In this document: piece by piece, positions 1 to 39,117 of the stretch
Layout: each line of letters begins with the position of its first letter
Numbering within the stretch: position 1 is the first letter of the stretch
DNA from: Thermoleophilia bacterium
Lineage (GTDB): Bacteria > Actinomycetota > Thermoleophilia > Solirubrobacterales > 70-9
Assembly (NCBI GenBank): GCA_016650125.1
Contig: JAENWT010000022.1
Span: 1-39,117, forward strand
DNA: 39,117 nt
Direction of reading: 5' to 3'
The notes under the pieces: generated by a model
What the model saw: only the letters and a program-made list of their open reading frames with translations
The model's database searches: none
What the model was told of the DNA's origin: nothing
Translations under genes and position numbers: made by a program

Positions 1-1
1 T

Positions 2-109
2 GGCCTGCGAACACGGCTGGTCAGCCGCTTCGTTGCCCTGGCCGCGGCGATCGCCCTAAACCATCAACTCGGCCTGCCACCGAGAGCGCTGGCTCAATAC
101 GTGGGCTGA
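2..109 (+). pseudogene. 3' end of a probable IS transposase gene (cut by window edge)
   Basis: An open frame enters from the left edge and stops at TGA 107-109, giving about 35 residues. They include a small-residue-rich helix (ALAAAIALNHQLG) followed by PPRALAQYV. This resembles the extreme C-terminus of IS982/IS5-type DDE transposases, where an alanine-rich helix is followed by an N-x-Q-x-G segment and a short basic/aromatic tail. No catalytic residue lies inside the window, so the family and whether the gene is intact cannot be decided. It is the only sign of a mobile element in the window. Confidence 0.45.
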
Positions 110-117
110 GTTCGTGG

Positions 118-133
118 AACTAGTCATCTAGTT
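118..133. repeat. Short palindrome after the transposase fragment
   Basis: AACTAG-TCAT-CTAGTT is a 6-bp perfect inverted repeat with a 4-nt loop, 9 bp past the transposase stop codon. It could be part of an IS end or a weak terminator. No target-site duplication can be tested because the other end of the element is outside the window. Confidence 0.35.
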
Positions 134-221
134 GTCAATGAGTCGCAGCGCAGCGCGATCAAAGAGAACGTCCCATCCGTTAAATCGCATCCTGGACAGG
201 AATGCCCGCGCCGCGCCCGGT

Positions 222-1850
222 TCACATGCGGTCTGGCGCGGAGATTCCCAGCAGCCCAAGCGAGGCCTCGATCGTATGTCCCGTTACTTCGCACAGGTTC
301 AGGCGTGCCGCCTCGACTCCCTCCCCTTCCGCTCCGATCACCTGACAGTCCCGGTAGAAGGCGTGGTAGGCGGCTGAGGTCTGACTGGCGTAGGCGCAGA
401 TCCGGTGGGGAGCGCGACGATCGGCGGCTTCGTGGACCTCGGCCGGGAAGGAGAGCAGCTTGGCGATCAATGCTTTCTCGGAGGCATCCACCGGCGCGGT
501 GGCCGCATCCGCCCCGCTCCGGCTGAGGCCCTGGTCCTCGGCCTTCCGCAGGATGCTCTGGATGCGGGCATGCGCGTACTGGGCGTAGTAGACCGGGTTG
601 TCGGAAGACTGCGAGCGGGCCAGGTCGAGATCGAGGTCCATGGTGCTGTCGTGGCTCCGCTGAAGCAGGAAAAACCGGGCTGCATCCGTGCCGATGTCAC
701 CGACCAGCTCGTCGAGCGTGACGATGTCGCCGGCGCGCTTCGACATCTTGGTCCGCTGACCGCCTTCGACCAGGTGGATCATCTGCAGGATCTGGGCCTC
801 GAAATCGACTTCGGCGGCGAACGTCGGGATCGCCGCGGCCATCCTCGCCACGTAACCGTGATGGTCGGCGCCGAGGACGTCGATCAGGCGCGAGTAGCCG
901 CGCTCGATCTTGTCGGCGTGGTAGGCCACGTCAACGCCGAAGTAGGTTGGCTCGCCGTTGGAACGGACCAGCACCCGGTCCTTGTCATCGCCGAAATCGG
1001 TCGTGCGCAGCCAGAGGGCACCATCCTCTTCGAAGGTGTTGCCGGTGGCCCGCAGCCGTTCGAGTCCGTGCTCGACCCGGTCCTCTTCGAAGAGCGACCG
1101 CTCGGAGAAGAAGTCGTCCATCTCGACGCCGAAGCGGACCAGCGAGGTCCGGATGCCGTCGACCATCCATTCGACGCCGGCCGTCGCCAGCCGTTCGAGG
1201 TCCGTGGGCTCGATCCGGAGGTCGAGCGCCCGCTGCGCCAAGTCGTTGACATATTCGCCCTGGTAGCCGTTCTCGGGCGGCTCGGCGCCGGTCATGCGGG
1301 CGCTGATCGAAGCCGCGAAGTTCTCCACCTGCGAGCCGCCGTCGTTTACGTAGTACTCGGTGGTGACCGAATTGCCAGTGGCCTTGAGCAGACGCGTGAT
1401 GGCATCGCCGTAGGCCGCGTGACGGCCCGAGGCCGCGGTCAGCGGTCCGGTCGGGTTGGCCGAGACGAACTCGATCAGGATCTGTTCCGGGGCGGCCACC
1501 GGCGGTACCGGAGCGGAACCTTCGGCGGTCAGGTCGCCGACGACACCGCGGTACCAGGAGTCGGCGAGAAAGAGGTTGATGAATCCGGGGCCGGCGACTT
1601 CGATCCGCTCGACCGCATCGCCCAGTTCAGCCGCGACCTCGCCCACCAGGTCGGCGGCGATGTCCCGCGGCGGGCGGCCCAGCGACTTGGCCATGAGCAT
1701 GGCCGCGTTCGAGCTGTAGTCGCCCAATTCGGCCTTGGGCGGGACCTCGAGGCCCGGCTCGATCGATTCATCGCCGGCGAAGGTCCTTGCCACCTGGGTG
1801 ATGGTTTCCTTGAGGCTGGTGACGGGGTCGGTCTGGTTCACGGTCCGCAT
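222..1850 (-). CDS. argS: Arginyl-tRNA synthetase
   Basis: Class I aminoacyl-tRNA synthetase that charges tRNA-Arg in the cytoplasm; 542 residues, typical for the family. Seen: the additional N-terminal domain (about 1-115), the ANPTGPL segment at residues 131-137 that normally leads into the HIGH motif, the active-site stretch EYYVNDGGSQ (about 165-174), KMSKR at 368-372, and the C-terminal anticodon-binding entry NPVYYAQYAHARI. Odd feature: where the family has HVGH after NPTGPL, this protein has TAAS (138-141), so both HIGH histidines are absent, while the KMSKS loop is intact. The ATG at 1850 has no strong Shine-Dalgarno. The gene follows rlmH on the same strand after about 165 bp. Identity is secure; the motif change needs separate attention. 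Confidence 0.95.
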   Translation of the reverse strand: MRTVNQTDPVTSLKETITQVARTFAGDESIEPGLEVPPKAELGDYSSNAAMLMAKSLGRPPRDIAADLVGEVAAELGDAVERIEVAGPGFINLFLADSWYRGVVGDLTAEGSAPVPPVAAPEQILIEFVSANPTGPLTAASGRHAAYGDAITRLLKATGNSVTTEYYVNDGGSQVENFAASISARMTGAEPPENGYQGEYVNDLAQRALDLRIEPTDLERLATAGVEWMVDGIRTSLVRFGVEMDDFFSERSLFEEDRVEHGLERLRATGNTFEEDGALWLRTTDFGDDKDRVLVRSNGEPTYFGVDVAYHADKIERGYSRLIDVLGADHHGYVARMAAAIPTFAAEVDFEAQILQMIHLVEGGQRTKMSKRAGDIVTLDELVGDIGTDAARFFLLQRSHDSTMDLDLDLARSQSSDNPVYYAQYAHARIQSILRKAEDQGLSRSGADAATAPVDASEKALIAKLLSFPAEVHEAADRRAPHRICAYASQTSAAYHAFYRDCQVIGAEGEGVEAARLNLCEVTGHTIEASLGLLGISAPDRM

Positions 1851-1950
1851 CGTAGATGCCTTCGGTCTGCCGCGGGGGCGGGCAAAACTTGATTAAGGGA
1901 ACAAGCCTGAAGTTTTTGCCCTCTCAAAGACTTCACAGTTCTGAATAAGG

Positions 1951-1978
1951 CAGGGTTGTTCCCTTCGGGAAAACCCTG
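1951..1978 (-). terminator. Hairpin between rlmH and argS
   Basis: Seven-bp outer arms CAGGGTT/AACCCTG, then a bulged G and a further TTCCC/GGGAA pairing, form a stable stem-loop 37 bp after rlmH. No U-tract follows on the minus strand, so it may be a weak or factor-assisted terminator, or an RNA-stabilising element. The rest of 1851-2015 contains no gene; a small GAAGT/ACTTC inverted repeat lies near 1909-1935. Confidence 0.45.
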
Positions 1979-2015
1979 TTTAAAGAAGTGGGCTGCCTGC
2001 CGTGAGCGGTACCTC

Positions 2016-2432
2016 TTACAGGTGGTACTTCTCTCCGGCCAGGATCTTCGAGGCCCGGAAGATCTGCTCCAGGAGCACGATGCGGGCCAGCTGATGGGCC
2101 AGCGTCTGGCGGCCGAGCGAGAGCTTCTCGTCGACCTTTTGGCTGACCTCCGGTGGCAGGCCCCCGGGTCCCCCGATCAGAATGGTCACCTTCCGGCCGG
2201 CGTGACGGCGGCGGTCGAGCCACTTTGCCCACGTCTCGGAGTCCAGCTGCTTGCCGGTGAGTTCGAGGGCGACGACATGACCCTCCGAATCGAGGCGCCG
2301 GGCCAGGGCCTCGTCGTCCTTGACTTCGACCACTTCGACCGACTGCTTGGTTCGCAGCATCTTCATGTAGTGGCCCTCGGCCTCGTCGAACGGCGGCCGG
2401 ATCCGGCCCACGGCGAGCACGGTGATTTTCAT
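2016..2432 (-). CDS. rlmH: 23S rRNA pseudouridine-1915 N3-methyltransferase
   Basis: SPOUT-class methyltransferase that modifies pseudouridine 1915 in helix 69 of 23S rRNA, acting on the assembled 70S ribosome. The 138-residue protein has the usual start MKITVLAVGR, the SAM-binding knot segment ILIGGPGGLP (about residues 84-93) and the family's C-terminal signature LAHQLARIVLLEQIFRA ending in GEKYHL. The ATG overlaps the stop of the M48 peptidase gene (ATGA), and an AGGGAGG sequence 6 nt upstream is a good ribosome binding site, so the two genes are probably translationally coupled. Length matches the family (about 155 in E. coli, shorter in some lineages). Confidence 0.96.
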   Translation of the reverse strand: MKITVLAVGRIRPPFDEAEGHYMKMLRTKQSVEVVEVKDDEALARRLDSEGHVVALELTGKQLDSETWAKWLDRRRHAGRKVTILIGGPGGLPPEVSQKVDEKLSLGRQTLAHQLARIVLLEQIFRASKILAGEKYHL

Positions 2433-3694
2433 CCTCCGCCTCCCTGGTCTTTTTCGGTCTCGGCGGCCGAGATCCGCTCGACCGTGGTCGGGTGGGAGCC
2501 GAACAGGTACTGGTAGACCCCGGGCGGGTCCGGATCGGTGAGATTGGACTCGGCCAGCCGCACCTGGAGGCCGATCAGGCCGTCGGGATTGCCGGTCAGT
2601 TCCATCGCCGAACGGTCGGCGCCCGCCTCGATCTCACGGGACAGCAAGTTTCCGGGGATCGAGAGGACCATCGTCGCCAGGCTGATCGTCAGGGCCAGCG
2701 CCGGGATGATTGCCGGGCCCCGCAGGTCATCACCGCGCCGGCGCGCGAGCGCCGTGGTCGCCACCTGCACGAAGAGCACCCCGAGCGGGATCACCAGGAT
2801 CGCGAAGGCGAGGCCGCGATAGAGGTCGTTCGATTCGACGTGGGACAGCTCGTGGGCGATCAGGGCCGAGAGTTCGGCGTCGGAAAGCTGGTCGATCGCG
2901 TTGTCGTAGATCACGACGCGCTTCGACGAGCCGAGGCCGTTGACGTAGGCGTTCAGGGTCGAGGACCGGCGGCTGGCGTCGACTTCGTAAACCTGCCCCA
3001 CCTCGACGCCGGCCCGGTCGGCGAGCCGGATCACCTCCTGCCGCACCGGCCCTTCGGGCAGGGGCTCAAACGTGTTGAACAGCGGCGAGATCACGACCGG
3101 CCAGAGCCAGGTGAAGAGCACCGCGTAAGCGATCACGAAGATCGAGCCGGCGATCCAGAACCGTTGCCGGAAGCGCCGCCAGAGCCACATCGCAAGGGCC
3201 GCCCCGGCCGCCTCCATCAGCAGGCCGATCAGCGTCCCGAGCAGCAGGTCGCTCAGCCAGCCGGAGAAGTCCTGGGTGATCAGCCCGTAGTCACGACCGT
3301 GGTTGAACTGGATCAGGTCGAGAGGAAATCGAACCAAGGCCAGCAGGGCGGTGATTCCGGCGCCGGCCGCCGCCGCGCCGATGATCGGCCAGCGGCCCAG
3401 CCGGTCAAACGTGCTCCGGATGAACCTGCCGCGGTAGACCGCGAGCCCCGCGAGGACGATCAGCCCCAGCAACATCGAAGTGATGGCGAGCAGGCGGCTC
3501 TCTGACCGGTACTCGCCCGCCCGCTCGATCAGGTCGTGATCCAGGTACTTGGCGGCGTCCACCTGAGGCGCGTCGATTCCGCCGCCCGGACCGAGCAGCC
3601 AGGCCAGCAGGAATGCGAGGAGCACGGCCGCGGCAGCAATCCAGAGCAGGGAGCCCACTGTCAGGAAATCCCGCCCCTTACGCTCAGCGCTCAT
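2429..3694 (-). CDS. M48-family (Ste24-like) membrane zinc metallopeptidase
   Basis: The 421-residue multi-pass membrane protein has hydrophobic segments near residues 13-34, 67-86, 104-122, 146-170, 180-202, 294-315 and 328-348. The zinc site is HELSH at 281-285 with the third ligand probably E356 in the E-A-G-A-D segment. This is the layout of Ste24/CAAX protease 1, which cleaves membrane-associated substrates; bacterial members are thought to act in membrane-protein quality control. The substrate here is unknown. The ATG lies 8 nt after a TATCGT -10-like hexamer with no Shine-Dalgarno, suggesting a leaderless message. It is divergent from the phosphoesterase gene and overlaps rlmH by 4 nt. 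Confidence 0.9.
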   Translation of the reverse strand: MSAERKGRDFLTVGSLLWIAAAAVLLAFLLAWLLGPGGGIDAPQVDAAKYLDHDLIERAGEYRSESRLLAITSMLLGLIVLAGLAVYRGRFIRSTFDRLGRWPIIGAAAAGAGITALLALVRFPLDLIQFNHGRDYGLITQDFSGWLSDLLLGTLIGLLMEAAGAALAMWLWRRFRQRFWIAGSIFVIAYAVLFTWLWPVVISPLFNTFEPLPEGPVRQEVIRLADRAGVEVGQVYEVDASRRSSTLNAYVNGLGSSKRVVIYDNAIDQLSDAELSALIAHELSHVESNDLYRGLAFAILVIPLGVLFVQVATTALARRRGDDLRGPAIIPALALTISLATMVLSIPGNLLSREIEAGADRSAMELTGNPDGLIGLQVRLAESNLTDPDPPGVYQYLFGSHPTTVERISAAETEKDQGGGG

Positions 3695-3702
3695 GGGTCT
3701 TT

Positions 3703-3708
3703 ACGATA
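3703..3708 (-). promoter_or_regulatory. Candidate -10 element for the M48 peptidase gene
   Basis: TATCGT on the minus strand sits 8 nt before the ATG at 3694 and no Shine-Dalgarno is present, the arrangement expected of a leaderless transcript. No clear -35 is visible. Confidence 0.35.
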
Positions 3709-3748
3709 GTCAGGCCTCCGGCCCAGCCCACCTGAGCCACCCCCGCCC

Positions 3749-4486
3749 ATGCTCGTAGCCGCGATTTCGGACATCCACGCCAACCTGCCTGCCCTTGAAA
3801 CGGTGCTGGCCGACATCGACTCGACCGGAGTCGAGGAGATCTGGTTCCTCGGTGATGCGGTCGGTTACGGCGCCCAGCCCTCCGAATGCCTCCGGCTCGT
3901 CGACTCGCGCTGCTCGATCAGCCTGCTCGGCAACCACGATCTCGCGGCGCTCGGCGAAATCGACATCTCGACCTTCAGCCCGGGTGCCGCACGCTCGGCC
4001 CTCTGGACCAGGGAGAACCTCACGGAGGAGGATCTCGCCCTCCTGCGTAAGATCGGCCAGGCATCGGGTTCCAAGGAGGGCTACGGCCTCTATCACGCGT
4101 CTCCGCGCGACCCGGTCTGGGAATACGTGGTTGAGGCCGATCTGGCCGCCGAGAACATGGATGCCCAGACCGAAAGAATCGCCCTGATCGGTCACTCGCA
4201 CATCGCCCTTTACTTCAACCGGGCCGACCAATCGTCGGAGACGAGTTCCGTCCTCGGTTCCGACGGGTCTTCGATCGACCTGGCCGAAGGCGAATGGCTC
4301 GTGAACCCGGGCAGCGTCGGGCAGCCGCGTGACGGCGACCCGCGAGCCGCCTGGCTGGAGTTGGACACGACCACACAGCAAGCCACTTTCCACCGGGTCG
4401 AGTATCCGATCGACGCCGCCGCCGAATCGATCCGCGACGCCGGTCTGCCCGGCCACCTTGCCGACCGGCTTTACCAGGGACATTGA
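3749..4486 (+). CDS. Calcineurin-like metallophosphoesterase
   Basis: The 245-residue protein has the metal-binding motifs of the YfcE/MJ0936-type phosphoesterase family: SDIHAN at residues 7-12, GDAVGYG (about 35-41), GNHD (about 61-64), GHSH near 148-151, and the C-terminal NPGSVGQPRDGDPRA that packs against the active site. Family members are small dinuclear-metal phosphodiesterases or phosphatases of uncertain physiological substrate. The start has no obvious Shine-Dalgarno. It is divergent from the M48 peptidase gene and 52 bp upstream of the lipoprotein gene. Confidence 0.88.
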   Translation: MLVAAISDIHANLPALETVLADIDSTGVEEIWFLGDAVGYGAQPSECLRLVDSRCSISLLGNHDLAALGEIDISTFSPGAARSALWTRENLTEEDLALLRKIGQASGSKEGYGLYHASPRDPVWEYVVEADLAAENMDAQTERIALIGHSHIALYFNRADQSSETSSVLGSDGSSIDLAEGEWLVNPGSVGQPRDGDPRAAWLELDTTTQQATFHRVEYPIDAAAESIRDAGLPGHLADRLYQGH

Positions 4487-4524
4487 CCCGGATGACACCT
4501 TAAGAACGCCTGAATCGGTTTCTC

Positions 4525-4530
4525 TAGACT
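4525..4530 (+). promoter_or_regulatory. Candidate -10 element for the lipoprotein gene
   Basis: TAGACT lies 8 nt before the GTG at 4539. With no Shine-Dalgarno present it fits a leaderless promoter. A -35 is not evident. Confidence 0.35.
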
Positions 4531-4538
4531 CGCTGATT

Positions 4539-5105
4539 GTGTCCAAGACTTCAAAATTCCTCGTGGCAACGGCCCTGCTGGCTTTCGTGGCAGCGGGGTT
4601 TTCGGGCTGTGGCGAAGACCGCAGCAACCTGATTCCTTCAAGCGAGGCGAAGCAGATCGACGCAAGTCTCACCGAAATCCAGGCGCTGGCCGACACAAAC
4701 CAGTGCTTTCGTGCCCTCAAGGGCACCAAGAACGTCCTGAAACAGGTCGAAGGGCTGCCTCAGAGCGTCGATCCCGATCTGAAACGATCACTCCTCGACG
4801 GGGTAGTTGCCCTGCAGCTGCTGATCGGTGACGCATCCAAGTGCACCCAGGACACGACGACCGAACCGACCGAACCCGAGACCGACACCGAAATCACGCC
4901 GACCGGGGACACAGGCGTCACCACCCCCGAGGAAACTACAACGGACGAGGAGAAGGACACGGGCAAGAAAGACACCGGGAAGAAACCCGAAACTCCCGCT
5001 CCGACTCCTGAACCGTCCCCCACCCCCACTCCGGAGACACCGCCTGACACCGGCCCACCGGTCGATCCGGGACCGGGTTCCGGCGGAGTCAGCCCGAATC
5101 AGTAA
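4539..5105 (+). CDS. Putative lipoprotein with Thr/Pro-rich tail
   Basis: Starting at GTG 4539 gives 188 residues with a classic lipoprotein signal: basic MSKTSK, a hydrophobic core LVATALLAFVAAG and a lipobox FSGC (Cys about 24). Starts further upstream would bury the signal peptide, so they are rejected. After the Cys come about 85 residues of helical sequence with two cysteines that could pair, then a low-complexity region rich in T, E, P and D (about 110-188) typical of a cell-wall-spanning stalk. No family was recognised. It precedes the kinase gene by 15 bp, so the two are probably co-transcribed; the lipoprotein could be a cell-surface partner or substrate of that kinase, which is inference. 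Confidence 0.75.
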   Translation: MSKTSKFLVATALLAFVAAGFSGCGEDRSNLIPSSEAKQIDASLTEIQALADTNQCFRALKGTKNVLKQVEGLPQSVDPDLKRSLLDGVVALQLLIGDASKCTQDTTTEPTEPETDTEITPTGDTGVTTPEETTTDEEKDTGKKDTGKKPETPAPTPEPSPTPTPETPPDTGPPVDPGPGSGGVSPNQ

Positions 5106-5120
5106 GGCTGGAAGCCACTC

Positions 5121-6317
5121 ATGACCAACACAACCATCCTCGGCGACCGATACGAGCTTCACGACAAGCTCGGCTCCGGAGGCATGTCGAACGTCTACCG
5201 GGCGACCGACCGCATCCTCGAGCGGACAGTCGCCGTGAAGGTGCTGGCCGAGCACCTGTCGGACGACGACCGTTTCGTCGCCCGTTTCCGCCGGGAGGCG
5301 CTGGCCGTCGCCAAGCTGATCCACCCGAACATCGTGCAGGTGTACGACACCGGCGTCGACAGCGGCCGGCACTTCATCGTCATGGAATGCGTCGAAGGCC
5401 GCTCCGGCGCCCAGATCCTCAAGTCGGAGGGCGTGCTGGACCCGGAGACGACCATCGAAATCGGGGTCCAGGCCTGCGCCGGCCTCGAATACGCCCACCG
5501 GCACGGCATCATCCACCGCGACGTGAAGCCCGGCAACCTGATGGTCACGGGCGGCCCGGCCAATGGCGGCGACATGACCTGCAAGCTGACCGACTTCGGC
5601 ATCGCCCGGGCGGCCGAGCAGACCCGCATCACCCAGGTCGGATCGGTGGTCGGAACCGCTGCCTATCTCGCACCGGAGCAGGTGCGCGGCGAGGAGGCGA
5701 CACCGGCGACCGACGTCTACGCACTGGGCGTCGTGCTCTACCAGTTCCTCACCGGCCGCCTGCCCTACGAAGGTTCTTCCCTGGCCGAGCTCGCGATCCG
5801 GCAGCAAAACGAGAAGCCGCTTTCACCGCGCACTTACAACGACGACGTGCCGGAAACCGTCAGCGCCTCGGTCATGCGGGCCCTCGAAGGCGACAAGAAC
5901 ATCCGCTTCAACACCGCCGGTGCCCTCGCCGACGGGCTTGAACGCGGCCTGCGCGGCGAAGACGTAACGCTCCAGCTCGATGAGACCGCGCCCGCGAACC
6001 AGCAGTTTCCCAGTGCGGAGACCGCCACGCGGCCGATGGAGCGCACTTCCCGCACCGCGCACCGCCCGGCCCCGCCACCGCCGCGCTACAAGAGCCCGCC
6101 GCCGCGGCCGAAGCTCAAGAAGCGCTCCTTCATGTCACGCTTCGCACGCTTCGTCTTCGGCCTTGTGGCGCTCGTCCTGATCGCCGGCGTCGTCGCCGGT
6201 GCCGTGATCGCGCTCACCGACCGCGCCGCCTCGATCAAGGTGCGCGAGTGGACCGAGAACTCGGTCAAGGGAGCGACCGGCGACCTCAAGGACTTCGTCC
6301 GCGAGAACACGCAGTAG
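5121..6317 (+). CDS. PknB-type membrane Ser/Thr protein kinase
   Basis: A 398-residue Hanks-type kinase with a complete catalytic domain (about 10-275): glycine loop GSGGMS (18-23), Lys40, Glu59, catalytic loop HRDVKPGN (132-139), DFG (158-160), and APE (184-186) preceded by a Thr/Ser-containing activation loop. A basic, proline-rich linker (about 300-338) leads to one membrane helix (343-366). Only about 32 residues lie outside the membrane, so there are no PASTA repeats; it does not sense muropeptides as PknB/PrkC do. The gene directly follows the lipoprotein gene. It converges on the ABC permease gene with a 4-bp gap, leaving no room for an intergenic terminator. Confidence 0.93.
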   Translation: MTNTTILGDRYELHDKLGSGGMSNVYRATDRILERTVAVKVLAEHLSDDDRFVARFRREALAVAKLIHPNIVQVYDTGVDSGRHFIVMECVEGRSGAQILKSEGVLDPETTIEIGVQACAGLEYAHRHGIIHRDVKPGNLMVTGGPANGGDMTCKLTDFGIARAAEQTRITQVGSVVGTAAYLAPEQVRGEEATPATDVYALGVVLYQFLTGRLPYEGSSLAELAIRQQNEKPLSPRTYNDDVPETVSASVMRALEGDKNIRFNTAGALADGLERGLRGEDVTLQLDETAPANQQFPSAETATRPMERTSRTAHRPAPPPPRYKSPPPRPKLKKRSFMSRFARFVFGLVALVLIAGVVAGAVIALTDRAASIKVREWTENSVKGATGDLKDFVRENTQ

Positions 6318-6321
6318 GCGG

Positions 6322-7047
6322 TTATTTGACCTCGCTGCGGATGAACCGCAGGCTGCCAAGCCCGATCAGCACGACCAGCCAGGCGATTACGACGATCACG
6401 TCATGCGCGGTTACGTTGGTAACGGCGTCGCCCAGGAAATCGGTGCCGAAGGGGCGGATGTTGTCGGTGATGGCGCTCAACGCGGGGCCCATCGCGTAGT
6501 CGTTGGTCCAAGAGACGATCGAGGTGACCGTGTCGATCACGAAGAGGAAGATCAGGGCCAGGGTGATCCCTCCAGCCATGCTCGCAGCGATCAGCGCGAA
6601 AGCGAAACCGACCGTTGCATAAACCACATTCAGGACGATCGCGGCCAGGGCGATGTGTGCCAGTGCGTCCGCGCCGATTGATCCCTCGTGACCGCTCGCG
6701 GCGAGGTCGTAAAGCGGCAGGGAAAGCAGGAAGAGCAGCGCCGTTACCAGCGCCACGCAGAGGAGGGTGACCAGCAACTTGACGAGGATCAGCCGGCCGC
6801 GGCGCGGATCGGCGGTCAGGGCCTGGCGCAGCGTGTTCTGGCCGAACTCGACGCCGAACATCCAGACGCCGAAGATGATCGAGGCGATCGCGGTCGGAAT
6901 CTCGATCGCGAGGCCGGTGGCTCCGCCGTCCTCGCCCGGACCCAGCCAGATCACTCCGGCAAATCCGAGGACGAAGCAGATGAGCAGACCGATCAGGCAC
7001 CACATCGGTGTCGGCATCGACCTGATCTTCAGGAACTCGGCGCGCAT
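6322..7047 (-). CDS. ABC-2 type transporter permease
   Basis: The start is the ATG at 7047, which overlaps the ATPase stop codon (TGATG); the open frame upstream of it is not coding. The product is 241 residues, MRAEFLKIRS followed by about six hydrophobic segments, with the cytoplasmic N-terminal helix typical of ABC-2 permeases of the NatB/BcrB kind. It should form an exporter with the adjacent ATPase. The substrate cannot be told from sequence; drug, lipid or peptide export are all known for this class. Confidence 0.83.
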   Translation of the reverse strand: MRAEFLKIRSMPTPMWCLIGLLICFVLGFAGVIWLGPGEDGGATGLAIEIPTAIASIIFGVWMFGVEFGQNTLRQALTADPRRGRLILVKLLVTLLCVALVTALLFLLSLPLYDLAASGHEGSIGADALAHIALAAIVLNVVYATVGFAFALIAASMAGGITLALIFLFVIDTVTSIVSWTNDYAMGPALSAITDNIRPFGTDFLGDAVTNVTAHDVIVVIAWLVVLIGLGSLRFIRSEVK

Positions 7048-7985
7048 CAGGTAACCGGTGCGTTCGGGTCGTGGGTGAGCGACATGAACACCCGTTCGAG
7101 ATCGGGCTGGTTCTTCCGGAGCTCGGAGACGTAGATCCCGGCGTTGGCAAGCACGAGGTTGATCTGGGATCCGTCCTCGACCGGTCCGTCGACCAGGAGT
7201 TCGCCATCGGGCGCCTGGAACACCGAAAGCCCGATCTCCGAGAGGATCCCGTAGGCCTCCGGAACCTCCTCGGGAGTGACCCGGACCATGTAACCGCCAT
7301 CGCCGCCGGCCTGCCCGAGGATCTCGCTCATCGTCCCGTCGGCGACCACCGAACCGTGGTTGATGATGGTCGCGCGATCGCACATCAGCTGCACTTCGGA
7401 GAGCAGGTGGGAAGACACGAGCACGGTGACACCCGACTGTGGAAGCCTCTTGATCAGCTCACGGATCTCGACGATCCCGGACGGATCGAGACCGTTCGTC
7501 GGTTCGTCGAGGATCACCAGCCTCGGATTGCCGATCAGTGCAATCGCCAGTCCCAGCCGCTGCTTCATGCCGAGGGAGAACCCGCGGGCGTTCGTGTCCG
7601 CCCGGTCGGTGAGGCCGACCAGCTCCAGCAACCTGTCGATTCCGGACCCCGCCGAGTCGAGCCCCCGCGCCCTCGCCTGGATCTTCATGTTCTGGCGTGC
7701 GGTGCCGCGCCCGTAGAGCGCCGGGCCTTCGATCAGGGAACCGGTGCGGCTGATCACATCCTTGAAACCGCGGCCGCCCACGCGGGTCCCCAGCAACTCG
7801 GCCGTACCGGAGTTGGCACGGCTCAGGCCGAGCAGGATCCGGATCGCGGTGGTCTTGCCCGAACCGTTCGGCCCGAGCAGTCCGCATACCGACCCTTCGG
7901 GAACTGACAGCGAAAGGTCATTCAGCGCCTGGATGCTGCCGAACCGCTTCGAAATGCCATCGACCGAGGCGAGCGGCGCGCTCAT
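7047..7985 (-). CDS. ABC transporter ATP-binding protein (exporter type)
   Basis: The 312-residue ATPase starts at ATG 7985, which overlaps the tgt stop as ATGA. Walker A is GPNGSGKT (38-45), the signature is the degenerate FSLGMKQRL seen in BcrA/NatA-type exporters, and Walker B is LVILDEPTNGLDP with a downstream switch His (SSHLL). A C-terminal extension of about 90 residues follows the nucleotide-binding domain, as in DrrA/BcrA-like proteins. It is the energising subunit for the permease encoded immediately downstream. Confidence 0.92.
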   Translation of the reverse strand: MSAPLASVDGISKRFGSIQALNDLSLSVPEGSVCGLLGPNGSGKTTAIRILLGLSRANSGTAELLGTRVGGRGFKDVISRTGSLIEGPALYGRGTARQNMKIQARARGLDSAGSGIDRLLELVGLTDRADTNARGFSLGMKQRLGLAIALIGNPRLVILDEPTNGLDPSGIVEIRELIKRLPQSGVTVLVSSHLLSEVQLMCDRATIINHGSVVADGTMSEILGQAGGDGGYMVRVTPEEVPEAYGILSEIGLSVFQAPDGELLVDGPVEDGSQINLVLANAGIYVSELRKNQPDLERVFMSLTHDPNAPVT

Positions 7986-9187
7986 CCGGCTTCCCAGGGC
8001 GGGGACCCGCCGAGGATGCCGGCGGCATAGTCGCCGTAAGTGCCGGCCGAGATCGCCTCCCTCGCTCCGGCCATCAGGCGCTCCATGTATGTCAGGTTGT
8101 GTTCGACCAGGATCCTCACGGCGGTCAGCTCCTCCGAACGCGAAATGTAGTTCAGATAGTCGCGATCGTAGTCCTGGCAGCCCACGCACGGGCATCCCTC
8201 GACCAGCGGGAGGTGATCCCCCGCCATGTAGCCCTTGCGCACGTCGATGCGGAAGCGCTGCTCCGGGGCCGGAGCGAGCGCCATCCCGTGCCGGGCGAGG
8301 CGGGTCGGCACGGCGCAGTCGAAGACGTCGATGCCGAGGGAGATGCCGCGCATCAGGTCGTCGACCTCACCGATCCCGAGCAGGTGCCTGGGTGCTTCGA
8401 CGGGAAGGGCGGGAACCGTGAAGCCGAGGACTTCGGCCATCTCGTCCTTGTCGCGGCCGAGCGTGCCACCGATCGCGATGCCGTCGACCGCGGCCGCCGC
8501 CACCGCCTCGCACGACTCGAGCCGCAGGTCCTCGTAGGTGCCGCCCTGGATGATCCCGAAGACCGCCTGCTTCTCAGGACCGTGCTCGTTGTGCCAGTCG
8601 AGGCTGCGGTGCAGCCAGCGGTGGGTCCTCATCGTGGAGCGGGCGGTGTATTCCCGGTCAGCGTGGAAGGGGGTGCATTCGTCGAAGACCAGGGCGATGT
8701 CGGAACCGAGTGCGGCCTGGACCGACATCGACTCCTCCGGCGAGAGCATCAGCTCGGAGCCGTCCCGATAGGACCGGAAGCGCACCCCTTCTTCTTCGAT
8801 CCCCAGGGTCTTGGCCAGCCCCTGCATCTTCCGCCCGGTTCCCTTGATTTCCTCGGCGACACCGCCGTGGGCGAGCGAGAAGACCTGAAAGCCGCCGGAG
8901 TCGGTGATGATCGCCTTGTCCCAGGCCATGAACTCGTGCAGGCCCCCGGCCTCCCTGATGCGATCCGGTCCTGGCGCGACCAGCAGGTGGTACGTGTTGC
9001 CGAGCACGATCTCGAAACCCATCCCGGCGACTTCCCTCGAGGACATGCCACGCACGCTGCCCTTGGTGGCGAGCGGGATGAAAGCCGGCGTCGCCACCGG
9101 TCCGTGCGGTGTCTGAAGGACGCCCCGGCGGGCGTCACCGTCACGGGCGGAGATTTCGAATGTGAGCCTGGCCGGGTCGTGGCGCAA
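7982..9187 (-). CDS. tgt: Queuine/preQ1 tRNA-guanine transglycosylase
   Basis: Exchanges guanine 34 of GUN-anticodon tRNAs for the queuosine precursor. The 401-residue protein has DSGGFQ (catalytic Asp used for base recognition, about 95-100), FDECTP, GIIQGG, GIGEV and DVFDCAVPTRLARHG (nucleophile Asp region), and a zinc site CPCVGC with a downstream His in VEHN. The start is TTG at 9187, one base after the gpmI stop. An AGGAG sits 14 nt upstream and can pair with the intervening CTCCT (9191-9206 on the plus strand), so translation may be coupled to gpmI. No queuosine biosynthesis gene is in the window. Confidence 0.95.
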   Translation of the reverse strand: MRHDPARLTFEISARDGDARRGVLQTPHGPVATPAFIPLATKGSVRGMSSREVAGMGFEIVLGNTYHLLVAPGPDRIREAGGLHEFMAWDKAIITDSGGFQVFSLAHGGVAEEIKGTGRKMQGLAKTLGIEEEGVRFRSYRDGSELMLSPEESMSVQAALGSDIALVFDECTPFHADREYTARSTMRTHRWLHRSLDWHNEHGPEKQAVFGIIQGGTYEDLRLESCEAVAAAAVDGIAIGGTLGRDKDEMAEVLGFTVPALPVEAPRHLLGIGEVDDLMRGISLGIDVFDCAVPTRLARHGMALAPAPEQRFRIDVRKGYMAGDHLPLVEGCPCVGCQDYDRDYLNYISRSEELTAVRILVEHNLTYMERLMAGAREAISAGTYGDYAAGILGGSPPWEAG

Positions 9188-9188
9188 G

Positions 9189-10724
9189 CTAGGAGATCAA
9201 GCTCCTGCCAGTCATCTCAACTGGCTGCTCGATTCCGAGGGCTTCGAGGATGGTCGGCGCAACGTCGGCCAGGATCCCGCCGGAAGCGAGGTCCGGGCCG
9301 GGAACGGTCAGGATCAGCGGCACCGGGTTGAGCGAGTGGGCGGTGTTCACTGATCCGTCGGGCTCGAGCATGTTGTCGGCGTTGCCGTGGTCGGCGGTGA
9401 CCAGACAGGCTCCGCCCGACGCGAGCACTGTTTCGACGACGCGTCCGAGGCAGGCGTCGACCGCTTCGATCGCCTTGACCGCCGCCGGGATCACACCGGT
9501 GTGCCCGACCATGTCGGGATTGGCGAAGTTGATGATGCCGAACCGCGGAGTCTCGGCCTGCCAGCCCTCGATGAAGGTGTCGGCGGCAGCGTTGGCGCTC
9601 ATCTCCGGCTTGAAGTCATAGGTCGCAACATCACGCGCGGAGGCAACGAGGCGGCGCTCCTCGCCCTGCCACTCCTCTTCGCGGCCCCCGTTGAAGAAAT
9701 ACGTCACGTGGGCGTACTTCTCGGTCTCGGCCACGTGCAGCTGCCGGCCTCCGGACTCCGAGATCACCTGGGCCAGGGTCACGGCCGGCCGCCGCTCGGG
9801 GAAGGCCACCGGGTAAGGCCAGCCCTTGCGGTAGACGGTCATCGTGGTCAGGTCGATCACCGGCCCGCCCGAGCGGGGGAATTCATCGAAATCGGGATCG
9901 GCCAGCGCCCGGGTGAGCTCTCGCGCCCGGTCCGGCCGGAAGTTGATGAAGATCGCGACGTCGCCCTCGTCCATGCCGTCGTAGTCGCCGATCACGGTCG
10001 GCGGGATGAACTCGTCGGTCTTGCCGGCGGCATAAGAGTCCCTGATCGCCGTTTCCGAGTCCCGCGACTTCGGGCCTTCGGCGTGGACCATCGCGTCGTA
10101 GGCGAGCTTGACTCGCTGCCAGCGTGTATCGCGGTCCATCGCGTAGTAGCGGCCGCTGATCGTTCCGATGCGACCGGCCGAGCGCAGCCACCGCTCGAGC
10201 TCCTCGACGTACTTCGCACCGCCATTCGGCAGCGTGTCGCGGCCATCGGTGATCGCGTGGAAGACGACGTCCGGCACGCCTTCCTGGCTGGCCAGCTCGA
10301 CGCAGGCCTCGAGGTGCTCCCAGCCCGAATGCACACCGCCGTCAGAGACCAGGCCGATCAGGTGCAATCTTCCGCGCGTACCATGGGCGGCAGCCCGGCG
10401 GCAGGCGGCGACCAGCGCCTCGTTGTCAAAGAAGGTGCCGTCGGCGACGGCGGTGTCGATCCGGGCGAGGTCCTGCTTGACGATCGCGCCGGCGCCGAGG
10501 TTCAGGTGCCCGACCTCGGAGTTGCCCATCTGGCCCTCGGGCAGGCCGACGTCGGGACCCTGGGCGCTCAGCTGGGTCTTCGGGTACTCGTTCCAGAGCC
10601 GGTCGAAGTTCGGCGTGTCGGCCAGCGAGATCGCGTTGCCGGGACCGGGTGGTGCCAGTCCCCACCCGTCGAGGATGACCAGGGCCATCCCGTCGACCGG
10701 CAGCTTCTGCGGCGCTCCGGCCAT
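9189..10724 (-). CDS. gpmI: 2,3-bisphosphoglycerate-independent phosphoglycerate mutase
   Basis: Interconverts 3- and 2-phosphoglycerate with two Mn ions. The ATG at 10724 overlaps the tpiA stop as TGATG (a TTG one codon upstream is the alternative), giving 511 residues, the normal length. Seen: DGWG near the N-terminus (first metal ligand), the phosphoserine segment MGNSEVGHLN (about 70-79), AITDGRDT, the NFRPDRARELT arginines, TEKYAHVTYFFNGG, and the C-terminal metal motifs NPDMVGHTG and TADHGN. It lies in the gap-pgk-tpiA-gpmI lower-glycolysis operon. Confidence 0.97.
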   Translation of the reverse strand: MAGAPQKLPVDGMALVILDGWGLAPPGPGNAISLADTPNFDRLWNEYPKTQLSAQGPDVGLPEGQMGNSEVGHLNLGAGAIVKQDLARIDTAVADGTFFDNEALVAACRRAAAHGTRGRLHLIGLVSDGGVHSGWEHLEACVELASQEGVPDVVFHAITDGRDTLPNGGAKYVEELERWLRSAGRIGTISGRYYAMDRDTRWQRVKLAYDAMVHAEGPKSRDSETAIRDSYAAGKTDEFIPPTVIGDYDGMDEGDVAIFINFRPDRARELTRALADPDFDEFPRSGGPVIDLTTMTVYRKGWPYPVAFPERRPAVTLAQVISESGGRQLHVAETEKYAHVTYFFNGGREEEWQGEERRLVASARDVATYDFKPEMSANAAADTFIEGWQAETPRFGIINFANPDMVGHTGVIPAAVKAIEAVDACLGRVVETVLASGGACLVTADHGNADNMLEPDGSVNTAHSLNPVPLILTVPGPDLASGGILADVAPTILEALGIEQPVEMTGRSLIS

Positions 10725-11506
10725 CAAGCGCCCGAGGCGGCCGAAATGATGCCGCCGAAGTCCTCTGGGTCGAGCGACGCACCCCCGACCAGGGCGCCAT
10801 CGATGTCGGGCTGGGCCATCAGCTCGGCGGCGTTGCCGGGCTTGACCGATCCGCCGTAGAGAATGCGCACCCGCTGGGCCGCTTCGGGGTCGCGGGATCG
10901 AAGCAGGTTGCGGATGAAATGGATCGCCACCTGGGCCTGTGTAAGCGTTGCGGTCTTGCCAGTCCCGATCGCCCAGATCGGCTCGTACGCGATGACCACC
11001 TTGTCGAGGTCGTCCGTATGGACCTCAGCCAGGTCGGTGATCACCTGGTGCGACAGCACCGCGTCCGTGTCGTCGGATTCACGCTCGGCCTCGGTCTCGC
11101 CGCAACAGAGGATCGGCTGGAGGCCCGCCTCGATCGCGCGCCGCACCTTCTGGGCCAGGGCCTCGTCGGTCTCGCCGAAGTTCTGTCGCCGCTCGGAATG
11201 CCCGAGGATGACGCCGTCGACCCCGATGTCGAGCAGCATCGGCGCGGAGATCTCACCGGTGAAGGCGCCGGAGTCCTCGAAGTACATGTTCTGAGCGGCC
11301 GCCTTGACCGGCGTTCCCGAGCAGCGCTCGGCGACCCGGGCCAGGGCGAGGAAGGTGGGACAGAGCGCGACCTCGGGACCATCGGCGGACTGGGTCGGCA
11401 GGAAGACGTCGAGGAATTCATCGGCCTCGCTCGCCGTCTTGTTCATTTTCCAGTTCGCAGCGATGTAAGGACGGCGGCTCATTGAGTTACTCATCTTCAG
11501 GATCAT
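10724..11506 (-). CDS. tpiA: Triosephosphate isomerase
   Basis: A TIM-barrel enzyme linking dihydroxyacetone phosphate and glyceraldehyde 3-phosphate. Active-site motifs are all present: AANWKMNK (Lys), GHSERRQNFGE (His/electrophile and Ser), AYEPIWAIGTGK (catalytic Glu and flexible loop) and LYGGSVKPGN (phosphate loop). The ATG at 11506 overlaps the pgk stop (ATGA) and gives 260 residues. In-frame ATGs at 11494 and 11482 would give the more usual N-terminus MSRRPYIAANWK, so the exact start is open. Confidence 0.97.
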   Translation of the reverse strand: MILKMSNSMSRRPYIAANWKMNKTASEADEFLDVFLPTQSADGPEVALCPTFLALARVAERCSGTPVKAAAQNMYFEDSGAFTGEISAPMLLDIGVDGVILGHSERRQNFGETDEALAQKVRRAIEAGLQPILCCGETEAERESDDTDAVLSHQVITDLAEVHTDDLDKVVIAYEPIWAIGTGKTATLTQAQVAIHFIRNLLRSRDPEAAQRVRILYGGSVKPGNAAELMAQPDIDGALVGGASLDPEDFGGIISAASGA

Positions 11507-12690
11507 GCCTCGTTCAGGGCTTCGACGCCGGGCAGTCGCTTTCCCTCGAGCAGTTCGAGGGAGGCGCCGCCGCCGGTCGAGACCCAGTCGACCTTGTCGG
11601 TCAGCCCGAACTTCGCCAGGGCGGCGACCGAATCACCACCGCCGACCACGGTGAACCCGGGCGCTTCGGCCACCGCCTCGGCGACCACCTTGGTCCCGGC
11701 GGCGAATGGCTCGAGCTCGAACGCGCCCATCGGGCCGTTCCAGAGCACGGTTCCGGCCTGCGCGATCCGGCTGGCATAGTCGGCCGCCGTGTTCGGCCCG
11801 ATGTCGAGGCCCATCCAGCCCTCGGGGACCTCCACCCCATCGAGGTCCGCATATTCCGTGTCGGCCGAGAATTCGCGGCCGATCGCGAGATCGGTGGGCA
11901 GGATCAGCTCGCAATTCGATGACTCGGCCTTCTTCAGGGCTTCGGCGGCCAGCGGAATGCCTTCTTCCTCAACCAGGGAGTTGCCGGTACCGATCCCCTG
12001 GGCCCGGTAGAACGGGAAACACATGGCACCGCCGATCAGGATCTGGTCGGCAAGGTCGATGAAGCGGTCGATCACTCCGACCTTGTCCGAGACCTTGGCT
12101 CCGCCAAGGATGACGACCAGCGGCCGCGTCGGCTCGTCGGCGACCGCATCCAGGTTCTCGACTTCCCGTTCGAGCAGCAGCCCGGCATAGGCCGGCAGCA
12201 GTGCGGCCACGCCGGCCGTGCTGGCGTGGGCGCGGTGGGCGGTGCCGAAGGCGTCGTTGACGTAGAGGTCGCCGAGCTCGGCCAGGTCGCGAGCCAGCCC
12301 GGGATCGTTTGCGGTCTCGCCGTCCTCGAACCGCACGTTCTCGAGCAGCATGACCTGGCCCGGCTCGAGCCGGTCGGCCATGTCCCGGGCCTGCGATCCA
12401 GCAACTTCCGGGGCCAGCAGGATTTCACGGTCGAGCAGTTCGCCCAGCCGGTCGGCGGCCGGCTTCAGGGACAGCTCCGGAACCACTTCGCCCTTCGGGC
12501 GGCCCAGGTGCGAAACCAGGATCACCCGGGCTTTGCGGTCGACCAGCAACTGGATCGTGGGCAGCGCCGCCCGGATCCGGGTGTCGTCGGTGACCTCACC
12601 GTCATCGAGCGGCACGTTGAAGTCGACCCGCATCAAGACGCGTTTGCCGCCGACCTCGGCGTCCCGGACCGAAGCTCTGGAGAAGGACAT
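11503..12690 (-). CDS. pgk: Phosphoglycerate kinase
   Basis: The start is ATG 12690, preceded at 8 nt by AGGGG, giving 395 residues (the normal size); longer upstream starts run towards gap and are unlikely. Seen: the substrate-binding RVDFNVPLDDG, SHLGRPKGEV, the ALLPAYAGLLLEREV hinge, ILGGAKVSDKVGV, and the nucleotide-binding NGPMGAFE and VVGGGDSVAAL. It makes ATP from 1,3-bisphosphoglycerate and lies 26 bp after gap in the glycolytic operon. Confidence 0.97.
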   Translation of the reverse strand: MSFSRASVRDAEVGGKRVLMRVDFNVPLDDGEVTDDTRIRAALPTIQLLVDRKARVILVSHLGRPKGEVVPELSLKPAADRLGELLDREILLAPEVAGSQARDMADRLEPGQVMLLENVRFEDGETANDPGLARDLAELGDLYVNDAFGTAHRAHASTAGVAALLPAYAGLLLEREVENLDAVADEPTRPLVVILGGAKVSDKVGVIDRFIDLADQILIGGAMCFPFYRAQGIGTGNSLVEEEGIPLAAEALKKAESSNCELILPTDLAIGREFSADTEYADLDGVEVPEGWMGLDIGPNTAADYASRIAQAGTVLWNGPMGAFELEPFAAGTKVVAEAVAEAPGFTVVGGGDSVAALAKFGLTDKVDWVSTGGGASLELLEGKRLPGVEALNEA

Positions 12691-12716
12691 TGCCTGTACC
12701 CCTGATCGCGGTTTCG

Positions 12717-13757
<1,041 letters not shown>

Positions 13758-13770
13758 TTACCTAAGGGAC

Positions 13771-13776
13771 ATTCTA
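13771..13776 (-). promoter_or_regulatory. Candidate -10 element for the gap operon
   Basis: TAGAAT on the minus strand lies 52 nt upstream of the gap ATG in the 96-bp space after the VOC gene. It would give a leader of about 45 nt containing the strong Shine-Dalgarno. No convincing -35. Confidence 0.3.
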
Positions 13777-13814
13777 TTGAGGTGGGGTCCTGATCCGGCC
13801 GGACCCCTCCCGGG

Positions 13815-14177
13815 TCAGTCTGTGCCGACGGTCAATTCGATGTCGTGGCCGTCCGGATCCCGGAGGAAAGCGGAATACGAGCCCGATCCGTGGCCACCGG
13901 GCTCGCCCGGCTTGGCGACACTGGAACCACCGGAATTGCAGCCACCCTCCCAGGCGGCCTTGACCGCGGCGATGCCGGGTGCACCGAGGCTGACCAGCGT
14001 CCCTTCGGCGCGAGCGCCGTTGCGCTCGCTGATGAAGAGGATCGGCCGCGAGATGCCGTAGCCGATCGCGCCGTCTTCGCTCACGTGGCGGCGCCAGCCG
14101 AGTGGCGAAAGCAGCGCGTCGTAGAAGGCCGAGGACCGTTGGAGGTCGGAGATTTCGAGAACGATGTGATGAAGCAC
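13815..14177 (-). CDS. VOC-family (glyoxalase/bleomycin-resistance fold) protein
   Basis: The 120-residue protein opens with LHHIVLEISDLQRSSAFYDALL, the usual first beta-alpha unit with a metal-ligand His, and ends with FLRDPDGHDIELTV, the typical last strand with the C-terminal Glu ligand. It is a single VOC module, which normally works as a dimer. Substrate unknown; members include glyoxalases, dioxygenases and thiol transferases. The start codon is GTG with only a weak ribosome binding site. It lies between an exporter operon and gap. Confidence 0.85.
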   Translation of the reverse strand: MLHHIVLEISDLQRSSAFYDALLSPLGWRRHVSEDGAIGYGISRPILFISERNGARAEGTLVSLGAPGIAAVKAAWEGGCNSGGSSVAKPGEPGGHGSGSYSAFLRDPDGHDIELTVGTD

Positions 14178-14248
14178 GCGCGGCAGGTTATTGGAGTGTG
14201 TGCGGCAAGTGCCTCATGCCCGTCGGCCAGGCCATGCGATTGACCAGC

Positions 14249-15019
14249 TCAGTGCCGCGGGGTCCAGCGGAAATACCGGATCGAGAGCAGCAGGCCGGCC
14301 AGCCCCCAGATCGCGACCACCGCCAGATTCCCCCATTCGAAGCCGGATCCGACCGTGTTCGGGTTGTATGCGGAAAAGAACGCCTCGAAGAAGTCCCGGA
14401 TCGGGAAGTGGTTGGCGAACGAAAGGACGCCGTCGGGGATCTCGCTCTCCGGGATGAAGATGCCCGAGAGGAAATACAGCGGCAGGGTGATCAGGTTGGT
14501 GATCGCCGGCGCCGCCTCCCGCGAGGGGATTATCGCGGTCATCGCGATGCCGAGGCAGCAGAAAGACGAGGCCCCGACGAGGAGGGTCGTGATCAGCGCC
14601 GGCAGCCGCTCCCACGGGATCGGCGCGTCGTAGAGGACCCGTCCGATGATCGTGATCACGACCACCATCAAGACCGAGATGACGATCGCGTTGCCGACCC
14701 GCCCGGCGATGAAGACCCAGGGCGGCAAGGGCGTGCCGCGGCCACGCTTGAGCAAACCGGCTTCACGGGCGATGGTCAGGTTAATCGCAAGGCTGACCAT
14801 GGTCGCCGAGACAACCGCGAGGGTGACGATCGCCGGCACGTAATAGGTCGTGGTCGGCAGGTTGTCGAGCGTCTTGATCTTGTCGTTGCCGAAGATCGTC
14901 GCGAAGATCAGCAGGAAGATCACCGGCAGCAGGGCCGTGAAGAAGACCGAAGCGGGATTCCGCCAGAAGACCTTCTGGGTGAACCTGAATTCGTGGAGGA
15001 CGAGCCGGATCGAACTCAT
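14249..15019 (-). CDS. ABC-2 type transporter permease (DrrB-like)
   Basis: The ATG at 15019 overlaps the upstream ATPase stop as ATGA and gives 256 residues; the longer open frame is rejected. Six hydrophobic segments follow an N-terminal amphipathic region (LVLHEFRFTQKVFWRNP), matching the YadH/DrrB ABC-2 permease pattern. It pairs with the ATPase encoded just upstream. Substrate unknown. Confidence 0.87.
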   Translation of the reverse strand: MSSIRLVLHEFRFTQKVFWRNPASVFFTALLPVIFLLIFATIFGNDKIKTLDNLPTTTYYVPAIVTLAVVSATMVSLAINLTIAREAGLLKRGRGTPLPPWVFIAGRVGNAIVISVLMVVVITIIGRVLYDAPIPWERLPALITTLLVGASSFCCLGIAMTAIIPSREAAPAITNLITLPLYFLSGIFIPESEIPDGVLSFANHFPIRDFFEAFFSAYNPNTVGSGFEWGNLAVVAIWGLAGLLLSIRYFRWTPRH

Positions 15020-15933
15020 GCTTCGGTCAACCGGAGGTAGACGTCTTCGAGGCTCGGGCGTTTCACTTCGAGGCCGGTCAGCGGCAGGTTGCGCTCGAGC
15101 GCCCACGCGGTGATGACCTGGAGGTCTTTGACCGCGTCGTCGGTTTCGATGACCGCGATCCGGCCGTTACCGCCGAGTTCGTCTTCTACGGCCGCCCGTC
15201 CGGCCGCCGGCAGGTCGCCCGGGCTGATCCCCTCAGGCAGGACGAAGGTGATCCTGGTCGGCAGGTTCTCGCGGCCACCGAGGTTCTCGGGAGTGTCTTC
15301 GGCCACGATCACGCCGTCGCTCATCACCGCAACGCGGTCGGCCAGCGCCTGGGCCTCCTCGAGGTAATGCGTGGTCAGCAGGACCGTCTTGCCGAGATCC
15401 CGCAGCCCACTGATCATCTCCCAGGCGTGGCGCCTCGCCGACGGGTCGAATCCGGTCGTCGGCTCGTCGAGGAAGAGCAGCTCGGGGTCGCCGATCAGCG
15501 CAATGCCGACGTCGAGACGGCGCTGCTGTCCGCCGGAGAGCCGGCCGGCGCGTTTGCCGGCGCTCTCCTCGAGCCCGACCAGGCTGATCACCTCTTCGAC
15601 CGGACGAGGGTTGCTGAAGTAGCCGGCGTAGAGCTGGAGCGACTCGCTGACCGTCAGGGTGGGCTCCAGAGTCGTGCCCTGGAGCACGATCCCGATCTTT
15701 TCGCGCCAGGCCCTGGTCGGGTGGGCAGGATCGATTCCGAGCACTTCGACCTCGCCACCATCGCGTCCGAGGTAGCCCTCGAGGATCTCGACCGTGGTCG
15801 TCTTGCCGGCGCCGTTCGGTCCCAGCACACCAAGGATCTCTTCGCGGCCGACCTCGAGATCGATGCCTTTGAGCGCCGAGAACTCGCCATAGGACTTGCG
15901 CAGCCCCTGAATGGATATGACCGGATCGGACAC
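15016..15933 (-). CDS. ABC transporter ATP-binding protein (DrrA-like)
   Basis: The 305-residue ATPase has Walker A GPNGAGKT (38-45), Q-loop VLQGTTLEPTLTV, signature LSGGQQRRLDVG, Walker B LLFLDEPTTGFDP and switch His in TTHYLEEA, followed by an 85-residue C-terminal domain of the DrrA/daunorubicin-resistance type. It is the second, unrelated exporter pair of the window and sits between rapZ and the permease gene. Confidence 0.94.
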   Translation of the reverse strand: MSDPVISIQGLRKSYGEFSALKGIDLEVGREEILGVLGPNGAGKTTTVEILEGYLGRDGGEVEVLGIDPAHPTRAWREKIGIVLQGTTLEPTLTVSESLQLYAGYFSNPRPVEEVISLVGLEESAGKRAGRLSGGQQRRLDVGIALIGDPELLFLDEPTTGFDPSARRHAWEMISGLRDLGKTVLLTTHYLEEAQALADRVAVMSDGVIVAEDTPENLGGRENLPTRITFVLPEGISPGDLPAAGRAAVEDELGGNGRIAVIETDDAVKDLQVITAWALERNLPLTGLEVKRPSLEDVYLRLTEA

Positions 15934-15986
15934 GGATTGATCCTATGGATCGGCGGCTCCGGGCCGGGGTCAGCCCGGTGGCGTCG

Positions 15987-16838
15987 TCAGTTGGCGAGAT
16001 CGCGGTGGGTCACTCGCACGGCCACGTCCTCGCGCCGGGAGAGATCCCGCCAGATCCGCTCGGCGACGGTCACAGAGCGGTGGCGGCCTCCGGTGCAGCC
16101 GATCGCGATCGTGAGGTGGCTCTTGCCCTCGGCGACGTAAGCCGGGACCAGGAACTCGAGCAGCGGCAGAAGCCGGCCATAGAACTCGCCGGCCTGGGTG
16201 CCTGCTTCGACGAACTCGCGCACTTCTTCATCGAGGCCGGTCATCGGACGCAGGTCGTCGACGTAATGCGGGTTCGGCAGGAAGCGCACGTCCAGGGTCA
16301 GGTCGGCATCCCGGGGCGGGCCGTTCTTGAAACCGAAGGTCAGCAGGGTCACCGCCATGCGGCCGCCGTCCTCGGCCGCGACCATGTCCTCGGCGATCCG
16401 CCGCCGCAGCATCGCCGCGGTGTCGGTCGAGGTGTCCATGACCATGTCCGCCCGCTCTCGAAGCGGCGCCAGCAGCTTTCGTTCGGCCGCTATGCCGTCG
16501 AGGATCCGGCCCTCGGGCGCCAGCGGATGGCGGCGCCGGGTCTCCTTGTAGCGGTCGGTCAGGATCTCTTCGTTGGCTTCGAGGAAGAGCACCTGGGGGC
16601 GCAGGCCATCCTTCTCGAGTTCTTCGAGCACCTGGAGCAGCTCGTCGAAGTACTCGCCGCTTCGCACGTCAGAGACGACAGCCGCACGTTCGACCCCGCT
16701 GCCCGGCAGCCGGAACATCTCGCCGAGCGCCCCGATCATCTGCGGCGGCAGGTTGTCGACGCAGAAGTAGCCGTTGTCTTCGAAAGCGGCGATCGCCTCG
16801 GACTTTCCCGCGCCGGAATGCCCGGTGATGACCACCAT
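15987..16838 (-). CDS. rapZ: RapZ/YvcJ-family nucleotide-binding protein
   Basis: A P-loop protein with Walker A GHSGAGKS near the N-terminus, YFCVDNLPPQM (family signature), DVRSGEYF, the segment TLLTFGFKNGPPRDADL and the C-terminal IAIGCTGGRHRSV, which binds a small ligand in E. coli RapZ. The start is taken at ATG 16838 because an AGAGGTG sequence lies 5 nt before it and the resulting 283 residues match the usual 284; ATG 16889 would add 17 polar residues without a ribosome binding site. In E. coli RapZ guides RNase E to GlmZ; in Gram-positives its role is less clear. It follows uvrC as in many actinobacteria. Confidence 0.93.
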   Translation of the reverse strand: MVVITGHSGAGKSEAIAAFEDNGYFCVDNLPPQMIGALGEMFRLPGSGVERAAVVSDVRSGEYFDELLQVLEELEKDGLRPQVLFLEANEEILTDRYKETRRRHPLAPEGRILDGIAAERKLLAPLRERADMVMDTSTDTAAMLRRRIAEDMVAAEDGGRMAVTLLTFGFKNGPPRDADLTLDVRFLPNPHYVDDLRPMTGLDEEVREFVEAGTQAGEFYGRLLPLLEFLVPAYVAEGKSHLTIAIGCTGGRHRSVTVAERIWRDLSRREDVAVRVTHRDLAN

Positions 16839-16897
16839 GGTCACCTCTTTCCCCGTGCCGCTCTCCCCTGGCTCTTCTTGATCGCCCATCTGAATTT

Positions 16898-18793
16898 TTA
16901 TCCGATCCTGTTCAGTTGCTCGTGGATCTCCCGGGCCACTTTACCGGGCAGTCCGGGCACCGCTTCGATCTGGGCCCGGCTGGCCGAGATCACCCCGTCG
17001 GGGGTGCCGAAGTGCTTGATCAGCAGACGCTTGCGGGCAGGCCCCACCCCACGGAGCGAGTCCAACGCCGATTCGGTCATGGCCCGATCCCTCCGGCCGC
17101 GGTGATGGCTGATCGCGAAGCGGTGGGCCTCGTCCCGGACCCGCTGGAGCAGCATCGAACCCTGCGAGTCCGACGGCAGGTCGATCGGGTCCGAGCCGCC
17201 CGGCGCGTAGACCTCCTCGAGCTTCTTGGCCAGTCCGATCACGGTCACGCCCGCCTCGATGAACTCGCCGAGGGCGCGGATGCCGGCCGCGAGCTGGCCC
17301 TTGCCGCCATCGATCAGGATCAGCGAAGGCAGGGCAGCGAAGCTTTCGTCCCGCGTGCTGTCGTGCGGCGAGAGGTCGGCCTGCTCCCGGTACTGGGCCA
17401 GACGCCGCCCGAGGATCTCCTCCATCGAGGCGAAGTCGTCCGGCCCGTCGTGCCCGAAGTCGCCGCGAACCCGGAACCGGCGGTAGTCGGATTTCTTCGG
17501 CTTGCCGCCCTCGAATACGACCATCGAGGCCACGGTGTGGCTGCCGCCGAGGTTCGAGATGTCGAAGCCCTCGATCCGGATCGGCAGCTCATCCATCGAA
17601 AGTGCCTCGGCGAGGGAGGAGAGCGACTCGACCCGGCGCTGCTGGCTGTGCTCGGAGCGCAGCCGGTCCTGGTCGAGGGCGAGCCTGGCGTTACGTTCGG
17701 CCAGCTCCCGCAGGCGACGTGAATCGCCACGTTCGGCGATCCGGACCTCGACCTTCGACTGTGCCCTCCGGGTGCCGAGGAAGCGCTCTATCTCCTCGGC
17801 CTGGTCGGCCATGTACGGACCCAGCACGATGCGCTTCGGGATCGAGGGCGACGCCGAGTAGAACTGCTCGATGAACTCGGCCGTGACCTCAGCCAGGCCA
17901 CGCTCGGCCGGGTTCTCGAGGTAAAAGCTCTGCCGCTCCGCAAGGATGCCGTCCCGGACCTGGAAGACCTGGGCGTTGGCGTCGGTGCCTTCGGCCGCGA
18001 CCCCGATCAGGTCGGCGGTACCCACCTTGGAGCCGGAGATGCGCTGGCGCTCGAAAAGCGACCGGACCGACTGGAGCCGATCGCGGAACGCCGCCGCGGC
18101 CTCAAAGTCCTGGCCGGCGGCGGCCGCCTCCATCTGGCTCTCGAGATCCTTTTCGATCCGGGCGTAGCGGCCGGAGAGGAAGTCGATCACGGCGTCGATG
18201 TTCTTCCGGTACTCGACCTGATCGATGTAGCCGACACAGGGGGCACCACAGCGCATGATGAAATAGTCGAGGCAGGGGCTGCCCGAGCGCCGGCCCGGCT
18301 CCTTGCCCTCGCAGGTCCGGTACTGGAAGAGCTTGCCCAGCAGGTCGAGGGTGTCGCGCACGCGCCGGGCCGAGGAGAACGGACCGAAGTACGCCCGGCC
18401 GGTCCGGTGCCGCTCCCGCGTGAAATACACCCGCGGATATTCCTCGTCCAGGCTGACCGCGATGTAGGGATAAGACTTGTCGTCGCGCAGCTTGATGTTG
18501 AAGCGCGGCCGGTGGCGCTTGACGAAATTCTGCTCGGTGATCAGTGCGTCGGACTCGTTCTCGGTCACCAGGAACTCGATCCGGTCGACCAGCCGGGTCA
18601 TCTCGGCGTTGCCGACGTTGAAGTGCGACGCGACCCGCTTGCGAATCGAGATCGCCTTGCCGACGTAGATCACCTCATCGTCACGGTCCCGGAACAGGTA
18701 GACGCCCGGCGAGTCGGGCAGCGAGCGCCGCTCGGCGACGATTCTTTCGCTTCGATCCTCTCGTTCCTTGCGGGTTTCGCGTTGGCCGGGCAC
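16898..18793 (-). CDS. uvrC: Excinuclease ABC subunit C
   Basis: Makes both incisions in UvrABC nucleotide excision repair. The GTG at 18793 gives 631 residues and places the GIY-YIG nuclease domain (SPGVYLF ... VIYVGKA) at the normal distance from the start; the upstream frame encodes no conserved sequence. Domains in order: GIY-YIG (about 20-100), Cys-containing central region, UVR domain with QDFEAAAAFRDRL, the RNase H-like endonuclease (EGFDISNLGGSHTVASMV with its Asp), and tandem helix-hairpin-helix (RGVGPARKRLL, VPGLPGKVA). A TACTCT element 6 nt before the GTG and the absence of a Shine-Dalgarno suggest a leaderless message. Confidence 0.95.
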   Translation of the reverse strand: MPGQRETRKEREDRSERIVAERRSLPDSPGVYLFRDRDDEVIYVGKAISIRKRVASHFNVGNAEMTRLVDRIEFLVTENESDALITEQNFVKRHRPRFNIKLRDDKSYPYIAVSLDEEYPRVYFTRERHRTGRAYFGPFSSARRVRDTLDLLGKLFQYRTCEGKEPGRRSGSPCLDYFIMRCGAPCVGYIDQVEYRKNIDAVIDFLSGRYARIEKDLESQMEAAAAGQDFEAAAAFRDRLQSVRSLFERQRISGSKVGTADLIGVAAEGTDANAQVFQVRDGILAERQSFYLENPAERGLAEVTAEFIEQFYSASPSIPKRIVLGPYMADQAEEIERFLGTRRAQSKVEVRIAERGDSRRLRELAERNARLALDQDRLRSEHSQQRRVESLSSLAEALSMDELPIRIEGFDISNLGGSHTVASMVVFEGGKPKKSDYRRFRVRGDFGHDGPDDFASMEEILGRRLAQYREQADLSPHDSTRDESFAALPSLILIDGGKGQLAAGIRALGEFIEAGVTVIGLAKKLEEVYAPGGSDPIDLPSDSQGSMLLQRVRDEAHRFAISHHRGRRDRAMTESALDSLRGVGPARKRLLIKHFGTPDGVISASRAQIEAVPGLPGKVAREIHEQLNRIG

Positions 18794-18799
18794 AGCCAA

Positions 18800-18805
18800 A
18801 GAGTA
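18800..18805 (-). promoter_or_regulatory. Candidate -10 element for uvrC
   Basis: TACTCT ends 6 nt before the GTG at 18793 on the minus strand, with no ribosome binding site between them. This supports both a leaderless transcript and the choice of GTG as start. Confidence 0.4.
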
Positions 18806-18860
18806 GGCGAAGGCCGGGGCGGGGTCGATAGGCTCCGGCGCGGACCCGGAGTCCACCTGG

Positions 18861-19706
18861 ATGGCGACGAAAAGGACGAACTTGGAACAAGGCACGGTAA
18901 ATCCGCCCGAACTGAACACCATGAACCTGGAAATCGACGGAGACGTCGGGGTCCTGACCCTGAACCGGCCCGACGCGCTCAACGCGATGAGCCCCGAGAT
19001 GATCGGCGAGTTCCCGGTGATCTTCGCCTGGCTGGCCGATCGTGCTCAGCTGCGCGCCCTGGTGATCACCGGCGCCGGATTCGCCTTCTGCGCCGGCGGC
19101 GACATCAACTGGTTCAAGAAGGGCCTCGACGACCCGGACATCGACATCGTCGCGGGAGTAAGGGCCGGCGCCGAACAGCTCCATCAGGGGATCGTCGAAA
19201 TGCAGCGCATCCCCTACCCCGTGATCGCGGCCGTCAACGGACCAGCGGCTGGTGCCGGGTTCTCGCTCGCGCTCGCCTGCGACCTCCGGATCAGCTCCGA
19301 CGCGGCCGTGTTCGTCTGCGCCTACGGCCGGATCGGCGCGTCACCGGACGGCGGCATGACGTATTTCCTGCCGCGTGTCGTCGGGCCGGCAAAGGCGGTC
19401 GAACTGCTGCTGAACGATCCCAACCTCACCGCCCAGGACGCCCTCGAAGCCGGCATCGTGACTGAAGTCGTGCCGGCCGACGAATTGATGGACCGGGCGA
19501 AGGCCATGGCCCAGAAGCTCGCGGCCAAGTCCCCGTACTACGCGAAGATGGCGAAGCAGCTGGTCCACGTCAGCCTCGACAACAGCCTGACCGAGCACCT
19601 GGAGCTCGAGCGCCACGGCATCGCGAACTCGATGGGCACCGAGGACCTGCAGGGAGCCGTAGCGGCATTCCTGGACGGAGAAAAGGCCGACTTCAAAGGC
19701 AAGTAG
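18861..19706 (+). CDS. Crotonase-family enoyl-CoA isomerase/hydratase (PaaG-like)
   Basis: The 281-residue crotonase has the oxyanion-hole segments ITGAGFAFCAGGD and NGPAAGAGFSLALACDL. The region FVCAYGRIGASPDGGMTYFL matches the PaaG/enoyl-CoA isomerase pattern, with the acidic residue in PDGG, and lacks the first catalytic Glu of true enoyl-CoA hydratases, so isomerase activity is more likely than hydration. The start at 18861 has GGAG 9 nt upstream; ATG 18921 is an alternative. It is divergent from uvrC with 67 bp between the starts. The substrate may be a fatty-acid or aromatic acyl-CoA; no pathway neighbours help decide. Confidence 0.85.
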   Translation: MATKRTNLEQGTVNPPELNTMNLEIDGDVGVLTLNRPDALNAMSPEMIGEFPVIFAWLADRAQLRALVITGAGFAFCAGGDINWFKKGLDDPDIDIVAGVRAGAEQLHQGIVEMQRIPYPVIAAVNGPAAGAGFSLALACDLRISSDAAVFVCAYGRIGASPDGGMTYFLPRVVGPAKAVELLLNDPNLTAQDALEAGIVTEVVPADELMDRAKAMAQKLAAKSPYYAKMAKQLVHVSLDNSLTEHLELERHGIANSMGTEDLQGAVAAFLDGEKADFKGK

Positions 19707-19709
19707 CCA

Positions 19710-19756
19710 TTCTGGAAAGCATTACCCGTCGTATTGCCTTGAAATGCTTTCCAGAA
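19710..19756. repeat. 47-bp hairpin repeat, copy 1
   Basis: Perfect 14-bp inverted repeat TTCTGGAAAGCATT / AATGCTTTCCAGAA around a 19-nt centre, 3 bp after the crotonase stop. A second copy follows 61 bp further on with 41 of 47 positions identical. No U-tract, so it is unlike a standard terminator. Confidence 0.9.
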
Positions 19757-19770
19757 CAGGGCGCGACTCG

Positions 19771-19817
19771 TTCTGGCAAGCATTTCCCGCTCCATTGCCT
19801 TGAAATGCTTTCCAGAA
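19771..19817. repeat. 47-bp hairpin repeat, copy 2
   Basis: Inverted repeat with 16-bp arms and one mismatch (TTCTGGCAAGCATTTC / GAAATGCTTTCCAGAA). It shares ATTGCCTTGAAATGC in the centre and right arm with copy 1. It ends 13 bp before the stop of the convergent MaoC-type gene. Confidence 0.9.
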
Positions 19818-19830
19818 TGCGCGGGTTGAC

Positions 19831-20301
19831 TCAGGCTGCTAGTAGCCGGGTTACGCTTTCGGCTGCGCAGCAGGGCTTTTCGTTTCCTTCGACTTCGATC
19901 GTGAACCGGGTCACGTTGTGGGTCCAGCCGTTGTCCAGGACGTCCGAACTGATCAGCTCGGCGGTGGCACGCACCCTCGACCCGGCGGGCACCGGTGCCG
20001 GAAAACGCACCTTGTTCCAGCCGTAGTTGACCCCGAGCTGGTAGCCGCCGGTCACGTCAATCAGCTGGTCGCGGAAGCCGTCGATCAGGGCCAGGGTCAG
20101 GTTGCCGTGGGCGATCGTCGTTCCGAAAGGACCCTCGGCGGCCGCGCGCTCGACGTCGGTGTGGATCCACTGGTGATCACCCGACAGGCCGGCGAAGGTG
20201 TTGATCATGTCCTGGGTCACCTCGCGCCATTCGGTCGGCCCTGCCTGTTTGCCGACCAATGCCGCGATTGAATCAGGTCCGGTTATCTCAAGTCGATTCA
20301 T
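19831..20301 (-). CDS. MaoC-like (R)-specific enoyl-CoA hydratase
   Basis: The 156-residue hot-dog-fold protein contains the hydratase-2 signature FAGLSGDHQWIHTD (catalytic Asp and His, about 37-50) followed by GPFGTTIAHGNLTLAL, as in mycobacterial Rv0130-type hydratases. It hydrates trans-2-enoyl-CoA to the (R)-3-hydroxy form. Convergent with the PaaG-like gene, from which the two hairpin repeats separate it. A TAGGAT element 6 nt before the ATG suggests a leaderless message. Confidence 0.9.
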   Translation of the reverse strand: MNRLEITGPDSIAALVGKQAGPTEWREVTQDMINTFAGLSGDHQWIHTDVERAAAEGPFGTTIAHGNLTLALIDGFRDQLIDVTGGYQLGVNYGWNKVRFPAPVPAGSRVRATAELISSDVLDNGWTHNVTRFTIEVEGNEKPCCAAESVTRLLAA

Positions 20302-20307
20302 GGATGG

Positions 20308-20313
20308 ATCCTA
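20308..20313 (-). promoter_or_regulatory. Candidate -10 element for the MaoC-type gene
   Basis: TAGGAT on the minus strand lies 6 nt before the ATG at 20301. It fits the leaderless pattern seen at several other genes in this window. Confidence 0.35.
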
Positions 20314-20367
20314 GCTGGAAAGTTTACCCCGAATTGCGCAGGCTCCTTCCGATTCGAAGCGCGATGT

Positions 20368-22272
20368 TCACTTGACCAGCTCCACGTCCATTGGGATCGG
20401 GGCTATCGCTCCGATGCCTCCGAGCATGGCGAGGATCTTGGCTACGTAGGCCTGGGTCTCCGGGTAGTTGGGGATGCAGTTGCATGGTGAAACCGCGCCC
20501 GGGCCAGCGTTGTAGGCGGCGAGGGCGAGTGCCGGCGATCCGAACTGTTTGAGCAGGTCGCTCATCAGGTGGCCCTGGGCGTTGATCGCCGCCACCGGGT
20601 CGAACGGATCGTCCAGGCCGTACGCGGCTGCGGTCGACGGGGTGAAGGCCGCGATCCCGAAGGCGATCCCGTTGCCGGCATTCGGGTCGAAACCCGATTC
20701 GGCGTAAAGCTGTGCGGCCAGAAGGGCGGCCGAGACGTTCCATTTCATCGCCGACGCGAGGATCGGCTTGTGGAATCGGGCGGGAACGAACGAAGGCAGG
20801 GAGTCGCTGAGGGTCTGCGAAGGATCGCCGCGCCCGCCCGCTGCCCCGACGGCGTTGCCGGCGTCGGAACAGGGCGCCGGTCCTGCCGTGAACCCGTAGT
20901 GCCAGGCCTCCCATGAATAGCGCTGCACGAACCCGAAACGGCCGGCGTTCGCCGCCAGCCAGCCGTACCCGTCGGAGGCGCCGAGGTCGAGCTCGGTCGC
21001 GCAGCGGTGGAGTGAGGTCCCTGGCCGGGCGACCCAGGTCGGATCGGGGTTTGCCGCGAACAGCGCCGCCTGCTCGGCATCAGAACGGAAAGCGGAGTTG
21101 ATCGTCAGGACGACGCCCGCCGCGCTCGCCGCCGCGACCATTGCGTCGAACGCCGCGGCCACGTCCGGACGCAGGCCGTGTCCCTGCCGCTCGGCGAGGG
21201 GGCCGCTGTAACCACCCCCATTCGCCATCGCCGGGACCGCTCCCATCGAGACCGGCGCGCCGACCCGGGCCTCGGCCCAGTCGCTGGTCCATTTGCCGGC
21301 ACCGCCGCTCTCGACCTTCGACCGCAACGTCACCCGGGTCCGCACCGGCGCGAAGGAGAAGCTGTCGGGGAATCGCACCGAGACCCGCAGCGGCGACGCA
21401 CCGTTTCGCACGGCGATCCGGATCGCCGTTAACCTGGCCCGCGCCAGGTATTCGAACTTGCTCATATGGGCCGGATTCGGCAAGCCGTTCGGCAAGGTTG
21501 GCGGGGCCAGCAGGCGTGGCAGGTCCCTCTTCATCGACCTCGCCGCCGAGAGCGCCGAAAGGTCGGCCACCGTCTGGGCCCGCGCCTTACCCGTGATCGC
21601 CCCGGCGATCATCACCAGCGCGACCGTACCCAGCACGAGCACGAAGACCGCGCCGAGTACCAGCGGCGTCGCCTGCCCCCTCTCCTGCAGAAGCCGTGGT
21701 CGGTTGCGGGTCGGTTTCGCTCTGACCCGGGCGACCGCCCCCGCCAGGAACCGGCGGGCCGGCAACCGGCCCGGAGCGTCTTCGACGACCTCAACCCCAA
21801 CCGCCAAAGACCGTGCCTCACGCTCGGCCAGGGCAAGCAGCGCCCGTGCGCCAGCCTCCTCCGACCGGTCGGCCCTCAGCAGGACCGCTTCGACCGGAAT
21901 CGTTTCGAGAAGCCGCCGGTACCGCGACGCCGGAGTGCAGACCACCCACGGTGCTTCCGCCGGCAGCTCCGCGATCAGGTCTTCGATCAACTTCGGCGCT
22001 TCGTCCGTATCCGGGATCGAGACGAAACAAAGTCGGCCGCGGGTCCGCACTGTTGCTTCCCCGTCCGGCCGGGTCAGGGCCGCCTCAAGCTGCTTCGCCG
22101 GACCGGTCGCGACCACGGTCGCCGGCCGCGGCTTCCGGTCACTGACCTCGAAGAGGACGGCGGCACCTTCGTCCCCGGCCGAGCCCACGGCGGCCCGTGC
22201 TGCCACCGCCACCGCACCTTTGGCGTCGGCGATCGCGGTCACCAGGGTTCCGGCCGGTCCTTCAGCACTCAT
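20368..22272 (-). CDS. TadG-like membrane protein fused to M15 D,D-carboxypeptidase and lytic transglycosylase
   Basis: The 634-residue protein has four parts. Residues 1-190 are an alpha/beta region of unknown family. Residues 198-250 match the TadG/Flp-assembly N-terminus: RGQATPLVLGAVF, a membrane helix (about 203-225) and then ADLSALSAARSM. Residues 370-462 are a VanY/M15-type peptidase with R396, H422, D429, E455 and H458, all expected zinc/catalytic positions. Residues 498-615 are an SLT-type transglycosylase with catalytic E525 in AESGFDP and ALAAYNAGPGAV. It thus appears to be a membrane-anchored enzyme with two peptidoglycan-cutting domains. It overlaps the TadE-like gene upstream by 4 nt (ATGA), so it belongs to that operon. 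The fusion is unusual. Confidence 0.85.
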   Translation of the reverse strand: MSAEGPAGTLVTAIADAKGAVAVAARAAVGSAGDEGAAVLFEVSDRKPRPATVVATGPAKQLEAALTRPDGEATVRTRGRLCFVSIPDTDEAPKLIEDLIAELPAEAPWVVCTPASRYRRLLETIPVEAVLLRADRSEEAGARALLALAEREARSLAVGVEVVEDAPGRLPARRFLAGAVARVRAKPTRNRPRLLQERGQATPLVLGAVFVLVLGTVALVMIAGAITGKARAQTVADLSALSAARSMKRDLPRLLAPPTLPNGLPNPAHMSKFEYLARARLTAIRIAVRNGASPLRVSVRFPDSFSFAPVRTRVTLRSKVESGGAGKWTSDWAEARVGAPVSMGAVPAMANGGGYSGPLAERQGHGLRPDVAAAFDAMVAAASAAGVVLTINSAFRSDAEQAALFAANPDPTWVARPGTSLHRCATELDLGASDGYGWLAANAGRFGFVQRYSWEAWHYGFTAGPAPCSDAGNAVGAAGGRGDPSQTLSDSLPSFVPARFHKPILASAMKWNVSAALLAAQLYAESGFDPNAGNGIAFGIAAFTPSTAAAYGLDDPFDPVAAINAQGHLMSDLLKQFGSPALALAAYNAGPGAVSPCNCIPNYPETQAYVAKILAMLGGIGAIAPIPMDVELVK

Positions 22273-22598
22273 GGCGACTCGGCTGTCGCGGACGAAGTCA
22301 ACTCGAGCCGATCCCCGAGCGAGGCGATCAGAGCCGGCGGTTGCAGCCGCACCTCCACCCGGTCGCCGAGGTGCGTGACCGAATAACGCGAGCGAGCCCA
22401 GCCGGGCAGGGCCTTCCGAACCGCGACATCGACCGGCTTACCCTGAACCAGGGCGACCGCACCCGCTTCGGCGGCCCCGTCAGCCAGGGTCGACGAATAG
22501 CCGGTGGCCAGTAGCTGAAAGCAGAGCGCCGCGGCCAGCATCAAGGCGGCGATGCCGGCCACCGCCTCGACCGATGCCTGACCGGACTCAGCCGTCAC
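22269..22598 (-). CDS. TadE-like small membrane protein
   Basis: The 109-residue protein starts MTAESGQASVEAVAG, the Gly-Gln-x-Ser-x-Glu pattern of TadE-type pilin-like proteins, followed by one hydrophobic helix (about 14-33) and an extracellular domain of about 75 residues. Such proteins have a prepilin-like N-terminus and act as minor pilins or assembly factors in Tad/Flp systems. It overlaps the next TadE-like gene upstream by 11 nt and the TadG-like fusion gene by 4 nt. Confidence 0.75.
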   Translation of the reverse strand: MTAESGQASVEAVAGIAALMLAAALCFQLLATGYSSTLADGAAEAGAVALVQGKPVDVAVRKALPGWARSRYSVTHLGDRVEVRLQPPALIASLGDRLELTSSATAESP

Positions 22599-22935
22599 CG
22601 AGCGAACCGGTCCCGTAGACGAAAGATTCCGGCAGCCCCGGGATCAGGGCGGGAATGCGCACGCCGACCTTCAGCCCGTCGTCGCGGGTGACCTTGAGGT
22701 CCCGCCGCAGGGGTCCGGGTAGAGCGTGTTCGGCCGCCGGCCGCGGCGCTTTGCCGGTCAGCACCGCCCTGGCCCCCGCCTTCGCGGCAATGCCCGCGGA
22801 CCAGAGGGCGTAACCGGCGATCACGATTTGCGCCGCCACCAGCAACGACAGCAATACGATCGGCAGGGCCCCGATCAGCTCAATCGAAACGGATCCCCGT
22901 TCGCCACCCCGCCTTCTCTCATTGCTCAGCGCCAT
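22588..22935 (-). CDS. TadE-family pilus assembly-like protein
   Basis: The 115-residue protein has the basic leader RRRGGERGSVSIELIGALP, then a hydrophobic helix (about 20-42), the classical TadE G-S-x-x-x-E signature with Glu19, and a short extracellular part. It is the first gene of the tadE-tadE-tadG-like set; the ATPase and membrane platform genes (tadA, tadB, tadC) are not in this window, and the 75 bp upstream (22936-23010) holds no recognisable promoter. Confidence 0.8.
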   Translation of the reverse strand: MALSNERRRGGERGSVSIELIGALPIVLLSLLVAAQIVIAGYALWSAGIAAKAGARAVLTGKAPRPAAEHALPGPLRRDLKVTRDDGLKVGVRIPALIPGLPESFVYGTGSLGDG

Positions 22936-23010
22936 GACGGCAGCATCGAGAGAACCCGCTCACAGCTGGCGCCCGGAATGCATCAAGATCGTGAATCGGA
23001 GCGCAGCGAT

Positions 23011-23931
23011 TCAGCGTGAGCCGAAACGGCGGCCAAGCGCCCTGACCGGGCGGGTCAGGCGCCAGCTCAGGGAATCCTCGTACGCGGCGCTGGCCTCTTC
23101 GGTCCGGTCAATCTCCCCACTGATGAAACTGCCGAGCTGCTCGACCTCCCGTCGCACCTGCTCCAGGTTGTGCCGCAGCGCGGTCCACTCGCGAGGGTCG
23201 GGACCAGGCGCGAGCAACTCTTCCGCCGTAATCGAGACGTCCTTCCTTCGCATCATCAGCCAGCACTGGTTGTGGACCCAGGGACTGGCCACCAGCAGTT
23301 CAAAAGCCCGGCCCCAGTGCTCACGCACCCACCAGTCGGACATCAGGACCATCGGGCCGCCCTCGCCCCAGGGCCGATCGTGGAAAAGCACGTTCATGCC
23401 GATCCGGTCCTCTTCCCATTCCTCCCCCGCGATCAACTCCGAATTCCATTCGCCCATGTAGCTGGCCATCAGCAGTCCACCGGGCTTGAGAACCCGATGC
23501 AGCTCGAGCAACCAATCGGCCGAGTTGCCGGCCAGATGGGTGAAGACCGAGATTGCCCAGGCAAGGTCGAAGGTTCCGGACTCGAAGGGCAACGGCGGGT
23601 CAACTTCCGACTGAACCAGGTTGAGCGGTGGGCAGAGATTTTCTTCGAGCCACTCGATGCTCCGGCGATCGATGTCCGCGCCCCAGAACTCGCCGGCTTC
23701 TGCCTCCGCGAGAAAGTGACGAAGCGTACGCCCGGCACCACAGCCAAAGTCCAGAACCCGCTTGCCGTCGAAGGAGAAGTCCCGCGGACCCAGCGCCTGG
23801 AGCTGCTCCCGGGCAAAAGCTCCTTTTTCCTCATAGGACCTGAAACTTTCCGAATCATCCGATTCGAGGCTGTGGACCCGGTTGGCCAGTTCGAACGGCG
23901 GATACGGGTTTTCCGGACTGAGGTCGGCCAT
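23011..23931 (-). CDS. SAM-dependent class I methyltransferase
   Basis: ATG 23931 is preferred over GTG 23946 because a GAGGGGGG ribosome binding site lies about 5 nt before it; product 306 residues. The SAM-binding motif I is VLDFGCGAGRTL, with acidic motif GADIDRRSIEWL and post-motif LKPGGLLMASYMGEW. After the catalytic domain (to about 215) comes a helical region ending SLSWRLTRPVRALGRRF, a short tail often found at the end of cell-surface polysaccharide methyl- and glycosyltransferases. The substrate is likely a glycan, but this is inference. Confidence 0.85.
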   Translation of the reverse strand: MADLSPENPYPPFELANRVHSLESDDSESFRSYEEKGAFAREQLQALGPRDFSFDGKRVLDFGCGAGRTLRHFLAEAEAGEFWGADIDRRSIEWLEENLCPPLNLVQSEVDPPLPFESGTFDLAWAISVFTHLAGNSADWLLELHRVLKPGGLLMASYMGEWNSELIAGEEWEEDRIGMNVLFHDRPWGEGGPMVLMSDWWVREHWGRAFELLVASPWVHNQCWLMMRRKDVSITAEELLAPGPDPREWTALRHNLEQVRREVEQLGSFISGEIDRTEEASAAYEDSLSWRLTRPVRALGRRFGSR

Positions 23932-23942
23932 TGATTCCCCCC

Positions 23943-24755
23943 TCACACGCTGATCCGGGCGATCACGGGCGAATGGTCCGAAAGGCGGATCGCCAGGTTC
24001 GACTCGAAGTCGGGCACGTCGCGGCGCTCCGGCTTCCAGCTGACCGTCGGTTCGGCCATCGCGCCATTCCGCAGCAGCAGATGGTCGATCGAGCCTTCAT
24101 CGGTCGGCGGCTCGAATCCGTACTTGAGGTGCAGTTCCTCGAAGGCCGAGCTGGACCGCGGCCTGATGTTGAAGTCACCGCCGAGGACGAGCGGCAGGTC
24201 GCCCGCCCATTCGACGGCCAGTCTGGCCGCCCGGAGCACGTCGCGCTGGCCGTGCTCCCGGCCGGTGCTGGCGTGGATGTTGGCGACGCAGAGACCGCCG
24301 TTCAGCTGAATCATCGAGAGCGCCCGCCGCTCCGGTAGCCAGCAGAGGGTCTGGTTGTTCCGGGTCACGATCACGCCCCCGGGTTTGTCGTTGCGGACGA
24401 GGATCAGGTTCGAACCACCCTCCCAGCTGCCTGGCAGATGCGGCCGCACGCGAGCGACCGGCGACATCACCGGCGACATCCAGTTGCGGGAGGTCAAGGC
24501 GCGGTGATGAGTCGCCCCGGTGGCCGCCGCGAGCCGCTCGTCCCAGCGCGGCGGCACCTCCTGGAGCAGGGCGATGTCCCAGTCGGCGGCGGCCAGGAAC
24601 GCGCCGAACTCGTTGAACAGGTCCCGGTTGAGCAGGACGTGGCTCGCGCCGGTCACCGGCCTGCCCAGGACTCTCCAGGAGAACCCGGCCGGTCCCGGTT
24701 CGGGTGGGAAGTCCCGGCCGTGGAACAGGTTCCAGGACAGCAGCCGCCAGTTCAG
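23943..24755 (-). CDS. Endonuclease/exonuclease/phosphatase-family protein, probable CTG start
   Basis: The family motifs run in order: WNLFHGR (Asn), LLQEVPPRWDERL (Glu), NIHAS, LGGDFNIRP (Asp/Asn), SIDHLLLR and LSDHSPV (catalytic His). The first motif lies upstream of the first in-frame ATG/GTG/TTG (GTG 24656). Extending the frame back gives LNWRLLSWNLFHGRD directly, and the only possible start is CTG 24755, which overlaps the previous gene's TGA as CTGA and has GGAGG 10 nt upstream. That gives 270 residues. Such proteins hydrolyse phosphodiester or phosphomonoester bonds in nucleic acids or lipids; the substrate is unknown. Confidence 0.82.
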   Translation of the reverse strand: MNWRLLSWNLFHGRDFPPEPGPAGFSWRVLGRPVTGASHVLLNRDLFNEFGAFLAAADWDIALLQEVPPRWDERLAAATGATHHRALTSRNWMSPVMSPVARVRPHLPGSWEGGSNLILVRNDKPGGVIVTRNNQTLCWLPERRALSMIQLNGGLCVANIHASTGREHGQRDVLRAARLAVEWAGDLPLVLGGDFNIRPRSSSAFEELHLKYGFEPPTDEGSIDHLLLRNGAMAEPTVSWKPERRDVPDFESNLAIRLSDHSPVIARISV

Positions 24756-25102
24756 TAGCTCTTCGCCTCCGAAAAGACCAGCCAGATCGCGATGCCGGCT
24801 GATGCGAGCAGCAGCAGCCAGGCGAGGGTCCCGAGACCGGTGCTGAACATCATCGAAGCGCCGGCGATCAACAGCACCACCAGGCCGAAAGCCGAAAGCA
24901 GCACGAGCCGGCGGGAGTCAGGCAGGGCCAGCATCATCAGCTGGTTTGCCCGGTACCCTTGGTAGACGGCAAACGCAAGCACCGCGAGGAAGGCCATCGT
25001 GATCGCCGTGAGCACGGCAGCGGCGAAGTCTCCGCCATTCGGCAGGAAAGCGACCCCCAAGGCGAGCACGGCGATGATCAGGATGTTGCGGACCGTCTTC
25101 AT
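24752..25102 (-). CDS. Small membrane protein of unknown function
   Basis: The 116-residue protein has four predicted membrane helices (about 7-21, 26-48, 65-84 and 88-109) and no recognised domain. It is translationally linked to the endonuclease/phosphatase-family gene (4-nt overlap), and 30 bp separate it from the small membrane protein after pit. Confidence 0.6.
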   Translation of the reverse strand: MKTVRNILIIAVLALGVAFLPNGGDFAAAVLTAITMAFLAVLAFAVYQGYRANQLMMLALPDSRRLVLLSAFGLVVLLIAGASMMFSTGLGTLAWLLLLASAGIAIWLVFSEAKSY

Positions 25103-25132
25103 GACGTTCAGCCTAAACCTAAACTCCTCGGG

Positions 25133-25378
25133 TCAGCCGTTGATCATCAAATAGATACCGAGGATGATCAGGGCCGCGGTGAGGATGACTGAAATGCCAC
25201 CGACGGCGAGCGAGGCGTAAGCCAGTCCCATTCGGTTGTCCTGGCTGTAATCGACATATTTGGCGGTTCCCCGGATTCCGAACGAGACCACAATGGTCAG
25301 CACGATCGCGGAGATCGCCCCGGCGGCGACCGATTCGAGCAGCTGGTCCCAGTTGACAAGTGTCGCGATCGTGATCAT
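25133..25378 (-). CDS. Small membrane protein encoded with Pit
   Basis: The 81-residue protein has two hydrophobic helices (about 15-35 and 52-79) joined by a basic loop. The ATG overlaps the pit stop codon (ATGA), so it is co-translated with the transporter. A small membrane protein also follows pitA in mycobacteria, which suggests a partner role, but no family motif was recognised. Confidence 0.68.
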   Translation of the reverse strand: MITIATLVNWDQLLESVAAGAISAIVLTIVVSFGIRGTAKYVDYSQDNRMGLAYASLAVGGISVILTAALIILGIYLMING

Positions 25379-26490
25379 GAGTGCCCCGCTGCGACAGGGG
25401 CCCCGCGACGAGCCCTCCGGATGAAGGCGGCGATGATCAACACCACCGAGACAGCGCTGATGATCACCGGGCCCACGGTGCCACCGCCGGTGAGAACCGT
25501 GATGCCGAAGATCGCGGCGCCGATTGCGGCCGCGGCCGGCAGCGTGAGCAGCCAGGCTGTGACGATGTTTCCGGCCACGCCCCAGCGGACCGCCGAGAGC
25601 CGTTTGGCGATCCCCGAGCCCATGATGCCGCCGTTGATCACGTGCGTGGTCGAAAGCGGGAAGCCGAAGTGCGAGGAGGCCATGATCACGGCCGCACCGG
25701 CACCCTGGGACGTGAAGCCCTGGGCCGTATCCATCTTGATGATCTTGGTGCCGGTCGTCTTGATGATTTTCCAGCCGCCGCTGTAGGTGCCGAGGGCAAT
25801 CGCGCTGGCGGCTGAGAAGATCACCCAGAAGGGCGGATCGGACCCGGCGGCGAGCGAGCCGTCGGCGATCAGGGCGAGAGTGATGACGCCCATCGTCTTC
25901 TGGGCGTCGTTCGTGCCGTGGGCGAGCGCAAGCAGCCCCCCGGAGGCGATCTGGCTCACCCGGTAGCCGCGGTTGACCGGACCCGGTCTCAGGTTGTTGA
26001 CGATGCGGTAGCTGATCGAGATCGCCAGCGCGGCGACCAGGAAGGCCAGGATCGGTGCGATGACCCCCGGAACCAGCACTTTGCCGACAAGGCCGTCGAT
26101 CTCGATCGCGCCCGTGCCGACAGCGGCCAGTGAGGAACCGACGATGCCGCCAATCAGGGCATGGGAGCTCGATGACGGCAGTCCGTAGTACCAGGTGATC
26201 AGGTTCCAGGCGATCGCGCCCATCAGTCCGGCGAAGACGACGTTCAGCGCGTCGGCCCCGGAAAGGGCCTCGGGGTTGACCACGTCGGAAGCGATCGTCG
26301 CGGCCACCTGGATCGAGATGAAGGCGCCGACGAAGTTGAGGATCGAAGCGAAGGCGATCGCCGCCTTGGGCGACGCGGCGCCGGTCGAGATCGAAGTGGC
26401 GACGACGTTCGCGGTGTCGTGAAACCCATTGGTGAAATCGAAGGCGAGCGCCGTCACGACCACGATGATCAGGATCAGGTGGGCATCCAC
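25375..26490 (-). CDS. pit: Low-affinity inorganic phosphate transporter (Pit family)
   Basis: The 371-residue membrane protein contains both PiT signatures: GFHDTANVVATSISTGA (about 22-38) and ALAHGTNDAQKTMGVI in the second repeat (about 193-208), plus LPSSSSHALIGGI and LSTTHVINGGIMGSG. These inverted-repeat carriers import metal-phosphate with protons or Na+. The DUF47 gene lies 6 bp upstream, the usual pairing for this class. Confidence 0.96.
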   Translation of the reverse strand: MDAHLILIIVVVTALAFDFTNGFHDTANVVATSISTGAASPKAAIAFASILNFVGAFISIQVAATIASDVVNPEALSGADALNVVFAGLMGAIAWNLITWYYGLPSSSSHALIGGIVGSSLAAVGTGAIEIDGLVGKVLVPGVIAPILAFLVAALAISISYRIVNNLRPGPVNRGYRVSQIASGGLLALAHGTNDAQKTMGVITLALIADGSLAAGSDPPFWVIFSAASAIALGTYSGGWKIIKTTGTKIIKMDTAQGFTSQGAGAAVIMASSHFGFPLSTTHVINGGIMGSGIAKRLSAVRWGVAGNIVTAWLLTLPAAAAIGAAIFGITVLTGGGTVGPVIISAVSVVLIIAAFIRRARRGAPVAAGHS

Positions 26491-26496
26491 GGCTGT

Positions 26497-27114
26497 CTAG
26501 CTGTTCTTGATGACGATGCCTTCGAGAATGTGCGCCGCGGTCTCGGTGGCGTCAATCGCCTTCTCGAGCACGGCGAAAATGTCCTTCCAGCGGATCACCA
26601 CCATCGGGTCGATGCCGTTGGAGAAGAGCGAGGCGACCGCATCCCGGGAAACCCGGTCTCCTTCATTCTCGAGGCGGTGGATCTCGATCCAGTACTTGTC
26701 GAGGTCGGCGAACGACGGCAAGTTCTCGAGGCCGGCCGCCAGCTGCTCACAGGACGCGACCAGGATCCTGGTCAGCTCCTGGGCCTGTGACATAGGAGCT
26801 TCGATCTTGTACAACCCGAGAAAGTCGGCCGCCTCTTCGATGTAGTCGACGACATCGTCGAGCTTGGTCGCGAGACCGTAGATGTCCTCGCGGTCGATCG
26901 GGGTGACGAAGGTCGAGTTGAGCCGCCTGATGATGTCGTGGGTGATCCGGTCACCCTCCTGCTCAGTGAGGAGGATCTCCCTGGTCAACCCGTTGTCGTC
27001 GGGCCAGGAGCCCATCATCTCGTGGAGCATCGCCGCCGAGCGCATGGAGTTCTGGCCGGCCTCGTTGAAGAGGTCGAAGAAAGTCGAGTCGCGGGGTAGG
27101 AGTGAGAATCTCAT
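26497..27114 (-). CDS. DUF47 (PhoU-like) Pit accessory protein
   Basis: A helical protein of 205 residues (ATG 27114; a TTG five codons earlier is possible). Seen: MRFSLLPRDSTFFDLF, EQEGDRITHDI, DREDIYGLATKLDDVVDYIEEAA and ENEGDRVSRDA, the paired E/D-rich metal-binding motifs of the PhoU/DUF47 family. Such proteins are encoded with Pit transporters and are thought to regulate them. It lies 6 bp upstream of pit and 45 bp after ppk1. Confidence 0.92.
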   Translation of the reverse strand: MRFSLLPRDSTFFDLFNEAGQNSMRSAAMLHEMMGSWPDDNGLTREILLTEQEGDRITHDIIRRLNSTFVTPIDREDIYGLATKLDDVVDYIEEAADFLGLYKIEAPMSQAQELTRILVASCEQLAAGLENLPSFADLDKYWIEIHRLENEGDRVSRDAVASLFSNGIDPMVVIRWKDIFAVLEKAIDATETAAHILEGIVIKNS

Positions 27115-27159
27115 GCCGGGTTGGGCCAACCTACCAGAGGCCCCGCCCCGAGAATCCGG

Positions 27160-29253
27160 TCAGTGGGAGAGGACGGGTGCCGCAATCGAGGCGAGCGCCT
27201 TGTGGCGCTCCCGCAATTCGTCCTGGACGTTTCTACGCTCGCCGCCCTCCGGGCTGAGCCGCGACCAGTTACCGGAACTGTCCAGAACCCACGAATTGGT
27301 GTTGTCCGCGAAGCAGCGCTCGAGTACGTCGAGTACCTGGTCCCTCGCCGTCTCGTCTTCGATCGGCGTCACCAGTTCGACCCGGCTGTCGAGATTTCTG
27401 GGCATGAGATCGGCCGACCCGATCAGGACCCGTGACTCGTTGCCGCGGAAGAAAGCGTAGACCCGCGAGTGCTCGAGGAAACGCCCGACGATCGCGACCA
27501 CCCGGATGTTCTCCGACCGGCCGGGCACCCCGGGCCTCAGGCAGCAGATGCCACGGATGTTCAGTTCGATCTCGACCCCTGCCATCGAGGCCTCGTAGAG
27601 CGCCTCGATGCACGCGCGGTCCACCAGGGAGTTCATCTTCATCGAAATCTTGGCTTCCCGGCCTTCCTGATGGGCTTCGATCGTCTCGTTGATCTCGCCC
27701 AGGATCTTGACGCGCATGGTGTCCGGAGAAACAAGGACCTGGCGGTAGTCGTTGCCTTTGGCGTAGCCGGTCAGCACGTTGAAAATCTCGGCGACGTCGG
27801 AACCGATCTCGGGGTCGGCCGTGAACAGACCGAAGTCGGTGTAGAGCCGGGCAGTGGTCGAGTGATAGTTGCCGGTGCCGATGTGTACGTAGTTACGGAC
27901 TTGATCACCTTCGCGGCGGACGACCAGCAGCGCCTTGATGTGGGTCTTGAGGCCGGGGATGCCGTAGACGACGTGGACCCCTACTTCCTCCAGCCGTTTG
28001 GCCCATTCGATGTTCGCTTCTTCGTCGAACCGGGCCTTGAGCTCGAGCATGCAGACGACCTGCTTGCCGCGTTCGGAGGCTCGGATCAGAGCCTGGACGA
28101 GGGGTGAGTCATCGCTCGTCCGGTACACCGTCTGCTTGATCGCCAGGACGTCGGGATCCTTGACGGCCTGCGCGATCAGACGCTCGACCGACGTGGTGAA
28201 GGAGTCGTAGGGGTGGTGGACGAAAATATCCTGCTGCCGGATGGCCGCAAAGATGTCGCCCGAATCACCGTCATCGGTCTGAAGCCGCGGCTGCGTGACC
28301 GGGTTCCAGGGCTTCTCACGCAGCTCCTGAAAGCCAGGCAACTTGACCACGTCCCAGAGATCGGCCAGATCCAGCAGGCCGCCAATTTCGAAAACTTCGT
28401 CTTCCTGGAGCCGCATCACCTCGACCAGGGTCTCCTTGAGGACAGGGTCCATCCGATCCGAGACTTCGAGTCGTACAACTTCGCCGAAGCGGCGACGGCG
28501 CACTTCCTCCTGAACCGCTTCGAGCAGGTCGTCGGCTTCGTCGCTGACGTTGAAGTCGGCGTCGCGCGTCACCCGGAAGTAGCCGTACTCGATGACGTCG
28601 ACCCCCGGGAAGAGCATTTCCAGGTTCTCGGCGATCACGTCTTCGATCGGCACCAGGATGTGCTCGTTCTCCCGTTCGACCCGGACGAACCTGCCCAGCA
28701 GTTCCTTCGGGACCTTGATCCGGGCCAGAACCTGGGTCGAGGTTTCGGGGTCACGCAAGAGGACCGCCAGGCTCAGTGAAAGGTTCGATATGTACGGGAA
28801 AGGCCGGCCGAGACCGATCACCAGGGGTGTCAGGGTCGGAAAGATCTGGTTCTCGAAACGCCGTGCGAGTTCCTTGCGATCCTCTGATTTGAGTTCTTCG
28901 GGCGACGCGATCGTGATTCCGTGGCTGCTGAGTGCCGGGCGCAGGTCTCCGTCGAGGAGATCACGCAGGCGGCGATCGAGTTCGAGGGAACGGCTGCGGA
29001 TTGCCTGGACCAGCTCCCGCGGGGACAACCCGTCAGGACCGCGGGCGTCGATCCCCGCGTCGACCTGGTCCCAGATTCCAGCCACCCGCACCATGAAGAA
29101 TTCATCGAGGTTCGACGCGTAGATCGCGCAGAACTTGACCCGTTCGAGCAGTGGCACCGACTCGTCTTCGCCGAGTTCCAGTACACGCTGGTTGAAGTCG
29201 AGCCAGGAAAGCTCGCGGTTGAAATAGAGGGATGGATCGCTCAGTTCGGGCAA
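27160..29253 (-). CDS. ppk1: Polyphosphate kinase 1
   Basis: The 697-residue protein makes long-chain polyphosphate from ATP. N-terminal signature LYFNRELSWLDFNQRVL (9-25); the autophosphorylated His is H438 in GLKTHIK and the second catalytic His is H457 in HIGTGN, followed by ARLYTDFGL; a second phospholipase-D-like module follows. The TTG start has AGGA 7 nt upstream. The ppx and CHAD genes lie directly upstream and the DUF47-pit genes downstream, so synthesis, breakdown and transport genes are grouped. Confidence 0.97.
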   Translation of the reverse strand: MPELSDPSLYFNRELSWLDFNQRVLELGEDESVPLLERVKFCAIYASNLDEFFMVRVAGIWDQVDAGIDARGPDGLSPRELVQAIRSRSLELDRRLRDLLDGDLRPALSSHGITIASPEELKSEDRKELARRFENQIFPTLTPLVIGLGRPFPYISNLSLSLAVLLRDPETSTQVLARIKVPKELLGRFVRVERENEHILVPIEDVIAENLEMLFPGVDVIEYGYFRVTRDADFNVSDEADDLLEAVQEEVRRRRFGEVVRLEVSDRMDPVLKETLVEVMRLQEDEVFEIGGLLDLADLWDVVKLPGFQELREKPWNPVTQPRLQTDDGDSGDIFAAIRQQDIFVHHPYDSFTTSVERLIAQAVKDPDVLAIKQTVYRTSDDSPLVQALIRASERGKQVVCMLELKARFDEEANIEWAKRLEEVGVHVVYGIPGLKTHIKALLVVRREGDQVRNYVHIGTGNYHSTTARLYTDFGLFTADPEIGSDVAEIFNVLTGYAKGNDYRQVLVSPDTMRVKILGEINETIEAHQEGREAKISMKMNSLVDRACIEALYEASMAGVEIELNIRGICCLRPGVPGRSENIRVVAIVGRFLEHSRVYAFFRGNESRVLIGSADLMPRNLDSRVELVTPIEDETARDQVLDVLERCFADNTNSWVLDSSGNWSRLSPEGGERRNVQDELRERHKALASIAAPVLSH

Positions 29254-29297
29254 GCAGCCATCCTATCCGCTGTGCCGAAACGACTTGTGAATTTCGG

Positions 29298-30320
29298 TTA
29301 CTTGATCGAAGCTTCGAGCGAGACCCAGACACCCTGCCGCGACTGCTCCAGCCAGAGCCGGCGGAAACGCTCGAACATCATCTGGCGGCGGGTCTGTAGA
29401 TGGACGACCAGCAGCTCGAGCCCGCGGTAGGCGGCCCGGTTCGGGGCACCGTGGACCAGGACCGGATCGAGATCCCGGCTGCCACTGGCCCGTTCCAGGA
29501 TCGTCTTGACGTCTTCCTCCTCGAGCAGGCGGATCTGTTCGCGCACCTCCGGCAAGGCGAGGTCGCAGTCCCGCATCTCTCCCAGCACCGCCTGGAGCGC
29601 CCGGGCCGACCGGCGCGCGCCGTGTGCCTGGCTTCCGAGTGCTTCCGCCGTCAGCTCGAGGGAGTACCTGAGGCGTTCGGCCGCAACGCGCATCTGGTGC
29701 GGCTCCACGATCGCATATGGCTCCAGCGCAGCCGGCACGTTTTTCCGCAGCCGGGCCAGCCGGGTGACCACGAGGTCCGTCGCTGATTCGGGGATGTCCT
29801 GGAGCGGATGGTGCGGGCCACGCAGGCTGGCGTTTTCGGAGTTGCTCACGGGAGCGTCGGTCAGGTCCTCGATCCGGACCCGGAACGCCTGCATGCGCCG
29901 TCCGTGGACGACTTGCGCCAGGGCCCGGTTGGCGTCGGCCTGCTGGCGGCGCAGCCGATCGGTCAGGCGGGTGATCCCTTCGCCCTCCGGCCCGTCCATC
30001 TCGGCGGCGACGCCCTCGACGGTCCCGATGACCGAGTCAATGTCGCGCCGGTTGCCGACCGCTTTGGTCAACGACCGGACCTCCTGCCGGGCGCCGCGTG
30101 ACTGCGCTTTCGAGAAGCAGGGACTGAACATTTCGATCGCGGCCCGCATCCGGCGGCAGGCCAGCCACATCGGCTCGGCTGAATCGGTGTTGGTCACGTC
30201 CAGCAGGCCGCGGCTCAGTCCCACGACCTGGTCGACCCGGTCCTCGAGCACCAGCGCCGCAGCAAGGCGGAAGCGCTCGTCCGGGGTCGATCCAGGTTCT
30301 GGTTCAGAGGTCGAAGGCAT
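29298..30320 (-). CDS. CHAD-domain protein (polyphosphate-associated)
   Basis: The 340-residue, Arg-rich helical protein has the two-part CHAD pattern: an N-terminal half with WLACRRMRAAIEMFSP and a C-terminal half with HQMRVAAERLRYSLE and EMRDCDLALPEVRE, whose conserved His and Arg residues bind the polyphosphate anion. CHAD proteins localise to polyphosphate granules, and the domain occurs next to polyphosphate enzymes in many bacteria. Here it stands alone, without the CYTH domain, between ppx and ppk1. Confidence 0.87.
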   Translation of the reverse strand: MPSTSEPEPGSTPDERFRLAAALVLEDRVDQVVGLSRGLLDVTNTDSAEPMWLACRRMRAAIEMFSPCFSKAQSRGARQEVRSLTKAVGNRRDIDSVIGTVEGVAAEMDGPEGEGITRLTDRLRRQQADANRALAQVVHGRRMQAFRVRIEDLTDAPVSNSENASLRGPHHPLQDIPESATDLVVTRLARLRKNVPAALEPYAIVEPHQMRVAAERLRYSLELTAEALGSQAHGARRSARALQAVLGEMRDCDLALPEVREQIRLLEEEDVKTILERASGSRDLDPVLVHGAPNRAAYRGLELLVVHLQTRRQMMFERFRRLWLEQSRQGVWVSLEASIK

Positions 30321-30370
30321 CGGCCGGGAGCCTACCTCCCGGCGCTGGTTCGGGCGGCCGGCGCCGCGGC

Positions 30371-31276
30371 TCAGCCGGCGATGGCCGGTGCGGAAGCATC
30401 GACCGCGCCGTTCAGCATGTCGAGAACTATGCCTTCGCGGATGCCGCCCTTGCCGATCTGGAGCGGCCGGCCGAGCAGTTCGGAGACCTTCTCGAGGATC
30501 AGAACTCCGGTCGGCAGGATCTTGACCCGGACAGGATCCAGTTCGAACTGGCGGGCCACGTCGGTGCTCGAACCGCCGCAGAGAACCCGAACGCCGCGCT
30601 CCAGGGTCTCGTACTCGAGGACCACGCCGACCAGGCGGCGCAGAGAGGTCGAAGTACCGCCGACCGCGACCACCTGATCGGGCCGTTTGATCTCGACGCC
30701 CTTGAACTCATCTTCGATGCGGTCGCGGATCTTGCGGATCTCCGAGGCCGAAGGCGGGTCGCCTTCGATCAATTCGTCGGCGAGCAGGCCCGAACCGATC
30801 GGCCAGGACAAGACTTCCGTCGCACCTTCCGACATCGATCCCAGGATGATCTCGGTGGATCCTCCGCCGACGTCGACCACAGCGACGCTGCCTTCGGCCG
30901 GATGACCCAGGGCCTTGGTCGCACCGAGGAAGGCGAGCCGTCCCTCCTCGCGCTCACTGATGATCTCGACCGGAATGCCGGCTTTGTCCTCGATCGCCTT
31001 GACCATCGCGTCGCCGTTCTTGGAATCGCGGATCGCCGCGGTCGCAACGGCCCGGAACGATTCCGCCCCGACCTCGCGGGCCAGGCGTACCTGGGTGTCG
31101 ACCACTTCGGCCACTTCTTCGATCTTTTCCTTGGAAATGCGGCCCTTCTGGTCCCGGGCCTTGCCGATCCGCGTATAGGCCCGCTGCTCCATGACCTTGG
31201 CGATCTGCCCGTCCTGGGGCTCGGCCACGAGAATCCGGGTCGTGTTTGAACCTATGTCAATGGCGGCGCAGAGCAT
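30371..31276 (-). CDS. ppx: Exopolyphosphatase (Ppx/GppA family)
   Basis: The start is ATG 31276, where MLCAAIDIGSNTTRILV begins the ASKHA-fold phosphate-1 motif; the longer upstream frame carries no conserved sequence. The 301-residue product has ATAAIRDSKNG, VVDVGGGSTEIILG and AVGGTSTSLRRL, and lacks the C-terminal HD domain of E. coli Ppx, as in short actinobacterial forms. It degrades polyphosphate from the ends, or pppGpp to ppGpp. It lies 126 bp after phoU1. Confidence 0.92.
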   Translation of the reverse strand: MLCAAIDIGSNTTRILVAEPQDGQIAKVMEQRAYTRIGKARDQKGRISKEKIEEVAEVVDTQVRLAREVGAESFRAVATAAIRDSKNGDAMVKAIEDKAGIPVEIISEREEGRLAFLGATKALGHPAEGSVAVVDVGGGSTEIILGSMSEGATEVLSWPIGSGLLADELIEGDPPSASEIRKIRDRIEDEFKGVEIKRPDQVVAVGGTSTSLRRLVGVVLEYETLERGVRVLCGGSSTDVARQFELDPVRVKILPTGVLILEKVSELLGRPLQIGKGGIREGIVLDMLNGAVDASAPAIAG

Positions 31277-31324
31277 CTGGTTTCCATCTGCGATCTTCGC
31301 AGAAGAGCCGGATGCGGTCTTTGT

Positions 31325-31341
31325 CCCGACTTGCCGTCGGG
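31325..31341 (-). terminator. Hairpin between phoU1 and ppx
   Basis: CCCGAC-TTGCC-GTCGGG is a 6-bp perfect stem with a 5-nt loop, within the 126-bp gap. No U-run follows on the minus strand, so it would be partial termination or an RNA-processing site at most. Confidence 0.35.
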
Positions 31342-31402
31342 CCCGAGCCGCAGGCCGGCTCATCCCCCTGTGGAGGAGCCGGACCATCAGGCCGGGTCTT
31401 GG

Positions 31403-32074
31403 TCAAACAGGATGGGAGGCGTCTTCGAACTCGCGGAAGAGTCCGGTGACGATGAACGCGACCTGCTCGCCGACATCGACCGTGTTGTCGCCCATGCGCT
31501 CGAGTGCCCGGGCGGCCAGCAGCATGGTCATCGCCCACTCTCGCCGGTCGACGTCGTCACCGATCTCGATCGCGAGGGCAAAGCACTCCTTGTTGAGCCG
31601 GTCGACGATGTCGTCCTGAACGACCAGGTCGAGGGCCATGCGCTCGTCCCGGTCAGCGAAGGCACGCTTGGCCTGGAGGATCTGGGCCCGGACGTTCTTG
31701 CCCATCGACAGGATCCGGTTGACCATTTCTTCGTTGCTCGGGGGCTCGGTCCCGACGAGCGGCAGGAGCTTGCAGATGTTGACGCACTGGTCACCCATGC
31801 GCTCGATGTTCTTGATCACGTGGAGCAGAGCCGAGATCAGCCTCAGGTCGGTAGCGACCGGTGACTGTGTCGCCAGCAGGGTGATCAGGCCCTGATGGAC
31901 TTCGAGGTAACGCCCGTCGATCTGGTCGTCGTCACCGATGACGATCTGGGCGAGCTCGAGGTCCTGGTGCTCGACCGCCTCCATGGTGCGGTCCAGTGAC
32001 CGGTTGACGAGATCGAAACCGCCCAGGGCCTGAGTCTCGAGTCGCGTGAGCTCCTCCTGATAGTGAACCCTCAT
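31403..32074 (-). CDS. phoU: PhoU phosphate-signalling protein, copy 1
   Basis: The 223-residue helical protein (ATG 32074, MRVHYQEEL; ATG 32101 is possible) has two PhoU repeats with the metal-binding motifs, including HVIKNIERMGDQCVNI and ARALERMGDNTVDVGEQV. PhoU links the Pst transporter to the sensor kinase and keeps Pho genes off when phosphate is ample. It lies 102 bp after pstB. It is closely related to the second copy at 36.9-37.6 kb, with an identical end REFEDASHPV. Confidence 0.95.
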   Translation of the reverse strand: MRVHYQEELTRLETQALGGFDLVNRSLDRTMEAVEHQDLELAQIVIGDDDQIDGRYLEVHQGLITLLATQSPVATDLRLISALLHVIKNIERMGDQCVNICKLLPLVGTEPPSNEEMVNRILSMGKNVRAQILQAKRAFADRDERMALDLVVQDDIVDRLNKECFALAIEIGDDVDRREWAMTMLLAARALERMGDNTVDVGEQVAFIVTGLFREFEDASHPV

Positions 32075-32176
32075 TCGCCCGCTTGATGGTAGTTCTCCCA
32101 TGTGGCTATCCCGCCTTTCTGGTGTCGCGGGTCATTCCACCCGGGACGGCTTGATTCGATGTATTCGGGTGGGCGA

Positions 32177-33031
32177 TCAACCGAATCGCCCACTCACGTA
32201 GTCCTCGGTTTCCTTGTGGACCGGGTTCGAGAAGATTTTCTCGGTGTCGTCGAGCTCGACGAGTTCGCCGGGATCCCCGCTCTTTTCAATGTTGAAGAAG
32301 CCGGTTATGTCGCTGGCCCGTGCCGCCTGCTGCATGTTGTGAGTGACGATCACGATCGTGAACTTTTGCTTGAGCTCGTCGATCAGGTCCTCGATCGCAA
32401 GGGTCGCGATCGGGTCGAGTGCCGAACAGGGCTCGTCCATCAACAGGACTTCCGGCTCGACGGCCGTCGCCCGCGCGATGCAGAGCCTCTGCTGCTGGCC
32501 GCCGGAAAGGCCCGAACCGGGCTTGTCGAGACGATCCTTGACCTCGTCCCAGAGATGGGCTCCGCGCAGCGCTTTCTCGACGATCGCGTCCATCTGGGTC
32601 TTCTTCATCCGCTTGCTGTTGAGCTTCAGGCCGGCTGCCGTGTTGTCGTAAATCGACATCGTCGGGAACGGGTTCGGGTTCTGAAAGACCATCCCGATCT
32701 GCCGCCGGACGACGACTGGATCCATCGAGGGCGCGTAGATGTCGTTGCCGTCGAGTGTCACCGAACCTTCGACCCGCGCTCCGGTGACCAGCTCATGCAT
32801 GCGGTTCAGCGAACGGAGGAAGGTCGATTTACCACACCCCGACGAGCCGATCAGGGCCGTGACCTTGTTCGGCTGGATCCTCATGTTGACGTCCTTGACC
32901 GCGAGAAAAGACCCGTAGTAGATGTTGAGGTCTTTTACATCGATCCTCTTCCCTACGCCCGACTTCGGCGAGATCGGATCCGCGACGGCTGCTGTCATGC
33001 CCTGCTCCTTGGTTTTAAGTTTTTCGTTCAT
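32177..33031 (-). CDS. pstB: Phosphate ABC transporter ATP-binding protein
   Basis: Walker A is GSSGCGKS, Q-loop VFQNPNPFP, signature [14 protein letters not shown], Walker [13 protein letters not shown], all in the PstB pattern (RSLNRMHE after Walker A is diagnostic). The ATG at 33031 overlaps the pstA stop (ATGA) with GGAG 5 nt upstream, giving 284 residues; ATG 32998 with AAGGAG is an equally plausible start. It drives high-affinity phosphate import with PstC/PstA. It is the last gene of the pst run before phoU1. Confidence 0.97.
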
Positions 33032-34107
33032 CGAAGCTCCGTTCCGTATCGGCGCGAAATGAATCGGGCCACGAGGAAGAGCACCATCACGATCAGGATC
33101 AGTACGAGGGCAGCGGCCCAGGCACGATCGATGAACGGTTCCGGCGGAACTCCCGGGTTCTTGTACTGGTTGTACGCGAAAACCGGCAGGTTGTCCATAC
33201 GTCCTGAAAACGGGTTCAGGTTGATCGACGAGAAAGCGCCGGTCGTAATCAGCAAGGGGGCGGTCTCTCCGATGATCCTGGCGACCGCGAGCATGACTCC
33301 GGTGACGATTCCGGCCATCGCCGTCGGCAGCACCACGAAGGTGACCGTCCTCCACTTCGGGACGCCGAGGGCAAACGAGGCCTCGCGGAGACCATTGGGG
33401 ACGACCCTGAGCATTTCTTCGGTCGAGCGCACGACGATCGGGATCATCAGGACGCTGAGCGCGACCGACCCCATCACTCCCATGCGGATGCCGGGGCCGA
33501 AAAAGATCGCAAACAGAGCGAAGGAGAACAGGCCGGCAACGATCGAGGGGATGCCGGTCATGACGTCGACGAAGAAGGTCAGGGTCTTTTTCAGCTTGCC
33601 CTTGCCGTATTCGTGAAGGTAGACCGCGGCCATGATGCCGATCGGGACCGAAGCCAGGGTGGCGAGGCCCGTGATGATGAAGGTGCCGATCATGGCGTGA
33701 AGGACGCCACCACCGTCATTGATCACCCCGCGCATCGAGGTCGTGAAGAATTCCACGTCCATGCGGTTGATGCCCTTCGAAATCACGGTGTAGAGCAGCG
33801 AGATCAGGGGAACCATGGCCAGCCCGAACAGCGATGAGATACCCATCGTGATCGCGCGGTCCAGTCCCTGGCGATGACCCTCGACCGCCCGGGCCCAGAG
33901 GTAGATCGCGACTGTCGAGAACACTGCCGTGCCGACCAGCAGCAGCGCGACGTTGAAACCGATCACAGCGAGGATCAGCGCCAGGGCGATCGCCGTCCCG
34001 AGGATCGCGGCCCATGGCGCCCAGCCGGGCAGCCTGCCGGAAGATGGTGAAGCGATCCTGCTGGGGGTCATCGGATCGGTCGCCGGAGCGAGCTTGTTGC
34101 TAGCCAT
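33028..34107 (-). CDS. pstA: Phosphate ABC transporter permease PstA
   Basis: The 359-residue protein has an N-terminal extension (about 1-80) with two extra hydrophobic helices before the standard PstA core of six. The core has [16 protein letters not shown] and the EAA loop [17 protein letters not shown] that docks on PstB. It overlaps pstC by 8 nt and pstB by 4 nt, indicating coupled translation. Confidence 0.95.
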
Positions 34108-35047
34108 TCGATGCCTGCCTTCCGATTACCGCTCTCGCGATCACGTTGACGACCAGCGTGATCGCGAAGAGGACCAGGCCGGTTGTGATCAGGGCGTTGA
34201 TGTCGATACCCGACGACTCGGGGAAGTCGAGGGCGATGTTCGCAGCGATCGTCGAAGGATTCGACGAGCTGATCAGGTTGAACGTGACTCCGCCGGAGAC
34301 CGAGAGGATGATCGTGACGGCCATCGTCTCGCCGAGCGCGCGACCGAGTCCGAGCATCGAGCCGGCGATGACCGCCGACTTACCGAAAGGAAGGACGACC
34401 ATGCGGATCATCTCCCAGCGGGTGGCGCCGAGGGCGAGCGCGCTTTCCTGGAGACCGCGCGGAGTCTGGGTGAAGACCTCCCGGGCCACGGCGCTGATGA
34501 TCGGCAGGATCATCACGGCCAGCACGATTCCGGCGACAAGCATCGTCCTGCCGGTAGTGGAAGCCGGACCGGAAAACAGGGGGATGAAACCGAGGTGGTC
34601 TTCGAGCCACTCCATGAGCGGCACCAGCGCCGGGCCGAGCACTGCGATACCCCAGAGTCCGTAGACGATGCTGGGGATCGCCGCCAGAAGGTCGACGATG
34701 TAACTGAGCGTGTCAGCCATCCGGCGCGGAGCCAGGTGGCTGATGAAGAGGGCGACGGCCACGGCCATCGGAACGGCGATGATGATCGCCAGGGTCGCGG
34801 CCAGGACAGTGCCGAAAGCCAGCGGGGCGATGTAAGAGACAAGGCCGTCCCCGCCGGGTATGTCCGCGGGGTCGGCTGTGATCGCGGGCCAGGCCTCGAT
34901 CAGAAGGAACATCGCCACCCCTGCCAGGAGGGTCAGGATCACGACTCCGGCGCCGATCGCGAGACCGGAGAAGACACGATCTCCGATGCCGCCCTTGGGA
35001 GCTTGTTGCCCGCCTGACGCTTCTGTGGGATTACTGGCTTGGTTCAT
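34100..35047 (-). CDS. pstC: Phosphate ABC transporter permease PstC
   Basis: The 315-residue protein has six membrane helices with AIPSIVYGLWGIAVLGP and the EAA loop GLQESALALGATRWEMIRM. The ATG follows AAGGTGAG. It forms the membrane channel with PstA. The gene is separated from pstS by a strong hairpin. Confidence 0.96.
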   Translation of the reverse strand: MNQASNPTEASGGQQAPKGGIGDRVFSGLAIGAGVVILTLLAGVAMFLLIEAWPAITADPADIPGGDGLVSYIAPLAFGTVLAATLAIIIAVPMAVAVALFISHLAPRRMADTLSYIVDLLAAIPSIVYGLWGIAVLGPALVPLMEWLEDHLGFIPLFSGPASTTGRTMLVAGIVLAVMILPIISAVAREVFTQTPRGLQESALALGATRWEMIRMVVLPFGKSAVIAGSMLGLGRALGETMAVTIILSVSGGVTFNLISSSNPSTIAANIALDFPESSGIDINALITTGLVLFAITLVVNVIARAVIGRQASNG

Positions 35048-35091
35048 CTCACCTTTTCGAAAACTTCATGAATCAGAAACTTTGAAATAGC

Positions 35092-35128
35092 CGACCCGGA
35101 TGGTCCCACGCTGGGACCATCCGGGTCG
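35092..35128 (-). terminator. Strong 17-bp hairpin between pstS and pstC
   Basis: CGACCCGGATGGTCCCA pairs perfectly with TGGGACCATCCGGGTCG around a CGC loop, 47 bp after the pstS stop. The following minus-strand sequence is GCTATTTCAAAG, with only a short T-run. It probably acts as an attenuator or 3' stabiliser, giving more pstS than pstCAB message. Confidence 0.8.
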
Positions 35129-35174
35129 CTGTGCCATAACCGCCGTGAAGCCGACGGTGCGTGCTGCGTCTCGG

Positions 35175-36269
35175 CTAGTTGGAGCCGATTGCCGCAATCG
35201 CGGGCTTGATCTGGTTGTACAGCTTGCTCGAGATCGGAGCCGAACCTGCGTTCTCAGCTGCGACCTTCTGACCTTCCGGGCTCGCAATGAACTCGTAGAA
35301 GGCCTTGACGGCTTCACCGTCGCTGGCCTTGTCGTAGTGCGTGCAGGCCATCTCGTAGGACACCAGGGAGACCGGGTAAATGGTCGAGTCCGTGGTGGTG
35401 CGGTTCAGGTCGAAGGCGAACACGTACTTGCCTTCTCCCGGAACTTCCTTGGAGATATCGATGATTTTCGCTGCGGCCTCAGCCGAAGGCGTGACGTACT
35501 CGCTGCCGACCTTGATGTTGGCTGCGCCCAGATCACCGATCTGGCTGAGATCGGCGTAACCGATCGTGCCTGATCCGGCCTTGATCGCGCTGATGACGCC
35601 CGATGTTCCGGAGGCTGCTTCGCCACCCTTGATCGGCCAGTTGCCATCGGCCTCGTAGGGCCAGTCCTTCGGCGCTGCTGCTGCCATGTAACCGGTGAAG
35701 TTCTCGGTCGTTCCCGATTCGTCCGAGCGGTGGACCGTAGTGATGTCCAGGTCCGGCAGGGTCGCATCAGGGTTCTCGGCGGCAATAGCAGCGTCATTCC
35801 AGTTGGTGATCTTGCCGTTGAAGATCTTGCCGAGCGTGGAGGCTGAGAGGTTGAGGTCATCAACACCCTCAACGTTGTACGCGGCGGCGATCGGCGAGAT
35901 GTAGGCCGGGATCTCGATGTAGTTGTTTACGCCACCGCACTGCTTCTGCGCCTGCGGGAGCTCGGTTTCATCCATGGCGGAGTCCGTGCCTCCGAAAGGA
36001 ACGGCGCCGGCGATGAACTGCTCACGCCCGCCTCCCGAACCAACTGGATCGTACGAGAGAGTGATGTCGGGATTGGTCTCCTGGAAGGTCGCGATCCAGG
36101 CCTGCATCGCGGCTTCCTGGGCGCTGGATCCAGCGCCGGCCAGCTGACCCGAAAGGTCAGAGCTGCTGCCTGAGCTCCCACTGTCGCTGCTGTCACTGCC
36201 GCAGGCTGCGACGCCAAAGGCGAGCGCTGCTGTAAGCGGGAGCACGAGCAGCAAGTTCTTGATTCTCAC
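35175..36269 (-). CDS. pstS: Periplasmic-type phosphate-binding lipoprotein PstS
   Basis: The GTG at 36269 has GGAGG 6 nt upstream (36276-36280). The 364-residue product has a lipoprotein signal (MRIKNLLLVLPLTAALAFG, lipobox VAAC), a Ser-rich linker, then GAGSSAQEAAMQAW, the phosphate-binding SGGGREQF and SDESGTTENF segments. It captures phosphate at the cell surface and delivers it to PstCA. It is first of the pst genes. Confidence 0.97.
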   Translation of the reverse strand: MRIKNLLLVLPLTAALAFGVAACGSDSSDSGSSGSSSDLSGQLAGAGSSAQEAAMQAWIATFQETNPDITLSYDPVGSGGGREQFIAGAVPFGGTDSAMDETELPQAQKQCGGVNNYIEIPAYISPIAAAYNVEGVDDLNLSASTLGKIFNGKITNWNDAAIAAENPDATLPDLDITTVHRSDESGTTENFTGYMAAAAPKDWPYEADGNWPIKGGEAASGTSGVISAIKAGSGTIGYADLSQIGDLGAANIKVGSEYVTPSAEAAAKIIDISKEVPGEGKYVFAFDLNRTTTDSTIYPVSLVSYEMACTHYDKASDGEAVKAFYEFIASPEGQKVAAENAGSAPISSKLYNQIKPAIAAIGSN

Positions 36270-36282
36270 TAGTTTCCTCCAT

Positions 36283-36320
36283 TAGTTCGGTTTGTTGCGG
36301 CTAGTTCGGTTTGGTGCGGC
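36283..36320. repeat. 19-bp tandem direct repeat upstream of pstS
   Basis: Two adjacent 19-bp units, TAGTTCGGTTTGTTGCGGC (36283-36301) and TAGTTCGGTTTGGTGCGGC (36302-36320), differ at one base. They begin 14 bp from the pstS start and just upstream of its Shine-Dalgarno. A third AGTTCGG occurs at 36338 and an inverted CCGAAC at 36357. Function unknown; an operator or leader element is possible. Confidence 0.8.
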
Positions 36321-36328
36321 CGATAATT

Positions 36329-36352
36329 CGTGACCACAGTTCGGCAGTGAAC
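36329..36352 (-). promoter_or_regulatory. PHO-box-like element upstream of pstS
   Basis: On the minus strand GTTCAC-N11-GGTCAC reads towards pstS. The same pair with the same N11 spacer occurs before phoU2. Further TCAC elements lie at 36384-36393. A possible -10 AATTAT follows immediately. It resembles the GTTCAC half-sites of actinobacterial PhoP/RegX3 boxes. Confidence 0.55.
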
Positions 36353-36413
36353 ACCCCCGAACGGTCCGTGGTGTTACCGCCGTGTGAAAGTGACGAAAAG
36401 ACACAGAATGCAT

Positions 36414-36752
36414 TCAGTCGGTCGAAGGACGGGGTGAGAAGCAGTAACCGAACCCGATGTGGGTCTGGATGTAGCTCCAGTGAGGCAAGGCGACCTCGAG
36501 TTTGGTCCTGACCTTGGACACGTATACGTCGACCGATCGGTCGTGATCCCTCATCTCCTGCTGCCAGACGGCGCTGTAAAGGTCTTCCCGGCTGACGATC
36601 CGCTCCGCTCTGGCGACCAGCGCAGTAAGGATCTGAAACTCGCGGACAGTCAGCATCAGCGGACGATCGTCCGCCAGGACGGTCCGTTCCTCGAATCGGA
36701 CCTCGAGGGGCCCGGCTCGTAGCACCGAGTCTCCCTGCTTAGGAGATGCCAT
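36414..36752 (-). CDS. Stand-alone PhoB-type winged-helix DNA-binding protein
   Basis: The 112-residue protein is a Trans_reg_C (OmpR/PhoB) effector domain only. It has an N-terminal beta-sheet (LRAGPLEVRFEERTVLADDRPLML), the LTVREFQILTALV helix, the DHDRSVDVYVSKVRTKLE recognition helix region and the HIGFGYCF wing. No receiver domain precedes it: the 145 bp upstream is non-coding. GAAAGG lies 8 nt before the ATG. It lies between phoU2 and pstS. It could modulate or compete at the same sites as the full response regulator; that is inference. Confidence 0.88.
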   Translation of the reverse strand: MASPKQGDSVLRAGPLEVRFEERTVLADDRPLMLTVREFQILTALVARAERIVSREDLYSAVWQQEMRDHDRSVDVYVSKVRTKLEVALPHWSYIQTHIGFGYCFSPRPSTD

Positions 36753-36846
36753 CTTGCTGCCTTTCCGTAGTCCGATTCGACGCCGATCGATTCGCGGCGA
36801 CCTATGGAAGAAAACCGGGAAATACCAGCTCCGGTGTTATTCCCTT

Positions 36847-36881
36847 GTGAAAGGCGTGAAAATGCCCGTGAAGGGCGTGAA
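36847..36881 (-). promoter_or_regulatory. Four-unit PHO-box-like array upstream of the winged-helix gene
   Basis: Four TTCAC half-sites, all reading towards the gene on the minus strand, start every 9, 12 and 9 bp (plus-strand GTGAA at 36847, 36856, 36868, 36877). They form a tandem repeat of about 21 bp. It is the densest such array in the window and the only regulatory-looking sequence in 36753-36897. Confidence 0.6.
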
Positions 36882-36897
36882 CGCGGGGCGGATCCCG

Positions 36898-37581
36898 TCA
36901 GACCGGGTGCGAAGCGTCTTCGAACTCGCGGAACAGCCCGGTGACGATGAACGCGACCTGTTCGCCGACGTCGACCGCGTTGTCGCCGATCCGTTCGAGT
37001 GCCCGAGCCGACAGAAGCATGGTCATCGCCCATTCCCGCTGGTCCTGATCGTGACCGATCTCAAGTGCGATGGAAAAGCATTCCCGGTTCAGGCGGTCGA
37101 TGAGGTCGTCCTGCTTGACCAGGTCCTGAGCCATCGCCTCGTCACGCTCGGCAAAAGCGCGCTGGGCTTGCCTGACCTGGGTGTGGGCCTGGCGACCCAT
37201 CCTCGAGAACCTCGTCAGCAGCTCTTCGCTTGCCGGCAGAATCGAATCCGCCAGCGGGGCGAGCTTGCAGATGTTCACGCACTGGTCGCCCATGCGTTCG
37301 ACGCCCTTGATCACGTGGAGAAGCGCCGATATGAGTCGAAGATCGGTGGCGACCGGTGACTGGGTCGCCAGGAGCGCGATCAGACCCTGGTGGACTTCGA
37401 GGTATCTGGTGTCGATCAGGTCATCGTCGGCGATCACGAGCCTGGCAAGTTCCATATCCCTACGTTCAACGGTCTCGATCGTCCGGTCCAGGGATCTCAG
37501 GACCAGCTCGAAACCGCCCAAAGCATGGCTTTCGAGTCGGTCGAGTTCATCCTGGTAGGAGACACGCATTCTGTCGTTCAT
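36898..37581 (-). CDS. phoU: PhoU phosphate-signalling protein, copy 2
   Basis: The 227-residue PhoU (start ATG 37581 chosen; GTG 37599 possible) has the same two-repeat metal-binding pattern as copy 1, with VERMGDQCVNI and LERIGDNAVDVGEQV. The C-terminal REFEDASHPV is identical to copy 1, and the 3' nucleotide sequence remains alike even at many third positions. It lies between the response-regulator gene and the stand-alone winged-helix gene, in an unusual position upstream of pst. Confidence 0.95.
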   Translation of the reverse strand: MNDRMRVSYQDELDRLESHALGGFELVLRSLDRTIETVERRDMELARLVIADDDLIDTRYLEVHQGLIALLATQSPVATDLRLISALLHVIKGVERMGDQCVNICKLAPLADSILPASEELLTRFSRMGRQAHTQVRQAQRAFAERDEAMAQDLVKQDDLIDRLNRECFSIALEIGHDQDQREWAMTMLLSARALERIGDNAVDVGEQVAFIVTGLFREFEDASHPV

Positions 37582-37637
37582 GGTAATCGACACTTTCACC
37601 GGGATCGAGCCGAATTGTCACTCAGGCGTTTTCGAGT

Positions 37638-37672
37638 TGTGACAAGTCTGTGACCAACGAAAAAATGTGAAC
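37638..37672 (-). promoter_or_regulatory. PHO-box-like element upstream of phoU2
   Basis: On the minus strand TTCACA/GTCACA half-sites point towards phoU2: one pair has the 11-bp period of classical PHO boxes and a third lies 17 bp away (plus-strand TGTGA at 37638, 37649, 37666). GTTCAC-N11-GGTCAC is identical in layout to the pstS element. The rest of the 37582-37711 gap holds no gene. Confidence 0.6.
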
Positions 37673-37711
37673 GCCCGGAGAGGGTGGGCGCTCGAACTAC
37701 AAAGAAATGCT

Positions 37712-38503
37712 CTAGACCGGTGCGGTGAGCGCGTCTGCGCTCGGGGATGCGACTCGGTCGGAGCCTTCTTCTGCAGCCGCCGTAGCGGCCGGTATCGACG
37801 ATTCGGCCGCGAACCTGTAACCGACGCCGAAGTGCGTGTGGATGTAAGCGAAGCCCGGTGAGCGCTTCTCCAGCTTGTGCCGGAGCTTGCGGATGAAGAC
37901 GTCGACCGAGCGGTCGCCGTGAGCCATCGTGTATCCCCACACCCGTTGATAGATCGTTTCGCGTTCGAGCACGTTTCCTTCGCTATCGGCGAGCAGTTGG
38001 AGCAGCTCGAATTCACGCCGGGTGAGATCGAGGCTCTGACCGGCGACGAACGCCTGGAACTGGTCGGCACGGACCTCGATCTCGCCAACCACCACTGGTC
38101 CGGTCTCGTTCGAGGGCTGGAGACGCCGGCGTCGCCTGGCGACCGACTCGATCCGGGCGATCACTTCTTCCGGGTGACAGGGCTTGGTGATCCAGTCATC
38201 GGCACCGATGCGCAGGCCACGGACCCGCTGGGAAACAGTGGCTCCGCTGGCACAGACCAGCACCCCGAGATCGGGCAGGAGTCCAGTTATGCGCTCGAGG
38301 TATGCCCAGCCGTCATCCCCCATCACTCCGAGGTCGACGACGACCGCGTTCACCTTCATGGCAATGAGTTCCTGGGGCGGTACCGCCGAAGCAAGTACCC
38401 GGTGCTGCCAGCCCGCGGAATCCATGCGGTTGGTCAGGACCTTGATGAAGCCGGAGTCGTTGTCGATAACAGCAACCCGCAGCGATTCGCGTCCATAGTT
38501 CAT
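37712..38503 (-). CDS. PhoB/RegX3-type response regulator
   Basis: The 263-residue protein has a receiver domain (acidic pocket D14/D16, phospho-acceptor D57 in VVVDLG, S86 at the Thr/Ser position, K107 in ITKP), a short linker, and a winged-helix effector (about 137-232) with TRREFELLQLLAD and GDRSVDVFIRKLRHKLEKR. An Ala/Ser-rich tail of about 30 residues follows. Given its place beside phoU and pst it is probably the phosphate-response regulator; no sensor kinase is in the window. A TACACT element 9 nt before the ATG suggests a very short or absent leader; AAGGGGAA precedes the ATG. Confidence 0.9.
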   Translation of the reverse strand: MNYGRESLRVAVIDNDSGFIKVLTNRMDSAGWQHRVLASAVPPQELIAMKVNAVVVDLGVMGDDGWAYLERITGLLPDLGVLVCASGATVSQRVRGLRIGADDWITKPCHPEEVIARIESVARRRRRLQPSNETGPVVVGEIEVRADQFQAFVAGQSLDLTRREFELLQLLADSEGNVLERETIYQRVWGYTMAHGDRSVDVFIRKLRHKLEKRSPGFAYIHTHFGVGYRFAAESSIPAATAAAEEGSDRVASPSADALTAPV

Positions 38504-38512
38504 TTCCCCTTA

Positions 38513-38518
38513 AGTGTA
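38513..38518 (-). promoter_or_regulatory. Candidate -10 element for the response regulator
   Basis: TACACT on the minus strand is 9 nt before the ATG at 38503, so the 5' leader would be at most a few nucleotides. The PHO-box-like repeats begin 30 bp upstream of it. Confidence 0.35.
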
Positions 38519-38548
38519 GGGACTGCAGGGGTCGAACCCACTTGGGGC

Positions 38549-38577
38549 CACAAATCTTCACAAGTCGTTCACAACAC
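38549..38577 (+). promoter_or_regulatory. PHO-box-like direct repeats in the divergent promoter region
   Basis: Two 11-bp units, CTTCACAAGTC and GTTCACAACAC (38556-38577), abut exactly; a third CACAA at 38549 is 10 bp upstream. On the plus strand they read towards the small membrane protein gene; on the minus strand they lie upstream of the response-regulator -10. The 11-bp period and the TTCAC core match the known PHO-box design. Confidence 0.65.
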
Positions 38578-38603
38578 CGCACCTGCGATGCCGCTGGTTG
38601 CGG

Positions 38604-38609
38604 TAGATT
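38604..38609 (+). promoter_or_regulatory. Candidate -10 element for the small membrane protein gene
   Basis: TAGATT lies 7 nt before the GTG at 38617 with no Shine-Dalgarno, consistent with a leaderless transcript. The PHO-box-like units end 26 bp upstream. Confidence 0.4.
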
Positions 38610-38616
38610 TCCGGTC

Positions 38617-38874
38617 GTGAAAGTTTCCCGCCGAGCAACCGCGCCCCTTGTCGCAATTCTCACCACGCTGAGTGTGCTGGTTCTGGCCCCCGCGGCCATG
38701 GCCGCTGACGGCGTCGGCCTCGCCGGCCGCGCAGACGACCTGTTGATCACGTTCTTCTGCTTCGGCACGATCGCCTTCTTCGCGATCCTGGTCACGGTGC
38801 TGTCGCTGATTCAGGGACGTCTCGAAGCCAAAAAAGACCAGCGCCGACACGATCTGGACCGCTTTAACTCTTAG
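38617..38874 (+). CDS. Small exported/membrane protein of unknown function
   Basis: Starting at GTG 38617 gives 85 residues: a signal peptide (basic MKVSRR, hydrophobic core, AxA-like site AAMA) followed by one membrane helix (about 43-65) and a short, highly charged cytoplasmic tail (GRLEAKKDQRRHDLDRF). No family was recognised. It is divergent from the phosphate response regulator and shares its PHO-box-like region, so it may be phosphate-regulated. Upstream starts would bury the signal peptide. Confidence 0.7.
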   Translation: MKVSRRATAPLVAILTTLSVLVLAPAAMAADGVGLAGRADDLLITFFCFGTIAFFAILVTVLSLIQGRLEAKKDQRRHDLDRFNS

Positions 38875-38912
38875 GAAGTCGACAAAGGAGCACCGCAGCT
38901 CCATGGACTTCC
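38874..38912 (+). terminator. Nested hairpin at the end of the small membrane gene
   Basis: GGAAGTC (38874-38880) pairs with GACTTCC (38906-38912) and encloses GGAGC/GCTCC (38887-38902), beginning at the last base of the stop codon. It could terminate the transcript, although no long U-run follows. Confidence 0.45.
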
Positions 38913-38930
38913 GTTTCGCCGTTTAGGCCA

Positions 38931-39031
38931 TACCGGGGTAGCCCGGTAAAGACATGGTCAGCTCGTCGAGACATCCAAGTTGGTTTTACGAACGTTTCCC
39001 GAACGCAGACTGATTACGGAAATACCAACTT
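38931..39031 (+). other. Inverted-repeat-rich non-coding region
   Basis: 38913-39117 contains no credible gene. It has a 7-bp hairpin TACCGGG-GTAG-CCCGGTA (38931-38948), a CTCG/CGAG inverted repeat near 38962, and an 8-bp pair AAGTTGGT (38977) / ACCAACTT (39024) enclosing a CGTT/AACG stem. A GGAGGGG near 39101 could be the ribosome binding site of a gene starting beyond the edge. The structure suggests a leader RNA, but it matches no riboswitch class I could recognise. Confidence 0.4.
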
Positions 39032-39117
39032 TGATGCAGTTATTCAAAACACGTGTGATGGCTGGTGGCAATCCACAAGGTCAAGGGCTGATGGTTCGCC
39101 GGAGGGGTACTCCAAAA

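What the first reader, a model, noticed from the sequence alone, without database searches (positions are those of the whole stretch)
20368..22935. TadE-TadE-TadG-like set whose last protein carries two peptidoglycan hydrolase domains
The 634-residue protein joins an unknown N-terminal alpha/beta region, a TadG-type membrane segment, a complete M15 (VanY-like) site and an SLT transglycosylase with its Glu. TadG-like proteins normally have von Willebrand-type or unknown extracellular domains. A pilus-assembly anchor with its own cell-wall cutters would suggest a machine that opens the wall for a pilus or secretion apparatus. No Tad ATPase or platform genes are adjacent.
Basis: partly seen in the sequence, partly recalled or inferred. 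Interest (0 to 1): 0.7.

Follow-up and report, generated by a model that had tools for sequence, protein, structure and literature searches.

The report
Tad pilus anchor with wall-cutting domains
An actinobacterium of the order Solirubrobacterales makes what looks like a Tad pilus whose membrane anchor protein carries two cell-wall-cutting enzymes, conserved throughout its order, which suggests how this kind of pilus gets through the cell wall, a step for which no dedicated enzyme had been reported.

Summary
On the minus strand, three overlapping genes encode two small pseudopilins (TadE-like, G|xxxxE prepilin site) and a 634-residue protein: TadG-type membrane segment (Pfam Tad), complete M15/VanY site, SLT transglycosylase with its Glu. 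It is no chance fusion: 58 of 61 relatives match it, full Tad-M15-SLT matches occur in five families of the class and nowhere else in a 396-genome phylum sample, and all catalytic residues are kept in 49 of 49 aligned proteins. The "unknown" N-terminal domain is most likely a P-loop-less relative of the Tad positioning ATPase TadZ/CpaE; it is a separate gene in many relatives. The missing machine is elsewhere in the same genome: cpaB-tadA-tadB-tadC beside the division/wall (dcw) genes, a prepilin peptidase, and an orphan Flp-type pilin beside rph-rdgB found here. Fusion, this TadA lineage and the orphan pilin co-occur strongly; genomes with only canonical one-locus Tad lack the fusion. Best reading: a dispersed Tad pilus with a built-in wall opener. 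A 2025 Tad paper states that no peptidoglycan hydrolase had been reported with Tad pili. Muralytic activity and pilus dependence are untested.

The parts
22588..22935 (-). TadE-like pseudopilin 1 (115 aa), prepilin-type site RG|SVSIE
   Evidence: ORF; weak NCBIfam TadE_Rv3655c E 0.02; motif and position conserved in relatives
22269..22598 (-). TadE-like pseudopilin 2 (109 aa, GTG start), prepilin-type site SG|QASVE
   Evidence: ORF; weak NCBIfam TadE_Rv3655c E 0.003; motif and position conserved
20368..22272 (-). 634-aa TadZ'-TadG-M15-SLT protein; ATG overlaps the stop of TadE-like 2 by 4 bases
   Evidence: homologues in 58 of 61 relatives
21718..22272 (-). N-terminal cytoplasmic domain (residues 1-185), MinD/ParA-like fold without P-loop, distant relative of TadZ/CpaE
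   Evidence: model pLDDT 75-90 over residues 11-160; VIA Z 8-9.4 to Wzc/VpsO kinase, BcsQ, ParA, FleN, MinD over residues 2-183; profile chain to CpaE; separate gene in relatives
21538..21678 (-). TadG-type membrane segment (residues 199-245); RG|QATPL lacks the Glu at +5
   Evidence: Pfam Tad E 1.2e-5; +5 never Glu in 47 aligned relatives
21181..21537 (-). extracytoplasmic linker with beta strands (residues 246-364)
   Evidence: secondary structure in model; inference
20890..21180 (-). M15/VanY-like peptidase domain (residues 365-461), Zn ligands H422, D429, H458, base E455
   Evidence: Pfam VanY 5.7e-13; residues kept 49/49; nearest solved chains are VanY-type
20491..20763 (-). SLT lytic transglycosylase domain (residues 504-594), catalytic E525
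   Evidence: Pfam SLT 4.3e-14; E525 49/49
24752..25102 (-). 116-aa multi-TM protein, conserved upstream of the TadE genes in families f1-f5; possible accessory part
   Evidence: gene neighbourhoods; no Pfam family over cut-off

Best explanation
The three genes encode the pseudopilin and anchor part of a Tad (type IVc) pilus machine whose genes are spread over at least four places in the genome. Two TadE-like pseudopilins are cut by the prepilin peptidase and join or prime the fibre. The third protein is a TadG-type subunit that stays in the membrane: its cytoplasmic N-terminal domain, a P-loop-less relative of TadZ/CpaE, helps place it with the TadA/B/C motor; one TM helix crosses the membrane; outside, a zinc M15 (VanY-like) peptidase trims or cuts stem peptides and an SLT transglycosylase cuts glycan strands, so that a local opening is made in the wall where the Flp fibre leaves. 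Shown here: domains, intact catalytic residues, conservation of the fusion, co-occurrence with one TadA lineage and an orphan Flp-type pilin. Inferred: processing, topology, location at the pilus base, enzymatic activity and wall opening.
For: Domains above Pfam cut-offs and invariant catalytic residues in 49/49. Fusion matched in 58/61 relatives, in families f1-f5 of the class, not outside them in 396 genomes of the phylum. Own genome holds cpaB-tadA-tadB-tadC at C12, a prepilin peptidase at C1 and an 82-aa orphan pilin with G|QGTVEYVGLILL at C3:98661-98909, syntenic across f1-f3. Genus g1 has no PilB/PilT-type ATPase match, only this TadA. Within the order, fusion vs this TadA type 48/7/2/16 (p 6e-9) and fusion vs orphan pilin 57/3/3/15 (p 1e-10). 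Genomes with both Tad types keep a canonical TadG-vWA for the canonical locus and the fusion besides. The N-domain is fused or separate in close relatives, a link by gene fusion. One relative adds an M23 peptidase to the same operon.
Against: No experiment. The genes are not adjacent to the motor, so linkage rests on co-occurrence among related genomes, which are not independent. TadE assignments are below model cut-offs; the orphan pilin matches no Pfam or NCBIfam model. Direct profile comparison of the genus N-domain with CpaE is not significant (E 0.086). Two genomes (G026, G247) have the TadA type and pilin but no fusion match, and six have the fusion without TadA, possibly assembly gaps.
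Confidence: 0.65

Rival explanations
1. The Tad motor here does not (mainly) build an adhesive pilus but drives a wall-remodelling device for growth or division: ATP-driven movement of pseudopilins positions or activates the M15-SLT enzymes, comparable in logic to FtsEX-controlled hydrolases.
For: In 40 of 40 loci where both are seen, tadA-B-C of this type lies upstream of and on the same strand as mraZ, 17 of them within 450 bases; canonical tad loci 0 of 19. TadG enzymes fit wall work.
Against: A conserved orphan Flp-type pilin co-occurs with the system, which a pilin-less remodelling device would not need. Neighbourhood may only reflect old gene order. The fusion is absent from several genera of the same order.
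Confidence: 0.15
2. The fusion rides at the pilus tip as a minor pilin, and the enzymes attack walls of other cells (a lytic pilus for contact killing or nutrient release).
For: TadG has been predicted to act as a minor pilin (PMC12307814), and a Tad-like machine kills prey in Myxococcus (PMC8460266).
Against: The fusion lacks Glu at +5 in all 47 aligned cases and in four the Gly at -1, and in this genus it carries a ~195-residue cytoplasmic domain before the TM segment, which suits a stationary anchor. No immunity gene is seen next to it.
Confidence: 0.08
3. The protein is an ordinary membrane-bound wall hydrolase that borrowed a TadG-type TM segment; it has nothing to do with a pilus.
For: Motor genes are not adjacent; neighbours are housekeeping genes (MaoC-like, uvrC, phosphate transport).
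Against: Preceded by prepilin-type TadE genes in nearly all loci; TadZ-like gene in the same operon or fused; tracks a single TadA lineage and a pilin.
Confidence: 0.08

Closest known systems
Tad/Flp (type IVc) pilus system, actinobacterial form (Rv3660c-Rv3654c type; canonical loci in the same class such as L092:543-9413)
   Same: TadA-type ATPase, two T2SSF platform proteins, CpaB/RcpC-like SAF protein, Flp-type pilin, prepilin peptidase, TadE-like pseudopilins, TadG-type protein, TadZ-like domain
   Different: Genes spread over at least four loci; TadG carries M15 and SLT enzymes in place of a vWA domain; TadZ lost its P-loop and is fused to TadG in this genus; pilin lies alone beside rph-rdgB
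TadG / Rv3654c-like proteins (Pfam PF13400, NCBIfam TIGR03816)
   Same: N-terminal Tad segment; last gene after TadE genes
   Different: I know of no member described with peptidoglycan hydrolase domains; TIGR03816 score 29 against cut-off 51
TadZ/CpaE/Ssd (MinD/ParA superfamily positioning protein)
   Same: Predicted MinD-like fold; position in the Tad gene set; profile chain f1 -> f3 -> f5 -> CpaE
   Different: No Walker A in this genus; membrane-tethered by fusion to TadG
Dedicated transglycosylases of other envelope machines (VirB1 of T4SS, flagellar FlgJ/SltF, type III EtgA/IpgF; own knowledge)
   Same: A wall-cutting enzyme encoded with, and serving, an envelope-spanning apparatus
   Different: Those are separate proteins; here two enzymes are part of a core membrane subunit of the machine

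Membership tests
Tad (type IVc) pilus system | TadA/CpaF-type ATPase in the genome | tested here: met
   T2SSE 5e-67 at C12; best NCBIfam match TIGR03819 TadA family 325.6 bits, below its cut-off 373
Tad (type IVc) pilus system | Two platform proteins TadB and TadC | tested here: met
   T2SSF 9.9e-15 and 2.8e-12, adjacent to tadA
Tad (type IVc) pilus system | Flp pilin with G|xxxxEY site | tested here: inconclusive
   82-aa orphan ORF G|QGTVEYVGLILL, aligned with a canonical Flp and syntenic in f1-f3, but no Pfam/NCBIfam model hit
Tad (type IVc) pilus system | Prepilin peptidase | tested here: met
   PF01478 E 8.8e-15 at C1
Tad (type IVc) pilus system | TadE/TadF pseudopilins and TadG | tested here: inconclusive
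   TadG segment over Pfam cut-off; TadE-like pair by motif and position, below model cut-offs
Tad (type IVc) pilus system | RcpC/CpaB alignment protein | tested here: inconclusive
   SAF over cut-off (22.5 vs 21); RcpC and TIGR03177 matches below cut-off
Tad (type IVc) pilus system | A Flp fibre on the cell surface | not testable with these tools
   needs microscopy of a cultured strain
TadZ/CpaE | MinD/ParA-like fold | tested here: met
   VIA Z 8-9.4, rmsd 3.0-4.3, 141-175 residues, against Wzc/VpsO kinase, BcsQ, ParA, FleN, MinD; a second, poorer model gave only weak matches
TadZ/CpaE | Walker A-like loop | tested here: not met
   absent in this genus; GGCGAT-like remnant in f3 (L031)
TadZ/CpaE | sequence profile similarity | tested here: inconclusive
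   indirect chain E 1.7e-5, 1.2e-9, 1.7e-22; direct E 0.086
M15 VanY-type peptidase | SxHxxGxxxD and ExWH zinc site | tested here: met
   S420 H422 D429 E455 W457 H458 in 49/49; position 425 is Gly or Ala
SLT lytic transglycosylase | catalytic Glu and AYNxG motif | tested here: met
   E525, Y587 N588 G590 in 49/49
Rv3654c family TIGR03816 | whole-protein score over cut-off | tested here: not met
   29.1 bits against 50.95

The most novel reading that the evidence does not exclude
One polypeptide unites the site-choosing (TadZ-like), membrane-anchoring (TadG) and wall-cutting (M15 + SLT) functions of a Tad pilus, so the cell opens its wall exactly where the motor sits; this is a built-in solution to how Tad pili cross a thick wall, and its expression is tied to the division/wall gene cluster.
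Probability: 0.45. Interest if true: 0.82.

Novelty: new variant of a known kind. Interest (0 to 1): 0.72.

Why it matters
How a Tad fibre passes the peptidoglycan is open: a 2025 structural study of the Tad alignment complex states that, unlike other appendages, no peptidoglycan hydrolase or lytic transglycosylase had been reported with Tad pili, and supposes recruitment of general enzymes (PMC12307814). Here a whole bacterial order and a further family carry both enzyme types inside a core Tad subunit, with invariant active sites. That makes the question testable: mutate two residues in one gene and look for pili. It also gives TadG, so far uncharacterised, a possible role as the anchor that brings wall enzymes, and shows a Tad system scattered over the genome that single-locus searches would class as incomplete.

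Tried and rejected
Flp_Fap (PF04964) in the own genome gave two weak hits inside unrelated genes (E 0.006, 0.11): rejected as pilins. This led me first to think the system had no pilin, until a Flp protein query showed one weak match recurring in nearly all relatives, which proved to be a conserved orphan pilin. Chance fusion or assembly artefact: rejected, 58/61 relatives. A separate second model of the N-domain was poorer and its Foldseek list mixed P-loop and macro-domain folds with no significant hit; I rely on the full-length model and the profile chain. The full-length model is poor over M15 and SLT (pLDDT 30-60), so no structural claim is made there. Large plus-strand ORFs over the locus (e.g. 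21293-22378) are antisense to a conserved gene and taken as GC-rich noise. Literature: no paper found joining Solirubrobacter(ales) with Tad pili, or Tad pili with transglycosylases in Actinobacteria; only open-access papers were searched.

Full report
WHAT IS THERE. The window is contig C22 of a 2.83-Mb, 95% complete genome. On the minus strand three overlapping genes read TadE-like 1 (22588-22935), TadE-like 2 (22269-22598) and a 634-aa protein (20368-22272). The 634-aa protein has three Pfam domains above cut-off: Tad 199-245, VanY 365-461, SLT 504-594. The M15 zinc site (S420, H422, D429, E455, W457, H458) and the SLT Glu 525 are complete, and identical in 49 of 49 aligned relatives.

NOT A CHANCE FUSION. 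Of 61 genomes from own genus to order, 58 have a match (43 of 43 among the good assemblies; a few only to the SLT part) and most cover Tad segment, M15 and SLT in one frame. In 249 genomes of the class, full-length matches occur in families f1-f4 (the order) and f5 (another family of the class), not in f6-f12. With a nine-sequence profile, in 396 genomes of the phylum the listed matches outside f1-f5 cover the SLT part only. Named relatives are MAGs of Solirubrobacterales.

THE TWO SMALL PROTEINS. They hit no Pfam TadE model and only weakly NCBIfam TadE_Rv3655c. But each begins with a basic or polar stretch and a type III prepilin site, RG|SVSIE and SG|QASVE, followed by a hydrophobic helix; G|xxxxE is found in 62 of 72 distinct relatives' proteins at these positions, and most exceptions are short start-site calls. 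The fusion itself has Q-A-T/L-P-L after the Gly and never a Glu at +5 (0 of 47), with Ala instead of Gly in four. Inference: the small proteins are processed pseudopilins, the fusion is not processed and stays as an anchor.

THE N-TERMINAL DOMAIN. Residues 1-185 are the least conserved part. In many relatives it is a separate gene between tadE2 and tadG, and in one genus (g2) both states occur. The AlphaFold2 model of the full protein is confident there (pLDDT 75-90) and poor over the enzymes. Structural comparison of that part gives MinD/ParA-superfamily chains: VpsO and Wzc kinase domains, BcsQ, ParA 3ea0, FleN, MinD, Soj, Z 8-9.4 at 3-4 A over about 150 residues (Foldseek E 1.7e-3 upward). 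By profiles, the genus domain matches the f3 separate protein (E 1.7e-5), that one matches a 226-aa protein lying between cpaB and tadA in f5 (E 1.2e-9), and this matches canonical CpaE (E 1.7e-22); four unrelated control families give E 0.29-0.84, and the direct comparison to CpaE is not significant (E 0.086). In f3 a GGCGAT loop remains (L031); in this genus no P-loop is left. So the domain is most likely a TadZ/CpaE that lost its ATPase site. A second model of the domain alone was poorer and its search unspecific.

THE REST OF THE MACHINE. At G000:C12 lie a wHTH regulator, a histidine-kinase-like protein, a CpaB/RcpC-like SAF protein, TadA, TadB and TadC in a row, next to mraZ, rsmH, ftsI and murE. 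At C1 is a 143-aa prepilin peptidase. At C3:98661-98909 is an 82-aa orphan pilin...NG|QGTVEYVGLILLVSLLMVGMVAAMKGF..., beside rph and rdgB, with syntenic homologues in f1, f2 and f3. It matches no Pfam or NCBIfam model and was found only through a Flp query. The genus has no PilB or PilT match, only this TadA.

TWO TAD TYPES. A tree of 90 TadA proteins of the class splits into 19 canonical (17 beside Flp, TadE or TadG-vWA, with CpaE, in one cluster) and 71 of a second type, none beside canonical TadE/TadG. The second type lies upstream of mraZ on the same strand in 40 of 40 loci where both are in view; canonical loci 0 of 19. In the order, fusion and second-type TadA: both 48, fusion only 7, TadA only 2, neither 16 (five genomes unclassified; Fisher p 6e-9). 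Fusion and orphan pilin: 57, 3, 3, 15 (p 1e-10) (the counts were read by hand from the tables of those calls). Genomes with canonical Tad alone (G174, G196, G221, G239, G241, G260, G266) lack fusion and orphan pilin. Genomes with both types have a TadG-vWA for the canonical locus and the fusion besides (G060, G056, G208). These genomes are related, so the p values overstate independence, but the absences in genera g32-g34 and g36 are joint.

MECHANISM. Shown: domain order, intact active sites, conservation, co-occurrence. From the positive stretch before the TM segment and the Tad family topology, the N-domain is inside and the enzymes outside (inference). The simplest account is a wall opener built into the pilus anchor: M15 cuts or trims peptide stems, SLT cuts glycan, at the spot chosen by the TadZ-like part. 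One relative adds an M23 endopeptidase to the same operon (L047:10698-11513, E 3.8e-22), which fits a wall-cutting task. Rivals: a motor-driven wall device for growth or division (dcw link), a lytic tip, an unrelated hydrolase; each is weighed in the Rival explanations section.

KNOWN AND NEW. [quoted passage not shown] A 2019 survey of type IV filaments left many actinobacterial systems unclassified for want of recognisable minor pilins or TadC, and describes TadZ as a FleN-type ATPase with an atypical Walker A that recruits Tad parts (PMC6668835). I found no paper on Tad pili in this order. I rate this a new variant of a known kind: a Tad pilus with scattered genes and wall enzymes in its TadG.

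Noticed in passing
L093:3304-4254 (G000:C1:139303-140253, +): 316-aa protein with a pilin-type start (HG|QSTVEWIGLVLLVTALMAG) and a ~280-aa C-terminal region without Pfam match, about 6 kb from the prepilin peptidase; similar frames in several relatives. Candidate minor or tip pilin of the same machine.
   Followed up: partly
window 24752-25102 (-): 116-122-aa multi-TM protein of no known family, found upstream of the TadE genes in families f1-f5; may belong to the system.
   Followed up: partly
L047:10698-11513 (-): Peptidase_M23 with FlgD-type Ig domain inserted in the tadE-tadE-TadZ'-TadG operon of one relative.
   Followed up: yes
L043:8592-13050 and 40 relatives' loci: Second-type tadA-B-C always upstream of mraZ on the same strand, i.e. 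joined to the division and cell wall cluster.
   Followed up: yes
window 20368-22272, residues C597 and C599: A CxC pair after the SLT core is kept in 45 of 49 relatives; possible disulfide or metal site.
   Followed up: no
window 21293-22378 and elsewhere, plus strand: Long antisense ORFs over conserved genes, typical of 65% GC; taken as not genes.
   Followed up: no
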